From: Cellulophaga sp. 20_2_10
Lineage (GTDB): Bacteria; Bacteroidota; Bacteroidia; Flavobacteriales; Flavobacteriaceae
DNA length: 64,000 nt
Assembly (NCBI RefSeq): GCF_023476645.1
Contig: NZ_JAMCOJ010000001.1
Span: 496,001-560,000 of the forward strand
Direction of reading: 5' to 3'
This document shows, piece by piece, positions 1-64,000 of the stretch (positions are counted from its first letter, which is position 1; every line of letters starts with the position of its first letter). The position numbers were made by a program, and so were the translations under genes. The notes under the pieces were generated by a model. That model was not told where the DNA came from. It was given only the letters and a program-made list of their open reading frames with translations, and ran no database searches.

Positions 1-324
1 TTAAAAAAGGTGACCGAAGCAGATCCTAATATATCTTTCTTTACTATTGGTTTAGGTAGTGAAATTGATACTGAAATTTTAAAAGAACTTGGTAAAACAT
101 TTAGCGTTTTTGCTAGCAACAAAGAAGAATTAGAAACTACGTTTAATGAGATTTCTTCTAAAATATCTGAAAGAGCAAATAGTTTTTATTTATTTGAATA
201 CTGTACCCCTAAAAGAGATGGTAGTGGAACTAGTAATTTGGTAATACAAGTTAAAAACCAAAGCAGAGAAGGCGCTGTGCAAACTAAATTTAGTGCAGAC
301 GGTTTTACTGGTGGTTGCGAATAA
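1..324 (+). CDS. C-terminal fragment of a VWA-like (von Willebrand factor A) protein, cut by the window edge
   Basis: The frame is open from base 1, so only the last 107 codons are visible and the real start lies outside the window. The segment FFTIGLGSEID followed by an amphipathic helix resembles the last strand and helix of a VWA fold (a strand with a Gly-rich turn). Two cysteines follow, in FEYCTP and in the C-terminal GGCE, and may form a disulfide if the protein is exported. The MIDAS motif and any signal peptide would lie outside the window, so the function is unknown. A strong terminator follows 20 bases after the stop. The fold call is by resemblance only. Confidence 0.5.
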   Translation, partial: LKKVTEADPNISFFTIGLGSEIDTEILKELGKTFSVFASNKEELETTFNEISSKISERANSFYLFEYCTPKRDGSGTSNLVIQVKNQSREGAVQTKFSADGFTGGCE

Positions 325-344
325 AATATAAAATACATCTTACT

Positions 345-376
345 AAAAAGAGCTTCTAATAAGAAGCTCTTTTTTT
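345..376 (+). terminator. Intrinsic terminator after the VWA-like gene
   Basis: A near-perfect stem of AAAAGAGCTTCT with AGAAGCTCTTTTT around an AATA loop is followed by a run of seven T. It starts about 20 bases after the stop codon at 324. Confidence 0.85.
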
Positions 377-491
377 ATGTGCAAAAAGTAGGGTTTTCCT
401 AGCTATAGTTGTTATACTAACATACCAAGCAATTAAGATTTATATCTAAATACAATTGCAAACCAAGAACTAACACTATAACATATTTAAA

Positions 492-659
492 ATGGAAATC
501 TTAAAAGAAATTATTGACGAAAGTGCCATTGGCAACAAACCAGTTATTTACAAAGCATTTGTAATAAGTGTCTTTATTAGTATTGTATTAATTAGTATTA
601 CAATGCTAACCGCTATACTTAGAAATCCACAACAAGTAATTACAGGTTTTGGATATTAA
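492..659 (+). CDS. Small single-pass membrane protein, 55 aa, unknown function
   Basis: An ATG frame of 55 codons encodes a short acidic start (MEILKEIIDES), one hydrophobic helix at about residues 21-42 (rich in I, V, L and S) and a short polar tail ending in GFGY. It ends two bases before the stop codon of the convergent carboxypeptidase gene, so it fills the gap neatly. The upstream gene is closed by a strong terminator, so this gene must have its own promoter, although no exact TAnnTTTG box was found. It resembles the many small one-helix proteins of Bacteroidetes, but I do not recognise a family. Coding status is inferred from the tidy fit and the membrane helix. Confidence 0.5.
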   Translation: MEILKEIIDESAIGNKPVIYKAFVISVFISIVLISITMLTAILRNPQQVITGFGY

Positions 660-660
660 C

Positions 661-2136
661 TTACTTTTTTAGTATCAATCCGTTTGCAAAAGAACCTTTA
701 CCTGTATCTAAGTTTATTAAATAACCATTAATAACAGCATATACAAGCTTTCCGTTTTTCTCCAAAAAGAAATTAGGATTTTTACCTGGTGTTAATCGCA
801 TTGTTTTAGGCAATATAAAACTAGTGTCTACCATATGTAAAGGTATACTTGTGCTTTTAAGTTTAGCTGGCACTTTTAATAGAGGTATATACATAAAGCC
901 TTCTTTTAAGATAGAAAGCGCATCTAAACTATTAAATTGTTGTGCAGACTCTAATGTCTTTGGATATACTTTAGCGGGTATTACGGTATATCCAGATGCA
1001 TTAAAAGTAGTATAACCATAATAGGTAGATAAATCTCCTTGGTCTGCTACCTTACCCAAATTATAAAACTCGGTATGCTTAGGATCATCTATCTCTGTAT
1101 GGTTAATTCCTAAATCTAATTGATACGTCTTACCTAATAAGTTGTAACTAACATTCAACATTTTTAGATCGAACATTTTTTTATCATTTTCAGGAATTTT
1201 TTCATACGCGTCTATAGCTATTTTAGCATAAGAGCCATTTGCAATAGTATAAATCGCGGATAAAATAGAAACGTAATTTAGCTTACGTATTTCTTGTTTC
1301 TCTATATCATCATAATTACCACCAGATTCTATTAAAATAGCACTTGTACCCCATTTTTGTATATTATCTCCAAAAGCACGCGGTTCAAAATCATCATTAT
1401 AACGCCCAACTTGCCCTGGCGCATATTTTTGAACAATACTATTCATAAACACTATTACCTTCATAGCATTTGCACGCACATCATTAATATCTTTTTCATA
1501 GTTATATGCTGGCGCTAAATAAGATATTGTAGCGGGTTTATTTGTGCGTTCTGCATTGTAATACGTACTTTGGTCGTGTAGGTTAAAACCAAAATCGGCC
1601 TTAAGACTATCTCTTACTCTTTTTAATGTTCTACCCTCTGGAGATTGCAAATGCAAAGCATCTCTGTTTATATCTATTCCCAAGGTATTTCTGCGTGTAT
1701 AATACTCTGCCCCATCAGGATTAAGCATTGGTAAAAAGTGCAACGTTAAGTTGCTTAATATTTCTTTCTTTTCTTCTGAGAAGGAATTGGCATCTAAAAA
1801 ATTAAGAATATCAAAAATAGCCTGTGTTGCTGTAGGTTCATCTCCGTGCATTTGAGACCATAAAAATACATTAGTTTTACCCGTACCAATACTTACTAAA
1901 GAGATACTACGCCCTTCTATAGACTCCCCTACTTTGGAAACTTTAAATTTAGGATTGTTTGCAAATTTCTGTAGTAATGGCTGTATGTCCTTATGCTTAA
2001 TTCTTCGCTCTTTTAAACTACCTTCTTTATAGGTATTATACGTGCTAAATAAATTAGTCGTTATTTCTTTTTGTTGCCCGTAACTGCCAAATACAAAACT
2101 TAAAACACCAACTATACTAAGGACTAAAGGCTTCAT
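661..2136 (-). CDS. M14 family zinc carboxypeptidase, exported
   Basis: 491 aa. Residues 1-20 form a signal peptide ending in GSYGQ, so the enzyme is exported. The M14 zinc and catalytic set is visible: HGDE (His97, Glu100), third ligand His187 in FNLHDQ, substrate-binding RRN (149-150) and NRD (157-159), and the likely catalytic Glu270 in ESGG. The peptidase domain covers about residues 45-300. The C-terminal 190 residues are an extra domain without a recognised signature. M14 enzymes remove C-terminal residues from peptides or cleave cell-wall peptides, so a nutritional or wall-turnover role is likely. The gene is monocistronic and divergent from the serine hydrolase at 2224. Confidence 0.88.
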   Translation of the reverse strand: MKPLVLSIVGVLSFVFGSYGQQKEITTNLFSTYNTYKEGSLKERRIKHKDIQPLLQKFANNPKFKVSKVGESIEGRSISLVSIGTGKTNVFLWSQMHGDEPTATQAIFDILNFLDANSFSEEKKEILSNLTLHFLPMLNPDGAEYYTRRNTLGIDINRDALHLQSPEGRTLKRVRDSLKADFGFNLHDQSTYYNAERTNKPATISYLAPAYNYEKDINDVRANAMKVIVFMNSIVQKYAPGQVGRYNDDFEPRAFGDNIQKWGTSAILIESGGNYDDIEKQEIRKLNYVSILSAIYTIANGSYAKIAIDAYEKIPENDKKMFDLKMLNVSYNLLGKTYQLDLGINHTEIDDPKHTEFYNLGKVADQGDLSTYYGYTTFNASGYTVIPAKVYPKTLESAQQFNSLDALSILKEGFMYIPLLKVPAKLKSTSIPLHMVDTSFILPKTMRLTPGKNPNFFLEKNGKLVYAVINGYLINLDTGKGSFANGLILKK

Positions 2137-2191
2137 ACTATTATTAATTTAGATTACTGCAAGATAATGAATGGTATTAAGTAAAATCTAC

Positions 2192-2199
2192 TATTTTTG
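2192..2199 (+). promoter_or_regulatory. -7 box of the serine hydrolase promoter
   Basis: TATTTTTG matches the Bacteroidetes -7 element TAnnTTTG exactly and lies 24 bases before the ATG at 2224. The TTG that would open the longest frame (2197-2199) is the end of this box and so lies upstream of the expected transcript start. No clear -33 TTG was found. Confidence 0.5.
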
Positions 2200-2223
2200 A
2201 AAAAGAGATTAACCTATTCTAGT

Positions 2224-3561
2224 ATGAAAAATTTAAAAAGAGTTTTACTTGTTTTGTTTGTAGTTGTAATTGTAGCTGTAGTTTACAATTACCCTAAATT
2301 AAATATGATTTCTGGCTATGCAGCTAAAAATATGGCGTCTAATGTTTTTATTGCTGATAGATCTGCGGAAGATGTTACTGCGGTAGACAACAATGTACCA
2401 TTAATAAAACTAGCCGATTCTAAAGTAGATAAAGAATCTAAGAATGCTAGCTCATCAGTTTTTGGCTTAATGACGCGTAAAGCCGTTTATAGAGATGGTT
2501 TGGGAGCTGTTTTAGTTAATGATAATTACGATCCAACTAAATTTACGTTACAACCACATAGAGATTTTACAAAAACTGGTTTGCCTTTTCCTTATGGTGA
2601 TAAAGAGCAAAAGGACACTGTTTTTTCTACTATAGATTATACTGCTTTACAAAAAGCTATGGACCAAGGTTTCTCTAACCCAGATATTCAAAAAACAAGA
2701 AGTACAATTGTTATTTATAAAGATCAGATTATTGCAGAAAATTATGCAGGTGGCTTTACGGCCGATACTAAAATTTTAGGTTGGTCTATGACAAAAAGTA
2801 TTGTGTCTACTTTATATGGAATATTACAGTGTAACGGAAAATTAAACGTGAACCAACTTGCTCCTATTCCTGAGTGGCAAAACGATGACAGAAAAAACAT
2901 TACCTACAACCACTTACTGCGTATGCAAAGTGGTCTAGAGTGGGATGAAAATTATACTGAAATATCTGATGCTACTAAAATGCTTTTTTTAGAGTCTGAT
3001 ATGACACTGGTACAACAGAACAAAGAAGCTATAGCTAAACCAACAGAAATCTGGAATTACTCTTCTGGCACCTCTAACCTATTGTCTGGTTTACTAAAAA
3101 AGAACTTTAAAACACACCAGGAGTATTTAGACTTCCCTTATACTAGTTTAATAGATAAAATAGGAATGCACTCTATGCTAATTGAAGCAGATATGGAAGG
3201 CAACTACGTAGGTTCTTCTTACGGATGGGCAACTACTAGAGATTGGGCTAAATTTGGATTACTGTACCTACACAAAGGAAACTGGAACGGAGATAGAGTT
3301 TTTGATGCAGACTGGGTAGATTATGTAGCAAAACCTACTGCACACTCAGACGGTACTTATGGAGGGCATTTTTGGCTAAATGCAGAAGGTAGGTTCCCTG
3401 ATGTTCCTAGAGATATGTATTACGCCAGCGGATACCAAGGGCAGTATGTATTTGTAATTCCTTCTAAAGACTTAGTTGTTGTTAGAACTGGCTTGGCTAC
3501 CTATCCTATTTTTGATTTAAATGGATTTTTAGGTGGTATTGTAAAGGCTATTGAAGATTAA
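2224..3561 (+). CDS. Membrane-anchored serine hydrolase, beta-lactamase family (class C fold)
   Basis: 445 aa from the ATG at 2224; a longer frame from a TTG at 2197 starts inside the -7 box and is rejected. A single hydrophobic helix at residues 6-22 without a clear cleavage site suggests an N-terminal anchor with the domain in the periplasm. The nucleophile motif SMTK is at Ser188-Lys191. The second motif is in NYSSGTSN, and GGHFWLN near the C-terminus fills the place of the third (KTG-like) motif. The YSSG form is typical of the 6-aminohexanoate-dimer hydrolase/esterase branch of PF00144 rather than true beta-lactamases. Substrate unknown; an esterase, amidase or D-amino peptidase is possible. 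Confidence 0.85.
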   Translation: MKNLKRVLLVLFVVVIVAVVYNYPKLNMISGYAAKNMASNVFIADRSAEDVTAVDNNVPLIKLADSKVDKESKNASSSVFGLMTRKAVYRDGLGAVLVNDNYDPTKFTLQPHRDFTKTGLPFPYGDKEQKDTVFSTIDYTALQKAMDQGFSNPDIQKTRSTIVIYKDQIIAENYAGGFTADTKILGWSMTKSIVSTLYGILQCNGKLNVNQLAPIPEWQNDDRKNITYNHLLRMQSGLEWDENYTEISDATKMLFLESDMTLVQQNKEAIAKPTEIWNYSSGTSNLLSGLLKKNFKTHQEYLDFPYTSLIDKIGMHSMLIEADMEGNYVGSSYGWATTRDWAKFGLLYLHKGNWNGDRVFDADWVDYVAKPTAHSDGTYGGHFWLNAEGRFPDVPRDMYYASGYQGQYVFVIPSKDLVVVRTGLATYPIFDLNGFLGGIVKAIED

Positions 3562-3686
3562 TAAGGTACACCTAAGTAAACAGACACACATAAGAACTAC
3601 AACATAGTTATCTACAGTAACCACATATTAGAACACATTGACAACATAAAGTTTTTTATACCTTATACTCGCTATATATTAGTGGT

Positions 3687-3768
3687 ATAGTTAGTTAGAA
3701 TAAAGATTTTCATTTTCATATAGTGTTCTCGTAAAAAGAGCCTTGTCTTTGTCGACAAGGCTCTTTTT
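3687..3768 (+). ncRNA. Predicted small RNA, copy A (about 82 nt)
   Basis: The 5' end is set from the -7-like box TATATTAG (3675-3682), itself 17 bases after a T6 tract that sits at the -33 position. The RNA has an unpaired, U-rich 35-base block (3706-3740) and ends in a 15-bp hairpin, AAAAAGAGCCTTGTC with GACAAGGCTCTTTTT (3733-3747 and 3754-3768), a good intrinsic terminator. A palindrome CGCTA-TATAT-TAGTG (3670-3684) with outer pairs ATAC/GTAT overlaps the -7 box; it is either an operator or, if transcription starts earlier, a 5' hairpin. I know of no named family that this matches. Confidence 0.5.
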
Positions 3769-3951
3769 CATTTTAGAAACTTTTTGTCTCATGTATGAAG
3801 GGCGTGTTATTACATAAATTAATACAACCATAATAGAATAAAAATAGAGCTAAAAAAAGCATTACAACAGAAACACCTTACATCACCACAAATAAGAAAC
3901 ACTTTACAACATATAGTTTTTAAAATTAAAGAAGCGCTATATATTAGCGGT

Positions 3952-4033
3952 ATAGTTAGTTAGATTAAAAATTTTCATTTTCATATAGTGTTCTCGTAAA
4001 AAGAGTCTTGTTTTTGTCGACAAGACTCTTTTT
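3952..4033 (+). ncRNA. Predicted small RNA, copy B (about 82 nt)
   Basis: Same layout as copy A: T5 tract, 18 bases, TATATTAG (3940-3947), the identical 35-base block (3971-4005), then a 14-bp terminator hairpin (3998-4011 with 4020-4033). Relative to copy A, one stem pair changed from C-G to T-A, keeping the pairing. The palindrome over the -7 box is a perfect CGCTA-TATAT-TAGCG (3935-3949). Confidence 0.5.
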
Positions 4034-4206
4034 CATTTTAGAAACTTTTTTTTGTAATCTATATCACTAGCCTTAGAATGGTGTTTTGCACTACTAAAAA
4101 CATATTTTAAAAACGCTAACAACAAAATAGCGTATACTCACAACAAATACGAGTTAGTTTACAACATTAAATTTTTAAAACCTTATAGTCACTCTATATT
4201 AGGAGT

Positions 4207-4289
4207 GTTATTAAATAAGAAATAAAATTTTCATTTTCATATAGTGTTCTCGTAAAAAGAGTCTTGTTTTTGCCGACAAGACTCTTTTT
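4207..4289 (+). ncRNA. Predicted small RNA, copy C (about 83 nt)
   Basis: Same layout: T5 tract, 18 bases, TATATTAG (4195-4202), the identical 35-base block (4227-4261) and a 14-bp terminator hairpin (4254-4267 with 4276-4289). The palindrome flanking the -7 box has a different sequence, CACTC (4190-4194) with GAGTG (4203-4207), but still pairs perfectly. The stretch between the -7 box and the 35-base block is the most diverged of the three copies. Confidence 0.5.
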
Positions 4290-4355
4290 CATTTTAGATC
4301 TTTACTATCCTAAAGTCTACTTCTTAGAAATACACCTCTCTGTAGTTCTGTAAAA

Positions 4356-4387
4356 CAAAAAAAGTGCTCAATTAAAATTGAACACTT
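4356..4387 (-). terminator. Terminator of the DEAD/DEAH helicase gene
   Basis: AAGTG-C-TCAATT pairs with AATTGA-A-CACTT (4362-4387) with one mismatch and is flanked on the minus strand by a T-rich tract (A-run at 4356-4361 on the plus strand). It begins about 25 bases past the stop at 4413 and separates the helicase from the triple repeat. Confidence 0.75.
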
Positions 4388-4412
4388 CTTTTTATATATA
4401 CAATCTATAAAA

Positions 4413-5966
4413 TTATTCTTCTGGCGGAAATCCGTGTATTTCTTCAAAAACTTGATCAAAATTTTCTCTTAAGTAAGCCGTTAACCTTTTCTTATAATCG
4501 TCTTTTAACCAACTTAAAAAGTTAAACGTACTTCTACTTATACATTTTGCATATACTTGTATACGGTAATCAATATCAACATCTAATAATTTAGCCAAAG
4601 CTAAAGCATCATAAACATCTTCACTGTTCTCTATACATATCTTTGCGTGCTGTTCTATAGATCTTTCTAAAACTACTTTAGAAGATTCTCCTCCAGATAC
4701 AGCGCTTATGTATGTTTCCTTTATATCAAAATATACTTCTTCCGATTTTTCAAATTCTTTACGAATTTCCTCTGGCATCTCGTGCTTAAAGGTACTTTCT
4801 ATATCTTCATCGTTCTTTAGACGATCCATATAGAAATTAGGATTACTAAAGATTGTTTGCCAATCTAAATCTGCTCCCCAAGGACCAAATCTATGGTAGT
4901 TATTACCTAAATCTATTACCGTAAATTTAGATTTATTATTTAAAATACGAGAACCACGACCTATCATCTGGTAATACAGGGTTAAAGACTTAGTTGCTCT
5001 GTTTAGTACAATAGTATCAATTGTTGGCTCATCAAAACCAGTAGTTAAAATACTTACAGATGTTAATATAGCATCTGGCGTTTCTTTAAACCACTTTAAT
5101 ATTTGTTTACGTTGTTTTTTTGTAGCTGTATTATCTAAATGCATTACAGGATACCCTGCATCTTTAAAGGTATAATAAACCTGTATAGAGGTATTAATAC
5201 CGTTGTTAAAGATAAGTGTCTTCTTATTTTTAGAATGCTCTTTATAAGCCTCCATTAACTTATCTAGCATTGCAGAACTAGAATATAAATCTTCAGAAGA
5301 CTTTACAGTATAATCACCATTAGAACCAATCTCTAAAGATGTTAAACCCATATTGTATTGATGAACATCTGCACGTGCTAAAAATTCGTTCTCTATAAGA
5401 GATCCAATACTTTCACCAGTAATTAATTCATCATAATTATCTTTCATTGGTAAGTTCTTGTTAGAACTTAAAGGTGTAGCTGTTACTCCTAAAACAAAAG
5501 AATTATCAAAAAATTTAAAAAGCTTTGTAAATGAATTGTAATGCGCCTCATCTATAATTACAAGACCAATATCAGAAATATCTAACATACCATCGTTTAA
5601 ACGATTGTTAAGTGTCTCTACCATTGCCACAAAACAGCCATACCTTTCTTGATCTTCTAAATTTGCTGTACTGTTTACTACTTTGTTAATTACCCCAAAA
5701 CTATCTAACATTTTAGATGTTTGGTTACAAAGTTCTACACGGTGAGTCATAATTAACACCTTCTTTTGATGGTGCTTTAGGTATTGCCTTACTATTTCAG
5801 AAAAAATAACTGTTTTACCACCACCTGTAGGTAATTGATAGAGTAAGTGATGATCATCTGGAGCTGTTTCAAAACGCTGAAAAATCTCATTTAGGGCTCC
5901 TCTCTGATAGTCATAAAGTTCCTTATCTGTCTTTTTTTCTTGTAATTCAAAAGCAGTCTTCGTCAT
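4413..5966 (-). CDS. DEAD/DEAH-box superfamily 2 helicase
   Basis: 517 aa from the ATG at 5966. A longer frame starts at 5999, but an exact TAnnTTTG box (5996-5989) lies between the two, and the ATG at 5966 has AAAGGA just upstream. Walker A is LPTGGGKT (45-52), motif II is DEAH (139-142), and the helicase C domain has the motif VI region YQMIGRGSR. The family (ResIII/UvrB-like helicase core plus helicase C) hydrolyses ATP to move on or unwind nucleic acid. The last about 130 residues are acidic and unassigned. It stands alone, not next to restriction or defence genes, so a housekeeping DNA or RNA role is likely. Confidence 0.85.
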   Translation of the reverse strand: MTKTAFELQEKKTDKELYDYQRGALNEIFQRFETAPDDHHLLYQLPTGGGKTVIFSEIVRQYLKHHQKKVLIMTHRVELCNQTSKMLDSFGVINKVVNSTANLEDQERYGCFVAMVETLNNRLNDGMLDISDIGLVIIDEAHYNSFTKLFKFFDNSFVLGVTATPLSSNKNLPMKDNYDELITGESIGSLIENEFLARADVHQYNMGLTSLEIGSNGDYTVKSSEDLYSSSAMLDKLMEAYKEHSKNKKTLIFNNGINTSIQVYYTFKDAGYPVMHLDNTATKKQRKQILKWFKETPDAILTSVSILTTGFDEPTIDTIVLNRATKSLTLYYQMIGRGSRILNNKSKFTVIDLGNNYHRFGPWGADLDWQTIFSNPNFYMDRLKNDEDIESTFKHEMPEEIRKEFEKSEEVYFDIKETYISAVSGGESSKVVLERSIEQHAKICIENSEDVYDALALAKLLDVDIDYRIQVYAKCISRSTFNFLSWLKDDYKKRLTAYLRENFDQVFEEIHGFPPEE

Positions 5967-5988
5967 AGTATCCTTTTCTGTTGGGGTG

Positions 5989-5996
5989 CAAAAATA
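5989..5996 (-). promoter_or_regulatory. -7 box of the helicase promoter
   Basis: The minus strand reads TATTTTTG, an exact TAnnTTTG, 22 bases before the ATG at 5966. It places the alternative ATG at 5999 upstream of the transcript start. Confidence 0.5.
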
Positions 5997-6075
5997 CATT
6001 CTTTAGTGCGTTTTACACGAATAAATAGGTAAAAAACTACTTATAATTTTTAAAAAAAGGAGTATGTCCCAAAAA

Positions 6076-7011
6076 TTAAGACTTTCGTCCTATACGATTT
6101 GAAAATCTAGAAAATATCATGATTTTTTTCTTTGTATTAATAAAATAGACTCCTGTTAAAAGTACTACTGCTGCTGCTGCTGATTGCGTTGTAATATTTT
6201 CGTCTAAAAAATACCACCCCAATAGTAATGCGATAATAGGATTTACATAGGTAGAAGTTGCTACTTTTTCTGGAGAAACAAACTTTAATAAGTAGTTAAA
6301 AGAAGTAAATGCAACTATGCTCCCAAATACAATTAAAAGTACCATTGCCATTTGTGTTTTTCCCTCCCATTCTGTTGGTAATGACCAAGTTTCTCCAAAA
6401 CAAAAACTAGCTATTAATAAAAAGAAACCCCCAGATAACATTTGGTAACCTGTGTTTACAAAGTAATTCCTTGGTAAGTCTGCCCTAGCTACAAATAAAC
6501 TACCACTAGACCAACTTACCATACAAATAAATATCATAATCATACCCAATAAGGATCCCTCTTGACTAACAACTTGTTTTTGACTTACTAATAAATAAAT
6601 ACCGATAATACCTAAACAAACACCAACAATAGACATTGGTTGTATTTTTTTACCTTGAAAAATTCTCATTAACAACAAGACTACTAATGGCTGTGCAGAT
6701 ATTTCTAGTGCTGCAAAACCACTGTCTACATAACGTAAAGCCCATACTACTACTCCGTTTCCTAAGGCTAAAAATAAAAATCCTGCTATTACCGTATTTC
6801 GTAATTGTTTTGCTGTTACTTTTATTTCTAGCTTTAAAAATTTACTAATAATAAAAACAAGTATCCCTGCAGTAATAAAACGTATGGCCGCCAACATAAA
6901 AGGAGGTAACTCTGTTACTGCAATTTTATTTAATAAATAGGTAGACCCCCATATAACATAGATCGAGAAAAAAGCTAAAACTATTAGCGTTGTGTTAGAT
7001 GATTTACTCAT
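6076..7011 (-). CDS. EamA-family (drug/metabolite transporter) inner-membrane exporter
   Basis: 311 aa with about ten hydrophobic helices arranged as two five-helix EamA repeats; the start IYVIWGSTYLLNKIAV carries the WGS motif typical of the family. These transporters export amino acids, nucleosides or small drugs across the inner membrane; the substrate cannot be read from sequence. The C-terminal tail is short and basic (KKKIMIFSRFSNRIGRK). It lies between the helicase gene and the divergent GNAT-pirin string. Confidence 0.88.
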   Translation of the reverse strand: MSKSSNTTLIVLAFFSIYVIWGSTYLLNKIAVTELPPFMLAAIRFITAGILVFIISKFLKLEIKVTAKQLRNTVIAGFLFLALGNGVVVWALRYVDSGFAALEISAQPLVVLLLMRIFQGKKIQPMSIVGVCLGIIGIYLLVSQKQVVSQEGSLLGMIMIFICMVSWSSGSLFVARADLPRNYFVNTGYQMLSGGFFLLIASFCFGETWSLPTEWEGKTQMAMVLLIVFGSIVAFTSFNYLLKFVSPEKVATSTYVNPIIALLLGWYFLDENITTQSAAAAVVLLTGVYFINTKKKIMIFSRFSNRIGRKS

Positions 7012-7038
7012 TATAAGGAGGCTAAAATATTAATTCTG

Positions 7039-7046
7039 CAAAAGTA
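7039..7046 (-). promoter_or_regulatory. -7 box for the EamA exporter gene
   Basis: The minus strand reads TACTTTTG, an exact TAnnTTTG, 27 bases before the ATG at 7011. No convincing -33 TTG was seen. Confidence 0.45.
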
Positions 7047-7150
7047 AGAATAAGTTTTAAGTAATGAATTACAGCTATATTAAATAGACAAAACAAGTTG
7101 CTTTTATTACGTTCTTAACATAGATCAATGCAAACAAGTGTAATGCTTAT

Positions 7151-7158
7151 TAAATTTG
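7151..7158 (+). promoter_or_regulatory. -7 box for the GNAT-pirin operon
   Basis: TAAATTTG matches TAnnTTTG exactly, 19 bases before the ATG at 7178. It is the only good box ahead of the four-gene string. Confidence 0.5.
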
Positions 7159-7177
7159 TTGTAAATAAGATTAGAAT

Positions 7178-7474
7178 ATGGAGTACAAACTAATTAATAA
7201 CACAGAAAAAAGCAGATTTGAGGTACACGTTGGTCCTTATACTGCTATTGAAGAATACAAACTTTTTGATGGTGGTATTTCTTATATACATACAGAAGTT
7301 CCTAAAGAACTTGCTGGCAAAGGGGTTGGTTCTTTTATAGCCAAGTCTATTTTAGAATATGCAATTACAAACAAGTTAAAAGTAAAACCATATTGCACGT
7401 TTATAAAAAGTTATATCGATAAACATCCTGAATATCAAAAAATCTCAGTTTTTCATAATAAAAACTTACAATAA
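7178..7474 (+). CDS. Small GNAT-fold N-acetyltransferase (YjdJ / Acetyltransf_CG type)
   Basis: 98 aa. The family is recognised from FDGGISYIHTEVPKEL, the acetyl-CoA loop GKGVGSFIAK (about 50-59) and the closing PYCTFIKSYIDKHPEY. This compact type is half the usual GNAT length and is normally a stand-alone protein of about 90-100 residues, so it is complete. Substrates are not known for the family. The stop TAA overlaps the ATG of the next gene by one base (TAATG), so translation of GNAT and the first pirin is probably coupled. Confidence 0.85.
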   Translation: MEYKLINNTEKSRFEVHVGPYTAIEEYKLFDGGISYIHTEVPKELAGKGVGSFIAKSILEYAITNKLKVKPYCTFIKSYIDKHPEYQKISVFHNKNLQ

Positions 7475-8352
7475 TGAGTATTAAAAACATAGAATTAATA
7501 GCAACTCCTAGAGCTCCGCACTTTGTAGGAGACGGATTTAGAGTTCATAATTTTATACCTAGCGGATTTAGGTTAGATATGGAACGTATGAGTCCGTTTA
7601 TTTTACTAGACTACAACTCTAAATATAATTTTCCGCCATCAGACTCTCCAAAAGGTGTTGGCGTACATCCGCACAGAGGTTTTGAGACCGTAACCGTTGC
7701 CTACAAGGGCAAAATTGCACATCACGACAGTAGTGGCGGTGGTGGTATTATTGGTGAAGGTGGCGTACAATGGATGACAGCTGCATCTGGTGTTTTACAC
7801 AAAGAATACCACGAAGAAGAATTTAGCAAAACAGGAGGCGAATTCCAGATGGTACAACTCTGGGTTAATTTACCTGCTAAGGACAAAATGAGTAAGCCTA
7901 AATACCAAGGGTTATCTAATGGTGATATTAACAAGCATACTTTAGATAATAATGCGGGCACTATAGAGGTTATTGCAGGTAATTATAATAATACAATGGG
8001 CTCTGCAAGTACATTTACTCCTTTACATATGTACAATGCAAAATTAAACACAGACAAAGAAGCTTCTTTTAGTTTTCCTGAAGATTACAATACAGCTGTT
8101 TTAGTTATAGAGGGTTCTATTACTATAAATGATAAAGAAAATGTTGCTACAGATCATTTTGTATTGTTTGAAAACAAAGGAGAAGACTTTACAATTAAAG
8201 CGACAGAAAAAGCAATTGTTTTAGTCCTAAGCGGAAAACCAATTAATGAACCTATTGCAGCTCAAGGTCCGTTTGTAATGAATACAAAAGAAGAAATAAA
8301 ACAAGCCATAAACGATTTTAATATGGGCAAGTTTGGTTATTTAGAAGATTAA
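7474..8352 (+). CDS. Pirin family protein 1 of 3 (292 aa)
   Basis: Bicupin pirin. The metal-binding set of the N-terminal cupin is visible as HPHRGFE and, after the glycine-rich GGGG loop, HKEYHEEE. The C-terminal cupin lacks obvious ligands, as is usual. Pirins bind iron; some oxidise quercetin-like flavonols and others act as redox-sensing cofactors, so the reaction here is unknown. No signal peptide, so cytoplasmic. The stop of the GNAT gene overlaps its ATG, and the next pirin starts 12 bases after it, giving a tight operon. Confidence 0.88.
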   Translation: MSIKNIELIATPRAPHFVGDGFRVHNFIPSGFRLDMERMSPFILLDYNSKYNFPPSDSPKGVGVHPHRGFETVTVAYKGKIAHHDSSGGGGIIGEGGVQWMTAASGVLHKEYHEEEFSKTGGEFQMVQLWVNLPAKDKMSKPKYQGLSNGDINKHTLDNNAGTIEVIAGNYNNTMGSASTFTPLHMYNAKLNTDKEASFSFPEDYNTAVLVIEGSITINDKENVATDHFVLFENKGEDFTIKATEKAIVLVLSGKPINEPIAAQGPFVMNTKEEIKQAINDFNMGKFGYLED

Positions 8353-8364
8353 AAAAGATACATT

Positions 8365-9078
8365 ATGAAAACAATATTACATAAAGCAGATACAAGAGGA
8401 CACGCTGATCACGGTTGGCTAAATAGCTACCATACCTTTAGCTTTGCAAATTACCAAGATACAGAACGAATGAATTTTGGAGCATTACGTGTATTAAATG
8501 ACGATACCGTGAGTGAAGGCAGAGGTTTTGGCGCACATCCTCATCAAAATATGGAAATTATATCTATACCTCTAGAGGGTGATTTGCAACATCAAGATAA
8601 TATGGGAAACTCCACTGTAATTAAACAAGGAGATATTCAAATTATGAGCGCAGGTACAGGTGTAACTCATAGCGAGTATAACAAAAACAGAGATAAAGCT
8701 GTACAGTTTTTACAAATATGGGTAATACCTAATAAAGTAAATGTTACTCCACGATACGATCAAATTTCTACAATAGAACTACAAAAAGAAAACGAAATAT
8801 ACCAAGTCTTATCCCCTAATAAAAACGATGCTGGTGTTTGGGCGCATCAAGATGCTTGGTTTAGTTTAGGTGATTTTTCTAAAGAGACTACTTCTAATTA
8901 TAAATTACATATGCCTAACAATGGTGTTTATGCTTTTATTTTAGAGGGTGCTATAGAAATAGAAGGTCAAAAATTACATAAAAGAGATGGTTTTGGACTT
9001 TGGGATGTAGATACTATAGAAATAAAAGCTACTAAAGACAGTAAAATTTTACTAATGGAAGTTCCTATGGAATTTTAA
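8365..9078 (+). CDS. Pirin family protein 2 of 3 (237 aa, YhhW type)
   Basis: A shorter pirin with the opening ADTRGHADHGWLNSYHTFSF typical of the YhhW/quercetin 2,3-dioxygenase branch. Metal ligands are in HPHQNME and HSEYN. The second cupin is about 60 residues shorter than in its neighbours, normal for this branch. It is 12 bases after pirin 1 and 32 bases before pirin 3. Sequence divergence shows the three are old paralogues rather than a fresh duplication. Confidence 0.88.
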   Translation: MKTILHKADTRGHADHGWLNSYHTFSFANYQDTERMNFGALRVLNDDTVSEGRGFGAHPHQNMEIISIPLEGDLQHQDNMGNSTVIKQGDIQIMSAGTGVTHSEYNKNRDKAVQFLQIWVIPNKVNVTPRYDQISTIELQKENEIYQVLSPNKNDAGVWAHQDAWFSLGDFSKETTSNYKLHMPNNGVYAFILEGAIEIEGQKLHKRDGFGLWDVDTIEIKATKDSKILLMEVPMEF

Positions 9079-9110
9079 TTGAAAAAATTATATAACTTTA
9101 GACTAAAAAA

Positions 9111-9992
9111 ATGTCTAATACACAACTAATTATTGAAGAACGCGCAGCTAATATAGGAAACTTCCTTGTTGGTCGTTTGTTACCGTTTAGACAAAAAAGA
9201 AGTGTAGGCCCTTTTGTTTTTATAGATCATATGGGACCTGCAACTTTAACTGAATCTGAAAACTTAGATGTGCCACCACACCCACATATTGGCTTATCTA
9301 CATTAACTTTTTTGTTTGATGGTAGTATTATGCACAAAGACAGTTTGGGAACAGCAATAGAAATAAAACCTGGCGCGGTAAATTGGATGACTGCCGGAAA
9401 AGGTGTTGTACACTCCGAGCGTACTCCTAATTACTTACGCAATACACAGAAAACATTACATGGCTTACAGATTTGGGTTGCATTACCTAAAGAGTTAGAA
9501 CATTGTGAACCTAGTTTTTATCATATAAACGAAGAAGATATTCCTACTTGGACAGCAAACGAAATTGCAATAAAATTAATCGCAGGAGAAGTTTTTGGTA
9601 AAAAATCTCCAGTTCCTGTACATAGTAAATTGTATTTTATAGAACTAAAAAGTACAATTAAACAAACTGTAGATCTAGGCAAGCATTTATTTGGAGAAAG
9701 TGCTTTATATATTTTAGAAGGTAGCATTGTTAGTGAAGAACACACCTACCAATCTAAACAAATACTAATAGCAAAAGATAGTAGTTTATGTTCTTTTACA
9801 ATGAATAAAAACACAACTGTTTATATTTTTGGAGGAGAACCATTCCCCGAAGAACGTTATATACATTGGAATTTTGTTTCTTCTAGTAAAGAAAAAATAG
9901 AACAAGCAAAAACAGATTGGAAAAATCAAACTTTTGATAAAGTTCCTGGTGAAACTGAATTTGTACCCCTACCAGAACCAAGAACTAAATAA
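9111..9992 (+). CDS. Pirin family protein 3 of 3 (293 aa)
   Basis: Bicupin pirin with HPHIGLST and HSERTP in the metal site. The second ligand segment lacks the HEEE extension seen in pirin 1, so metal geometry may differ. It ends the string and converges with the Crp/Fnr-type regulator 20 bases downstream. No terminator hairpin was seen between the two convergent genes, so antisense overlap of the transcripts is possible. Confidence 0.88.
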   Translation: MSNTQLIIEERAANIGNFLVGRLLPFRQKRSVGPFVFIDHMGPATLTESENLDVPPHPHIGLSTLTFLFDGSIMHKDSLGTAIEIKPGAVNWMTAGKGVVHSERTPNYLRNTQKTLHGLQIWVALPKELEHCEPSFYHINEEDIPTWTANEIAIKLIAGEVFGKKSPVPVHSKLYFIELKSTIKQTVDLGKHLFGESALYILEGSIVSEEHTYQSKQILIAKDSSLCSFTMNKNTTVYIFGGEPFPEERYIHWNFVSSSKEKIEQAKTDWKNQTFDKVPGETEFVPLPEPRTK

Positions 9993-10012
9993 AAATTATA
10001 AAGAACGTCAGA

Positions 10013-10606
10013 TTAATAAGGAGTAAAGTTTTGTTTTGATAAATCTTTACGTATGCGACTTAAACTTTCTGGGGTTATTCCTAAATAGGAAGCTATCATC
10101 CATTGCGGAACTCGTAACAAAACATCTGGATACAATTTTATAAACTCTAAATATCTTGTTTTAGCGGATGCTCCCAAAAGTAAATGTATTCTTCTGTTTA
10201 AATGTCTAATATGATTGTGTAGTAATTTTTCATTCTTTTTTCTAAATGATGGTGTAAATTCTGCTAAAAGCTCTACAAATTGTTCATCTAATAGAACTAC
10301 TACAGTATCTTCTAAAGCATCTATGTAATAGTTAGATGGCTCTTTAAAATATACACTATCTCTATCTGTAACCAACCAGTTTTCTGTACCAAATTGTAAT
10401 ATATTTTCTTTACCGTTTTCATCTAAACCATAAAAACGTAACAATCCTTTTTCTACATAAAAGGTGTATTTACAAACATCACCTGCTTTTAAAAGTTGTT
10501 CCCCTTTTAGAACATCCCTGCTTTTAATGTAAGGTGATAATTGTTCATAGGCAGTAGCTTCTACTCCCATTTTATCAAAAAGATATGTTTTAAAGTTCTG
10601 TAGCAT
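10013..10606 (-). CDS. Crp/Fnr-family transcriptional regulator
   Basis: 197 aa from the ATG at 10606. A longer frame opens with TTG at 10633, inside the terminator of the gene upstream, and is rejected. Residues about 15-110 form a cyclic-nucleotide-binding-type beta roll (LKAGDVCKYTFYVEKGLLRF), without the Arg-Ser pair that binds cAMP, so the ligand is unclear. The C-terminal helix-turn-helix reads VPQWMIASYLGITPESLSRI. This short form is common in Bacteroidetes. It faces the pirin string tail to tail; regulation of the pirins is possible but not shown. Confidence 0.85.
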   Translation of the reverse strand: MLQNFKTYLFDKMGVEATAYEQLSPYIKSRDVLKGEQLLKAGDVCKYTFYVEKGLLRFYGLDENGKENILQFGTENWLVTDRDSVYFKEPSNYYIDALEDTVVVLLDEQFVELLAEFTPSFRKKNEKLLHNHIRHLNRRIHLLLGASAKTRYLEFIKLYPDVLLRVPQWMIASYLGITPESLSRIRKDLSKQNFTPY

Positions 10607-10631
10607 TTTAGTATGTTTACTATTTTTAAAC

Positions 10632-10665
10632 AAAAAAACCGAAGCATAAACTCTTCGGTTTTTTT
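10632..10665 (-). terminator. Terminator after the outer-membrane beta-barrel gene
   Basis: A 13-bp perfect stem (10632-10644 with 10653-10665) around an 8-base loop has A/T tracts on both sides. It lies about 20 bases past the stop at 10685 on the minus strand. Confidence 0.85.
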
Positions 10666-10684
10666 GTATTAAAGTAACTAATTT

Positions 10685-11227
10685 TTAAAAGAAGTATCCA
10701 ACAGAAAACTGAAGCACACCATTTCTTCCATTAAAATCATTAATATTCGTTAAACCAAAATTGTAACGAACACCAAAATTAATTCCATTATCTAACTTAT
10801 AACCGACCCCAACATTTACTCCTACCTCCATACGTTCATAGTTACTAGTTACAGAAGATCCATTAAGTTTCGCAGAGGATAAATATCCTATTTGAGGCCC
10901 TGCTTCTAAACTAAAACCTTTTGCAACGTAATATTTACCAATTAACGGAAGGTTTAAATAACTTAAATCTAGCGTATTTCCTCCTCCACTACTACCTTGT
11001 CCAGAATATAATAGTTCTGGTTGAAAAGAAAATTTTCCATTAATTGGTATTTCTGCTATAAACCCAAAATTAAAGGACGTTACAGTTTCAAAATATTCCG
11101 CTTCTCCATAAAGAGAAGAAAAGTTAAGCCCTCCTTTTATTCCAAATTGAATGTCTTGTTTGTCTTGAGCATTAACATTTGCTACTCCAAAAGCAGCCAA
11201 AATAAAAGTTAGTAATAATTTTTTCAT
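10685..11227 (-). CDS. Small outer-membrane beta-barrel protein (porin-like)
   Basis: 180 aa from the ATG at 11227 (MKKLLLTFILAAF); the frame can extend to 11251 but that adds an unlikely polar start before the signal peptide. The signal peptide ends in NVNAQ. The rest alternates polar and aromatic residues in eight or so strands (GIKGGLNFS, NFGFIAEIPI, LPLIGKYYV, GVRYNFGL) and ends in GYFF with a terminal Phe, the outer-membrane insertion signal. This fits the Bacteroidetes OMP_b-brl_2 class. Function is unknown. Confidence 0.85.
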   Translation of the reverse strand: MKKLLLTFILAAFGVANVNAQDKQDIQFGIKGGLNFSSLYGEAEYFETVTSFNFGFIAEIPINGKFSFQPELLYSGQGSSGGGNTLDLSYLNLPLIGKYYVAKGFSLEAGPQIGYLSSAKLNGSSVTSNYERMEVGVNVGVGYKLDNGINFGVRYNFGLTNINDFNGRNGVLQFSVGYFF

Positions 11228-11381
11228 AATTAAAGTTTTAAAACAAATCAACTAGTTATATGTTTAAGTAACCCATTAATTTTCAAAAATTTAACTATTT
11301 TAACTTACTTTAACAAGTTGAATTAACTTACAAATAAATGTATTTATATATACATAATTACTAACATAAAAAATTGAAATT

Positions 11382-12476
11382 TTAGTGTATTCTTTTTTGA
11401 AAAACTAGTATCTTTTTATTCTTTTCTTTTCTTTCTACGGAAGGATAAAAAACAACGGCATAACCGTTTTCTTTAGTTTTATTAATACTAGCTATAATCA
11501 AATTAGGTTCTTCTAACTCTAAGACATCTCCACTGATTAAATTCTTATACCCTTTAGTGTCTTTACTATAAAAAAGTTCTAAAACTTCATCATTTTTTAT
11601 AGTTAACCAACCATTACCAAATTCTGTATTAAATTGAACTATAAAAGTATCGTCTTTAATTTGTACAGGCTGCCACGTATTAAAAAACTCATCTTTAATA
11701 GCTATAATAGCTTTGGAGGAACAAACGTTATCTGCCGTTATCGTTTCTATACTAATCTCACCCTTTTTTTCATATAAAACATAAGAGTTAGACTCAAAAG
11801 ATAAACTAATAATTTGCCAAAAATAATTTGTAGTTGCTTTTAACGCTCTACTTTTTACCTCTGTTCCTTTTTCATCTATTTGTCTATGCAGCCAAGTATT
11901 ACCACTACTAGAAAGTAAGTGAATTTCATTAGCATTAATATATATATTATTGTCTCTAGGGAGTGGTACTTTTTTATTGTATTTTTTTTTAAGAACACCA
12001 TTCTTAAATTCCATTGCTAAAAGCTTATCTGGTTTTTTGTCGTCCCAAATATCTACATCATAAAAAATAGAAAACTGCTTAGAGACACCTATAAAACCAC
12101 CAGTAAAAGGCCTATTTCCTTTAGGTAAATCGGTGTTTCCTCTATTAAAAAGTGGAATGCTAATTTCTAATTCTTTATCAGGATGGTAAGGAATTAGAGA
12201 TACATAATTTTCTAAATCTGGATTAATAAATAAGGTAGGCAAAATACCATCATCCTCTATAAAACTTTCTGCTTTTCCTGTGTCATCTATAACAGTATAC
12301 ACCAGATTATATCCATCGTCTTCATTATAAATATAACTTGCAACTAGCGTCTGCTCCTTACAAGATATACTCTTTTTTACGGATACTTCATTTTTAACCG
12401 TTAAGGTTGTTAATACACCATAACTAGATTCCGATGCTGAAACTGTAAAAGGAGTTATTTTATCAATATTCTTCAT
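11382..12476 (-). CDS. Hypothetical protein, 364 aa, beta-rich
   Basis: No signal peptide and no membrane helix, so it is likely cytoplasmic. The sequence is a series of short beta strands, each ending in turns rich in N, D and G (for example ANEIHLLSSSGNTWLHRQID, ESNSYVLYEKKGEIS), which suggests a propeller-like or repeated beta fold. No catalytic motif is visible. It lies 52 bases downstream of the SUKH protein on the same strand and is probably co-transcribed with it. SUKH proteins are often immunity factors, so a role in intercellular competition is possible, but I do not recognise the family. Confidence 0.6.
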   Translation of the reverse strand: MKNIDKITPFTVSASESSYGVLTTLTVKNEVSVKKSISCKEQTLVASYIYNEDDGYNLVYTVIDDTGKAESFIEDDGILPTLFINPDLENYVSLIPYHPDKELEISIPLFNRGNTDLPKGNRPFTGGFIGVSKQFSIFYDVDIWDDKKPDKLLAMEFKNGVLKKKYNKKVPLPRDNNIYINANEIHLLSSSGNTWLHRQIDEKGTEVKSRALKATTNYFWQIISLSFESNSYVLYEKKGEISIETITADNVCSSKAIIAIKDEFFNTWQPVQIKDDTFIVQFNTEFGNGWLTIKNDEVLELFYSKDTKGYKNLISGDVLELEEPNLIIASINKTKENGYAVVFYPSVERKEKNKKILVFQKRIH

Positions 12477-12528
12477 TTGAAAAGACTTAAAAATTAGAAG
12501 TAGTTAAATATATTAAACTTAATCTGTT

Positions 12529-13032
12529 CTAAGAATAAGCATGCAACAAATCATTAACCTCTTCTAATAACCAAGCACTAAAACTTTCATAAGAGTCGTT
12601 ATCTTCTAGCCAATGCTCTAAAGGAACTTCCGCTCTAAATAATGCAAAAGTGGCATACTCACGTTTAAATTCATCAAGAATAAACCCTCCCATTTCACCA
12701 GATACAGTATTAATTACAATTAAAATCTTTGGAAAAGGATCTTCTCCGTAGTTTTTAAAAATACTAGTTGCGTTCTCTAAATATTTCTGTGGAGCTATAA
12801 CTTTAAATCCCCACGGAATAAACAAGTCGGCCTCACCAATCGTTTCTAAAAACAAACAATAATCTTGGGGTAACTTTACATTGTTAACTTCCTCAAAATC
12901 TACTATTTCTTGTTTTGTAATAGGGCTATACCGAATAAAGCTATTGGCATCCTCCCCTACTTGAGTTAACGGATTTCCATTACTTAAGCTTACCCAACTA
13001 GCTAGTTGTGTGCATTGTTCTTTAAAATCCAT
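12529..13032 (-). CDS. SMI1/KNR4 (SUKH) family protein
   Basis: 167 aa. The SUKH signature is in EIVDFEEVNNVKLPQDYCLF followed by a hydrophobic strand and the GFKVIAP segment; the C-terminal helix ends in WLLEEVNDLL. SUKH domains commonly act as immunity proteins against polymorphic toxins, or in yeast wall regulation. No toxin gene is adjacent. It starts 45 bases after the stop of the P1B ATPase and could be the tail of that operon, but the two functions do not obviously match. Confidence 0.8.
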   Translation of the reverse strand: MDFKEQCTQLASWVSLSNGNPLTQVGEDANSFIRYSPITKQEIVDFEEVNNVKLPQDYCLFLETIGEADLFIPWGFKVIAPQKYLENATSIFKNYGEDPFPKILIVINTVSGEMGGFILDEFKREYATFALFRAEVPLEHWLEDNDSYESFSAWLLEEVNDLLHAYS

Positions 13033-13077
13033 TATACGTTATAATACATTTGTTATTCTGCTGTTGCTTATTTTTAA

Positions 13078-15021
13078 TTACCACTTCATTCGCTGCAACC
13101 TAACTGCATTTAAAATAGCTAGTAAAGCTACACCAACATCTGCAAAAACGGCTGCCCACATTGTTGCTAAACCACCAGCCCCTAAAAGTAAAACAATTAG
13201 TTTTACTCCAAAAGCTAATGCTATATTTTGCCAAACTATTATTCTTGTAGATTTACCAATCTTTATGGCTTGTACAATTTTAGATGGCTGATCTGTTTGT
13301 ATAATTACATCTGCTGTTTCTATAGCCACATCACTACCTAACCCACCCATTGCAATACCAACATCACTAACAGCAAGTACAGGAGCATCATTAATACCAT
13401 CACCCACAAAAGCTACAACAGCGTTTGGATTGGTCATAATATCTTCAACCTCTTTTAGTTTTTGCTCTGGTAACAAACCACCTTTAGCTCTTAGAACATT
13501 AATCTCTTTTGCTACTTTTTTTGTAATAGAATCCCTATCACCAGAAAATATATAAAAATCTTTTACGCCAACTTTATAAGCTTCAGAAATAGTCTCTTTT
13601 GCATCTTCCTTAATTTCATCTGCAATAATAACATAGCCTGCAAATTGGCCATCTATTGCTATTAAAACACTAGATTCCACAACATCTTCTATCTCTGTTA
13701 ACGCATCTATTTTATAATCTAATAATAAGGCCGCGTTACCTACCAAAACTTTTTTATTATTAACAATACCTTTTAAGCCTTTCCCTGCAATTTCATTGGC
13801 ATCTATTGCTTTAAACGTTTCATCTAACGGATAATCTAAAAGTGCTTGTGCTATTGGGTGTGTAGATGTAGCTTCTAATGCTAGTACATACTGCATCATT
13901 TCTTTTTCTTCCATAATTAAAGTATGGATTTCCTGAATTTTAAATACACCTTTTGTAATAGTCCCCGTTTTGTCCATCACCAATGTATTTACTTTTGCTA
14001 TAGTATCTAAAAAAGAAGCCCCTTTAAACAAAATTCCGTTTTTAGACGCAGCTCCTAATCCTCCAAAATAACCCAGCGGAATAGAAATGACCAATGCACA
14101 CGGACAAGAAATAACTAAGAATATTAACGCCCTGTACAACCAATCTCTAAATACATAATCATCTACAAAAAAATATGGAAACAAGGTTAAACCCATAGCT
14201 AAAAACACTACAATTGGCGTATACACCTTAGCAAATTTCCTTATAAATAATTCGGTTTTAGATTTACGAGCCGTAGCATTTTGCACCAACTCTAAAATAC
14301 GAGCTATAGAACTGTCTTTAAATTCCTTAGTAGCTTTTATTTCTATTACGTCTTGCAAATTAATACTACCTGCATAAATAACATCATTTTTACCAATTGT
14401 AGCTGGCTTACTTTCACCGGTAATAGCAGCTGTATTTAAAGATGCCTTAGCAGAAAATAAGACACCGTCTACGGGTACTTTTTCTCCGGATCTTACCCGT
14501 ATTTTTTCTCCTATTTTTATAGCGTCTGGTAAAACAGAAATATATTCGTTATTTCTAAAGACTAAGGCTGCTTTAGGCCTAACATCTAACAATGCTTGTA
14601 TATTGCTTTTTGCTCTTGTAACCGCTGCACTTTGGAACAGCTCACCAACGGCATAAAAAAGCATTACGGCAACACCTTCTGGGTATTCTCCTATAGCAAA
14701 AGCACCTATTGTTGCAATTGACATTAACAAAAACTCAGTAAAATAATTACCTCTTTTAATACTTAACCATCCTTCTTTTACAACAGGAAGACCTACAGGT
14801 AAATAAGCAATAGTATACCAAACAATTCGTATAAATCCTTTAAAAAAGGAAGCTAAGTTAAAATAATCTGCTGCAACACCAATAAGTAGCATTGTAAAAC
14901 TAATTATTGCCGGCATATATTCTTTTATACCAGAATTTGTATTAGAATGACTGTGATTGTGTGTATGGTTGTGTGTATTTTTTTCTAGATCTTTTAACTC
15001 TTTTCTCTCTTTCATATTCAA
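13078..15021 (-). CDS. Heavy-metal P1B-type ATPase (Zn/Cd/Co exporter type)
   Basis: 647 aa. Motifs: TGES (201-204), metal-channel CPC (306-308) in SCPCAL, phosphorylated Asp350 in DKTGT, nucleotide-binding STHP and GDGINDAP. The last membrane segment has FADVGVALLAILNA, whose Asp is typical of ZntA/CadA-like Zn2+/Cd2+ pumps. There is no N-terminal HMA domain; instead a His-rich tail, HNHTHNHSHS (18-27), probably collects metal. The pump drives metal ions from cytoplasm to periplasm, where the CzcABC system would take over. It is 39 bases downstream of the Fur-family regulator in the efflux cluster. Confidence 0.93.
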   Translation of the reverse strand: MNMKERKELKDLEKNTHNHTHNHSHSNTNSGIKEYMPAIISFTMLLIGVAADYFNLASFFKGFIRIVWYTIAYLPVGLPVVKEGWLSIKRGNYFTEFLLMSIATIGAFAIGEYPEGVAVMLFYAVGELFQSAAVTRAKSNIQALLDVRPKAALVFRNNEYISVLPDAIKIGEKIRVRSGEKVPVDGVLFSAKASLNTAAITGESKPATIGKNDVIYAGSINLQDVIEIKATKEFKDSSIARILELVQNATARKSKTELFIRKFAKVYTPIVVFLAMGLTLFPYFFVDDYVFRDWLYRALIFLVISCPCALVISIPLGYFGGLGAASKNGILFKGASFLDTIAKVNTLVMDKTGTITKGVFKIQEIHTLIMEEKEMMQYVLALEATSTHPIAQALLDYPLDETFKAIDANEIAGKGLKGIVNNKKVLVGNAALLLDYKIDALTEIEDVVESSVLIAIDGQFAGYVIIADEIKEDAKETISEAYKVGVKDFYIFSGDRDSITKKVAKEINVLRAKGGLLPEQKLKEVEDIMTNPNAVVAFVGDGINDAPVLAVSDVGIAMGGLGSDVAIETADVIIQTDQPSKIVQAIKIGKSTRIIVWQNIALAFGVKLIVLLLGAGGLATMWAAVFADVGVALLAILNAVRLQRMKW

Positions 15022-15060
15022 ATTTCTATAAAATATACGTGCAACAATAGTGCATTGGAC

Positions 15061-15471
15061 TTAACTGCATTTGTTACATATTCCTTTTAGCACCAAATTT
15101 GCATTTTCTGCAATAAAGCCATCCGGAACTTCTACTTTCGGAATCTTATAATCTGTTAAACAGATCGTTTCTTCACAATTATTGCAATGAAAATGTAAAT
15201 GCAAATCTGTTTCCAGTTCGCACTTACAATTCGTTTTGCATAAAGCATATTTAGTACCTGTAGAGCCTTCATTTATTTGATGAACAATACCTTTATCTTC
15301 AAACGTTTTTATTGTTCTATATAATGTAGTTCTATCTACTTTATCAAATGCTTTCTCTATATCACTAAGTGTAACCGCGTTACTCCTTTCTGCTAAAAAC
15401 TTATAAATTAAGAGTCGCATTGCTGTTACCCTAATTCCTTTTGTTGTTATATGTTGCTCTATAGTTTGCAT
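15061..15471 (-). CDS. Fur/Zur-family metal-dependent transcriptional regulator
   Basis: 136 aa, the usual Fur length. The N-terminal winged helix includes AVTLSDIEKAFDKVDRTTLY, the Fur DNA-recognition region. Zinc-binding CxxC pairs are visible in HCNNCEE and the C-terminal GICNKC, and the His-rich LHLHFHC segment supplies regulatory ligands. It starts 4 bases after the stop of the CzcB gene and is followed by the P1B ATPase, so it sits inside the efflux operon. It probably senses zinc or a similar ion and controls its own operon; a candidate operator is at 21448-21462. Confidence 0.88.
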   Translation of the reverse strand: MQTIEQHITTKGIRVTAMRLLIYKFLAERSNAVTLSDIEKAFDKVDRTTLYRTIKTFEDKGIVHQINEGSTGTKYALCKTNCKCELETDLHLHFHCNNCEETICLTDYKIPKVEVPDGFIAENANLVLKGICNKCS

Positions 15472-15475
15472 ATGC

Positions 15476-16681
15476 TTAATGACTATGTTCTGCTTCTCCC
15501 TTTTTCATTTCTGCCAATAAATAATATGCATTATTATAAGCAAATTTGGTATTCGGATCTATAGGTACTAAAAAATTTACAGCTGCCCAAGAATCTACCG
15601 TATTTCCTTTTGAAATTTCTATAGGTTTAAAACTCCAATCTTCATTTTCTTTTTCTACTGTAAACACAAAAAATCGTTCTCCGTCTTTAACAATAGCATT
15701 TTCTGGCAACGCAATTCCCTTTTTACTATCTATCTCTATTCTACCCTCTATATACATACCAGGTATTAAATTGTCTTTCTTATTCTCAATTTCTGCGTGT
15801 ATATGCACTGCTTTTGGATTTTCTTCAAAAGTTTTACCTACAGATATAATTTTAGCCCTTAGCTGTTCTCCCGGTACAGATTGCACACTAAAACTTACTA
15901 TTTGCCCCTCTTTTACCTTATGCACGTCTTTTTCAAAAACCATTAAATCTGCATGTATATGGTGTGTATCTACAACCTCAAACAACTCGGTTTGTGGATC
16001 TACATATTGCCCAGTTTTAATTGCTACTTTTTGCACATAACCTTCTATAGGGCTTACTAATGGTACTTGCTTAAAAATGTTCCCTTTACGAACGCTGGCT
16101 ACATTTATATGTAAAATTTGCAATTGTGCAGCTAAACCATTTACTAAAGATGTAGATACATTATAACTCGCCTCTGCTTGTTGGTATTTACTACCTGAAC
16201 CAACACCGGCCTCATACAACTTTTTTTGTCTTTCAAAATCTTGCTTTACAAAATTACTATTGCTGTATGCATTTAAATAATCTGTTTGTAGTTGAATAAT
16301 ATTTGGATGTGATACATAAGCCACAACTTGCCCTTTACGAACTTTATCCCCTTCTATAACCTTTATAGAAACCACATTAGAACCTATAGTCGCTGTAATA
16401 GAAGCTTCATTTTGTGGCGGAACCTCTAAGCGTCCATTTGCTTCAACAAAACCACTTATAGTACGCTTCGTTAGTGTATCAACCTCCATTTGTAAAGCTG
16501 TAAATTGTTGGGCTGTTAACATCACCTCTTCTTCATGACCATCTTCTTTATGCTCATCTTTTACCTGTTCATTAGGTTTATTGGTGTCTTCTAAATGACC
16601 TTCTTTGGTACTGCCCGTATTCTTACAACTAGAAACTCCAATTGCAAATACCAAAACTGTTATATAAATGTATTTTTTCAT
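15476..16681 (-). CDS. CzcB/CusB-like periplasmic adaptor of the metal-efflux RND system (lipoprotein)
   Basis: 401 aa from the ATG at 16681 (MKKYIYITVLV); the longer frame overlaps the end of czcA and is rejected. A lipoprotein signal ends at VSSC. An acidic/His tail (KDEHKEDGHEEE) may bind metal. Then come the barrel-sandwich hybrid (GSNVVSIKVIEGDKVRKGQ), a helical hairpin (about 150-210) and the beta-barrel domains of HlyD-type adaptors. It links CzcA in the inner membrane to the TolC-type channel. Its ATG is one base past the czcA stop codon. Confidence 0.9.
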   Translation of the reverse strand: MKKYIYITVLVFAIGVSSCKNTGSTKEGHLEDTNKPNEQVKDEHKEDGHEEEVMLTAQQFTALQMEVDTLTKRTISGFVEANGRLEVPPQNEASITATIGSNVVSIKVIEGDKVRKGQVVAYVSHPNIIQLQTDYLNAYSNSNFVKQDFERQKKLYEAGVGSGSKYQQAEASYNVSTSLVNGLAAQLQILHINVASVRKGNIFKQVPLVSPIEGYVQKVAIKTGQYVDPQTELFEVVDTHHIHADLMVFEKDVHKVKEGQIVSFSVQSVPGEQLRAKIISVGKTFEENPKAVHIHAEIENKKDNLIPGMYIEGRIEIDSKKGIALPENAIVKDGERFFVFTVEKENEDWSFKPIEISKGNTVDSWAAVNFLVPIDPNTKFAYNNAYYLLAEMKKGEAEHSH

Positions 16682-16682
16682 C

Positions 16683-19600
16683 TTAATTTTGATTATAATA
16701 TTGAACTTGAAACAAACTATCCATATAATTTTTAAATGCAGATTGTGCATCTAATTCTGTTTGTATAGCAGCTTTTATTAATTGTGTAAAACCGTTGTAA
16801 TCCAAAGCCCCCTCTTTATAGGCAAACAATGCTCCTTTACGTTGTTCTTTTGCCAAAGGCAGAACCTGATCTTTGTAAAATAACCAAGAAGAATTCCATT
16901 TTTTATAGTTTTCTATAGTTTGATAAAATTCAGATTCAAGCTGCTTTTTAGTATACGCGGCTTTAGAGGATGCAATTTCTTTATCTATTTTAGTCGTTTT
17001 AATTTGTGCCTTAGTTGAGCCTGATAAAAACGGAATAGACAAACCTGCTTGATAACTATAAAAACCAGAAGTACCATTTATACGTTGCACTCCGCCCTGA
17101 AGATTAAACTTTGGTAAATTTTTAGCTTTAGCCGCCTTATAATTAGCATCTGCCAATGATACTGCATTCTCTAACATTGTATATTTAGGATGATTTTTAA
17201 ATTCTGGTTGTTCTTCTACAACTATTATATTGTATTCATCTGTAACACCATAAAACAAATCACTTGGTAACCATAAGTTTAGCTGTGACAGCGCTATATT
17301 GTAATTAGCACTTGCTTTTTTGTATTGATTTTTAATTTCTAAAGCTTGACTTTTGGCTGCCAAATATTCTAGTCTGGAGATCGCTTCTACTTCGTAATTT
17401 AGACCTATAGCTTTATCAAATTTCACATAAATAGAATCTAACTCTGTATACAATACAAACCTTTTTTTTGCCTGCAATGCATTTGCCCAAGCAAGTTTAA
17501 CTTGCTTTTCTACCTCCAACAAGGAAAGTGAGTATGCCTTTTTAGCAAGCTGTATTTGTTGCTCTTGTACTTTCTTTTTAGATGAAATTCCTAAAACATC
17601 TATATTAGATTGTCTAAACCCCACTAGAGTGTAAACCCCTGCCACATCGTTAATTTCCTCGCCACCAGTAAAAACAGAAGTTACTCCTAAGTCTACTGCG
17701 CTACTTTTTAACTCTATTTGTTTAGCTACCTCTAAAGCATTTTGCTTTATTGAGGGATAATATGTAGCAGATAAAGAAACTGCCTGTTCTAAACTAATTT
17801 CTTGCTGTACCAACTTAGCATCTTGTGCTTGCAATCCAAATGAAGATAAAAAGAATAATACTATAGTTGTAGTAACCACAACCGGCTTCTTTTTAAATGT
17901 AAATTTGCCATCTTCTACCCAATGGTATAAAATTGGTAAAATAAATAAGGTTAATAACGTTGCAGTTACTAAGCCTCCAATAACCACAGTTGCTAACGGA
18001 CGCTGTACTTCTGCTCCTGCTCCAGATGAAATTGCCATTGGCAAAAAGCCTAAAACATCTGTAAATGCTGTTAACATAATTGGTCTAATTCTACGTTTAG
18101 TTCCTTCAATAATTCGGTCTTTTAAATTGATAACACCTTCTTCTTTAAGTTCATTTAAACCACTAACCATAACCAAACCATTTAGTACAGCTACTCCAAA
18201 AAGCACAATAAAACCAACACCTGCAGAAATACTAAAAGGCATATCCCTAAGCCATAATGCAAATACACCACCGATGGTTGCCATTGGTATAGCCACATAA
18301 ATCATTAATGTTTGTGGCACCGACTTTAATGCAAAATAGATTAAAATAAAAATAAGCAATAGCGCTAAAGGCACTACCGTTTTTAACTTATTACTTGCAC
18401 GTTCTAAATTCTCAAAAGCTCCACCATACCTTAGATAATATCCAGGAGGCAAACTTAATTTCTCATCTAAAATATCTTGTATATCTAAAACAACAGATTT
18501 AACATCACGATCTCTAATATTAATGCCGACGTAAGTTCTCCGATTGGTATTATCTCTACTAATTTGCATTGGACCTGGCTTGTAGCTTATATCTGCTACT
18601 TCTCGTAACGGAATTTGAGAGCCAGAAGGCAAGTTTACAAACAAGTCTTTTACATCAGTAATATCACTTCGGTTGTCTTTATTTAATCGCACAACCAAAT
18701 CAAATCGTTTTTCTCCTTCAAAAATTACACCTGCTTTTTTGCCTGCAAAAGCAGCTTCTACAATACCGTTTAAAGTTGTTACCTGCAATCCATATTGTGC
18801 TAGTTTATTGCGGTTGTAATTAATAGAAATTTGTGGTTGTCCGGTTGTAGCTTCCACTTTCATATCTGCAACACCTTCTACACCCGCTATTAATTTTCCT
18901 ATTTCTTCTGCTTTAGAGGCTAGAATGTCTAAATCGTCTCCAAATAATTTAATAGCTACATTTTCTCTAACACCTGTAAGCAATTCATTAAATCGCATTT
19001 CTATGGGTTGCGTAAACTCAAAATTAACACCAGGAACTAGGCTAACTTCTTCCTTTATTTTACCAATTAATTCTTCTTTAGATGAAGCCGATGTCCATTC
19101 TGATGGATCTTTAAGAATAGCAAAAACATCTGCAATATCCATAGGCATAGGATCTGTAGGTACATCTGCAACACCAATACGACTAACTATAGTAATTACT
19201 TCAGGGAATTTTGCTTTTACTATTTGCTCTATTTTAGTTGTAGTTTCAATTGTTTCTGTTAAAGAACTTCCCGGTTTAAGTATTGCGTGAAAAGCAATAT
19301 CACCTTCATCTAATTGCGGAATAAATTCGCCTCCCATTTTTGAAAAAACAAAGACTGTTGATACCAATAAAGCAATAGAAATACCTAAAATTAATTTTCC
19401 CTTTTTTAATGATCTTTCAAGTAATGGCTGATATTTAGCTTCTACCCAATGCACAAATTTATCTCCATACGATAGCTTATTATTCTTTGGTGCTCTTAAA
19501 AATAAAGCCGAAATCATTGGCACATAAGTTAAACACAAAATCATAGCGCCAACCATTGCAAAAATAAATGTCAACGCCATTGGTTTAAACATTTTACCCT

Positions 19601-21008
19601 CTACACCTTCTAGTGCTAGAACAGGAATAAAAACAATTAAAATAATTAACTGACCAAAGAAGGCTGCATTCATCATTTTTTTTGAAGAAGAACGTGCTAT
19701 TTCATCTCTTTCTGTAGCACTAATCTCTTTCCGTTTTAGTATTTGCGACGCTATTAAAAAAACTGTACTTTCTACTATAATAACAGAACCATCGACAATA
19801 ATACCAAAATCTATAGCACCTAAACTCATTAAGTTAGCCCATACGCCAAAGACATTCATTAAAATAAAAGCAAAAAGTAGGGAAAGCGGAATAGTAGATG
19901 CTACAATTAAACCACCACGCCAGTTACCCAAAAGTAATACCAATACAAATATTACAATTAAACCTCCTTCAAATAAGTTTTTAGTTACCGTACTTGTTGT
20001 CTCTGTTATAAGCTCACTTCTGTCTAAAAAAGGTTTTATAGATACCCCTTTAGGCAATGATTTTTGTATCTGTACAATTCGGTCTTTTACGTTTGTTATA
20101 ACATCGTCGGTATTAGCGCCTTTAAGCATCAAAATCATACCACCAACGGCCTCTCCTTTTCCATCTTTGGTTAAGGCCCCGTAACGCACAGCACTACCAA
20201 TAGTTACTGTTGCAATATCTTTGATTTTTATGGGAATGTTATTTTCCTTTTTAACTACAATATGGGCAATATCTTCTATAGATTTTACCAAACCTTCTCC
20301 TCTTATAAAGTTCGCTTGATGATTTTTTTCGATATACGCACCACCTGTATTTTGGTTGTTATTTTTTAAGGCTTCAAAAACATCTGAAATAGTAAGACCA
20401 ATAGCCGTAAGCTCACTAGGGTTTATGGCAACCTCGTATTGTTTTATTTTACCTCCAAAAGCATTTACCTCTACAACCCCTGGCACCATTGCCATTTGTC
20501 GTTTAACAATCCAGTCTTGTAATGTTCTTAGTTTTATGGCATCAAAATCTTTTTCATATCCTTTTTCTACCTCTAAAGTATATTGATAAATTTCTCCCAG
20601 ACCAGTAGATATAGGCCCCATTGATGGTTTACCAAATCCGTCTGGAATTTGCTCTTGTATTTCTGGTAGTTTTTCAGATACTAATTGCCGTGGTAAATAC
20701 GTACCTACAGCATCATCAAAAACAATAGTAACAACAGACAAACCAAATCTAGAAATAGAACGTATTTCTTTTACATCCGGTAAATTACTCATTGCCAGTT
20801 CTACTGGGTACGTAACAAATTGCTCTATTTCTTCGGTTCCTAAATTTGGTGCTTGCGTAATTACTTGCACCTGATTATTTGTAATGTCTGGCACAGCATC
20901 TATGGGTACTTTGGTTACACTCCAAATACCAGCGCCTATAATAGCCAGGGTAAATAGGCCAATTATAAATTTATTATTGATTGAAAAATCAATGATTTTA
21001 TTAATCAT
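16683..21008 (-). CDS. CzcA/CusA-family metal-efflux RND pump fused to a TolC-type outer-membrane channel
   Basis: 1441 aa. Residues 1-1037 are a full heavy-metal RND pump (twelve membrane helices; IDFGIIVDGSVIIVES in helix 4 carries the proton-relay acids; GVNFEFTQPIEMRFNELLTG in the porter domain). Residues about 1063-1441 are an outer-membrane efflux (TolC) domain with long coiled coils (VQEQQIQLAKKAYSLSLLEV). The join, about 1038-1062, looks like a signal peptide, ending VLFFLSSFGLQAQ, so the channel may be cut free. Fused forms are known in Bacteroidetes. It pumps Zn, Co, Cd or Cu-type ions; the exact ion is not readable. Confidence 0.92.
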   Translation of the reverse strand: MINKIIDFSINNKFIIGLFTLAIIGAGIWSVTKVPIDAVPDITNNQVQVITQAPNLGTEEIEQFVTYPVELAMSNLPDVKEIRSISRFGLSVVTIVFDDAVGTYLPRQLVSEKLPEIQEQIPDGFGKPSMGPISTGLGEIYQYTLEVEKGYEKDFDAIKLRTLQDWIVKRQMAMVPGVVEVNAFGGKIKQYEVAINPSELTAIGLTISDVFEALKNNNQNTGGAYIEKNHQANFIRGEGLVKSIEDIAHIVVKKENNIPIKIKDIATVTIGSAVRYGALTKDGKGEAVGGMILMLKGANTDDVITNVKDRIVQIQKSLPKGVSIKPFLDRSELITETTSTVTKNLFEGGLIVIFVLVLLLGNWRGGLIVASTIPLSLLFAFILMNVFGVWANLMSLGAIDFGIIVDGSVIIVESTVFLIASQILKRKEISATERDEIARSSSKKMMNAAFFGQLIILIVFIPVLALEGVEGKMFKPMALTFIFAMVGAMILCLTYVPMISALFLRAPKNNKLSYGDKFVHWVEAKYQPLLERSLKKGKLILGISIALLVSTVFVFSKMGGEFIPQLDEGDIAFHAILKPGSSLTETIETTTKIEQIVKAKFPEVITIVSRIGVADVPTDPMPMDIADVFAILKDPSEWTSASSKEELIGKIKEEVSLVPGVNFEFTQPIEMRFNELLTGVRENVAIKLFGDDLDILASKAEEIGKLIAGVEGVADMKVEATTGQPQISINYNRNKLAQYGLQVTTLNGIVEAAFAGKKAGVIFEGEKRFDLVVRLNKDNRSDITDVKDLFVNLPSGSQIPLREVADISYKPGPMQISRDNTNRRTYVGINIRDRDVKSVVLDIQDILDEKLSLPPGYYLRYGGAFENLERASNKLKTVVPLALLLIFILIYFALKSVPQTLMIYVAIPMATIGGVFALWLRDMPFSISAGVGFIVLFGVAVLNGLVMVSGLNELKEEGVINLKDRIIEGTKRRIRPIMLTAFTDVLGFLPMAISSGAGAEVQRPLATVVIGGLVTATLLTLFILPILYHWVEDGKFTFKKKPVVVTTTIVLFFLSSFGLQAQDAKLVQQEISLEQAVSLSATYYPSIKQNALEVAKQIELKSSAVDLGVTSVFTGGEEINDVAGVYTLVGFRQSNIDVLGISSKKKVQEQQIQLAKKAYSLSLLEVEKQVKLAWANALQAKKRFVLYTELDSIYVKFDKAIGLNYEVEAISRLEYLAAKSQALEIKNQYKKASANYNIALSQLNLWLPSDLFYGVTDEYNIIVVEEQPEFKNHPKYTMLENAVSLADANYKAAKAKNLPKFNLQGGVQRINGTSGFYSYQAGLSIPFLSGSTKAQIKTTKIDKEIASSKAAYTKKQLESEFYQTIENYKKWNSSWLFYKDQVLPLAKEQRKGALFAYKEGALDYNGFTQLIKAAIQTELDAQSAFKNYMDSLFQVQYYNQN

Positions 21009-21018
21009 AAAAAAGTAT

Positions 21019-21119
21019 TAATACAGTTAAACTTTTGATGATTTTTAGAATTAATCATCAAACAAATGACTTTAAGAAGTCTAAACAGGATATAAGTATC
21101 CTATTAAAAAACTGTATTA
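21019..21119 (-). promoter_or_regulatory. Cloverleaf-like RNA structure between the Cys/His-rich gene and czcA
   Basis: On the minus-strand transcript a closing stem of 10 perfect pairs (21119-21110 with 21028-21019, TAATACAGTT/AACTGTATTA) encloses three hairpins: 6 bp with CTTA loop (21102-21087), 5 bp with CTTA loop (21081-21068) and 10 bp with 9-base loop (21062-21034). Linkers are 7, 5, 5 and 5 bases. The structure starts at the UAA stop codon of the upstream gene and ends 10 bases before the czcA ATG. It fits a four-way-junction leader controlling czcA translation or mRNA processing. Confidence 0.55.
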
Positions 21120-21422
21120 TACCCTAGGAGGTTGCAAAAAGGAACGTGAAATATCTTTTCCTAAACTATTAAAATAAAGAATAAGATTTGCTGAAATGTC
21201 TGGTGAAGGCAATTCTACTTCTACTATTGCGTAATATGTTGCGTTTATATGGCAACAATGGCATTGACAAAAAGGAGAACACATATCTACATGTCCGTGG
21301 TTATCTAACGATGACTGTACTAAATTAACTGTGTCACTAGAATCTAACACAACAACATCTTCACAAGGAATAAAGTTTAGTGTTAATATATATAATGATA
21401 ATATGATTGTTAGTACTTTCAC
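21117..21422 (-). CDS. Small exported Cys/His-rich protein heading the metal-efflux cluster
   Basis: 101 aa, GTG start. A hydrophobic signal (VLTIILSLYILTLNFIPC) is followed by an acidic stretch, then CSPFCQCHCCH (48-58), a dense cysteine/histidine patch suited to Cu, Zn or Cd binding. Proteins like this (a family I recall as DUF6660) often precede CzcA/CusA genes in Flavobacteriia. A metal chaperone or sensor in the periplasm is likely. An exact TAnnTTTG box (21434-21427) lies just before the GTG, suggesting a leaderless message, and a TGCAA-N5-TTGCA dyad is at 21448-21462. Confidence 0.75.
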   Translation of the reverse strand: MKVLTIILSLYILTLNFIPCEDVVVLDSSDTVNLVQSSLDNHGHVDMCSPFCQCHCCHINATYYAIVEVELPSPDISANLILYFNSLGKDISRSFLQPPRV

Positions 21423-21426
21423 ACCA

Positions 21427-21434
21427 CAAACTTA
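21427..21434 (-). promoter_or_regulatory. -7 box of the metal-efflux operon
   Basis: The minus strand reads TAAGTTTG, an exact TAnnTTTG, ending four bases before the GTG start at 21422. No clear -33 TTG at the usual spacing; that region is occupied by the inverted repeat at 21448-21462. Confidence 0.45.
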
Positions 21435-21447
21435 TAAACTTTTACAA

Positions 21448-21462
21448 TGCAATGTTGTTGCA
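21448..21462. promoter_or_regulatory. Candidate Fur/Zur operator, TGCAA-N5-TTGCA
   Basis: A 5+5 inverted repeat with a 5-base spacer lies over the -33 region of the efflux promoter, the place expected for a repressor. TGCAA/TTGCA half-sites resemble some Fur-superfamily boxes. The dyad is short, so chance is not excluded. Confidence 0.4.
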
Positions 21463-21608
21463 AAAGCAAAAAAATCTTAAATATTAAATTTTAATTGTAA
21501 AAAAGAAGATACTATCACGACCAAAGGCACGTTATAGATGCTATTATAAAACGTAAAAATTAGTATTTTTTTATGTTTATAATATGTTTATTATTAAAAT
21601 GGTAATGT

Positions 21609-21616
21609 TAAATTTG
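21609..21616 (+). promoter_or_regulatory. -7 box of the small exporter gene at 21638
   Basis: TAAATTTG is an exact TAnnTTTG, 21 bases before the GTG start. It forms part of a 12-base palindrome, AATTTGCAAATT (21611-21622), which may be chance or a regulator site. Confidence 0.45.
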
Positions 21617-21637
21617 CAAATTAAAACCTAACCAAAA

Positions 21638-22099
21638 GTGATTATAGAATACATTATAGCAATATTATGGAGTTTATCCCCATTTGGAGAAGCCAAAGTT
21701 GGTATACCCTATGGTATGTATAACGGGTTAAACATCTATGTTGTTTTTATTTTATGTTTCTCTGCTAATGTACTGGTTTTTCCCATAATGCTTTTCTTTT
21801 TACACAAAATAAACCACTACTTATTAAAGTGGCGTGTATATAAAAAAGGAGCCATTTTTGTTGCTCGTAAAGCTAAAACAGGCTCTGGAGATAAGATTAA
21901 AAAGTATGGTTTTTGGGGTTTAATCTTTTTTGTAATGCTCCCAGTACCTGGCACAGGTGTCTATGCAGGTACAATTGCCACTTATTTATTTAAAATTGAA
22001 CGAAAGAAAGCTTTTTTAGCTAATGTTATTGGTATTTTCTTTTCTTCTGTAATTGTATGGGTAGTCACGTATTTAGCTATGCACGGCATGTCTATGTAA
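21638..22099 (+). CDS. Small multi-drug export family (COG2426) membrane protein
   Basis: 153 aa, GTG start, no nearby ATG. The family is recognised from the opening SLSPFGEAKVGIPYGMYNGLN, the central KTGSGDKIKKYGFWGLIFFVMLP spread over helix 3 and the PGTGVYAGTIAT turn. Four membrane helices. It is distantly like DedA/SNARE-associated proteins. Substrate unknown; the nearby metal-efflux cluster is divergent and does not show that the functions are linked. Confidence 0.8.
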   Translation: MIIEYIIAILWSLSPFGEAKVGIPYGMYNGLNIYVVFILCFSANVLVFPIMLFFLHKINHYLLKWRVYKKGAIFVARKAKTGSGDKIKKYGFWGLIFFVMLPVPGTGVYAGTIATYLFKIERKKAFLANVIGIFFSSVIVWVVTYLAMHGMSM

Positions 22100-22109
22100 A
22101 AACAAGCTA

Positions 22110-22865
22110 TTACTTTATTCTTTTTTTTAGCTCTTCCATAGATTCTTGTAGCTCTTTTAATAGTCCTTTTTCTGTAGTTGTATCTAAACCAAAAGAAATT
22201 TTACTATTTACTTGCCAAAGTTCCTGTATTTGATCGTTAGCGACTTGGTACGGAGGATATGTTTCGTTTAAAGAAATCAAGGAAACTGAGTTACTATTGG
22301 GTACTTTTTCTATCTTTTTAACCAAAACGGCATCATACAAAACAACCACATACATTTTATTTGCACTAACATCGTCTAAACTTTCTGTAGCTTTGGCTAA
22401 AACCCATTCTCCTGGGTATAAATTAGGCAACATACTATCCCCTTCTACCTGAAAACCCCTGTAGCTTGCATTTCTAAATTCGGGAATAGGTAAATCAAAA
22501 GCTGGTAATTGTTTGTACCAACTTGCATCTTGTATATTTTGTGGGTAACCCGCAGCAGCTTTAGCATTAACAAGTACCATATTTTCACGGTCTTCTGCAT
22601 CTACAGTAACAAATTTTGGAATTACACTATTTACTTTCGTAGATAAATATTGCTGATCGCTGTCTCCAAAAAGCCATAGCGGATTTATTTTAAATTGTTT
22701 TAAAAGCTCTGTTACAACTTTTCCAGACAATTTTGTGCGTCCCCGTTCTATATCTGCTGTTGTTTTAGAAACACCAAGTAATTTTGCAAATTCAGGCTGA
22801 GTAAAATCAAGACCTTTACGTACTTCTATAAAACGCTTTACTTCTATTGTATTCTCTTTTCCCAT
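22110..22865 (-). CDS. XRE-type helix-turn-helix regulator with S24 (LexA-like) peptidase domain
   Basis: 251 aa. The HTH is at about 10-60 (FTQPEFAKLLGVSKTTADIE). The S24 domain has Ser144 in EGDSMLPN and Lys183 in AVLVKKIE, and an Ala105-Gly106 bond ahead of it that could be the self-cleavage site. A C-terminal helix (about 225-251) may form a coiled coil. Such proteins act like phage repressors or LexA and lose DNA binding after cleavage. No phage genes are nearby, so it is a chromosomal regulator; a stress or DNA-damage role is plausible. Its promoter overlaps an inverted repeat, suggesting autoregulation. Confidence 0.85.
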   Translation of the reverse strand: MGKENTIEVKRFIEVRKGLDFTQPEFAKLLGVSKTTADIERGRTKLSGKVVTELLKQFKINPLWLFGDSDQQYLSTKVNSVIPKFVTVDAEDRENMVLVNAKAAAGYPQNIQDASWYKQLPAFDLPIPEFRNASYRGFQVEGDSMLPNLYPGEWVLAKATESLDDVSANKMYVVVLYDAVLVKKIEKVPNSNSVSLISLNETYPPYQVANDQIQELWQVNSKISFGLDTTTEKGLLKELQESMEELKKRIK

Positions 22866-22868
22866 ACG

Positions 22869-22920
22869 CTAATATACAACTTAAGGAAAAAATCCAACTA
22901 TAAAATTGGATTAAATCCAA
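22869..22920 (-). promoter_or_regulatory. Promoter and operator of the XRE-S24 regulator
   Basis: On the minus strand TTG (22897-22895), 18 bases, then TATATTAG (22876-22869), ending three bases before the ATG. Three copies of the half-site AATCCAA/TTGGATT cover 22891-22897, 22906-22912 and 22914-22920; the last two form a perfect 15-base palindrome, TTGGATT-A-AATCCAA. One half-site includes the -33 TTG, as in negative autoregulation. Confidence 0.55.
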
Positions 22921-23056
22921 TAAATATATTTTTTTTTGACCAAACCTAGGTTGTAATTACGTATAGGCCTCTCAAATTATGTTGTATACAACAATAAAAC
23001 ACTAAAAAACAATTATATACGTTAACCTAACCAATAACCTTAATCAATTTAAAAAT

Positions 23057-24133
23057 ATGAAAAAAGTTAACCTATTACTTGTATGCTTTTTAGCTGTAAA
23101 TTTTTTCTCTTGTTCATCTGACGATGATTCATCAGCAAAAAATAACGATGCAGAAATTAATGCTCAAGAAAATGAACCACTAGAAATAAACAATGTAAGT
23201 TCTGCTTTAATTATAGAAGGAGCTACTAAAAAAACAGGATCTATTACTCCTACTGGTGGTTTAGAGTTTACTATGGATTACAGTAAACAATCTGCTTTTC
23301 AGAAAAATGGATTTGAAATTGAATTTAATTCTGCTTCTGACTATACAGGTGCTTACATACAGTTAAAAGATGAAAACGGAATGGCAGATTCTTATTTTGA
23401 TATTCCTAGAAGCGAAATTTCAATATCAGGTAAAGGAGAACAAACTAAAAAGAATAGAAGCTTTTTAAAAGGAAAATCTGCTGGCAAAGAAAATGATGCT
23501 ACTATTGAAGTAAACTTAGAAGAAAGTGTTACTGCTGGTACTTTTTGTTACCTTATTTGTTTATATGATGGTGAAGGTAACATTAGCGAACCTACAGAAG
23601 TTTGTGTAACTGTTGAAGCTTGGGGAGGAAAAAGTGACTTAGTAGGCTCTTGGAAATTTACAAAAGAAATTGCGGATAACGAAGAAATAAAAGTGAATGA
23701 AGAGGATTGTTCCACTTTTGACTATACCTTATGTAATGAAGAAGTAATTGTTGACGAATGTTCTACCGTTAATTTTTTAAATCTAAAATTTAATAGTGAT
23801 GGAACATTTAATTACCAAAATTCTTTCTCTGAGAAAAACATAAATTGGAATAATAGTGATGAAGCTTGTGATGTTATTTATGATGAGGAAGACACTTCCG
23901 CAGATAAATCTGGAAAATGGGCATACAATGAGGAGGATAATAAACTTACCTTAGTTGTTTTTTCTGAAACAGAAACTTATGATGGCGAAGAAGAATCTTA
24001 TGTTTTTGAGAATGGGGCATTAGACCTTGAAGGAACAATTACAATTTCTGGATCTACTTTAATAATAAAGGAATTATTTGAAAATGTTGGTTTAGAAGAT
24101 GATATTTATGAGTATTACTTTGAAAAAGAATAA
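23057..24133 (+). CDS. Lipoprotein with C-terminal lipocalin-like domain
   Basis: 358 aa. Lipoprotein signal MKKVNLLLVCFLAVNFFSC with Cys19 and an acidic tail (SSDDDSS), usual for Bacteroidetes surface or periplasmic lipoproteins. The middle (about 45-190) is a beta-rich domain. The C-terminal half opens with LVGSWKFTKE, the lipocalin-like entry motif (Lipocalin_4/5 type), with several cysteines (EDCSTFDYTLC, DECSTV). The ligand is unknown. It is monocistronic with a strong terminator. A palindrome, GTTGTATACAAC (22981-22992), lies in the upstream region shared with the divergent regulator. Confidence 0.75.
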   Translation: MKKVNLLLVCFLAVNFFSCSSDDDSSAKNNDAEINAQENEPLEINNVSSALIIEGATKKTGSITPTGGLEFTMDYSKQSAFQKNGFEIEFNSASDYTGAYIQLKDENGMADSYFDIPRSEISISGKGEQTKKNRSFLKGKSAGKENDATIEVNLEESVTAGTFCYLICLYDGEGNISEPTEVCVTVEAWGGKSDLVGSWKFTKEIADNEEIKVNEEDCSTFDYTLCNEEVIVDECSTVNFLNLKFNSDGTFNYQNSFSEKNINWNNSDEACDVIYDEEDTSADKSGKWAYNEEDNKLTLVVFSETETYDGEEESYVFENGALDLEGTITISGSTLIIKELFENVGLEDDIYEYYFEKE

Positions 24134-24166
24134 CTAATTTAAAATTAGTACTTTACCAGATTAAGA

Positions 24167-24202
24167 GCCCAAACTATATTTTAGTTTGGGCTTATCTTTT
24201 TT
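24167..24202 (+). terminator. Terminator after the lipocalin-like lipoprotein
   Basis: GCCCAAACTA pairs perfectly with TAGTTTGGGC (24167-24176 and 24182-24191), followed by a T-rich tract. It sits between two convergent genes and may serve both. Confidence 0.85.
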
Positions 24203-24217
24203 TTAAATAGTGCTTTT

Positions 24218-24745
24218 TTATTTACTACGCTCACCTACAAATTGGTCTTCTTTACTTTTAAATAGTACATTAAAAGATGTTAAGCTACCATAAATACGCG
24301 TAATATATTGTTGCAAGTCTATCTTTTCTTGATCTACAAGGTTTTTACTCGCGTTAATTTTTTGCTCCATAACTCTAATTCGGTCACGCACCATTACTAT
24401 TTTATGAAAAAAGGTATCAATTGGTATTTCCTTATTAGAAGATTTACCATCTCCTGGTTCCAATACAAGTGTCCCATTTTTCCATTTATCACCAATTGGT
24501 GTTACGCTAGAAGCATCGCTCCATTTTCTTAATATCGAAATTAAAGAAGTTTCTACATCAGAGAAACTAACACTATCTACTTCGTCCTCTACCGCTTCAA
24601 TAACCTCAAAATTAGCATCTATACCTATTGTTTCTAATCCGTTTTCTATAAACGTAACCCAATAATGCTTACTAGTTACATTTGTTACTACCCCTTTTCC
24701 TAATTCTATATGTTGTATTCTAGATCCTATTCCTAAAACTTGCAT
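24218..24745 (-). CDS. Hypothetical protein with an N-terminal Tudor/SH3-like domain, 175 aa
   Basis: Residues 1-50 (GIGSRIQHIELGKGVVTNV, then WVTFIENGLETIGI) look like the small beta-barrel found at the C-terminus of UvrD/PcrA helicases, where G..V.H..FG.G.V is the hallmark. The rest is helical, with a long helix or coiled coil near 120-160. No signal peptide. It is divergent from uvrA, with 126 bases between the starts. A nucleic-acid or RNA-polymerase contact is possible by analogy, but the domain match is by eye and the function is unknown. Confidence 0.6.
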   Translation of the reverse strand: MQVLGIGSRIQHIELGKGVVTNVTSKHYWVTFIENGLETIGIDANFEVIEAVEDEVDSVSFSDVETSLISILRKWSDASSVTPIGDKWKNGTLVLEPGDGKSSNKEIPIDTFFHKIVMVRDRIRVMEQKINASKNLVDQEKIDLQQYITRIYGSLTSFNVLFKSKEDQFVGERSK

Positions 24746-24871
24746 TCTTATTTTTTTTTTTGGTTTATGTCGCTAATTTAAAATTACAAGAGGAATTAAC
24801 AAAAAGTAAATAGAACCAATTATTAAATTAAATTCCAAAATCGTAACTTAGCAACTTTGCCAAATTAGGAA

Positions 24872-27703
24872 ATGATAACATACGAAGAAAACATAGAGGT
24901 TAAAGGTGCACGTGTGCACAACCTTAAAAATATAGACGTTACAATCCCTAGAGAAAAGCTTGTTGTTATAACTGGCTTATCTGGTAGTGGTAAGTCTTCA
25001 TTGGCTTTTGACACTATTTATGCTGAAGGTCAACGTAGGTATATAGAAACTTTTTCTGCCTACGCGCGTCAGTTCTTAGGTGGTTTAGAGCGTCCAGATG
25101 TTGACAAAATAGATGGTTTATCGCCAGTTATTGCCATAGAACAAAAAACAACTTCTAAGTCCCCAAGGTCAACTGTAGGCACAATTACAGAGATTTATGA
25201 CTTTTTAAGACTACTTTTTGCTCGTGCAGCAGATGCACACAGTTATAATACCGGAGAAAAAATGGTTAGTTATAGTGATGCTCAAATAAAAGAGCTAATT
25301 ATAACAGATTTTATGGACAAGAAAATAAACGTTCTTGCTCCTGTTATTAAATCTAGAAAAGGCCATTACCGTGAGTTGTTTGAGCAAATTGCAAAGCAAG
25401 GCTTTGTAAAAGTTAGAGTAGATGGTGAAATTGTAGACATTGTTAAAGGCTTAAAGTTAGACCGCTACAAAGTACACGACATAGAAATAGTAATAGACAG
25501 GTTAAAAATATCTGACAACACAGATCTAGACAAAAGAATTACAGAAACCATAAATACAGCTATGTATAGTGGTGATAATGTATTAATGATTTTGGAAGAA
25601 GGTAAAAAAGAACCTCGTTATTTTAGTAGAGATTTAATGTGTCCTACTACCGGTATATCGTATCCAAAACCAGAACCAAATACATTTTCTTTTAACTCAC
25701 CAAAAGGTATGTGTCCTAGTTGTAATGGTTTAGGACATAAATACCAAGTGAACACCAATAAAATATTTCCAGATCCTAAACTATCTATTAAAGATGGCGG
25801 TATAGCTCCTTTAGGAAAATATAAAAATTCTTGGGCTTTTAAACAGTTAGATGTTATTGCACAACGTTACAATTTTAAACTTACAGATCCCATTTCTAAA
25901 ATACCAGAAGAGGCTATACACGTTATTTTAAATGGAGGTAATGAAACCTTTGAAGTAGACTCTAAAACTTTAGGAATTAAAAGAGATTATAAAATTGAAT
26001 ACGAGGGTATTTCTAATTTTATAGAAAGTCAGTTTAACGAAGCTAACTCTGCTCCTATTAAACGTTGGGCAAAAGAGTTTATGGACAAAGTAGTTTGCCC
26101 TACTTGCGAAGGTTCTAGGTTACAAAAAGCTTCTTTGTACTTTAGATTTGATAATAAAAATATTGCCGATTTAGCAACAATGGATATTGTTGACCTGTCA
26201 GATTTTTTTAGTAAGGTTGATAAAAAACTGAGTAAAAATCAGCTTAAAATAGCTGAAGAAGTTATTAAAGAAATTAAAACTAGATTACAATTTTTACTTA
26301 ATGTTGGTCTAGACTACCTATCATTAAACAGAGGCTCTAAATCTTTATCTGGTGGCGAGGCGCAACGTATACGCTTAGCAACCCAAATAGGCTCTCAGTT
26401 AGTAGGAGTTTTATATATTTTAGATGAGCCAAGTATTGGTTTACATCAAAGAGATAACGAACGTTTAATAGCATCGTTAGAAGCTTTAAGAGATATAGGG
26501 AATTCTGTCATTGTGGTAGAACACGATAAAGATATGATAGAGCGTGCAGATCACGTAATAGATATAGGCCCAAAAGCAGGTAAACACGGCGGGGAAATAA
26601 TCTCTGAAGGTAAACCCCAAGATTTAAAAAACTTTAATACACTTACTGCCGATTATATTACAGGTAAAAGAGAAATAGCTGTCCCTAAAAAACGTAGAGA
26701 AGGTAATGGTAAAAAAGTAACACTTACAGGGTGTACCGGAAACAACCTTAAAAATGTCTCTGTGGAATTTCCGTTAGGTAAAATGATTGGCGTTACCGGT
26801 GTTTCTGGTAGTGGTAAATCTACCTTAATTAATGAAACCCTATACCCTATTCTAAATGCTTATTATTTTAACGGTGTTAAAAAGCCTATGCCGTATAAAA
26901 AAATTACGGGTTTAGAGCATATAGATAAGGTAATAGATATTAACCAATCTCCTATTGGTAGAACTCCAAGATCTAATCCGGCAACATATACGGGTGTTTT
27001 TGGAGAAGTGCGTGCATTATTTGCAAAAACACAAGAAGCAGCCATAAGAGGCTACAAACCAGGACGTTTTAGTTTTAACGTTACTGGCGGAAGATGCGAA
27101 ACTTGTCAAGGTGGTGGTTTACGTGTTATAGAAATGAACTTTTTACCAGATGTTTACGTAGATTGTGAGACCTGTAATGGGAAACGATTTAATAGAGAAA
27201 CTTTAGAGATTAGGTATAAAGGGAAGTCCATTTCAGATGTTTTAGAAATGACAATAGATGAAGCGGTAACGTTTTTTGAAAACATACCGAAAATAAACAG
27301 AAAACTAAAAACAATACAAGATGTTGGTTTAGGTTATATATCGTTAGGACAACAATCTACTACATTATCTGGTGGAGAAGCACAACGTATTAAATTAGCA
27401 ACAGAATTATCTAAAAGAGATACAGGCAATACATTTTATATTCTAGATGAACCTACAACTGGTTTACACTTTGAAGATATACGTGTATTAATGGAAGTTT
27501 TAAACAAATTAGTAGACAAAGGAAATACCGTTTTAGTTATAGAGCATAATATGGATGTGATTAAAATGGTAGATTATATTATAGATATAGGATATGAAGG
27601 TGGTCGTGGTGGCGGTAAGTTAGTTGCCAAAGGAACACCAGAAGAAATAGCTAAAGACAAAAAAAGTTACACTGCTAAATTCCTAAAAAAAGAATTAAAA
27701 TAA
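24872..27703 (+). CDS. uvrA: Excinuclease ABC subunit A
   Basis: 943 aa, full length. Two ABC ATPase modules: Walker [10 protein letters not shown] near residue 33 and GVSGSGKST in the second half; signatures [12 protein letters not shown] and [12 protein letters not shown]; zinc-binding CxxC pairs in CPSCNG, CPTCEG and CETCQGG/CETCNG. UvrA detects bulky DNA lesions and loads UvrB in nucleotide excision repair. All motifs are intact. It heads a rightward string with the LOG protein 52 bases downstream. Confidence 0.97.
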
Positions 27704-27754
27704 TTAAAAATAATGTATACAAAATGGTGTATACACTTTATAAATTAGAATAGA

Positions 27755-28441
27755 ATGAGAAGAGAAAAACACTCAAAAGGCTGGAACGAAATTAAAACAA
27801 ACGATTCTTGGGCACTTTTTAAAATAATGGGAGAATTTGTACACGGATTCGAGAAAATGAGCGTCATTGGCCCTTGTGTTTCTATATTTGGATCTGCCCG
27901 TACAAAAGAAGGTTCTAAATATTACGAATTAGCTGTAGATGTTGCAAAAAGTATTGCAGAAGCAGGATATGGTGTAATTACAGGCGGTGGTCCTGGTATT
28001 ATGGAAGCTGGTAACAAAGGTGCAAACTTAGCAGGAGGTACTTCTGTAGGTTTAAATATAGAGTTGCCTTTTGAGCAGCATGATAATCCATATATAGACC
28101 AAGATAAAAGTATAAATTTTGATTACTTCTTTGTTAGAAAAGTAATGTTTGTAAAATACTCTCAAGGGTTTGTAGTAATGCCTGGAGGCTTTGGTACATT
28201 AGACGAACTTTTTGAAGCTATTACATTGATACAAACGAACAAGATTGGTAAATTTCCAATTATACTTGTTGGTTCTACTTTTTGGTCTGGTTTAATGGAC
28301 TGGGTTAAAGACACAATGTTAAGCGAGGGAAATATTAGCGCCAAAGATTTAGACCTTATTAAAATAGCAGATACTGCAGACGAAGTTGTAGAAATAATTG
28401 ATGCATTCTACAAAGGACATGATTTAAGTCCAAACTTCTAA
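27755..28441 (+). CDS. LOG family protein (TIGR00730), nucleotide 5'-monophosphate phosphoribohydrolase type
   Basis: 228 aa. The family motifs GGGPGIMEAGNKGA and PGGFGTLDE are both intact. LOG proteins have a Rossmann fold and cleave the N-glycosidic bond of nucleoside monophosphates such as cytokinin ribotides or AMP; in bacteria the physiological substrate is often unclear. Cytoplasmic. The stop is 7 bases before the next ATG, so it is probably co-transcribed with the M1-like barrel protein. Confidence 0.9.
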   Translation: MRREKHSKGWNEIKTNDSWALFKIMGEFVHGFEKMSVIGPCVSIFGSARTKEGSKYYELAVDVAKSIAEAGYGVITGGGPGIMEAGNKGANLAGGTSVGLNIELPFEQHDNPYIDQDKSINFDYFFVRKVMFVKYSQGFVVMPGGFGTLDELFEAITLIQTNKIGKFPIILVGSTFWSGLMDWVKDTMLSEGNISAKDLDLIKIADTADEVVEIIDAFYKGHDLSPNF

Positions 28442-28448
28442 TATAAGT

Positions 28449-31292
28449 ATGGTAGCATTTAAAATAAAAGAATTTGTAACGTACACAGGAATAGGAATTA
28501 TTTTCTTATTCTGTGTACAATTACATGCGCAACACGCTACTATAATAAATGCCACTTTAGATACTTCTTGCCACGAAATTACTATTCAGCAAGAGTTTAA
28601 GTACCAAAATGCATCTAAAGACACATTAGAAGTTCTTTATTTTAACGATTGGGCAAATGCCTATTCTAGTAAAAAAACAGCTCTTGCAAAACGTTTTGCA
28701 GAGGAATACAAAAAAAGTCTACACTTAGCTAAATCTAGCGAAAGAGGATTTTCTACAATACTTAATGCAGAAGATTCTAAGGGTAACGTACTTGCCAATA
28801 AACACACAAAGAGCAAAGATATTCTTTTGTTTATGTTAAATAAACCACTTGCTCCGGACAGTACAATTACACTTAATATTAATTACAAAGTTCAATTACC
28901 TCCAAATAAATACACCACTTTTGGGTTTGACGATGAAGGTAATTACTATTTAAAAGATTGGTATTTAACTCCAGCTACGTACAATGGCAAATGGAATTTA
29001 TACTCCAATAAAAACCTAGAAGATTTACAAACAGATATTACTACAACCAAATTATACTTTACAACTTCTAAAGATTTGTTTTTAGTAACAAACCTTAATA
29101 AAACTAACGAATACAACGTAAATAACAATAAAACTACTGTAATAGACGGAGAGTATAGAAACAGCGCCGAAATTATTTTAAATAAAGAAAAAAAATTTAT
29201 TACCCACGTTACGCCTGACTTAACTGTAGAAACAGATTTTACGTCGCAAAAGTACGAGGAGATTTATCAAGGTATATCCATAAACAAAGTAACTAAATTT
29301 ATAAAAGAGAATCTAGGGGATTTTCCGCACCAAAAATTACTGGTAAGCGAGTTAGATTACAAAAAAAATCCGCTTTATGGTATTAACCAACTCCCCTCTT
29401 TTATTGTTCCTTATTCAGAAGAATTTAATTACGAACTTAAGTTTTTAAAAACTACTTTATATAATATTCTAAATGAGAGCATACACCTAAACCCCAGAAA
29501 AGAAAAATGGGTTACAGATGCCATTGTTAATTATTTAATGATAGCATATGTAGATAAATATTATAACGGGCAAAAATTATTAGGTAAATTTTCAAAAATA
29601 TGGGGAGTTAGAAGCTTTGAAATTTCGAAGTACGACTTTAATGATCAATATGCTTTGCTATCTATGCTTACGGCTAGGAAAAACCTAGATCAACCCCTCA
29701 CCGCATCAAACGACTCTTTAATAAAGTTTAATCAGCAAATTGCCAATGGCTACAAATCTGGTTTAGGTTTAGCTTATTTATCAGAGTACATTGGTTATGA
29801 TAAAGTAAAGAACAGTATTAAAGATTTTTACAAGAACTACAATCAAAAAAATGTTACTACTAAAGATTTTGAGCATATTTTAAAGAAATCTACAGAAACA
29901 GATATAGACTGGTTTTTTGACGAGTTTATAGCGACTAATGATAAAATAGATTTTAAGATTAAGAAAATTATTAAATCTGAAGATTCATTACAGGTTGTAA
30001 TAAAAAATAAGACTTCTGCAAATCTTCCTATTTCGTTATTCGGTTTAAAAAAAGATTCTGTTATTTCTAAATATTGGATTACAGATATTACAGGTCAAAA
30101 AACCATTACAATACCAAGAAATGATGAAGATAAATTTGTTTTAAATTACGATAAAAAAATACCAGAATACAACCAAAGAGACAATTGGAAATCTTTAAAA
30201 GGTTTTCTAGCTAGTAACAAAAAGCTTCGATTTCAGTTCTTTAAAGATGCAGAAAATCCATATTACAATCAGATTTTTTACAATCCTGAAATTAGATTTA
30301 ACGCTTATGATGGCTTAACTCCTTCTATAAAATTACATAACAGCACTTTATTAGACAGAGCGTTTACGTTCTCTATTGCTCCCGCCTACGCAACAAAAGA
30401 AAACTCATTAGTAGGGTCTGGAAATTTTGTTGTTCGAGATTTTAAAAAGAATAAAAACCTGTTTTTATCCACATACTCTTTAAGTTATTCTACATTTCAC
30501 TTTCAAGAAAATTCTAGATACACAAAAATAACACCTTCTTATGGACTAAGTTGGAGACCAAAGAACTTAAGATCTAACAGAAGTCAAAGCTTTTTTATGC
30601 GCTATGTCAACGTCTTTAGAGACTTTAATGAGAACCTAGTTTTAGATACAGAAATAGAACCAGATTACAGTGTATTAAATGCTAGATTTAGAGATACAAA
30701 CAATGGTTTAATAAACTATTTATCTTGGTTCGTAGATGCCCAATATGCTGGTAACTTTTCTAAAGTTTCTTTTGATCTGGAATACAGAAAACTTTTCCAA
30801 AACAACAGGCAATTAAACGTAAGATTCTTTGCTGGTAAATTTATTAATAATACTGCAGACACAGATTATTTTAGTTTTGCCTTAGACAGACCAACAGATT
30901 ATTTATTTGATTACGCCTACTTAGGTAGATCTGCGTCTTCTGGTATTTATAGTCAGCAAATAATAATAGCTGAAGGTGGTTTTAAATCTAAATTAGCAAA
31001 TCCATTTGCGAACGATTGGCTAGCTACAACAAATGTAAGTACTAATATTTATAGATGGATTGAGGCCTACGGGGATGCAGGATATCTTAAAAATTCTGGT
31101 TCTAGCGCTCGTTTCGTTTATGATGCAGGTATACGCCTAAATTTAGTTACAGATTATTTTGAACTGTTTTTTCCTATGTACTCCAATAACGGATGGGAAG
31201 TATCTCAGCCAAATTATGGCGAAAAGATACGATTTATTGTAACCTTAAGCCCTAAGTCGCTAACAGGCCTATTTACAAGAAAATGGTTTTAA
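28449..31292 (+). CDS. M1-peptidase-like protein without the zinc site, fused to an outer-membrane beta-barrel
   Basis: 947 aa. A signal peptide ends at QLHAQ. Residues about 30-500 follow the M1 aminopeptidase layout, but the expected HEXXH is NESIH (342-346), the GAMEN-like place reads YGINQLP, and the downstream Glu is replaced by Asp357 after a shortened spacer. From about residue 580 the protein is a string of amphipathic strands ending in TRKWF, a terminal aromatic typical of outer-membrane barrels. It is probably a surface binding or assembly protein, not a protease. Similar proteins occur in other Flavobacteriia, so the change is likely old. Confidence 0.75.
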   Translation: MVAFKIKEFVTYTGIGIIFLFCVQLHAQHATIINATLDTSCHEITIQQEFKYQNASKDTLEVLYFNDWANAYSSKKTALAKRFAEEYKKSLHLAKSSERGFSTILNAEDSKGNVLANKHTKSKDILLFMLNKPLAPDSTITLNINYKVQLPPNKYTTFGFDDEGNYYLKDWYLTPATYNGKWNLYSNKNLEDLQTDITTTKLYFTTSKDLFLVTNLNKTNEYNVNNNKTTVIDGEYRNSAEIILNKEKKFITHVTPDLTVETDFTSQKYEEIYQGISINKVTKFIKENLGDFPHQKLLVSELDYKKNPLYGINQLPSFIVPYSEEFNYELKFLKTTLYNILNESIHLNPRKEKWVTDAIVNYLMIAYVDKYYNGQKLLGKFSKIWGVRSFEISKYDFNDQYALLSMLTARKNLDQPLTASNDSLIKFNQQIANGYKSGLGLAYLSEYIGYDKVKNSIKDFYKNYNQKNVTTKDFEHILKKSTETDIDWFFDEFIATNDKIDFKIKKIIKSEDSLQVVIKNKTSANLPISLFGLKKDSVISKYWITDITGQKTITIPRNDEDKFVLNYDKKIPEYNQRDNWKSLKGFLASNKKLRFQFFKDAENPYYNQIFYNPEIRFNAYDGLTPSIKLHNSTLLDRAFTFSIAPAYATKENSLVGSGNFVVRDFKKNKNLFLSTYSLSYSTFHFQENSRYTKITPSYGLSWRPKNLRSNRSQSFFMRYVNVFRDFNENLVLDTEIEPDYSVLNARFRDTNNGLINYLSWFVDAQYAGNFSKVSFDLEYRKLFQNNRQLNVRFFAGKFINNTADTDYFSFALDRPTDYLFDYAYLGRSASSGIYSQQIIIAEGGFKSKLANPFANDWLATTNVSTNIYRWIEAYGDAGYLKNSGSSARFVYDAGIRLNLVTDYFELFFPMYSNNGWEVSQPNYGEKIRFIVTLSPKSLTGLFTRKWF

Positions 31293-31402
31293 TTAAATAG
31301 TAAATAATCAATTTTTAGCAATAAAATTGGTTATTCTATAAATTAGATGTACCAAATAGAGCTTATTTTATTAAATATTCAATAACATATCGATCTTAGC
31401 TA

Positions 31403-31433
31403 TTGCAAAAACCAATCAAATTTGGTACTTTTG
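31403..31433 (+). promoter_or_regulatory. Promoter of the fused E1 dehydrogenase gene
   Basis: TTG (31403-31405), 20 bases, then TACTTTTG (31426-31433), an exact Bacteroidetes -33/-7 pair, 22 bases before the ATG at 31456. This is one of the best matches in the window. Confidence 0.7.
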
Positions 31434-31455
31434 CAGAAATATAACTTCTTAAGCT

Positions 31456-33867
31456 ATGAGCGTAAAACCACAAACAAAAGACGATATTTCCTTCGACGAT
31501 TTTAAAACGCAAATCATTAAAGATTTTGAAATAGCCGTAACTAGTAGGGAGTGTAGCTTATTAGGGAGACGAGAAGTCTTAACTGGTAAAGCTAAGTTCG
31601 GTATTTTTGGTGATGGTAAGGAATTACCACAACTAGCAATGGCTCGTTCTTTTAAAAATGGAGATTTTAGAAGTGGTTACTACAGAGACCAGACTTTTAT
31701 GATGGCTTTAGGCTTATTAGAGCCTAAGCAGTTTTTCCATGGTTTATACGCAACTACAGATATTACAAAAGATCCAATGAGTGCTGGTAGGCAAATGGGT
31801 GGTCATTTTGGAACTCATAGTTTAAATGAAGATGGTAGTTGGAAAAACTTAACACAACAAAAAAATAGTAGTCCAGATATTTCTCCTACAGCAGGACAAA
31901 TGCCTAGATTATTAGGTTTGGCACAGGCTTCTAAAATATATAGAAATGTGTCAGGAATAGATGCAACTAATTTTTCAAACAACGGTAATGAAATTGGTTG
32001 GGGTACAATTGGTAATGCAAGTACTAGCGAAGGTCATTTCTTTGAAACTGTAAATGCTGCTGGAGTTTTACAAGTACCAATGGTAATTAGTGTTTGGGAT
32101 GATGCTTATGGTATATCTGTACATGCAAGACATCAAACAACAAAAGAGAATATATCAGAAATTCTTAAAGGTTTTCAAAGAGATGAAGACCATAAAGGGT
32201 ACGAAATTATAAAAGTAAACGGTTGGGATTATACCGCTTTAATTCACGCTTACGAGAATGCTTCAGAAATTGCAAGAGCAGAGCATGTTCCTGTGTTAAT
32301 TCACGTAAAAGAGTTAACGCAACCTCAAGGGCACTCTACTTCTGGATCTCACGAGAGATATAAATCTGCAGAACGTTTAGAATGGGAAAAAGAAAACGAT
32401 TGTAATAAACGTTTTAAAGAGTGGATTTTAGAAAATAATATAGCTACAGAAGAAGAACTTTTTTCTATAGAAAAAGATATTAAAAAAGTAGTTAGAACTG
32501 CTAAAAAAGAAGCTTGGGCAGAATTCATTAGCCCAAACAAAGAAGTTAAAAAAACACTAGTAGTATTACTAGATAATGTAGCAAGTAAAAGTCCTAACAA
32601 AAATTTTATAGGTAAAATTAAGAATGATTTAATTGCTATTGAAGAACCTATAAAAAGAGATTTAGCTTCTAGTGCTAGAAAAGCATTACGATATTTGATA
32701 GGTGAAGATACTGCAGAAAAAAATGCTTTATTGAACTGGATTACTTCTTATATGGAAGAAATTCAACCAAAATATAGCTCTCACTTGCATAGTGATTTAG
32801 AAAATAGAGCTAGCAACATAGCAGAAGTTAAACCCGTATATTCTGATGAATCTGAACTTGTTGATGGTAGAGTTATTTTAAGAGAAAATTTTGATTATAT
32901 ATTTGGAAACAATCCGGAAACATTAATTTTTGGTGAAGATGCTGGTGCCATTGGTGACGTAAACCAAGGTTTAGAAGGCTTACAAGCTAAATACGGAGAA
33001 TTAAGAGTAGCGGATACAGGTATTAGAGAAGCTACAATTATTGGTCAAGGTATTGGTATGGCATTAAGAGGCTTAAGACCAATTGCAGAAATACAATATT
33101 TAGATTACTTAATGTATGCTTTACAAACATTAAGTGATGATTTAGCAACACTACTTTACCGTACTGTTGGTAAACAAAAAGCCCCTTTAATTATTAGAAC
33201 AAGAGGTCATAGATTAGAAGGTATTTGGCATTCTGGCTCACAAATGGGTGGTTTTGTTCACTTATTAAGAGGTATACATATTCTTGTACCTCGAAATATG
33301 GTAAAAGCTGCTGGTTTTTACAATACACTTTTAAAATCTGATGAGCCTGCTATAGTAATAGAATGCTTAAACGGTTATAGATTAAAAGAAAAAATGCCTG
33401 CTAATTTAGGAGAGCACTGTACTCCTATTGGAACAGTAGAAACTGTAAAAGAAGGAAAAGATATTACTGTTCTTTCTTACGGATCTACACTGCGTATTGT
33501 AGAGCAAGTTGCAAAAGAATTATTACAAGTTGGTATAGACATAGAAGTAATAGATGCACAAAGTTTATTGCCTTTTGATATAAACCATGATGTAGTTAAA
33601 AGTCTTCAAAAAACAAATAGATTCTTAGTTGTAGATGAAGATGTTCCTGGTGGATGTTCTGCGTATCTTACACAAGAAGTTATAGAAAAGCAAGGTGGTT
33701 ATAAATTTTTAGACAGTATGCCACAAGCATTAACTGCTAACGCACACAGACCAGCTTACGCTACAGATGGTGACTATTTTTCTAAACCAAATGCAGAGGA
33801 TATATTTGAAAAAATATACTCAATTATGAACGAGGCAAACCCTACTAGTTTTCCAAAACTGAGGTAA
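31456..33867 (+). CDS. 2-oxoacid dehydrogenase E1, alpha and beta subunits fused (branched-chain type)
   Basis: 803 aa. Residues about 20-340 are the alpha part, with the thiamine diphosphate motif region IGNASTSEGHFFETVN. Residues about 470-803 are the beta part (FGEDAGAIGDVNQGLEGL, ADTGIREATIIGQGIG). The fused form is common in Bacteroidetes. E1 decarboxylates a 2-oxoacid and passes the acyl group to lipoyl-E2; branched-chain oxoacids are the likely substrates. E2 and E3 genes are not in the window. A strong promoter precedes it and the downstream DoxX gene has its own. Confidence 0.9.
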   Translation: MSVKPQTKDDISFDDFKTQIIKDFEIAVTSRECSLLGRREVLTGKAKFGIFGDGKELPQLAMARSFKNGDFRSGYYRDQTFMMALGLLEPKQFFHGLYATTDITKDPMSAGRQMGGHFGTHSLNEDGSWKNLTQQKNSSPDISPTAGQMPRLLGLAQASKIYRNVSGIDATNFSNNGNEIGWGTIGNASTSEGHFFETVNAAGVLQVPMVISVWDDAYGISVHARHQTTKENISEILKGFQRDEDHKGYEIIKVNGWDYTALIHAYENASEIARAEHVPVLIHVKELTQPQGHSTSGSHERYKSAERLEWEKENDCNKRFKEWILENNIATEEELFSIEKDIKKVVRTAKKEAWAEFISPNKEVKKTLVVLLDNVASKSPNKNFIGKIKNDLIAIEEPIKRDLASSARKALRYLIGEDTAEKNALLNWITSYMEEIQPKYSSHLHSDLENRASNIAEVKPVYSDESELVDGRVILRENFDYIFGNNPETLIFGEDAGAIGDVNQGLEGLQAKYGELRVADTGIREATIIGQGIGMALRGLRPIAEIQYLDYLMYALQTLSDDLATLLYRTVGKQKAPLIIRTRGHRLEGIWHSGSQMGGFVHLLRGIHILVPRNMVKAAGFYNTLLKSDEPAIVIECLNGYRLKEKMPANLGEHCTPIGTVETVKEGKDITVLSYGSTLRIVEQVAKELLQVGIDIEVIDAQSLLPFDINHDVVKSLQKTNRFLVVDEDVPGGCSAYLTQEVIEKQGGYKFLDSMPQALTANAHRPAYATDGDYFSKPNAEDIFEKIYSIMNEANPTSFPKLR

Positions 33868-33944
33868 TTGTTTTAAATAATACATTTTGTGTCTTTTATT
33901 CATAGAAATAGTAGTTAATAATCGTCTATTAAAAAAAATATTTC

Positions 33945-33952
33945 TAAATTTG
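33945..33952 (+). promoter_or_regulatory. -7 box of the DoxX gene
   Basis: TAAATTTG is an exact TAnnTTTG. It puts the transcript start at about 33957, next to the TTG at 33960, which favours the ATG at 33987 as the protein start. Confidence 0.5.
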
Positions 33953-33986
33953 AGATACATTGAATTATTTATCCCCGGATCTACCA

Positions 33987-34367
33987 ATGAGAGATACTAT
34001 TAAAACAAATATTGGCTTAGCACTTTTAAGAATAGTGCCGTCGGCCATAATGCTTACACACGGAATACCTAAATTACAGAACTTTTTTAGTGGTGAAGAA
34101 ATAAAATTTCCAGACCCTATCGGTATCGGAGCTAGTCCTTCTTTATTTTTAGCAGTTATTGGCGAAGTTCTATGTCCAATCTTTATAATTTTAGGATATA
34201 AAACAAGATGGTTTGCCGTACCTGCAGCCGTAACAATGCTAGTTGCTGCTTTTGTACAGCACGGGGCAGATCCATTTAGCGTTAAAGAAATGGCAGTTCT
34301 TTATCTATTATTCTTTGTTATAATATTTCTTTTAGGTCCTGGTAGATTTAGTGTAGACGGCAAGTAA
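33987..34367 (+). CDS. DoxX family membrane protein
   Basis: 126 aa from the ATG at 33987; the longer TTG frame starts at the predicted transcript start. Four membrane helices with the DoxX features LRIVPSAIMLTHGIPKL and a charged loop GYKTRWFA. DoxX proteins are small inner-membrane proteins linked to sulfur or quinone chemistry in some species, but most have no assigned role. Convergent with holA, whose stop codon is immediately adjacent (34368). Confidence 0.82.
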   Translation: MRDTIKTNIGLALLRIVPSAIMLTHGIPKLQNFFSGEEIKFPDPIGIGASPSLFLAVIGEVLCPIFIILGYKTRWFAVPAAVTMLVAAFVQHGADPFSVKEMAVLYLLFFVIIFLLGPGRFSVDGK

Positions 34368-35369
34368 TTAAAATACTTTTACTAGGAGCTCTTTTAAAAG
34401 ATCTGCTTGTGACATATTAGCTGCTCCTACACCTTTACCTTTCAAATCTAAGTCTCTAAGTGCAGAAATAATTCCGCTTACTTTTCTCATTGGAAAGTTT
34501 TTGGCTGCAATTTGGTATTCATTTACAAAATAAGGATTTACACCTAGTACTTTAGCGACATTTCCTTTAGAATGGTCTTTAAGACCATGATACTGTAATA
34601 CTTGTGTAAAGTAGGTGTGTAAAACAGTCACTGTTACTACAAACGGGTTATCTTTTGGATTTTGTGCAAAATAATTAACAATACGCGCCGCTTTTAATAC
34701 ATTACGCTCTCCAATTGCCTTTTTAAGTTCAAAATTATTAAAGTCCTTACTAATACCTATATGCTCTTCTATAGTAGCCGGAGTTATTTCCGTTTCTTTA
34801 GTAATTACAATTTTAAGCTTTTCTAGTTCGTTGTTTATTTTACTTAAACTTGTCCCTAGATACTCTACCAATAGCTGTGCAGCAATAGGTGTAATTTTAT
34901 AACCACTTCCTTGTAGTACTTTTTTAATCCAATCTGCAACTTGGTTTTCATATAAGTTTTTACTCTCGAACAAAACACCACTTTTTTGTACTGCCTTGTA
35001 GAGTTTTTTACGCTTGTCTAATTTGGAATATTTGTAACATATCACCAAAACCGTAGTGGGCTGCGGATTATTAACATAACTTGCTAAGTTATCTATGGTT
35101 CTAGATAAATGCTGTGCCTCTTTTACAACTACAACTTGTTTCTCTGCCATCATTGGGTAACGTTTAGCATTAGAAACAATATCGTCTACAGTAACATCCT
35201 TACCATAAAGCACCATTTGATTAAAACCACGTTCCTCTTCAGAAAGAACAGTTTTTTCAATGTATTCTGATATCTTATCAATATAATAAGATTCCTCTCC
35301 CATTAAAAAATAAATAGGTTTTACGTTTCCGTTTTTAATATCGGAGATTAGTTTTTTTACTTCGTCCAT
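34368..35369 (-). CDS. holA: DNA polymerase III subunit delta
   Basis: 333 aa. Opening MDEVKKLISDIKNGNVKPIYFLMGEE, Y-IDKI and the conserved YPMMAEKQVVVVKEAQ strand mark the delta subunit of the clamp loader. Walker residues are absent, as expected, because delta opens the clamp rather than hydrolysing ATP. Divergent from the restriction-like gene at 35396, a neighbour pair common in Flavobacteriia. Confidence 0.93.
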   Translation of the reverse strand: MDEVKKLISDIKNGNVKPIYFLMGEESYYIDKISEYIEKTVLSEEERGFNQMVLYGKDVTVDDIVSNAKRYPMMAEKQVVVVKEAQHLSRTIDNLASYVNNPQPTTVLVICYKYSKLDKRKKLYKAVQKSGVLFESKNLYENQVADWIKKVLQGSGYKITPIAAQLLVEYLGTSLSKINNELEKLKIVITKETEITPATIEEHIGISKDFNNFELKKAIGERNVLKAARIVNYFAQNPKDNPFVVTVTVLHTYFTQVLQYHGLKDHSKGNVAKVLGVNPYFVNEYQIAAKNFPMRKVSGIISALRDLDLKGKGVGAANMSQADLLKELLVKVF

Positions 35370-35395
35370 TTAAAAAAAATCATCAAATTTGCAGT

Positions 35396-35842
35396 ATGCA
35401 GAAGCTTAACTTTTATACGTACGACTTCCGTTTCAAAAATAGCGAAAATAAAGTCTATATATTTGATGTGATAAGAAAAAAGTTTGTGGTACTACAACCT
35501 GAAGAATGGGTTAGACAACATGTGGTACATCACCTAATTCATCATAAAAAATACCCAATAAGTCTTATTAATGTAGAAAAACAACTGGTTATTAACGACT
35601 TAAAAAAAAGGTATGATGTTGTTGTTTTTAAACCAAATGGAACCATAGACGTTTTAGTAGAGTGTAAAGCTCCAGAAATAAATATTACTCAAACTACTTT
35701 TGATCAAATTGCAAGATATAATATGCAATTAGATGCCAATTTCTTAATGGTAACTAACGGATTAAAACATTTTTACTGCAAAACAGATACCGCTAAAGAT
35801 AATTATGAGTTTTTACGTGACATTCCTGATTTTAACAGTTAG
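35396..35842 (+). CDS. Type I restriction enzyme R-subunit N-terminal-domain protein (HSDR_N_2), stand-alone
   Basis: 148 aa, a single nuclease-fold domain: DVLVECKAPEI carries the D...ExK of the PD-(D/E)xK fold, after VVFKPNGTID. No helicase or HsdS/HsdM genes are near, so this is not a working type I system. The protein is broadly conserved next to holA and may act in replication or repair; that link is inference. A CAAATTTG box ends 4 bases before the ATG, suggesting a leaderless message. Confidence 0.8.
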   Translation: MQKLNFYTYDFRFKNSENKVYIFDVIRKKFVVLQPEEWVRQHVVHHLIHHKKYPISLINVEKQLVINDLKKRYDVVVFKPNGTIDVLVECKAPEINITQTTFDQIARYNMQLDANFLMVTNGLKHFYCKTDTAKDNYEFLRDIPDFNS

Positions 35843-35847
35843 ATTTG
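35840..35847 (+). promoter_or_regulatory. -7 box of the glycosyltransferase gene at 35879
   Basis: TAGATTTG is an exact TAnnTTTG that includes the stop codon of the preceding gene. The ATG follows 31 bases later. Confidence 0.4.
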
Positions 35848-35878
35848 TAATAGAACCTATAAAAAGTTAGATTTTACT

Positions 35879-36883
35879 ATGCTTAAAATTGCAGTTGTTA
35901 TTTTAAATTGGAATGGCGTTAAACTCCTTGAGCGCTTTTTACCTTCTGTTTTAGAATACTCTAACAATCATAAAATATATGTTGCAGATAACGCGTCTAC
36001 AGATAGCTCTATAACATTTATTAAAGAGAATTACCCAAGTATAGGCATTGTAGAAAACACTGTAAATGGTGGTTATGCTAAAGGCTACAACGATGCTTTA
36101 CAACATATTGATGCAGATATTTTTTGTTTACTTAATTCTGACGTGGAGGTTACACCAAATTGGCTCTGTCCTATTGCTGAACATTTTACAAAAAATATAG
36201 ATACCGTAATTATACAACCTAAAATATTAGATCTAAAAAAGAAAACACATTTTGAATATGCTGGTGCAGGTGGTGGTTTTTTAGATAGTTTTGGATATCC
36301 TTTTTGTAGAGGTAGAATTTTTGATACACTAGAAGAAGATAAAGGGCAATATGATGATACAACTCCAATTTTCTGGGCTAGTGGTGCTTGCTTTTTTATT
36401 CGTAAATCTACCTTTACTGCTTTAGGTGGCTTTGACGAAGATTATTTTGCTCATCAAGAAGAAATAGATTTATGTTGGCGTGCACAAAATACCGGGCTAC
36501 AAGTTATGTACGTAGGCACATCTACAGTGTATCATTTAGGTGGATCCACACTAAGCGAAATGAATCCAAAAAAGACATTTTTAAACTTTAGAAATTCACT
36601 CTTTAGTATCATAAAAAATATACCAATACAAAAGGCCATTTTAATAGTTCTGGCAAGGTTGTTGTTGGATGGTATAGCAGGTATTCGTTTCTTGACACAA
36701 TTACGGTTTTCGCATTTTTTGGCTATCATAAAAGCGCACTTTAGTTTTTACTGGAATATTCCCAAAACATTAAAAAAGAGAGATTTAAAAGTGAAATATA
36801 AAAAATATCACAAAATTAAGTCCATTGTATGGTCTTATTTCGTAAATGGAAGTAAAGAGTTTAACAATTTAGTAAAAGATTAA
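35879..36883 (+). CDS. Glycosyltransferase family 2 (rhamnosyltransferase-like)
   Basis: 334 aa. GT-A fold: IAVVILNWNGVKLLERFLPS at the N-terminus, nucleotide-sugar residues YVADNAST, DxD-like LLNSDVEV, and the acceptor-side motif GGFDEDYFAHQEEIDLCWRA. A hydrophobic segment near 250-275 may tether it to the inner membrane. The pattern resembles dTDP-rhamnose transferases of cell-surface polysaccharide pathways. No polysaccharide cluster surrounds it, so the product is unknown. Confidence 0.88.
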   Translation: MLKIAVVILNWNGVKLLERFLPSVLEYSNNHKIYVADNASTDSSITFIKENYPSIGIVENTVNGGYAKGYNDALQHIDADIFCLLNSDVEVTPNWLCPIAEHFTKNIDTVIIQPKILDLKKKTHFEYAGAGGGFLDSFGYPFCRGRIFDTLEEDKGQYDDTTPIFWASGACFFIRKSTFTALGGFDEDYFAHQEEIDLCWRAQNTGLQVMYVGTSTVYHLGGSTLSEMNPKKTFLNFRNSLFSIIKNIPIQKAILIVLARLLLDGIAGIRFLTQLRFSHFLAIIKAHFSFYWNIPKTLKKRDLKVKYKKYHKIKSIVWSYFVNGSKEFNNLVKD

Positions 36884-36918
36884 CTAAATTGTAGTACCGA
36901 TAGATAGAACATTTTATA

Positions 36919-36926
36919 TAATTTTG
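36919..36926 (+). promoter_or_regulatory. -7 box of the OmpA-like lipoprotein gene
   Basis: TAATTTTG is an exact TAnnTTTG. The TTG at 36924 that would open the longest frame is the end of this box, so the ATG at 36951 is taken as the start. Confidence 0.55.
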
Positions 36927-36950
36927 AACCAATTAACAATTAATAGTAAT

Positions 36951-37808
36951 ATGAATATGAAAAAGATTTTTTTAGGCGTTTTAGGAGCTACAATATTATT
37001 ATCTTCTTGCGTATCGCAAAAGAAATATGCGGAGTTAGAAACAAAAAATAAAGAAACTGAAGATTTATTAAATTCAGCTACAGTAAAATTAAACAGCTGT
37101 ATTGAAGAAAAGGCAACAGCTACTGCTCGATTAAGAACTTTAGAAGATCAAAACGATTTTCTTAAAGCTAACAATCAGGTATTAGTAGATAATATGGGTA
37201 ACTTAACAGACTTGTCTGCTAAAGGAGCTCAAAATTTAGAAAAATCTTTAGAAAGTTTACAAGAAAAAGATTTAACTATCCGTAAATTAAATGATGCTAT
37301 TACACGTAGAGACTCTGTAAACCTTTCTTTGGTACAAAGTTTAAAAGGTGTTCTTGGAAACTTGGATGACGAGGATATTCAAATTAGCGTAGAAAAAGGT
37401 GTGGTTTTTGTATCTATATCTGATAAATTATTATTTAGCAGCGGTAGCTATAACGTAGCAACACGTGCTAAAGAAGTATTAGGTAAAGTTGCACAAGTTG
37501 TAAACAACAAGCCAGATTTTGAATTTATGGTTGAAGGGCATACTGATGCTGTATCTTACAGAAAAGGTGTTTTATTAGACAACTGGGATTTAAGTGTTAA
37601 GCGTGCTACTTCTGTAGTTCGTCTTTTACAAACTGAATATGGCGTAGATCCTAAGCGTATGACTGCTGCTGGTAGATCTCAATATGTACCAGTATCTTCT
37701 ACAGATAAAGCTAAAAACAGAAGAACAAGAATTGTAGTTCTTCCTAAAATTGATCAATTCTATAGTATGATCGAAGAAGGAATGAAAGATCCTGCAATTA
37801 ACAAATAG
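36951..37808 (+). CDS. OmpA-family lipoprotein with coiled coil
   Basis: 285 aa from the ATG at 36951; the ATG two codons later (MKKIFLGVLG) is equally good. Lipoprotein cysteine in LLSSC. A coiled coil at about 30-130 is followed by an OmpA C-terminal domain: LLFSSGSYNV, the peptidoglycan-contact region VEGHTDAVSY, and the NRRTRIVV closing strand. It should tether the outer membrane to peptidoglycan. A strong terminator follows. It has a degenerate paralogue at 47627. Confidence 0.92.
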   Translation: MNMKKIFLGVLGATILLSSCVSQKKYAELETKNKETEDLLNSATVKLNSCIEEKATATARLRTLEDQNDFLKANNQVLVDNMGNLTDLSAKGAQNLEKSLESLQEKDLTIRKLNDAITRRDSVNLSLVQSLKGVLGNLDDEDIQISVEKGVVFVSISDKLLFSSGSYNVATRAKEVLGKVAQVVNNKPDFEFMVEGHTDAVSYRKGVLLDNWDLSVKRATSVVRLLQTEYGVDPKRMTAAGRSQYVPVSSTDKAKNRRTRIVVLPKIDQFYSMIEEGMKDPAINK

Positions 37809-37831
37809 TAATACAGTTTATTACAAAAAGA

Positions 37832-37861
37832 AAAGCCTCGCATTTTGCGAGGCTTTTTTTA
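37832..37861 (+). terminator. Terminator after the OmpA-like gene
   Basis: AAAGCCTCGC pairs with GCGAGGCTTT around a short A/T loop, with a run of seven T after it. It lies between two convergent genes. Confidence 0.88.
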
Positions 37862-37884
37862 TTACTAATATTTTAATTATAAAA

Positions 37885-38505
37885 TTAAAATATATCTATA
37901 TCTCCTTTACCTTCTCTAATAATTTCTGGTTCACCATTTGACAAATCTACAACCGTAGACGCTGTATTATCACCGTAACCACCATCTATTACAATGTCTA
38001 CTAGGTTATCCCATTTTTCATAAATTAGTTCGGGATCTGTAGTGTATTCTAATAGCTCATCTTCATCTCTAATAGATGTTGATACAATTGGGTTACCAAG
38101 TACCTTAACCAATGCATTTGCAATAGAATTATCTGGTACACGTATACCTACTGTTTTTTTCTTTTTAAAATCTTTTGGCAAATTATTATTACCAGGAAGT
38201 ATAAATGTATAAGGCCCAGGCAATGCTCTTTTTAAAATTTTAAACGTGGCTGTATCTATCTGTTTTACATATTCAGACAAGTTACTCAAGTCTGCACAAA
38301 TAAAAGAAAAGTTTGCTTTAGCTAACTTTACTCCTTTAATACGTGCAATTTTCTCTAAGGCTTTTGTATTTGTAATATCACACCCAAGTCCATAAACTGT
38401 ATCTGTTGGGTATATTATTAAGCCTCCTTTTTTTAGAACATCTACAACCTTTTTAATTGCTGCAGGGTTTGGATTGTCTGAATATATTTTAATAAACTGA
38501 GCCAT
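37885..38505 (-). CDS. L-threonylcarbamoyladenylate synthase (Sua5/YrdC/TsaC family)
   Basis: 206 aa. The family motif KKGGLIIYPTDTVYGLGCD and the SxR loop (STSIRDED) are present. The enzyme makes threonylcarbamoyl-AMP from threonine, bicarbonate and ATP, the first step of t6A37 modification of ANN-decoding tRNAs. The length fits the single-domain YrdC form without the C-terminal Sua5 domain. Convergent with the OmpA-like gene. Confidence 0.9.
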   Translation of the reverse strand: MAQFIKIYSDNPNPAAIKKVVDVLKKGGLIIYPTDTVYGLGCDITNTKALEKIARIKGVKLAKANFSFICADLSNLSEYVKQIDTATFKILKRALPGPYTFILPGNNNLPKDFKKKKTVGIRVPDNSIANALVKVLGNPIVSTSIRDEDELLEYTTDPELIYEKWDNLVDIVIDGGYGDNTASTVVDLSNGEPEIIREGKGDIDIF

Positions 38506-38586
38506 AACTTTTTGTTTTTAAAACTAATAACAGTAATTTTTTACTGCCTAAATTAGTCTCGCCACACTGCAAAAACTTACATAGAC

Positions 38587-39189
38587 CTAATCTCTATCTA
38601 TCTGATAAATAATATGATCTTTATACAAGTCTTTTAATTCCTCTACAGTATAACCGTATTGTTCTTTAGTATAGTTTTTAGCAAGGTTTATTTCGCTAAT
38701 TCCTGATTTTTTATCTGTATAATATTCGTTATCCATAATGTAAATACTATCAGAAATTGATGCTATTTTCATTGTAGAATAATTACTATCTTCTGTTTTA
38801 TACCTGTACACATCATTAACCTGTGGCTCACTAATATAGTCCTCGGTATTTTTTCCATCTAAAAAAGAAGAAAAGCTAAAACCTGCTATTAAAAGTCCTA
38901 TTATAAATAAAGCTGAAAAATGTTTTATTGGTGTTTTAGCTTCTCCTTTTACATTTTTGTATTCTAACTTTAAGTTATGATCCATTTGTCTTGGTTCAAA
39001 AACGGTATTACAATTAGTACATACCGCAGCACCTGTTTTACCTATTGGAAAAATAGGAATCCAATATAAATGGGCATACTTACCGTATACTTCTACATTA
39101 AATTTAGAAGTTTCTTTGCAATTACTACAAGGTATTTGTCTTGTTAATTTGGATTTTAAATGTGATGAATTAGATCCGTAAAAAATCAT
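38587..39189 (-). CDS. Zinc-ribbon membrane protein, unknown function, 200 aa
   Basis: An N-terminal zinc ribbon is visible as CSNC (about 21-24) and CTNC (about 57-60). A single membrane helix, FSALFIIGLLIAGFSF, follows at about 90-105, then a polar C-terminal domain of about 90 residues rich in Y, D and S. The topology suggests a cytoplasmic ribbon and a periplasmic tail. I do not recognise the family. It stands between uvrD and the tRNA-modification gene; a weak hairpin (CAGTAA/TTACTG at 38528-38543) may end the transcript. Confidence 0.7.
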   Translation of the reverse strand: MIFYGSNSSHLKSKLTRQIPCSNCKETSKFNVEVYGKYAHLYWIPIFPIGKTGAAVCTNCNTVFEPRQMDHNLKLEYKNVKGEAKTPIKHFSALFIIGLLIAGFSFSSFLDGKNTEDYISEPQVNDVYRYKTEDSNYSTMKIASISDSIYIMDNEYYTDKKSGISEINLAKNYTKEQYGYTVEELKDLYKDHIIYQIDRD

Positions 39190-39267
39190 AGAGGTTGGTT
39201 TTATTGTTATTATTCATTTTAAATATAATACAAATAAAGCTATTTAATAGGAAAATTACATCCCTGT

Positions 39268-41589
39268 TTACAGTACTTCTAATTTAGCAAAGCGTAGTAA
39301 TAGTTTTTTAATATCTCCTTTATCAAACTTTATTTCAGCTTTTTTATCGTTTCCAACACCATCAATTTTAATAATAACACCTCTACCAAATCTAGAATGA
39401 TTAACAGCAGCACCTTCTATTAAGCTTGGATCTAAATCCGAATTATTACTTACTGGATTTGCTAACTCTGGTCTTAATTTTCTTAGTTTACGTAATTGGT
39501 TTTCATTTGGTTTTACAGTAGTTGGTGCAATACCAGAGACTGGTTTAATTTGTCTTAATCTACTTTTATCTACCTCGCCAAAAATATTTTTATCAATTAA
39601 AGATTTGTATTTGTAGCTACTAACCGGAGTTAAGTTTTCTATATATTTTTCATCTATTTCCTCGATAAATCTACTTGGTTCTGCATCTACTAATTTACCC
39701 CAACGGTACCTACTTTCTGTATACGTTAAATATGCTTGTTTTTCTGCTCTTGTTAAGGCTACATAAAACAACCTACGCTCTTCTTCTAGTTCTGTACGGG
39801 TACTCATACTCATAGCAGACGGGAACAAATCTTCTTCCATACCAACTATAAATACGTGCGGAAACTCCAAACCTTTTGCCATATGTATAGTCATAAGCGC
39901 AACACGGTCATCATCTCCTTTATCATTATCTAAATCTGTAGCAAGAGCCACATCTTCTAAAAACTCTGCAATATTACCTGTTGCATCAGCTAATTCCATT
40001 TGGCCTTCAACAAAGTCTTTTATACCGTTTAAAAGTTCTTCTATGTTCTCCATTTTGGCAATACCTTCTGGCGTACCGTCTTTTTTAAACTCTAAAAGAA
40101 TTCCTGTTTTTTTAGCAACATGTTCAGATAAAGAAAAGGCATCTGCCCCTTTGTTCATAATCTGAAAACTTTTTATCATATTAACAAACTCAGATAATCT
40201 ACGTTTGGTTCCTGAATTTATTTTTAGATCAATCTTATCTATATTCTCCATAACCTCGAAAATAGAACGACCGTAATGGTTTGCTGTAACCATTAACTTA
40301 TCTATAGTTGTTTGTCCTATTCCACGACCAGGAAAGTTAATAATACGTTTTAAAGCCTCTTCATCTTTTGGGTTAATTACCAAACGTAAGTAAGCCAAAA
40401 CATCTTTAATTTCTTTACGCTGGTAAAAAGACAAACCACCATAAATTCTATACGGAATATCTCTTTTTCGTAAGGCATCTTCTATAGCTCTAGATTGTGA
40501 GTTTGTACGGTAAAGTACAGCAAATTCACCGTTGTGCAAGTGCTCATTCATTCTTGTATCAAAAATAGTACTAGAAACAAATCTGCCCTCTTCCGCATCT
40601 GTTATACTACGGTGCACTTTAATTAATGGTCCGTCTTCATTAGATGTCCAAACTACCTTTTCTAACTGATTTTTATTTTTCTCTATAATAGAATTTGCTG
40701 CATTTACAATATTACCTGTAGAACGGTAATTTTGCTCTAGTCTGTACATTGCAACATTATCATAATCTTTCTGAAAGTTAAGAATGTTACTAATATTTGC
40801 TCCTCTAAAAGAATAAATACTCTGTGCATCATCTCCTACCACACAAATATTTTGGAATTTGTCTGACAACGCTTTTACAATAAGGTATTGCGAGTGGTTT
40901 GTATCTTGGTACTCATCTACCATTATGTAATGAAATCTATTCTGATACTTCTGCAAAACCTCTGGAAAAACATTTAAAAGTTCGTTGGTTTTTAATAATA
41001 AATCATCAAAATCCATTGCACCAGCTTTAAAACATCTATCTACATAATTCTTATAGATCTCACCAGTACGTGGGCGTTTTGCCATTGCATCTGCCTCTAT
41101 TAAATCTGGATTATTAAAATATGCTTTAACAGTAATTAAACTATTTTTATAAGATGATATCCTGTTTTGTATTTGCTTGTATTTATAAATATCCTTATCT
41201 AACTGCATTTCCTTAATAATAGAAGCAATTAAACGTTGAGAATCCTGAGTATCATAAATGGTAAAGTTGTTAGGGTAGCCTAATTTATCTGCCTCAAAAC
41301 GTAATAGTTTAGCAAAAATCGAGTGAAAAGTACCCATCCATAAACTCTTGGTCTCTGCACTACCAGCAATATCTGCAATACGAATTTTCATTTCTCTTGC
41401 TGCCTTGTTGGTAAACGTAAGCGATAAAATATTAAATGGGTCTACCCCTTGTTGTATTAAATATGCAATACGATATGTTAACACCCTTGTTTTACCAGAA
41501 CCTGCTCCGGCAATTACCATTAATGGTCCTTTTGTATGTAAAACAGGTGCTTTTTGAGCCTCGTTTAGTTGGGCAATAAATTCTTCCAA
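39268..41589 (-). CDS. uvrD: UvrD/PcrA-type superfamily 1 DNA helicase
   Basis: 773 aa, TTG start (no ATG nearby; the next residues EEFIAQLNEAQKAPV match the usual family start). Walker A AGAGSGKTRVL, motif II DEYQDTN, VVGDDAQSIYSFRGA, and the C-terminal Tudor-like barrel VNHSRFGRGVIIKI are intact. UvrD/PcrA unwinds DNA 3' to 5' in excision and mismatch repair and removes RecA or RNA polymerase. It is divergent from the GNAT gene at 41744. Confidence 0.93.
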   Translation of the reverse strand: MEEFIAQLNEAQKAPVLHTKGPLMVIAGAGSGKTRVLTYRIAYLIQQGVDPFNILSLTFTNKAAREMKIRIADIAGSAETKSLWMGTFHSIFAKLLRFEADKLGYPNNFTIYDTQDSQRLIASIIKEMQLDKDIYKYKQIQNRISSYKNSLITVKAYFNNPDLIEADAMAKRPRTGEIYKNYVDRCFKAGAMDFDDLLLKTNELLNVFPEVLQKYQNRFHYIMVDEYQDTNHSQYLIVKALSDKFQNICVVGDDAQSIYSFRGANISNILNFQKDYDNVAMYRLEQNYRSTGNIVNAANSIIEKNKNQLEKVVWTSNEDGPLIKVHRSITDAEEGRFVSSTIFDTRMNEHLHNGEFAVLYRTNSQSRAIEDALRKRDIPYRIYGGLSFYQRKEIKDVLAYLRLVINPKDEEALKRIINFPGRGIGQTTIDKLMVTANHYGRSIFEVMENIDKIDLKINSGTKRRLSEFVNMIKSFQIMNKGADAFSLSEHVAKKTGILLEFKKDGTPEGIAKMENIEELLNGIKDFVEGQMELADATGNIAEFLEDVALATDLDNDKGDDDRVALMTIHMAKGLEFPHVFIVGMEEDLFPSAMSMSTRTELEEERRLFYVALTRAEKQAYLTYTESRYRWGKLVDAEPSRFIEEIDEKYIENLTPVSSYKYKSLIDKNIFGEVDKSRLRQIKPVSGIAPTTVKPNENQLRKLRKLRPELANPVSNNSDLDPSLIEGAAVNHSRFGRGVIIKIDGVGNDKKAEIKFDKGDIKKLLLRFAKLEVL

Positions 41590-41743
41590 TTGATTTGTGT
41601 TATAAATTTTAGAGAAGTGTAAATTTAACCATAATTAACACCAGATAAAACAACTAGTATCAATAATTATAAACAATAAAATCTACATTCTTTTATATTT
41701 TAAATATCTTTAGAGTATACTACAATTTAAAATACTTGTTAGA

Positions 41744-42205
41744 TTGAAAAAAATTGAAATTAGAAAAGCGCAATTTGAAGATTTAGAAACATTAAAATCT
41801 TTTGAACAAGGAGTTATTTTAGCCGAACGTCCTTTTGATGAAACGCTAAAACCAGACCCAATATCTTACTATAGCATTGAGGATTTATTAAAAGATCCAA
41901 AAACAGTTGTTGCTGTTGCCACAGTTAATAATATCCTTATTGGCTCTGCATATGCAACAATTAAAGAAGCTAAAAAACATTTAAAACACGACACCTATGC
42001 CTATTTAGGTTTTATGTATGTAGACCCTAAACACCGTGGTAAAGGCGTAAATAAAAGTATTATAGATTTTTTATTTAGATGGATAAAAAAACAAAATACT
42101 AAAGAGGTTAGGCTAGATGTTTATAGTGAAAATACTGCTGCTTTACGAGCTTATGAGAAAGCCGGATTTAAAAAACATATGATAAATATGAGAATGGAAA
42201 TCTAA
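41744..42205 (+). CDS. GNAT family N-acetyltransferase
   Basis: 153 aa, TTG start; no in-frame ATG before the conserved region. The acetyl-CoA motif reads YVDPKHRGKGVNKSIIDF (motif A) and the closing segment EVRLDVYSENTAALRAYEKAGF (22 residues, motif B) is clear. Substrate unknown. It is probably transcribed with or just ahead of the M20 amidohydrolase, 48 bases downstream. Confidence 0.85.
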   Translation: MKKIEIRKAQFEDLETLKSFEQGVILAERPFDETLKPDPISYYSIEDLLKDPKTVVAVATVNNILIGSAYATIKEAKKHLKHDTYAYLGFMYVDPKHRGKGVNKSIIDFLFRWIKKQNTKEVRLDVYSENTAALRAYEKAGFKKHMINMRMEI

Positions 42206-42253
42206 TTTTTAAGATTGATAAAAAAACCAAAATAACTGACTAATTACATTATT

Positions 42254-43534
42254 ATGAAAACAAAACACAATTTTATTTTAGCACTCTTTCTTTGTGCTTC
42301 TGCCATACAAGCACAAGACTATAAGTTAGATGGCGAATATAAAAACATTGAAAAAAAGGTAATAGAATGGAGACATCATTTTCATAAAAATCCAGAACTA
42401 TCGAACAGAGAGTTTAAAACTGCAGAAAAAATAGCTGCCCATTTAAAATCATTAGGAATAGAAGTACAAACAGAAGTTGCTGTAACAGGTGTAGTTGGCA
42501 TCTTAAAAGGTAAAAAACCTGGTAAAGTAATTGCCTTAAGAGCAGATATAGATGCTTTGCCTGTAACAGAACGCAACAACTTACCTTTTAAATCTAACGT
42601 TAAAGATCAGTTTTTAGGAGTAGAAACCGGCGTAATGCACGCTTGCGGACACGATACACACACGGCTATATTAATGGGGGTGGCAGAGATTTTAGCGAAA
42701 AATAAAGATAAGATAAAAGGTACCGTAAAATTTATTTTTCAACCTGCTGAAGAAGGTGCTCCTCCAGGAGAAGAAGGTGGCGCTCCCTTAATGATTAAAG
42801 AAGGTGTTATGGAAAACCCAAAAGTAGATGCTATTTTTGGATTACATATAAATTCTGCTACTCCTGTTGGTGTAATTAAATACAAAACAGAAGGTATTAT
42901 GGCTGCCGTAGAACGTTTTGTTATACAGGTAAAAGGAAAACAAACACACGGTTCACAACCTTGGTCTGGCGTTGATCCTATTCTTATTTCTGCTAAAATT
43001 ATAGATGGTTTGCAAACCATAATAAGCAGAGAGTCTAATTTAACTGAAGAAGCAGCTGTTATTACTGTGGGTAAAATTACAAGCGGTGTACGTTTTAATA
43101 TTATTCCTGAAAGCGCAGAACTTATTGGTACTGTTAGAACGTTAAATCCGGATATGCGAGAACTTATTTTACGTAGAATGAAAGAAATGACAGAGACTAT
43201 TGCTAAAGCATATGGAGGCACAGCTACTTTAGAAGTAGAGAGTCAAACATCTATTACATACAATGATATTGCCCTAGTGAACCAAATGTTACCAACAATG
43301 CAACGTGTAGCAGGTGAAAAAAATATACAGTTAACAAAAGCTACAACTGGTGGCGAAGATTTTTCATACTTTCAAGAGGTTGTACCTGGATTCTATTTCT
43401 TTTTAGGCGGAATGACACCAGGAAATACAGAGGTTTTTCCTCACCACACACCCGATTTTAAAATTGATGACGCAGGAATGCTTTTAGGCGTAAAAACCCT
43501 AACCGAAATGAGTTTAGATTATTTAAATAAATAA
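42254..43534 (+). CDS. M20 family amidohydrolase/peptidase, exported
   Basis: 426 aa. A signal peptide ends in AIQAQ, so unlike many IAA-amino-acid-hydrolase-type proteins it acts outside the cytoplasm. Metal residues are in MHACGHDTHTA, PAEEGAPPGEEGG, LHINS and the C-terminal HHTPDF; the dimerisation lid carries KQTHGSQPWSGVD. M20D enzymes remove N-acyl groups or cleave small peptides. The substrate is not readable. Its own promoter was not found. Confidence 0.9.
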   Translation: MKTKHNFILALFLCASAIQAQDYKLDGEYKNIEKKVIEWRHHFHKNPELSNREFKTAEKIAAHLKSLGIEVQTEVAVTGVVGILKGKKPGKVIALRADIDALPVTERNNLPFKSNVKDQFLGVETGVMHACGHDTHTAILMGVAEILAKNKDKIKGTVKFIFQPAEEGAPPGEEGGAPLMIKEGVMENPKVDAIFGLHINSATPVGVIKYKTEGIMAAVERFVIQVKGKQTHGSQPWSGVDPILISAKIIDGLQTIISRESNLTEEAAVITVGKITSGVRFNIIPESAELIGTVRTLNPDMRELILRRMKEMTETIAKAYGGTATLEVESQTSITYNDIALVNQMLPTMQRVAGEKNIQLTKATTGGEDFSYFQEVVPGFYFFLGGMTPGNTEVFPHHTPDFKIDDAGMLLGVKTLTEMSLDYLNK

Positions 43535-43569
43535 CGTTAAACCTAGCAACAAATGACTTTAGATTTGAT

Positions 43570-43577
43570 TATTTTTG
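43570..43577 (+). promoter_or_regulatory. -7 box of the glutamate-synthase-like gene
   Basis: TATTTTTG is an exact TAnnTTTG, 61 bases before the ATG at 43639. Confidence 0.45.
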
Positions 43578-43638
43578 CAGCTCAATTACAAAATTATACT
43601 TGTAATAAATAGTACATTACTTAACAAATACAGATTAA

Positions 43639-45219
43639 ATGGATTCTTTTTTAAGTTTTTTATCTAGTATCTCTTGGTGGATATGGGTATTAATTGGACT
43701 AGCATTGGTTGCTATTCGTGATATTTTCTTTCAGAAAAAACATACTATTTCTCATAACTTTCCAATTGTTGGGCATATACGTTATATGTTAGAGAGCATT
43801 GGTCCAGAAATGAGACAGTATTTTGTTGCCAACAACAGAGAAGAATTGCCTTTTAACCGTATAGAACGTGGTTGGATTTATGCTTCTGCTAAAAGCGAGA
43901 ATAACTACGAAGGTTTTGGTACAGACAGAGATGTATATGCGCACCAGCACATTTTTGTTAAGAACCAAATGATGGCGTATAAGATTGCAGATAATCACCC
44001 TAATACTATAGACAAAACATTTTTACCTTGTGCTAAAGTTATAGGTGCTTACAATCAACGTAAGAAACCATTTAGACCAGCTTCTGCAATAAATGTATCT
44101 GCAATGAGCTTTGGTTCTTTATCTGCAGCTGCTGTAGAAGCAATGAATAAAGGTGTACTAAAAAGTGGTGCATACCATAACACTGGTGAGGGTGGTTTAT
44201 CTCCGTACCATAAACAAGGTGGTGATGTAGTTTTTCATTTTGGAACAGGCTATTTTGGTGTTCGTTCTGAAGATGGAAACTTATCAATGGAAAAACTTAT
44301 AACTTTAGTAGAAAATAACCCGTGCATTAAAGCCATTGAAATAAAATTATCTCAAGGTGCTAAACCAGGAAAAGGTGGTGTTTTACCTGGAGCTAAAATT
44401 ACGGCTGAATTGGCTGAAATTAGAGGAGTTAAAATTGGTGAAGATGTTTTATCTCCTGCTACACATAAGGCATTTAATACAGTACCTGAGTTATTAGCCT
44501 TAATTGAAAAAATTGCTAACGAAACTGGTCTGCCTGTAGGTATAAAAGGTGCCATTGGTAAATTAGACCAATGGGAAGAACTTGCAGATTTAATGGTTAA
44601 AACGGGTAAAGGACCAGATTTTATTACAGTAGATGGTGGTGAAGGTGGTACCGGTGCTGCGCCCCCAAGTTTTGCAGATCACGTGTCTTTACCATGGGTT
44701 TATGGTTTTTCTAGCTTATACAAGTTGTTTTTAGAAAAAAAGCTTACAGAAAGAATTGTTTTTATTGGTAGCGGAAAATTAGGGTTTCCTGCTAAAGGAG
44801 CAATGGCATTTGCTATGGGTGTAGATTGTATTAACGTGGCTCGTGAAGCCATGATGAGTATTGGATGTATACAAGCACAAGCTTGCCATACAAACACTTG
44901 CCCTGCAGGTATTGCTACACAAAACAAATGGTTACAAAACGGAATTAATGTGACTTTAAAATCGGACCGCTTAGCGCAGTATTTTAAAAGCTTTAGAAAA
45001 GAACTAATAGAGATTACACACGCATCTGGTTACGAGCATCCTTGCCAATATACTATGGATGATATACAAGTAAACCTAGATGATAATGAATTAAACAGAA
45101 GTTTGGCTTTTACTTACGGTTACAACAAAGCAAAAGTTCCTTTTAATGGTATGCAAGAATTATATGATTGCCAGCATTTGGGAGGAAAAGAATATATGAA
45201 AAACGAGCCTAAAAAATAG
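43639..45219 (+). CDS. FMN-binding glutamate-synthase-family protein, membrane-anchored
   Basis: 526 aa. An N-terminal hydrophobic helix (about 8-25) anchors it. The barrel domain carries the FMN and Fe-S features of the GltB central domain: MSFGSLSAAAVEAMNKG, GEGGLSPYHKQGGD, DGGEGGTGAAPPSF and the Cys-rich CIQAQACHTNTCPAG that binds a 3Fe-4S cluster. The glutaminase domain is absent, so this is the stand-alone glutamate-synthase-like oxidoreductase, whose reaction in vivo is uncertain. The 5' arm of a terminator lies in its last codons. Confidence 0.88.
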   Translation: MDSFLSFLSSISWWIWVLIGLALVAIRDIFFQKKHTISHNFPIVGHIRYMLESIGPEMRQYFVANNREELPFNRIERGWIYASAKSENNYEGFGTDRDVYAHQHIFVKNQMMAYKIADNHPNTIDKTFLPCAKVIGAYNQRKKPFRPASAINVSAMSFGSLSAAAVEAMNKGVLKSGAYHNTGEGGLSPYHKQGGDVVFHFGTGYFGVRSEDGNLSMEKLITLVENNPCIKAIEIKLSQGAKPGKGGVLPGAKITAELAEIRGVKIGEDVLSPATHKAFNTVPELLALIEKIANETGLPVGIKGAIGKLDQWEELADLMVKTGKGPDFITVDGGEGGTGAAPPSFADHVSLPWVYGFSSLYKLFLEKKLTERIVFIGSGKLGFPAKGAMAFAMGVDCINVAREAMMSIGCIQAQACHTNTCPAGIATQNKWLQNGINVTLKSDRLAQYFKSFRKELIEITHASGYEHPCQYTMDDIQVNLDDNELNRSLAFTYGYNKAKVPFNGMQELYDCQHLGGKEYMKNEPKK

Positions 45220-45229
45220 ACTCGTTTTT
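45199..45229 (+). terminator. Terminator of the glutamate-synthase-like gene, 5' arm inside the CDS
   Basis: AAAAACGAG (45199-45207) pairs with CTCGTTTTT (45221-45229). The 5' arm is in the last codons before the stop at 45217-45219. Confidence 0.7.
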
Positions 45230-45243
45230 ATACATTAATAATT

Positions 45244-45286
45244 AAAAAAGCACTTATTTATTGTACAAATAAAGACGTGCTTTTTT
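45244..45286 (-). terminator. Terminator of the GT39 gene, overlapping its last codons
   Basis: AAAAAAGCAC (45244-45253) pairs with GTGCTTTTTT (45277-45286), and TTATTT with AAATAA inside, making one long hairpin. On the minus strand the last ten or so codons of the GT39 gene lie within it; it may stop transcripts from both sides. Confidence 0.7.
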
Positions 45287-46672
45287 TGTTGTATCTATAA
45301 CTTGTAGTTTACCTATATGTTTTTTAGGTAAAAAAGAAAACCTTCTTTTATCCGATAAAATATAAAGCTTATCATAGGCCTCTAAAATAGAATCTATTTT
45401 AGCAGGTTCCCTAGCTTCTATAACATTTCCTTTGTTGTAAAACTGACTAGAATATGTTTTAGATTTAAGGTATAAAATAGGTGGATTTTTATCAATTGTT
45501 AATTCCTCTGATTTCTCAATTAGTAACTTATCAGAATTCATATACAACTTCCACTGGTCAGTAACTAAAAGTCCTGCTCCTGCAATAAAAATCAAAATAG
45601 GAAATATAGAACACGCTATTAACGCTCTTTTCTTATGCTTGTATTCTGGCCACCAATGTGCAATTAATAATGCTAACGGAATTGTAGAAGGTAATATGTA
45701 CGTATGTAAGATATTCTTAGATATTGTAAAAAATATTGGTGTCCATAGTAACCAAAATAATAGAAAAGCAACGTACCTATCGTCTAGAATTCTCTTTTTT
45801 AGTTTTACTATTTTGGCTAAAACAATATAGAACCAAGGCAAACAAAACAATAACATAAATACCCATATTAAACCTAATGGTTGTGTTTTTGGTTGCCCAT
45901 ATAAATCACCACTCCATCCTGGTTTTAAAAACCTATTAAAATGCTCCCCTACTATAAAATAATCTAAAAATCCTGGTGATCTTTGTTCGGTTAGTAAGTA
46001 CCAAGGCAATGCAATAGCTACTGTTATTAGTAATCCTAAAATCCAAGGAAGTTTTCCTAAATTAGAGAAAAATGTTTTACGGTCTAACAACAACCAAAAA
46101 AACACTGGAGCTCCTGTAAGCACTAAAACCAAAGGACCTTTAGCTAAAAACCCTAAACCTATACCTACAAAAAAGAGATAATTCCATAGTGTTTTTTTAT
46201 CTGATGAAATAGATTTCCAAAAAGATAGCATTATCAACATTATACTAAAACACAAAGTAGAATCTGTAGAAACAACTCCCATATGTATTAAAAACTCTGG
46301 GGTAGTTACTAAAACTAAAGCTGGCAATAATGGAGATACTTTTGTTTTTCTAACAAAGTAACCCAATATAAAAAGCATTGCTACACCCAATAAAAATGAT
46401 GGCAATCTAGCAGTTAATTCACTAACTCCAAAAAGCTCAAAACTCATTGCAGACATCCAAGTAGATAGTGGTGGTTTTGCCCAAAAAGGTACATTATAGT
46501 CTATTTGCAAAACAACCCACTCTCCTGTTTCTTGCATAATTCTAGAGATCTCCGAATAACGTGCTTCAGTTTTATCTAGTAATGGTATGGCACCAGTAAT
46601 TATAAATCTAAAAATAACGATAGACAAAATAGCTATCATCATATAATTAAATGTAATTTTTTTAGCTGTCAT
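45254..46672 (-). CDS. Glycosyltransferase family 39 (ArnT/PMT-like) membrane protein
   Basis: 472 aa, about eleven membrane helices. The first periplasmic loop has GAIPLLDKTEARYSEISR, with the acidic pair used by the GT-C fold to bind lipid-linked sugar. The C-terminal soluble part is short. GT39 proteins move sugars from polyprenyl phosphate to lipid A or proteins. It is 14 bases downstream of a polyprenyl-phosphate-sugar-synthase-like GT2 gene, so the two likely make and use the same lipid-linked sugar. Confidence 0.87.
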   Translation of the reverse strand: MTAKKITFNYMMIAILSIVIFRFIITGAIPLLDKTEARYSEISRIMQETGEWVVLQIDYNVPFWAKPPLSTWMSAMSFELFGVSELTARLPSFLLGVAMLFILGYFVRKTKVSPLLPALVLVTTPEFLIHMGVVSTDSTLCFSIMLIMLSFWKSISSDKKTLWNYLFFVGIGLGFLAKGPLVLVLTGAPVFFWLLLDRKTFFSNLGKLPWILGLLITVAIALPWYLLTEQRSPGFLDYFIVGEHFNRFLKPGWSGDLYGQPKTQPLGLIWVFMLLFCLPWFYIVLAKIVKLKKRILDDRYVAFLLFWLLWTPIFFTISKNILHTYILPSTIPLALLIAHWWPEYKHKKRALIACSIFPILIFIAGAGLLVTDQWKLYMNSDKLLIEKSEELTIDKNPPILYLKSKTYSSQFYNKGNVIEAREPAKIDSILEAYDKLYILSDKRRFSFLPKKHIGKLQVIDTTKKARLYLYNK

Positions 46673-46686
46673 TTTTACACTGTTAT

Positions 46687-47445
46687 TTATTGTGCTTTTG
46701 CACTTTGTTTTACAATTTTATTAATCTTATAAAGGTCTAACCAAAGTTGAAAAAAATAAGATGTTTTTACTTTAGAATCTCCTTGATCTACCCATCTTTT
46801 AAGCGGAATTTCTAACATTTTTTGCAGTGCAATATCTTTACCATAAAGCACTACTATTCTATTAAAAATTTCTACATCAAAAAGCCAACGAGACACAAAA
46901 GATTTATTAAAAACTTCAATTGCAAGTTCTTTAGTAAATAATTTAGAGCCACATTGGGTATCATACACCTTTAAATCCAGTATTTTAGATATTATTGTAG
47001 CTATAAATCTTCCTATAAAAAAACGTGAAGATTTACGCTCTATAGTAGAACCCAATTTCATTATTCTAGATCCAAATACAAAAGATATATCATTCTTAAC
47101 ATAAGAAGTCAAAGAACAAAACTCTTCTAAAGAAGTTGCTAAATCTGCATCTAAATAACCTATCAACTTAAAATCAAAATTAGCAACAGCATAATTAATA
47201 CCGTTTCGTACAGATTCTGCTTTACCTACATTAGCCTTGTTTTTATATGCAACTACCTTTGCTGGGTATTTCTTCTCTAAGGCTTGTAGCTCCTTAAAAG
47301 TACCATCTGTAGATCCATCATCTACAAAACATATAAATGCATCAGTATCCTGTTCTAAAAAACCGTCATAAACTCTATTATTAAGCTCTTTAACTTCGTT
47401 ATAGCAGGGTATTACAATACAAGTTGTATAAGATAATTTTAGCAC
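46687..47445 (-). CDS. Glycosyltransferase family 2, DPM1-like (polyprenyl-phosphate sugar synthase type)
   Basis: 252 aa. CIVIPCYNEVKELNNRV at the N-terminus, catalytic region FVDDGSTDGT and YLDADLATSLEE, and the late QCGSKLFTKE match dolichol/polyprenyl-phosphate mannosyl- or glucosyltransferases. No membrane helices, so it acts at the cytoplasmic face. It is the first gene of a two-gene operon with the GT39 protein, which would use the product. Confidence 0.88.
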   Translation of the reverse strand: MLKLSYTTCIVIPCYNEVKELNNRVYDGFLEQDTDAFICFVDDGSTDGTFKELQALEKKYPAKVVAYKNKANVGKAESVRNGINYAVANFDFKLIGYLDADLATSLEEFCSLTSYVKNDISFVFGSRIMKLGSTIERKSSRFFIGRFIATIISKILDLKVYDTQCGSKLFTKELAIEVFNKSFVSRWLFDVEIFNRIVVLYGKDIALQKMLEIPLKRWVDQGDSKVKTSYFFQLWLDLYKINKIVKQSAKAQ

Positions 47446-47576
47446 ACTAATTAATTTTGTCTCGCAAGATATTAAAAAACAATATGCCAGTCATTATTTA
47501 CAGTACATCTTTAGACAATATTTTAAGTAGTTATTGTTTTTTTTATTCTAAAAAAAGCATCTTTTAAAAATAACAA

Positions 47577-47605
47577 TTGTAACCTTAATTAAATGTTTAA
47601 ATTTG
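47577..47605 (+). promoter_or_regulatory. Promoter of the OmpA-like paralogue gene
   Basis: TTG (47577-47579), 18 bases, then TAAATTTG (47598-47605), an exact -33/-7 pair, 21 bases before the ATG at 47627. Confidence 0.6.
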
Positions 47606-47626
47606 TCTCTTAAATTATAATTATAT

Positions 47627-48370
47627 ATGAAAAAGATTACCCTATCTATCCTACTACTTTTATGCGTAACTACTGCTGCTTTTGCTCAGAAAAAGAGCGA
47701 CTTGATACTGCAAATAGATAATTTAAAAGATAGCATCGCTAAAACTAACATAGCGTTAGCCGAAGCTAATAAAATTGCTAAAGTAAGTGTTGCTGAGTCC
47801 GATCTATATAAAAGTCAGGCTACAGAGTTGCAAGACGCTAACACCTCTTTACTAAACAACCTTAAAAATTTTACACAAGTATCTAGCCAAAATTCTAAGA
47901 ATATGGAGAGAACACTTGAGGCCTTAAAATCTAAAGAAACACAACTATCTATTTTAGAAACTTCTTTTAGTAAAAGCGATTCTACTGCAATTGTAGTTTT
48001 AACAAACGCAAAACAGTCTTTAGGAGAAAATGCTAAAATTAGTGTTGTAAATGGGGAAGTTGTAATAACAGAAAGTGCACAAAACGTTTTAGATGCTTCT
48101 AAAACTAAAATAAGTGCTACGGGTGAAGCTTTTTTAGAAAACCTATCTAAAATAATGCTTTTAAACACAGATTCTAAATTAACAATTTCTAGTAACTCTG
48201 GAAGTTTATCTGCATTGCATACTTCTTTAATAACTAAGTATGATATAGTTGCTGAGCGTATTACGTTAGAAAGTACTACACTAGAGACTTCTAACCTTTT
48301 ATTTAAAATACATACAGACTACCCTAATTTTTATCTTAGAGTTAGAGAACATATGAAAAATTTAAAATAA
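47627..48370 (+). CDS. Exported coiled-coil protein, degenerate paralogue of the OmpA-like lipoprotein
   Basis: 247 aa. The signal peptide ends in AAFAQ (no lipoprotein Cys). The layout matches the lipoprotein at 36951: a coiled coil with SSQNSKNMERTLEALKSKE (compare AKGAQNLEKSLESLQEK), then NAKISVVNGEVVITES (compare DIQISVEKGVVFVSIS). The GHTDA-type peptidoglycan motif is replaced by SSNSGSL and the NRRTRI strand is lost. It probably no longer binds peptidoglycan. Function unknown; an assembly or surface role is possible. Confidence 0.7.
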   Translation: MKKITLSILLLLCVTTAAFAQKKSDLILQIDNLKDSIAKTNIALAEANKIAKVSVAESDLYKSQATELQDANTSLLNNLKNFTQVSSQNSKNMERTLEALKSKETQLSILETSFSKSDSTAIVVLTNAKQSLGENAKISVVNGEVVITESAQNVLDASKTKISATGEAFLENLSKIMLLNTDSKLTISSNSGSLSALHTSLITKYDIVAERITLESTTLETSNLLFKIHTDYPNFYLRVREHMKNLK

Positions 48371-48455
48371 TTGACGAGAGACTATTTCTGGTTTTGTATA
48401 ATTTTTGAAAAAAATATGCGTTCTACAACCGTAGTCAAACTTAAAAATAACCACA

Positions 48456-48974
48456 ATGACATCTGAAATAGTTTTACAAATGTTTGCATATTTATTACCA
48501 AGTGTAGTAACTGGTATTGTAGCATTTTATTTTTTTAAATTACATACTAAAAACGAAGACGGAAGAAGACGTTTTTTACTGCATAAAGATTCTCAAAAAA
48601 GCACATTACCTACAAGACTACAAGCGTATGAACGTATGGCTCTTTTTTTAGAACGTATATCTATTCCAAGCTTGGTAGTGCGTGTTGCCCCAGTAGGTAA
48701 CGATAAAAATGCATACGAAACGTTATTAATTAAGAATATAGAAAAGGAGTTTGATCATAACCTATCACAACAAATATATTTATCTGACGAGAGCTGGAAT
48801 ATTATTAAGACAGCAAAAAGCGCAACAATACAAATGATTCGTAAGACTGCTTTAAGTCAGACTGAATCTGCGGACAAGCTAAGAGAAGATATATTAAACG
48901 ATACTATGGATAAAACTTCACCATCTGCAACAGCTCTTACTTTTATTAAGAAAGAGATTGGCGAATTATGGTAA
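48456..48974 (+). CDS. Conserved membrane-anchored protein, 172 aa (family I recall as DUF7935)
   Basis: An N-terminal helix (LLPSVVTGIVAFYFFKLH, about 14-31) anchors a cytoplasmic domain. Then come RRRFLLHKDSQKSTLPTRLQ and YERMALFLERI, a signature conserved across Bacteroidetes. The rest is helical. No catalytic residues are evident and no function is known to me. It lies 85 bases after the OmpA-like paralogue and ends in a strong terminator. Confidence 0.75.
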   Translation: MTSEIVLQMFAYLLPSVVTGIVAFYFFKLHTKNEDGRRRFLLHKDSQKSTLPTRLQAYERMALFLERISIPSLVVRVAPVGNDKNAYETLLIKNIEKEFDHNLSQQIYLSDESWNIIKTAKSATIQMIRKTALSQTESADKLREDILNDTMDKTSPSATALTFIKKEIGELW

Positions 48975-49000
48975 ACAATAAAATTATTATCTTATAACTA

Positions 49001-49030
49001 AAAGACTGTCTACTATGACAGTCTTTTTTT
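49001..49030 (+). terminator. Terminator after the DUF7935-like gene
   Basis: AAAGACTGTC pairs with GACAGTCTTT (49001-49010 and 49017-49026) around TACTAT and runs into a T8 tract. Confidence 0.88.
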
Positions 49031-49182
49031 TTGCTATTTTATAACTACACAAGCATATTCTACAAATTAAATAGAATAACCAATACCCTTTTGTCCCTTT
49101 ACATAACAGCAACCATAAAGGGTTCTAACTAGTACTCGTTTTATATATGTAATGCATATATAAAGCCATTCACCAAACAAAG

Positions 49183-49215
49183 AAAGGCATCTAAAATCAA
49201 CTTTTAGATGCCTTT
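49183..49215 (-). terminator. Terminator of the HEXXH lipoprotein gene
   Basis: AAAGGCATCTAAAA pairs perfectly with TTTTAGATGCCTTT around TCAAC. It lies 28 bases past the stop at 49243. The gap between this and 49030 also holds two inverted repeats (CCCTTTA/TAAAGGG at 49095-49122 and TATATATG/CATATATA at 49142-49162) with no assigned role. Confidence 0.8.
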
Positions 49216-49242
49216 AAATTATCTTTTAAAGATAAACTTATA

Positions 49243-50304
49243 TTATTTTTTAGGATTAGGTATTACAGTGTTTAATGTTGCTTTTTCTTTAGTAGCCATC
49301 CAAAAGTTATTTGTAGTTCCCCAAGAGCTATCTGGTGCAGCGTTTCTAGAAAAATTCTCTATATTATCTTCTAAACTCTTTACTACATCTTTAGAAAGTG
49401 CACTTTTAGAAATTACCACGACAATAGCATTAAATGACTTCTGCGATGCTGCTACAGATGGTTTTCTAGCTCCGTGCCTAGCTACAATATCACTAGCTGT
49501 TAACGTGATAATCTCATCTGATGTAAACTCACCATACTTTGTTGTTTTTGCATTTTTAGCAATTTTAATATCATTTAATTCATCTGCTCCAATTAAGCCC
49601 ATTAAGTAAAGTTCTGCATTACCATAAGGAATACTATTACCTCCGTTTGCAAAGGTTCCAAATCCTTTTTCTCCATCTAATTTACCTATGTACGTAGTAC
49701 CTCCAGAATCTACCAACTCATCAAAACCACCAAGTTGTCCTCCTACAGAAGAGAAACCCCAATGTCCGCTTTCCTGTGTTTCTATAAAATCATAGTTACC
49801 CCAATAGTGCATAATTTCGTGTAAGAATGGGCCATTTTTAATATATTCGGTTCTAGGCATATGTATGACACTCTTTAGTTTCCCTGCAGAACCATACTTT
49901 GCTGTACCATCAAAAAGGTTTCCTCCTATTCCTTCTATATTATTTTGTGCTGTGTAGGTAACACCATAATACAAACCGCTAGGTTGCTCTTTTTCATTCG
50001 AAAGAATAAAAATAAAATCGAATTCATCTTCAAAATGCTCGTATACTTTTTTGGTGATCTTAGAAAAATCTTTTTGAGTATCAGGAACTAAAAAAGAATT
50101 ATAATCTTCTGAAGAAAGAAGATAGTTTACTACTGTTTTTTTTTCGTTTATATAAAAATCTTCATCTAATTTTAAGGCATCTTCTGTGACAACAGTATCA
50201 TCATTGCTTGTTTCTTCCTTGTTACAGGAGTAAAAACTAAATACATATATACAAGTAAGTGAAACAAGTAAAGGAAATCTTAAGAACTTAAGGTTCGTCA
50301 TCAT
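49243..50304 (-). CDS. Lipoprotein with a zincin (HEXXH) metalloprotease motif
   Basis: 353 aa. Lipoprotein signal ends at FYSC (Cys27). HEIMH is at 162-166 in FLHEIMHYWGN, with His181 in ESGHWG, 14 residues later, as a possible third ligand. This does not match the HExxHxxGxxH metzincin spacing or gluzincin spacing, so the family is not recognised. The protein probably sits in the outer membrane or periplasm. It is monocistronic, with its own terminator. Protease activity is inferred only from the motif. Confidence 0.7.
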   Translation of the reverse strand: MMTNLKFLRFPLLVSLTCIYVFSFYSCNKEETSNDDTVVTEDALKLDEDFYINEKKTVVNYLLSSEDYNSFLVPDTQKDFSKITKKVYEHFEDEFDFIFILSNEKEQPSGLYYGVTYTAQNNIEGIGGNLFDGTAKYGSAGKLKSVIHMPRTEYIKNGPFLHEIMHYWGNYDFIETQESGHWGFSSVGGQLGGFDELVDSGGTTYIGKLDGEKGFGTFANGGNSIPYGNAELYLMGLIGADELNDIKIAKNAKTTKYGEFTSDEIITLTASDIVARHGARKPSVAASQKSFNAIVVVISKSALSKDVVKSLEDNIENFSRNAAPDSSWGTTNNFWMATKEKATLNTVIPNPKK

Positions 50305-50389
50305 AATTTAAGGTTACATATTTTGTTGATAATTTATAACGATAAAAAACAATAATTCGTATTAAAAAAAGCCTTAAATAAGTTCAAGA

Positions 50390-51295
50390 CTATGGGATTA
50401 TAGCATTAAGCTTTGTTACTTTTTTTTCAGCGTAATTAAAACCTTGCTCCCACCATTGGGCCATTAACTTTTTATTAAAAACTAAGGAGTTTTCTGTTAA
50501 TTTGGTAGGCGTGTAATACAGGTTTAATTTAACCCCTTTGTGTGTTGCATAAATTACACCTTCAGAAATATCGTGGTGTTCTATTTGATCTAAGACAAAA
50601 CCATAAATACTAAGCATTAAGGAAAACGGATTTTTACCTAATACTTTATTGTGTTCCATTTTTTCGGATTCTAAGATAATGGCATCTACTTCTGTAGCGC
50701 CACGTTCTATAGCTTCTCTTATTGGTAATACACAGCCTAAACCACCATCACCATATTCGTATCCATCTTTTTTTACCAAAGACATAAAAGGAATATAATT
50801 GCAAGAAATCCAAATCCAATCACAAAACTCTTCATAACTAAAATCTCTAATAGACTTATACTCTACCCTGTTTTTAGATAAATTAGAAACCGTTACCACA
50901 ACGTCTTTAGATGTATTCTCTATAATTTGTCTATAGTCTGATACTGTAAAATGTTTTTTAATTGTAGTTCGTAGAGACTTACTTTCTCCAAATGTTCGTT
51001 TCCGTTTTATAAACTGAAGCAACACATTAAAATAGTTAATAGATACAAATTCTCTATCTCCTTTACGGTTAACCACAAACGGATTTAAACTAAATATTTT
51101 ACGCTGATTTACATTGGTATACAAGTCATACAACAAACCAACATTATTTAATGCTAATTGAGAAATTAACAAACTACCCGTAGATGTACCCACAAGAATA
51201 TCATAATCTCTGTTCTCTATCTCCATTAAATACTGAGCTACTCCTCCGGCAAACGCTCCTTTGCTTCCGCCACCGCTAATAACTAATGCTCTCAT
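50390..51295 (-). CDS. Patatin-like phospholipase 2 of 2
   Basis: 301 aa. Patatin features: oxyanion loop GGGSKGAFAGG (8-18), nucleophile Ser38 in GTSTGS, and the catalytic Asp in DGGLG about residue 184. No signal peptide. It hydrolyses acyl esters of membrane lipids in family members. Its ATG overlaps the stop of the gene upstream by four bases (ATGA). Strongly similar to its neighbour, with the same length and motifs, so a tandem duplicate. Confidence 0.88.
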   Translation of the reverse strand: MRALVISGGGSKGAFAGGVAQYLMEIENRDYDILVGTSTGSLLISQLALNNVGLLYDLYTNVNQRKIFSLNPFVVNRKGDREFVSINYFNVLLQFIKRKRTFGESKSLRTTIKKHFTVSDYRQIIENTSKDVVVTVSNLSKNRVEYKSIRDFSYEEFCDWIWISCNYIPFMSLVKKDGYEYGDGGLGCVLPIREAIERGATEVDAIILESEKMEHNKVLGKNPFSLMLSIYGFVLDQIEHHDISEGVIYATHKGVKLNLYYTPTKLTENSLVFNKKLMAQWWEQGFNYAEKKVTKLNAIIP

Positions 51296-52197
51296 TCTAT
51301 CTCTATATGGTTAGTTTCTGTATTCTTATTCTTTGCAAAATCATAACCACTTTTCCACCAAGCAGTCATTTTTTTCTCTTCAAAAATAAGCGAATTTGTA
51401 GTTAAAACGGTAGGTGTGTAATAAAAGTTAATAATTGTATTATTATGGTTGGCTACAAACTTACCTATACGTATGTTTTGTTGTTCTATTCTGTCTGCCA
51501 TAAAAGCAAACATATTGGTTAACAACGAGAATGCATTTTTAGATGGCATTCTATTAAACAAATTGGTTTCCGTTTGTAAAATAATCGCATCTATAATGGT
51601 GGCTCCTCTTTTAATAGCTTCTTCTATAGGCACCATACTACCAAGGCCACCATCTGCATATTCACATCCATTTTTTTTAACCAAGCTCATAAATGGTGTG
51701 TAATTACAAGAAATCCAGATCCACTCACAAAACTCGTCATAAGTACAGTCTTTAATAGACTTATATTCTACTTTATTTAACGATAAATTTGCTACTGTAA
51801 CTACAATTTCTATGTTTCTTTTTTTTAATAAATTAAACTCTATTTCCGTTACAGATTGTCTTATTAGTTTTAAAAGATTGTGACTTTCGCCAAAGGTTTT
51901 ACTACCACGTAAAATATTTTTAAGTACATTAAAATGATTAATTCCTATATTTTCTATGCCATGCTTCCTTGTAATTGTATACGGGCAAGAGCTAAAAATA
52001 TGCTCTTGATTAACAGATGTGTAAATAGATTTTATTTTTTCTATTTCTTGCAATGCTAGATGAGAGATAAGTAAACTTCCCGTAGATGTGCCAATAAACA
52101 TGTCATAATTATGTTTTGCATCTTGCAACAAATATTGTGCTACGCCACCAGCAAAAGCACCCTTACTACCACCTCCAGAAATTACCATTGCTCGCAT
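51292..52197 (-). CDS. Patatin-like phospholipase 1 of 2
   Basis: 301 aa with the same catalytic set (GGGSKG, GTSTGS, DGGLG). It starts two bases after the stop of the M1 aminopeptidase gene and its last codons overlap the second patatin, so the three are translationally coupled. No membrane segment or lipid-anchor is visible. The conserved block YKSIKDCTYDEFCEWIWISC is shared with its paralogue with few changes. Confidence 0.88.
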   Translation of the reverse strand: MRAMVISGGGSKGAFAGGVAQYLLQDAKHNYDMFIGTSTGSLLISHLALQEIEKIKSIYTSVNQEHIFSSCPYTITRKHGIENIGINHFNVLKNILRGSKTFGESHNLLKLIRQSVTEIEFNLLKKRNIEIVVTVANLSLNKVEYKSIKDCTYDEFCEWIWISCNYTPFMSLVKKNGCEYADGGLGSMVPIEEAIKRGATIIDAIILQTETNLFNRMPSKNAFSLLTNMFAFMADRIEQQNIRIGKFVANHNNTIINFYYTPTVLTTNSLIFEEKKMTAWWKSGYDFAKNKNTETNHIEIE

Positions 52198-52199
52198 AA

Positions 52200-54290
52200 T
52201 TACAATTTACTTTTAATATATTTAAAATCTGTTGTAGACACTTGCGCTTCTAGCTCTTCTAATTTCTTTTTGTATTCTTTTTTTTCTAATAAATCTTCAA
52301 CCAAATTTCTAGCAAACTTTTTAAATTGCCAAACAGGATGGTTTGTAGCGTGTATTAAATCTTTTAGATTGGCATCATCTAGATAAAACAAATCATTTAA
52401 ATAAGAAAAAGCCAATTGTCTGGTTTCAAAATATTCTGCTTCACGAGTATAACTTCTTAATTCTTTTAAGTATTCCTGCTTTACATCTACATGATACCCT
52501 TTGGTCATAATTGCCAATGCAAGCCATAATTGTCTAACATTTTTGCTAGAAAAACCTATAACTCCCTTTGTTTTGTCTAAATAATCTGCACGTTTTTCAG
52601 GATTATAAATCCATAACTTATACAATGTATTTTCTATGGTTGTATAGCTCTTATCGGTTAAAAAAGATTCAAAAAAATAAACGTCTTCTCCTAAAATTTT
52701 AGGCGTGTTTAAAACCAATGTTTTACGTAACATTACATTATTAGACTTTAAAATATCATCCTTTACTTCTTTAGACAAAAACTTTGAATAAAATTCTATA
52801 ATATTATTTTTAAGTTCTGTTGATGTTGTTTGCTCCCAATACTTGTCTATAATTAAGCTGTTTGTCTTTTTACTTACACTTAGTTCTTTTTGCAGCCTAT
52901 AGAATGATGCCAAAGAAGGAGATGTCTTTTTTAAAATAGCTTTTGCTTTATCTGTAGGAAAATCTGTAGCTTCTAACCACGTTTTTTTATAGTCTGATAA
53001 ATCTGCACCACTAGTCTCTTCTATACTTTTTAAAAAGTCTGTTACAGTAACATTTTTATATTTATGCTTTTCTAAATATTTCTGTACACCATCTTTAAAA
53101 GCTTCTTTACCAACTTTGTGCACTAAAGCGTGCAATGCCCAAGCTCCTTTTTCGTAAAAGGTTAAACTACTAGCTTTAGGATCTATTAGAGATTCTCCTT
53201 TATTGTTTTGGCTATATTTATCTAATTGAAGTGCTGTTGAAAACAACTTCCAATTAAAATAATCTTCTCCTAAAACTTCTTTCTGCGCTAAATATGCGTA
53301 ATACGTTGCAAAACCCTCATGCAACCAATGATGATTACTACTAACCTCTGTTACTAAATCTCCAAACCATTGGTGTGCTAACTCGTGTGCATTAATATTT
53401 ACATAATTAGTATCGTTATACGCAATAGAATCTACAACATAAGCATCAGAAAAAATGGTTGTTGTTGTGTTTTCCATACCAGCATATAAAAAGTCTCTAA
53501 CAGGTATTTGTTTGTATACTTGCCAAGGATATGGCACTCCTATTTCCTTTTCTAAAAAGTTAAAAATCTCATTGCTATACCTATATGTCGTTTCAACCTT
53601 TGCAGAGTCTTTTGGGTAGTAATATAATTCTATTGGTATGCCAGAATTAGAAACTTGCTTTTTAACCGAATACTTACCAATAGCAAAGGCTAATAAATAA
53701 CTGGACATAGGATTAGACATTGTATACTGCCATTTTTTTAATCCATCATTTGTGCTTGTATTTTTAAGCTTTCCATTAGCAATTACTTGGTACTCTTCAT
53801 GAAACGTTATGTCTAAATTAAACACCACTTTTTCGTTCATATCATCAAAACTTGGCAACCAATGACTTGTATACTTCCCTTGCCCTTGTGTCCAAATTTG
53901 GTTGTTTGTAGCATCCTCTTTAGTCCACCCAAAAAAGTAAAGTGTTTGCTTTGGCTGTGTTGTATACGTAAGCTCTAATTTGTATTTTTTTCCTTCTTTT
54001 AATTTTTTAAACAGTGTAATTCTATCTGTATCTACAGTATGCTTTACAGACCTATTGTTTAGCAAAACTTTAGTAAAGGTCATATGTTTTGCATCAAGAA
54101 AAACTGAATCTATCTTAGCTAATGTTGTAAAAGTATAGCTAACAGTACCATTTATTACCTTTGTTGCTGCATTTGGGGACAAGGCTGCATTAGCCTCTAA
54201 AAAGTCTACTTTTGGTTGCTCTTGTGCCTGTAAAACAAGACATTGAGTGCAAATAAAAAGGAGAGGAAAGTATCTAAAAAAAGTCATCAT
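52200..54290 (-). CDS. M1 family zinc aminopeptidase, exported
   Basis: 696 aa from the ATG at 54290 (a TTG twelve bases upstream opens the longest frame; another ATG is the next codon). A signal peptide ends at VLQAQ. GAGMEN-type exopeptidase motif (YAGMENTTTT), HELAH (302-306) and the downstream Glu325 in WLHEGFA are intact, so an active gluzincin is expected. It trims N-terminal residues from peptides in the periplasm or at the surface. It heads the M1-patatin-patatin operon and is divergent from recG. Confidence 0.93.
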   Translation of the reverse strand: MMTFFRYFPLLFICTQCLVLQAQEQPKVDFLEANAALSPNAATKVINGTVSYTFTTLAKIDSVFLDAKHMTFTKVLLNNRSVKHTVDTDRITLFKKLKEGKKYKLELTYTTQPKQTLYFFGWTKEDATNNQIWTQGQGKYTSHWLPSFDDMNEKVVFNLDITFHEEYQVIANGKLKNTSTNDGLKKWQYTMSNPMSSYLLAFAIGKYSVKKQVSNSGIPIELYYYPKDSAKVETTYRYSNEIFNFLEKEIGVPYPWQVYKQIPVRDFLYAGMENTTTTIFSDAYVVDSIAYNDTNYVNINAHELAHQWFGDLVTEVSSNHHWLHEGFATYYAYLAQKEVLGEDYFNWKLFSTALQLDKYSQNNKGESLIDPKASSLTFYEKGAWALHALVHKVGKEAFKDGVQKYLEKHKYKNVTVTDFLKSIEETSGADLSDYKKTWLEATDFPTDKAKAILKKTSPSLASFYRLQKELSVSKKTNSLIIDKYWEQTTSTELKNNIIEFYSKFLSKEVKDDILKSNNVMLRKTLVLNTPKILGEDVYFFESFLTDKSYTTIENTLYKLWIYNPEKRADYLDKTKGVIGFSSKNVRQLWLALAIMTKGYHVDVKQEYLKELRSYTREAEYFETRQLAFSYLNDLFYLDDANLKDLIHATNHPVWQFKKFARNLVEDLLEKKEYKKKLEELEAQVSTTDFKYIKSKL

Positions 54291-54322
54291 TCTAATTTTC
54301 AACCAAAATAAGCATTTTCATC

Positions 54323-54354
54323 TTTTGCAGTTGTTCAGATTCGGTTTATTTTAG
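54323..54354 (+). promoter_or_regulatory. Promoter of recG, predicted leaderless
   Basis: TTTTG (54323-54327), 19 bases, then TATTTTAG (54347-54354), ending four bases before the ATG at 54359. At the usual distance the transcript would begin at or next to the start codon. Confidence 0.5.
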
Positions 54355-54358
54355 TGGT

Positions 54359-56464
54359 ATGAATGCTAATTATTTACAAACTCCCATTGCATATTTAAAA
54401 GGTGTTGGCCCAAGTAGAGCGGAAACCTTACAGGGAGAATTAGGCATTTACACCTACCAAGATTTAATAAATCTTTTCCCGAATAGATATTTAGACAAAA
54501 CGCACTATTACAAAATTAATGAGCTGCAACGCAATAGCGCAGAGGTACAAGTAATAGGTAAAATAATACACCTAAAAGCTATTGAACAAAAAAGAGGAAA
54601 AAGACTTGTTGCCACTTTTGTAGATGAGACTGGAAAAATGGAGCTGGTTTGGTTTAGAGGACAAAAGTGGATTAGAGAAAACATTAAACTAAATGTACCT
54701 TATGTTATTTACGGTAAAACAAATTGGTTTAATGGTGTGTTTTCTATGCCTCATCCAGAATTAGAACTTTTAGAAGACCATAAAAAAGGACTAAAAATTA
54801 GTATGCAGCCTATCTACCCTTCTACAGAAAAACTAAGTAGTAGAGGTATTACAAACAAGGGAACAAGTAAATTAATGCAGCAACTTTTTTTAGATACAAA
54901 AGCTAGGTTTGTAGAAACACTACCTACTTATTTATTGTCTGAATTAAAGTTGATGGGTAAAAGTGATGCCTTATTAAATATACACTTTCCCAAAAGTCAA
55001 GAAGAATTAGCAAAAGCACAGTTTAGACTTAAGTTTGAAGAGTTATTTTACATTCAGCTACAACTAATAGCAAAAAAAATGGTTCGTAAAAACAAAATAA
55101 AAGGCTTCCCATTTACTGCGGTGGGCACTTATTTTGGTGATTTTTACAACAACCATTTACCGTTTGAGCTTACTAACGCTCAAAAAAGAGTTATTAAAGA
55201 AATTAGAGCAGATCTAGGTAGTAATGCACAAATGAACAGACTTTTGCAAGGAGATGTTGGTTCTGGTAAAACTATTGTTGCTTTAATGACAATTTTACTG
55301 GCTTTAGACAATGGTTTTCAGGCGTGCTTAATGGCTCCTACAGAAATTCTAGCAACACAACACTATCATGGCATAACAGAACTACTAGAAGGCTTAGATA
55401 TAAAAGTAGCATTACTAACGGGTTCTGTAAAAAAATCTGCTCGTAAAGTTATTCACGAAAATTTAGAAAGTGGTGAGTTGCATATTTTAATTGGCACACA
55501 CGCTTTATTAGAAGATAAAGTACAGTACAAAAATCTAGGTTTAGCAATTATAGATGAACAACATAGATTTGGAGTAGCGCAACGTGCAAAACTATGGCGT
55601 AAAAATACCGTACCTCCGCATATTTTGGTAATGACAGCCACGCCTATTCCAAGAACTTTAGCTATGAGTTTGTATGGCGATTTAGACATCTCTGTAATAG
55701 ATGAATTACCGCCTGGCCGTAAACCAATTAAAACAGTACACAGGTTTGATTCTAACAGACTAAAAGTATTTAGTTTTTTAAAGGATGAAATAAATATTGG
55801 CAGACAAGTATACGTTGTTTACCCATTAATACAAGAGTCTGAAGCTCTGGATTATAAAGATCTTATGGATGGTTACGAGAGTATATCTCGTGATTTTCCT
55901 GCTCCTAAATATCAAATATCTATTGTACATGGACAAATGAAACCCGTAGACAAGGAGTTTGAAATGCAACGCTTTATAAAAGGTGAAACTCAAATAATGG
56001 TAGCTACAACAGTAATAGAAGTTGGTGTAAATGTACCAAATGCTTCTGTTATGATTATTGAGAGTGCAGAACGTTTTGGTTTGTCTCAACTACACCAATT
56101 AAGAGGTCGTGTTGGTCGTGGTGCAGACCAAAGTTATTGTATTTTAATGACCAGTCATAAACTGTCCGCTGATGCTAAAACAAGACTAGAAACAATGGTG
56201 CGCACCAACGATGGTTTTGAAATTGCAGAGGTCGATTTAAAACTTCGTGGACCTGGAGATATTATGGGTACACAACAAAGTGGTGTTTTAAACCTAAAAA
56301 TAGCAGACATTGTAAAAGACAACGACATTTTACAAACGGCTAGGCATTATGCTATTAAAATTTTAAAAGAGGACCCTAGTCTTAGTAATCCTAGTAATAC
56401 TGTGGTTTCAGAAGCATATGCTCAACTTGTAAAGCATAAAAACATATGGACGTATATAAGTTGA
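54359..56464 (+). CDS. recG: ATP-dependent DNA helicase RecG
   Basis: 701 aa, full length. The wedge/OB domain (about 1-150) starts with YLKGVGPSRAETL. Walker A GDVGSGKT, motif II DEQHRFG, and the closing RGRVGRGADQSYC are intact. RecG remodels stalled replication forks and branch-migrates Holliday junctions. The start is chosen as the first ATG after the promoter; no upstream alternative is better. Confidence 0.95.
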   Translation: MNANYLQTPIAYLKGVGPSRAETLQGELGIYTYQDLINLFPNRYLDKTHYYKINELQRNSAEVQVIGKIIHLKAIEQKRGKRLVATFVDETGKMELVWFRGQKWIRENIKLNVPYVIYGKTNWFNGVFSMPHPELELLEDHKKGLKISMQPIYPSTEKLSSRGITNKGTSKLMQQLFLDTKARFVETLPTYLLSELKLMGKSDALLNIHFPKSQEELAKAQFRLKFEELFYIQLQLIAKKMVRKNKIKGFPFTAVGTYFGDFYNNHLPFELTNAQKRVIKEIRADLGSNAQMNRLLQGDVGSGKTIVALMTILLALDNGFQACLMAPTEILATQHYHGITELLEGLDIKVALLTGSVKKSARKVIHENLESGELHILIGTHALLEDKVQYKNLGLAIIDEQHRFGVAQRAKLWRKNTVPPHILVMTATPIPRTLAMSLYGDLDISVIDELPPGRKPIKTVHRFDSNRLKVFSFLKDEINIGRQVYVVYPLIQESEALDYKDLMDGYESISRDFPAPKYQISIVHGQMKPVDKEFEMQRFIKGETQIMVATTVIEVGVNVPNASVMIIESAERFGLSQLHQLRGRVGRGADQSYCILMTSHKLSADAKTRLETMVRTNDGFEIAEVDLKLRGPGDIMGTQQSGVLNLKIADIVKDNDILQTARHYAIKILKEDPSLSNPSNTVVSEAYAQLVKHKNIWTYIS

Positions 56465-56512
56465 ACATCGTAATTTTACTTAATATTTTAACAAACAATT
56501 TATAGTATTCTT

Positions 56513-56520
56513 TATTTTTG
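56513..56520 (+). promoter_or_regulatory. -7 box of the leucine operon
   Basis: TATTTTTG is an exact TAnnTTTG. The start of transcription at about 56525 gives an 85-base leader before leuC. Confidence 0.5.
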
Positions 56521-56521
56521 A

Positions 56522-56597
56522 TAGTTAGAGGTTTTATTAGAAACTTAAGAGTAAGATCGTGTAGCATTACACAAATCTTTATCCTAACTAAGACGAA
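56522..56597 (+). promoter_or_regulatory. Structured leader of the leucine operon
   Basis: TAGTTAG (about 56521-56527) can pair with CTAACTA (about 56584-56590), closing a region that holds the hairpin GTGTA-GCAT-TACAC. There is no leucine-rich leader peptide after the predicted transcript start and no terminator hairpin, so classic attenuation is not supported. A ligand-binding or translational control element is possible. Confidence 0.35.
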
Positions 56598-56609
56598 AAT
56601 AAATAATAC

Positions 56610-58001
56610 ATGAAAACACTGTTTGACAAGGTGTGGGACTCCCACGTAGTAAGAAAAATAGAAAATGGACCAGATGTTCTTTTTATAGACCGCCATATGG
56701 TACATGAAGTAACAAGTCCTGTTGCTTTTTTAGGTTTAAAAAGTAGAAATATTGGTGTTAAACACCCTGAAAAAACATTTGCTACTGCAGACCACAACAC
56801 ACCAACTATTAACCAGCACTTACCCGTAAAAGATCCTTTATCTGCTAAACAGTTAAAAGCTTTAGAAGAAAACTCTAATGCATACGGTATTAGTTACTGG
56901 GGACTAGGTCATGAAAAAAATGGTATTGTACACGTTGTAGGTCCAGAATATGGAATTACACAACCAGGTGCAACTATTGTTTGCGGAGATTCTCACACAT
57001 CTACGCACGGTGCTTTTGGCGCAATTGCCTTTGGTATTGGTACGTCTGAAGTAGAAATGGTATTGGCCACACAATGTATTATGCAGCCTAAGCCAAAAAG
57101 TATGCGTATTAACGTTGTTGGTAACCTTAGTAAAGGTGTTACACCTAAAGATGTTGCATTATACATTATTTCACAATTAACTACATCTGGTGCTACCGGA
57201 TATTTTGTAGAATATGCTGGTGACGTATTTAAGAATATGTCTATGGAAGGACGTATGACGGTTTGTAACTTAAGCATAGAAATGGGTGCGCGTGGCGGAA
57301 TGATCGCTCCAGATGAAAAAACATTAGATTACGTAAAAGGAAGAGAATTTACACCTACAGGTGCTGCTTGGGATAAAGCAAAAGCATATTGGGATACATT
57401 ATACACAGAGGAAAATGCCACTTTTGATAAAGAACTTACTTTTAAAGGTGAAGATATAGAACCAATGATTACTTACGGTACCAATCCAGGAATGGGTATG
57501 GGTATTGGTCGTGATATACCAACTGCTGAAAGTTTAGAAGGTGGTGTAGCTACCTATAAAAAGTCGTTACAATATATGGCTTTTAATGAAGGTGATTCTA
57601 TGATTGGTAAGCCAATAGATTTTGTCTTTTTAGGAAGTTGTACCAACGGAAGAATTGAAGATTTTAGGGCATTTACAGAGATTATAAAAGGAAAACAAAA
57701 AGCACCAAATGTTACCGCTTGGTTGGTCCCAGGCTCTCATAAAGTAGAAGCAGCAATTAAAGAAGAAGGTTTATTAGATATTTTAACAGCTGCTGGTTTT
57801 GAACTTAGAGAGCCTGGTTGTTCTGCTTGTTTAGCTATGAATGATGATAAAGTACCTACAGGTAAATACGCGGTAAGTACATCTAACAGAAATTTTGAAG
57901 GCAGACAAGGTCCTGGCTCTAGAACATTATTAGCTTCTCCGCTAGTTGCAGCTGCTGCAGCTGTTACTGGAAAAGTTACAGACCCTAGAGAATTGCTATA
58001 A
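56610..58001 (+). CDS. leuC: 3-isopropylmalate dehydratase large subunit
   Basis: 463 aa. Aconitase-type: [32 protein letters not shown], and GCSACLAMN carry the three Cys that bind the 4Fe-4S cluster. It isomerises 2- to 3-isopropylmalate together with LeuD in leucine synthesis. First gene of the operon leuC-leuD-leuA-leuB; an 85-base leader precedes it. Confidence 0.95.
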
Positions 58002-58007
58002 AATAGC

Positions 58008-58096
58008 GGTTAGTTATTAGCTCTTAGCTTCCTGCTAAAAGCTTCAGAAAATTGATAATTAAAATAAACCAATAGCCAAAAGCTAGAGGCCAAAAG
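58008..58096. repeat. Low-complexity TTAGCT-like repeats between leuC and leuD
   Basis: The 105-base spacer has a left arm of degenerate TTAGC(T) units (58008-58045, GTTATTAGCTCTTAGCTT) and a right arm of their complement (58069-58096, AATAGCCAAAAGCTAGAGGC). The two arms can form an imperfect hairpin. Such strings recur between genes in Flavobacteriia as I recall, but I cannot check copies here. Confidence 0.6.
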
Positions 58097-58106
58097 TAAA
58101 TTTAAA

Positions 58107-58703
58107 ATGGCATACGATAAATTCAACACATTAAAAAGTAGCATAGTTCCGCTACCAATAGAAAACGTAGATACAGACCAAATAATACCTGCTAGATTTT
58201 TAAAAGCTACAGAACGTAAAGGTTTTGGAGATAATTTATTTAGAGACTGGCGCTACAACCCAGACAATACACCAAAAGAAGACTTTGTATTAAACCAAGA
58301 TAAATACGCTGGAAAAATACTTGTTGGTGGTAAAAACTTTGGCTCAGGATCTTCTCGTGAACACGCGGCTTGGTCTGTGTACGACTATGGGTTTAGATGT
58401 GTAGTTTCTAGTTTTTTTGCTGATATTTTTAGAAACAACTGTTTAAACGTAGGGGTTTTACCCGTACAAGTTTCTCCAGAATTTTTAGAAAAAATATATA
58501 CAGAAACAGAAAAAGACCCTAAAGCACAAGTAGAAGTTAGTTTACCCGAACAAACCATTACTATTGTTGGTACAGGAGAAAAAGAATCGTTTGACATTAA
58601 TGTTTATAAAAAAGACAATATGTTAAATGGTTTTGATGATATTGATTACTTATTAAATATTAAAGAAGAGATTACGGCTTTTGCTGAAAATACTCCTCTA
58701 TAA
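58107..58703 (+). CDS. leuD: 3-isopropylmalate dehydratase small subunit
   Basis: 198 aa. The swivel-domain motif FGSGSSREHAAW and the opening IVPLPIENVDTDQIIPARFL are standard. It is the partner of LeuC. The 105-base gap to leuC, longer than the other gaps in the operon, is filled by the repeat described above, so the spacing is likely due to an insertion of that repeat. Confidence 0.95.
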   Translation: MAYDKFNTLKSSIVPLPIENVDTDQIIPARFLKATERKGFGDNLFRDWRYNPDNTPKEDFVLNQDKYAGKILVGGKNFGSGSSREHAAWSVYDYGFRCVVSSFFADIFRNNCLNVGVLPVQVSPEFLEKIYTETEKDPKAQVEVSLPEQTITIVGTGEKESFDINVYKKDNMLNGFDDIDYLLNIKEEITAFAENTPL

Positions 58704-58738
58704 GTTAAGACGTACCAGAATAACCCACCAACACTATA

Positions 58739-60253
58739 ATGAAAAGAAAAATTGAAATAATGGATACCACACTCCGTGATGGTGAACAAACATCTGGAGT
58801 GTCCTTTTCTGTTTCTGAAAAATTAACCCTTGCTAAATTACTTTTAGAAGAACTAAAAGTAGATAGGATTGAGGTCGCATCTGCACGTGTATCTAATGGC
58901 GAATTACTTGCCGTACAGAAAATTACAAGTTGGGCTGTATCTCATAATTTTATAAATAAAATAGAGGTCTTAACTTTTGTAGATAATGGTGTGTCTATTA
59001 AATGGATGCAAGAGGCAGGTGCTAAGGTTCAAAATTTATTAACCAAAGGATCTTTAAACCATCTTACGCATCAACTAAAAAAAACACCAGATCAACATTT
59101 TAAAGAAATTGAAGCTACTATACTTCTTGCTCAAAAGCATCAAATAGAAACAAATGTCTATTTAGAAGATTGGAGCAATGGTATGCGAAATTCGTTAGAA
59201 TATGTATATCAATTTTTAGATTTCTTATCCAATCAACCTATAAAAAGAGTTTTACTTCCTGATACCTTAGGAATTTTAACACATACAGAAACGTTTGCTT
59301 ATATAACCGATTTAGTTAAAAAATATCCAAATCTTCATTTTGATTTTCACGGTCATAATGATTATGATTTAAGTGTTGCCAATGTTATGGAGGCTCTTAA
59401 AGCCGGTTGCCACGGACTACACTTAACCGTAAATGGTATGGGGGAACGTGCCGGTAATGCTCCAATGGCAAGTGTTGTGGCTGTTATTAACGATTTTTTA
59501 CCAGAAATAGAAATAGCTATAAAAGAAACATCTTTGTATACAGTAAGCAGACTTGTATCTAATTTTACAGGCTTTGGAATACCTGCAAACAAACCTATCG
59601 TTGGTGAAAATGTTTTTACGCAAACTGCAGGTATACACGCAGATGGCGACAGTAAAAAGAATCTTTATTTTAATGATTTATTACCAGAACGTTTTGGCAG
59701 AAAAAGACAATATGCACTAGGTAAAACATCCGGAAAGGCAAATATTTTAAAAAACTTACAAGAACTTGGTCTTACCCTAAATGATGATGATTTAGGAAAA
59801 GTTACACAACGTATTATTGAGTTGGGTGATAAAAAAGAAAAGGTTACAAAAGAGGACTTACCTTATATAATTTCTGATGTTTTAGATAGCGGCAGCTACC
59901 AAGAAAAGGTTATTATAAAGTCTTACGTACTTACCCATTCTAAAGGCTTAAAACCTTCTACAAGTGTTGCTGTAGAGATAGAGAAAGAACTTTTTGAAGA
60001 GAATGCACAAGGAGACGGCCAATATGATGCTTTTATGAATGCGATAAATAAGATTTATAACGCTAAAAAAATTGAGTTACCAAAATTAATAGATTACGCC
60101 GTACGTATACCTCCTGGTAGTAATTCTGATGCTTTGTGTGAAACCATTATTACTTGGAAAAAAGGAGATAACGAATTTAAAACTCGTGGTTTAGATTCGG
60201 ACCAGACAGTATCTGCAATAAAAGCAACAGAAAAAATGCTAAATATTATTTAG
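58739..60253 (+). CDS. leuA: 2-isopropylmalate synthase-type enzyme with LeuA regulatory domain (LeuA2 / citramalate-synthase-like)
   Basis: 504 aa. The HMGL-like barrel opens with EIMDTTLRDGEQTSGVSF (metal and catalytic Asp-Arg), and the second metal site is HGHNDYD. A LeuA allosteric dimer domain covers about 370-504. It condenses acetyl-CoA with a 2-oxoacid, here most likely 2-oxoisovalerate, because it lies between leuD and leuB. The sequence belongs to the short LeuA2/CimA branch, so pyruvate (citramalate route to isoleucine) cannot be excluded. Confidence 0.82.
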   Translation: MKRKIEIMDTTLRDGEQTSGVSFSVSEKLTLAKLLLEELKVDRIEVASARVSNGELLAVQKITSWAVSHNFINKIEVLTFVDNGVSIKWMQEAGAKVQNLLTKGSLNHLTHQLKKTPDQHFKEIEATILLAQKHQIETNVYLEDWSNGMRNSLEYVYQFLDFLSNQPIKRVLLPDTLGILTHTETFAYITDLVKKYPNLHFDFHGHNDYDLSVANVMEALKAGCHGLHLTVNGMGERAGNAPMASVVAVINDFLPEIEIAIKETSLYTVSRLVSNFTGFGIPANKPIVGENVFTQTAGIHADGDSKKNLYFNDLLPERFGRKRQYALGKTSGKANILKNLQELGLTLNDDDLGKVTQRIIELGDKKEKVTKEDLPYIISDVLDSGSYQEKVIIKSYVLTHSKGLKPSTSVAVEIEKELFEENAQGDGQYDAFMNAINKIYNAKKIELPKLIDYAVRIPPGSNSDALCETIITWKKGDNEFKTRGLDSDQTVSAIKATEKMLNII

Positions 60254-60290
60254 CGAAAAAAATATAATAACATAAAGAGTACATATTAAT

Positions 60291-61346
60291 ATGAAACTAA
60301 ACATAGCAGTATTAGCCGGTGACGGTATAGGACCAGAAGTAATAGACCAAGCTATAAAAGTATCTAACGCTATTGCAGCAAAATACAATCATGAAATTAA
60401 CTGGACACCTGCTTTAACAGGAGCAGCAGCCATAGATGCTGTGGGAGAACCTTACCCAGATGAAACACACGCTATTTGTGAAGCTGCAGATGCTGTTTTA
60501 TTTGGTGCTATTGGTCATCCTAGATTTGATAATGATCCGTCTGCTAAAGTTAGACCTGAACAAGGTTTACTTAAAATGAGACAAAAATTAGGCTTATTTG
60601 CTAATGTTAGACCCACATTTACGTTTCCTTCATTAATTGATAAATCGCCCTTAAAAAGAGAGCGTATAGAAGGTACAGACCTTATTATATTAAGAGAACT
60701 TACTGGTGGTGTTTATTTTGGTGAAAGAGGTCGAAAAGATAACGGAAATACTGCTTTTGATACAATGACCTATACTCGTGACGAAATTACAAGACTTGCC
60801 GTAAAAGGTTTTGAATTGGCTATGACGCGAGGTAAAAAATTATGTTGTGTAGACAAAGCCAATGTTTTAGAATCTTCTAGATTATGGAGAGAAACAGTAC
60901 AGGCAATGGAAAAAGACTATCCAGAAGTAACTGTTTCTTATGAGTTTGTAGATGCCGTAGCTATGCGTTTGGTACAATGGCCAAGTGAATATGATGTTAT
61001 TATTACAGAAAACCTTTTTGGAGATATTTTAACTGATGAAGCTTCCGTAATATCTGGATCTATGGGATTAATGCCATCTGCATCTGTAGGAACAAAAAAT
61101 AAATTATACGAGCCAATACACGGTTCTTACCCACAAGCAGCAGGAAAAGACATTGCTAATCCATTGGCAACAGTATTATCTGCTGCAATGTTATTTGAAG
61201 ATTTTGGATTAACTGCTGAAGCAAAAACAATAAGAGATGTTGTAAACAAATCTTTAGAAGAAGGTATAGTTACAGAGGATTTATCTGAAAAAGGAAAAGC
61301 ATACAAGACTAGTGAAATTGGAGATTGGCTAGCTAAAAACATATAA
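60291..61346 (+). CDS. leuB: 3-isopropylmalate dehydrogenase
   Basis: 351 aa. IAVLAGDGIGPEVI, substrate Arg residues in RPEQGLLKMRQ, LRELTGGVYFGERG and the Asp triad near NLFGDILTDEASVI are intact. It oxidises and decarboxylates 3-isopropylmalate using NAD+ in leucine synthesis. Last gene of the operon; a terminator follows 26 bases later. Confidence 0.95.
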   Translation: MKLNIAVLAGDGIGPEVIDQAIKVSNAIAAKYNHEINWTPALTGAAAIDAVGEPYPDETHAICEAADAVLFGAIGHPRFDNDPSAKVRPEQGLLKMRQKLGLFANVRPTFTFPSLIDKSPLKRERIEGTDLIILRELTGGVYFGERGRKDNGNTAFDTMTYTRDEITRLAVKGFELAMTRGKKLCCVDKANVLESSRLWRETVQAMEKDYPEVTVSYEFVDAVAMRLVQWPSEYDVIITENLFGDILTDEASVISGSMGLMPSASVGTKNKLYEPIHGSYPQAAGKDIANPLATVLSAAMLFEDFGLTAEAKTIRDVVNKSLEEGIVTEDLSEKGKAYKTSEIGDWLAKNI

Positions 61347-61371
61347 TCTTAGTACAATTATATACTAGTTT

Positions 61372-61406
61372 AAAGCCTCTGAATTTAGTTTTAGAGGCTT
61401 TTTTTA
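61372..61406 (+). terminator. Terminator of the leucine operon
   Basis: AAAGCCTCT (61372-61380) pairs with AGAGGCTTT (61393-61401), followed by a run of T. It also abuts the end of the convergent TPM gene. Confidence 0.85.
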
Positions 61407-61412
61407 TATGTA

Positions 61413-62996
61413 TTACCAGCTAACTCCGCTACCACCACCACCAGATCTACCACCACCAAAGCTTGAAGATGATGAAGAGGAAGATGAAGAAGAAAAACTA
61501 CTACCTGAAGAGCTAGAGCTACTAGAAGATCTAGAGCTTTCTCTTACCAATTTAGCTACTACAACAACCTCAGATGTTTTATCATTACAGTTTTTACATT
61601 CGTAAAAGTCTATACGTTCTCCTTCCCTATCGTAATTTGGTCTTATTCTAACATTAGACCTTGTTTTTCCTTTAGTCTTATAGTTACATTGGTTACATTT
61701 TGAGTATTTTCTACTAGAATTACCATCATACTTTAATATTAAAATATCACTTTTATCATCTGTTGCCCAAACATCATAATCTACAGAGTGTATATTTTCT
61801 TCAATAATTTCACCTTCTTTTAAAAAGTTTCTTTCATTTTTAGAACTCAACAAAATTAGTGGTTTACCATTTACTTTACTAAATCTTGGATCGTATCTAT
61901 ATTGTTTTAATCTTGTCTTTATCGTAGTACTCATTCCCCATAACGGAAAAGGAAATAGGAAGGCAAAACAACCTATATCAATTTTTTTTAGACTATTGTA
62001 TTTATCATAATAATCTTCTTTAGATTTATCTATAGATTCTATTTTAAATGAATAGTAAATTGAGAGAAAAATTAAAATTATTATGTAAAGGATAACAAAA
62101 ACAAACGGAAAACTTATATACTGCAAACTATCTAAAAATGATAATATCCATGAACCACCATCGTTTACTTCATAAGTAACATCGTTAGAATATATATAAT
62201 CTATAGTATCTGGGTTTTCTACAAATTCTTTTACCCTGTCTGCAGCTTTTAAAAGGCCTTCGCCATATTCACCTTCTTTAAAAAATGGAACAATTTCATC
62301 TGTACCAATTCTGTAGCAAATATTATCGGTTAATATAGCCTCTAAACCATACCCAGTTTCAAACTCCGTTCTACGTTGGTCCATTACGGTTAAAATTAAT
62401 AACCCATTGTCTTTATCTGCTTTACCAATTCCCCATTCATTAAAAAGTTTAGTTGCAAAAGTTTTGGGAATCTCATCTCCTATACTTTTAACAATAACAA
62501 CAATAACTTCTGCAGAGGTATGTACTTCTAGCTCAAACAACACTTTATTTATTTCCTCTTCATATATGGCAGAGATATAACCATCTGGATCAGAAACATA
62601 CCCTAAAACACCTTTTCCTCTAGGTTTAGGAATTTCTAATATAGAGTAATATTCTATTTCTCTATTAGAATAGCTTGGAGCTTTAAAAACTGGATATTCT
62701 ACTGGGTTGTAAGATTTATTTTCAGGTCCTGGTTCAGATTCTGGTTCTGGTTCTGTTACTGCGATTACAGTTTCTGGAATATCTAGATCTTGATCTATGT
62801 CTTCTTCTTCAGCTATATCAATTGAATCTTCCTCAACTATTGGTGCTACAAAAATAACATCTTCAAAAGCATCATCTTCAAGATAGGATACTTCAATTTC
62901 CGTTTCAGAAATGTCAATCTCTTCTGGTTTTTTATTCGTACAAGATTGTAGTATAAAAAGTAAAAGAAATAGATAGCCGTATTGTTTAAAATTCAT
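61413..62996 (-). CDS. TPM-domain lipoprotein with a zinc ribbon and a Ser/Gly-rich tail
   Basis: 527 aa. Lipoprotein signal ends in LQSC. Residues about 40-90 are acidic and proline-rich. The TPM domain is at about 125-260 (VLGYVSDPDGYIS, TSAEVIVVIVKSIGDE, WGIGKADKDNGLLILTV). One membrane helix lies at about 290-315. A zinc ribbon has CNQC and CKNC. The C-terminus is a run of about 25 mostly Ser residues, then GGGRSGGGGSGVSW, the tail typical of the TPM/YgcG group. TPM proteins have been linked to phosphatase or photosystem-repair-like roles; the function here is unknown. Confidence 0.82.
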   Translation of the reverse strand: MNFKQYGYLFLLLFILQSCTNKKPEEIDISETEIEVSYLEDDAFEDVIFVAPIVEEDSIDIAEEEDIDQDLDIPETVIAVTEPEPESEPGPENKSYNPVEYPVFKAPSYSNREIEYYSILEIPKPRGKGVLGYVSDPDGYISAIYEEEINKVLFELEVHTSAEVIVVIVKSIGDEIPKTFATKLFNEWGIGKADKDNGLLILTVMDQRRTEFETGYGLEAILTDNICYRIGTDEIVPFFKEGEYGEGLLKAADRVKEFVENPDTIDYIYSNDVTYEVNDGGSWILSFLDSLQYISFPFVFVILYIIILIFLSIYYSFKIESIDKSKEDYYDKYNSLKKIDIGCFAFLFPFPLWGMSTTIKTRLKQYRYDPRFSKVNGKPLILLSSKNERNFLKEGEIIEENIHSVDYDVWATDDKSDILILKYDGNSSRKYSKCNQCNYKTKGKTRSNVRIRPNYDREGERIDFYECKNCNDKTSEVVVVAKLVRESSRSSSSSSSSGSSFSSSSSSSSSSSFGGGRSGGGGSGVSW

Positions 62997-63065
62997 TGGT
63001 TAGTTTTATATCAAACTAAACTAGAAATAAAAAACAAGCTTGGCAAGATAATATGACCCGACTAA

Positions 63066-64000
63066 TTAGTGATTGGAGTTATTTGCTTTCTTTTGTCTTC
63101 TTCTACTTAAAACAATAGCCACAGCAATTAAAGCACCTGTACCTGCTAAAATAGCACCAACATAGCTAGAAGAGATAACGCTATACCCCATTGCTATAGG
63201 CAAACCAGCTAAATAAGCTCCGGATGCATTACCCAAATTAAAAGCACTTTGGTTCATAGAAGAACCCAACATTTCTGCACCCTTAGATGCATTTATAATT
63301 GCCATTTGTAATGGTGTAAGCACACTAAAAGATATTGCACCAATTACAAAAGTTAAAACTAAAACTAAAACGGGGTTAGCCGCAAACGAAGCATTAATTA
63401 TTAAAGCTAAAGCCATTAAACCTAAACTTGTAATTACAGCCCTCATTGGCGATAACCTCTCTGTTAATTTTGCTCCTAAAAAATTACCTGCAACCATTCC
63501 TAATCCTGCTAAAATCATAGCATAACCGATCATATATTCAGGGTATTTAGATACGTCTGTAATTAATGGAGCTATGTAACTATACCAAGCAAAAAAACCA
63601 CCTGTACCCACTGTAGTTAACAAAATAAGGACCCAAAGCTCTAATCGTTTAAAAATCTGAAAATCTTTCTTTACATTTTCTGATGATGATGGAGGTAATT
63701 TTGGCATCCAAAAGTAAACACTTAGCATAGCCATAATACCAACAATACCCACCAACATAAAAGCTACATTCCAGCTAAAATGATGCCCAAAATACGTACC
63801 TATAGGTACACCTATAACATTGGCTACAGTAAGTCCTGCAAACATTATTGCCATTGCTTGTGGTTCTTTACCTGGCGTTGCTAATTTACCAGCAACTACA
63901 GCTCCAATACCAAAAAAAGCACCGTGAGGAAGACCTGATAAAAATCTAAAAATTAATAAACTAGAGTAACTCTCCGAAAAAGCAGAAAGTGTATTAAAAA
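63066..64000 (-). CDS. MFS transporter (AraJ-like), C-terminal part, cut by the window edge
   Basis: The frame continues without a stop to base 64000 (an ATG at 63854 is internal), so about 311 codons of the C-terminal part are visible. FLSGLPHGAFFG and the repeated transmembrane segments (about nine visible) match the arabinose-efflux-permease type of 12-helix major facilitator. It should export a small drug or sugar; the substrate is unknown. The start lies outside the window. Confidence 0.87.
   Translation of the reverse strand, partial: FNTLSAFSESYSSLLIFRFLSGLPHGAFFGIGAVVAGKLATPGKEPQAMAIMFAGLTVANVIGVPIGTYFGHHFSWNVAFMLVGIVGIMAMLSVYFWMPKLPPSSSENVKKDFQIFKRLELWVLILLTTVGTGGFFAWYSYIAPLITDVSKYPEYMIGYAMILAGLGMVAGNFLGAKLTERLSPMRAVITSLGLMALALIINASFAANPVLVLVLTFVIGAISFSVLTPLQMAIINASKGAEMLGSSMNQSAFNLGNASGAYLAGLPIAMGYSVISSSYVGAILAGTGALIAVAIVLSRRRQKKANNSNH

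Follow-up and report, generated by a model that had tools for sequence, protein, structure and literature searches.

The three tandem units described here probably belong to a family of trans-acting antisense small RNAs (sRNAs), about 82 nt long, that blocks translation of a surface CAP-domain lipoprotein. This is our best reading of a 64,000-nucleotide stretch of the Cellulophaga sp. 20_2_10 genome, referred to below as the window. Comparison of genomes shows a gene family with a terminator and a promoter box, its complementarity with the lipoprotein mRNA, and restriction of the pairing site, among the CAP genes tested, to genomes that carry the sRNA. From these features we infer transcription, duplex formation in the cell and, as the outcome, repression.

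The units occupy an intergenic gap of 851 nt (3562-4412) between the genes for a serine hydrolase and a helicase, and no open reading frame of 60 aa is found in this gap. They are direct repeats, named copies A, B and C, with start-to-start distances of 265 and 256 nt, which bears out a preliminary description of three tandem units in a gap of about 850 bases. Each unit has a TATATTAG box, shares a 35-nt block with the other two and ends in a perfect intrinsic terminator. The block, ATTTTCATTTTCATATAGTGTTCTCGTAAAAAGAG, starts at 3706, 3971 and 4227 and is identical in the three copies. The hairpin arms are 15 nt long in copy A (3733-3747/3754-3768) and 14 nt long in copies B (3998-4011/4020-4033) and C (4254-4267/4276-4289); all are perfect and have a T run at the end. 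The identical block and the perfect terminators had both been reported before and are confirmed in the sequence, and so is the reported stem-pair change, from C-G in copy A to T-A in copies B and C, which leaves the pair intact. Measured against copy B over 90 nt, identity is 94% for copy A and 91% for copy C. Copies A and B also resemble each other over about 80 nt upstream of their boxes (82% over 194 nt). The earlier statement that the DNA between the units has diverged thus applies to most of the spacers, but not to this upstream stretch.

In flavobacterial sigma-A promoters the box is located at -12 to -5, as given in the cited part of PMC9723704. The predicted RNA was taken from the start set by this position through the end of the T run. 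This reproduced the lengths of 82-83 nt proposed previously with the -7-like box as guide (82, 82 and 83 nt for A, B and C). A generic promoter and terminator scan scored one of the three terminators, that of copy C, and no promoter of the E. coli type at any unit, as expected because the box is of the TAnnTTTG type. The units are not a chance arrangement, since the middle copy retrieves the six others in the genome at E 1e-34 to 9e-18 and the family is genus-wide. The features are listed in Table 1.

Table 1. Features of the three-unit locus, its neighbors and the sRNA loci of the assembly (window positions, except where contig C1 is named)
Feature	Position	Strand	Basis
Beta-lactamase-family serine hydrolase, upstream neighbor	2224..3561	+	PF00144 (2242-3561)
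-7-like promoter box TATATTAG, copy A	3675..3682	+	sequence; family-wide box statistics
Predicted sRNA copy A, 82 nt	3687..3768	+	box at -12..-5 to T-run end (PMC9723704, cited part)
Conserved core (putative seed), copy A, TTTTCATTTTCATATAGTGTTCTCG	3707..3731	+	sequence and family alignment
Intrinsic terminator, copy A	3733..3768	+	hairpin; covariation
-7-like box TATATTAG, copy B	3940..3947	+	sequence; family-wide box statistics
Predicted sRNA copy B, 82 nt	3952..4033	+	same basis as copy A
Conserved core (putative seed), copy B	3972..3996	+	sequence and family alignment
Intrinsic terminator, copy B	3998..4033	+	hairpin; covariation
-7-like box TATATTAG, copy C	4195..4202	+	sequence; family-wide box statistics
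Predicted sRNA copy C, 83 nt	4207..4289	+	same basis as copy A
Conserved core (putative seed), copy C	4228..4252	+	sequence and family alignment
Intrinsic terminator, copy C	4254..4289	+	hairpin; covariation; generic scan
ResIII/DEAD-type helicase, downstream neighbor	4413..5999	-	PF04851, PF00271
sRNA loci in the assembly	window trio (window = C1:496001-560000); second trio C1:802500-803170; single copy C1:214195		

The Cellulophaga sp. 20_2_10 assembly contains seven copies at three loci, and all 17 other genomes of the genus examined gave matches at E 1e-11 or better. Among 299 evenly drawn Flavobacteriaceae genomes, 52 contain the core with at most two mismatches, and the reversed-pattern control gave none. 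Three genomes with one lone two-mismatch match (G033, G130 and G332) were set aside. The block first noted in the window is thus not confined to it: by core match at up to two mismatches, the core is present in 49 of the 299 genomes, from 42 genera. A draw of 296 genomes from the order included 246 from other families, none of which has the core. Scanning named genomes for the exact 22-mer returned at least 120 stretches. Among the matches listed are Maribacter, Allomuricauda/Flagellimonas, Zobellia, Arenibacter, Robiginitalea and Eudoraea, as well as Muriicola, Kriegella, Croceitalea, Pseudozobellia, Saonia and Lentiprolixibacter. One locus (L048, G006:C7:69583-74804) packs six copies into about 5 kb, and five of the six form an array evenly spaced at about 225 nt. 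Another (L143, G097:C640:56063-56687) holds three tandem copies in which the sequence is altered right after or at the core end; this trio is a diverged lineage of the sRNA family.

No Rfam family (Rfam 15) matched at gathering score in the window or at the sRNA copies of 15 loci. All 32 sub-threshold matches were below the gathering scores and were taken as chance, and a tRNA/tmRNA search found none. At L150:863-899, Rfam matches the S16-Flavobacteria ribosomal-protein leader. Several copies and tandem arrays could also arise if the units were a mobile repeat, such as a REP-like element, spread by transposition. This origin is hardly credible: the 299-genome scan found only one to seven core matches per genome, one locus is syntenic across genera, and no match at E 0.01 was found in 50,697 phage and 72,556 plasmid records, nor any exact 22-mer in viral contigs.

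The structure of the units is preserved across the family. Forty aligned copies agree in every letter over 24 consecutive columns, partly by construction because some copies were fetched by the exact 22-mer. Among the matches listed, 16 carry a mismatch over 22 nt; six of these 16 are CAP start sites and not copies, and one exact match listed (G166:C11:437331) is also a CAP start. In 182 of 195 places the core is preceded, at a distance of 25-52 nt, by a TAnnTTTG-like box, versus 10% of shuffles. The preliminary description had proposed a covariance model across Flavobacteriia, and the terminator stems do covary. Double changes are seen in 10 of 13 stem pairs (4.2 in shuffles), the covariation score is 0.383 versus 0.225, and 96.9% of the cells in the stem are paired despite sequence change. 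There are 199 core-bearing places, including one target site (L142) that is not a copy. Over 194 of them, five being left out of this computation, the terminator region has a mean energy of -18.6 kcal/mol, compared to -7.6 kcal/mol for shuffles. The core is predicted to be only partly unpaired in the free RNA, with a mean of 0.54 and values above 0.8 in 5 of the 194. A three-codon frame in the core (GTG TTC TCG TAA) is broken in several copies and was rejected.

Genes near the core follow a recurrent pattern. Sixty-seven of the 199 core-bearing places sit downstream of a serine hydrolase gene on the same strand, and 53 of these 67 are also within 2.5 kb of menB (assigned by NCBIfam) on the opposite strand. 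Because this context recurs across genera, one sRNA locus is old and syntenic. The menB gene of the window's genome adjoins the single sRNA copy (L038) rather than the window trio. The position just downstream of the hydrolase would also suit terminators or attenuators of adjacent genes that are not separate RNAs. We consider this very unlikely, since up to 102 of the 199 places lack all four marker genes within 2.5 kb (at most this number, as the sequence of some loci stops close to the copy), promoter-like boxes precede the units, and a terminator does not need a near-invariant 24-nt core ahead of a freely changing stem. The box, the core, the covarying terminator, the intergenic location and the occurrence in 42 genera instead argue for a multi-copy small-RNA gene, as was first suggested for the window.

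Analysis of the core revealed complementarity to the translation start of a CAP-domain gene. In Lentiprolixibacter (L142), the gene for a CAP-domain protein (PF00188) has the core complement at its start codon, over 23 nt and with no mismatch. We read the N-terminus of this protein as a lipoprotein-type signal. A second CAP start with the core complement is found in genome G028 (L241). The target pattern DNNGAACACTATATGAA, in which the D shuts out the sRNA itself, was written after these two sites were already known and was scanned over the 299 genomes. It produced 22 matches versus 5 for the reversed control, and 5 of the 22 are variant sRNA copies. Of the other 17 sites, eight coincide precisely with the start codon of a homolog of the L142 protein (tblastn E 1e-41 or better). 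Each of the eight comes from a different genus and from a genome that carries the sRNA; seven of the sites are new and one (G028) was known before.

The CAP gene is present in 203 of the 299 genomes, and every one of the 49 sRNA-bearing genomes has it. The analysis of CAP starts covered 48 of these 49 (G097 was left out) and, as controls, 22 of the 154 CAP-bearing genomes without the sRNA. A start-site duplex of -18 kcal/mol or lower is predicted in 39 of the 48 sRNA-bearing genomes versus none of the 22 controls, a contrast that is not independent of descent because the sRNA-bearing genomes are related and the control CAP genes are more distant. The duplex reaches -20 kcal/mol in 36 of the 48. 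Two of the 39 are borderline (G224, -18.2; G204, -18.1, on an inner ATG). Values for the other nine sRNA-bearing genomes range from -11.1 to -5.6, and the best control gives -14.1. Among 672 other gene starts of the clade, which were scored at the first ATG whereas CAP genes were scored at the best of several, none reaches -20 and 24 reach -15. Of the other CAP paralogs of the sRNA-bearing clade, 2 of 35 reach -15, and of CAP genes from genomes without the sRNA, 0 of 23 do; these values were regarded as background.

Sequence conservation was analyzed in the 38 site-bearing CAP genes. Between genera, mRNA identity is 0.27-0.36 upstream of -14, 0.72 at -10 to -1 and 0.83 in codons 1-4, and it falls to about 0.5 beyond them, which places the conservation peak at -10 to +12. 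Transitions compatible with wobble pairing occur at 0.154 per site and incompatible ones at 0.042, a 3.7-fold excess that is inflated by the selection of the 38 loci on pairing energy; in addition, the genomes are related and do not count as independent samples. Taken by itself, the leader (-14 to -1) has a mean pairing energy of -9.3 versus -2.7 for the background, and it falls in the best 1% of the background in 14 of the 38 genes and in 0 of the 22 controls.

The serine hydrolase adjacent to the sRNA was also considered as a target and rejected, since its homologs pair poorly as a group. The best of 45 listed homologs reaches -15.3, and the window's own -11.9; one homolog outside the 45 (L065) pairs at -18.7, the best of the 672 background starts. 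In genome G169, which has five core matches, GAACACTAT immediately precedes the start codon of a reading frame that encodes at least 501 aa and begins with a signal-like sequence (L267, G169:C5:92380). This frame is possibly a second target.

Complementarity to a translation start is thus conserved in 39 of the 48 sRNA-bearing genomes, but not at the CAP gene of the window's genome, whose two CAP genes are without the pairing site. The window's species group was represented by five genomes in a search with AGAACACTATATGAA at up to one mismatch. The window's genome showed no site outside the sRNAs, and the other four had no site at a CAP start. With the 21-mer complement at up to three mismatches, the window's genome yields one place in addition to the seven sRNA copies, at the start of a TPR protein of 1007 aa (TPR by Pfam). 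Each of five close relatives has the 16-mer CTATATGAAAATGAAA once outside the sRNAs, and it lies at this start. There, 17 nt pair perfectly in 5 of 5 genomes at -19.3 kcal/mol, beating 672 of 672 other clade starts, although the site proves little because close relatives share the leader anyway. The start of a DUF748-like protein (domain match below the Pfam cut-off) pairs at -15.9 kcal/mol. Both starts are candidate targets only. Many of the weak BLAST matches to the core in the window's genome and its relatives fall within genes or away from any start, and these were dropped.

Nine of the 48 genomes, including the window's, keep the core without a CAP site, so CAP cannot be the core's only use, and the same argument indicates that something besides CAP constrains the core in the window's genome. 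The intact seed there must have another use, for which the TPR-protein mRNA is perhaps a candidate. These genomes, the pairing at the TPR and DUF748-like starts, and a conserved core of 24 nt, which exceeds the usual seed length, are also what would be expected if the sRNAs are real and the core mainly binds an RNA-binding protein or many weak mRNAs, with CAP as one of many or a by-product. We regard this as an appreciable possibility, somewhat short of even. At the CAP sites, however, conservation peaks in an island whose length roughly matches that of the pairing, and the TPR leader is alike in close relatives anyway. In addition, the two RNA-binding profiles covered, RRM_1 (PF00076) and Hfq (PF17209), have no match in the window's genome; among 14 controls they matched 2 (Bacteroides ihuae and Synechococcus) and 5, respectively.

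In the antisense mechanism that we favor, the three units would be paralogous genes for a free-standing trans-acting sRNA, each with its own housekeeping-like promoter box and ending at an intrinsic terminator. The 24-nt core, UUUUCAUUUUCAUAUAGUGUUCUC, would serve as the seed. Its predicted pairing partner, in most sampled family-bearing genomes, is the CAP mRNA, from about 10 nt ahead of the start codon through codon four (GAACACUAU followed by AUGAAAAUGA). A duplex over the start codon and the adjoining leader would keep the ribosome from starting. Initiation should fail once the start codon is covered, since these bacteria are not known to rely on Shine-Dalgarno pairing as their usual start signal. 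Our guess is that TACTTAC, shortly upstream of the CAP start, is the gene's -7 box; a loose motif of this type is found in 23 of 39 leaders. With this box, the CAP leader would be about 10 nt long and wholly covered by the pairing. A broader proposal is speculative, and we think it rather unlikely as a whole: a clade-wide antisense RNA working without Hfq or RRM proteins, with the core kept near letter-perfect by almost complete pairing, microRNA-like or greater, with the leader and start region of a surface-lipoprotein mRNA, and re-aimed at other AUGAAAAUGA-type starts where the site is lost.

To our knowledge, only a small number of base-pairing sRNAs have been described in Bacteroidota, and those studied in most depth are from gut species (compare PMC11697453). 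A search of openly licensed PMC papers, with the core letters among the queries, found no paper on this sRNA family. The CAP-lipoprotein target of this sequence-defined family of marine flavobacteria is newly proposed here, from genome comparison, and the conserved mRNA site is directly testable. The family opens the study of antisense translation control where no Hfq is found and Shine-Dalgarno pairing is not known to be the usual signal, and raises the question of why several near-identical copies are kept.

LhrC, Qrr and OmrA/B come from other phyla and have other sequences and targets. They resemble the flavobacterial family in having several copies with one common pairing region, and differ from it in that pairing here is near-perfect, up to 23 nt, and no Hfq, which Hfq-dependent siblings would require in the host, was found. 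They are among the sibling sRNAs named in the cited part of PMC11697453. Rfp18 of Flavobacterium psychrophilum is likewise a conserved flavobacterial sRNA; it is conserved within the genus, and its loss alters the mRNA levels of two metalloproteases. It is set apart by description, not by sequence, as its targets are different and the cited part of PMC9723704 describes no multi-copy family.

FopS of Bacteroides thetaiotaomicron is a paralogous sRNA family with housekeeping promoters and a 5' seed followed by an intrinsic terminator. It pairs near the start codon, blocks translation, targets SusC transporters, and is bound and antagonized by the RRM-1 protein RbpB (PMC11697453, cited part). We do not file the present family as FopS, because no RbpB-type protein was found and the conserved target found here is a CAP lipoprotein rather than SusC; the comparison with FopS is one of description, not of seed letters. 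On that level, and short of demonstrated membership, the family would work like FopS. Both are multi-copy paralogous sRNA families of Bacteroidota, and the present one would share with FopS a housekeeping-type promoter, a terminator and a putative seed predicted to pair near a start codon. In the window's genome, seven copies at three loci have a common seed, and each window copy has the terminator after a core that is predicted to be partly single-stranded (family mean 0.54 unpaired).
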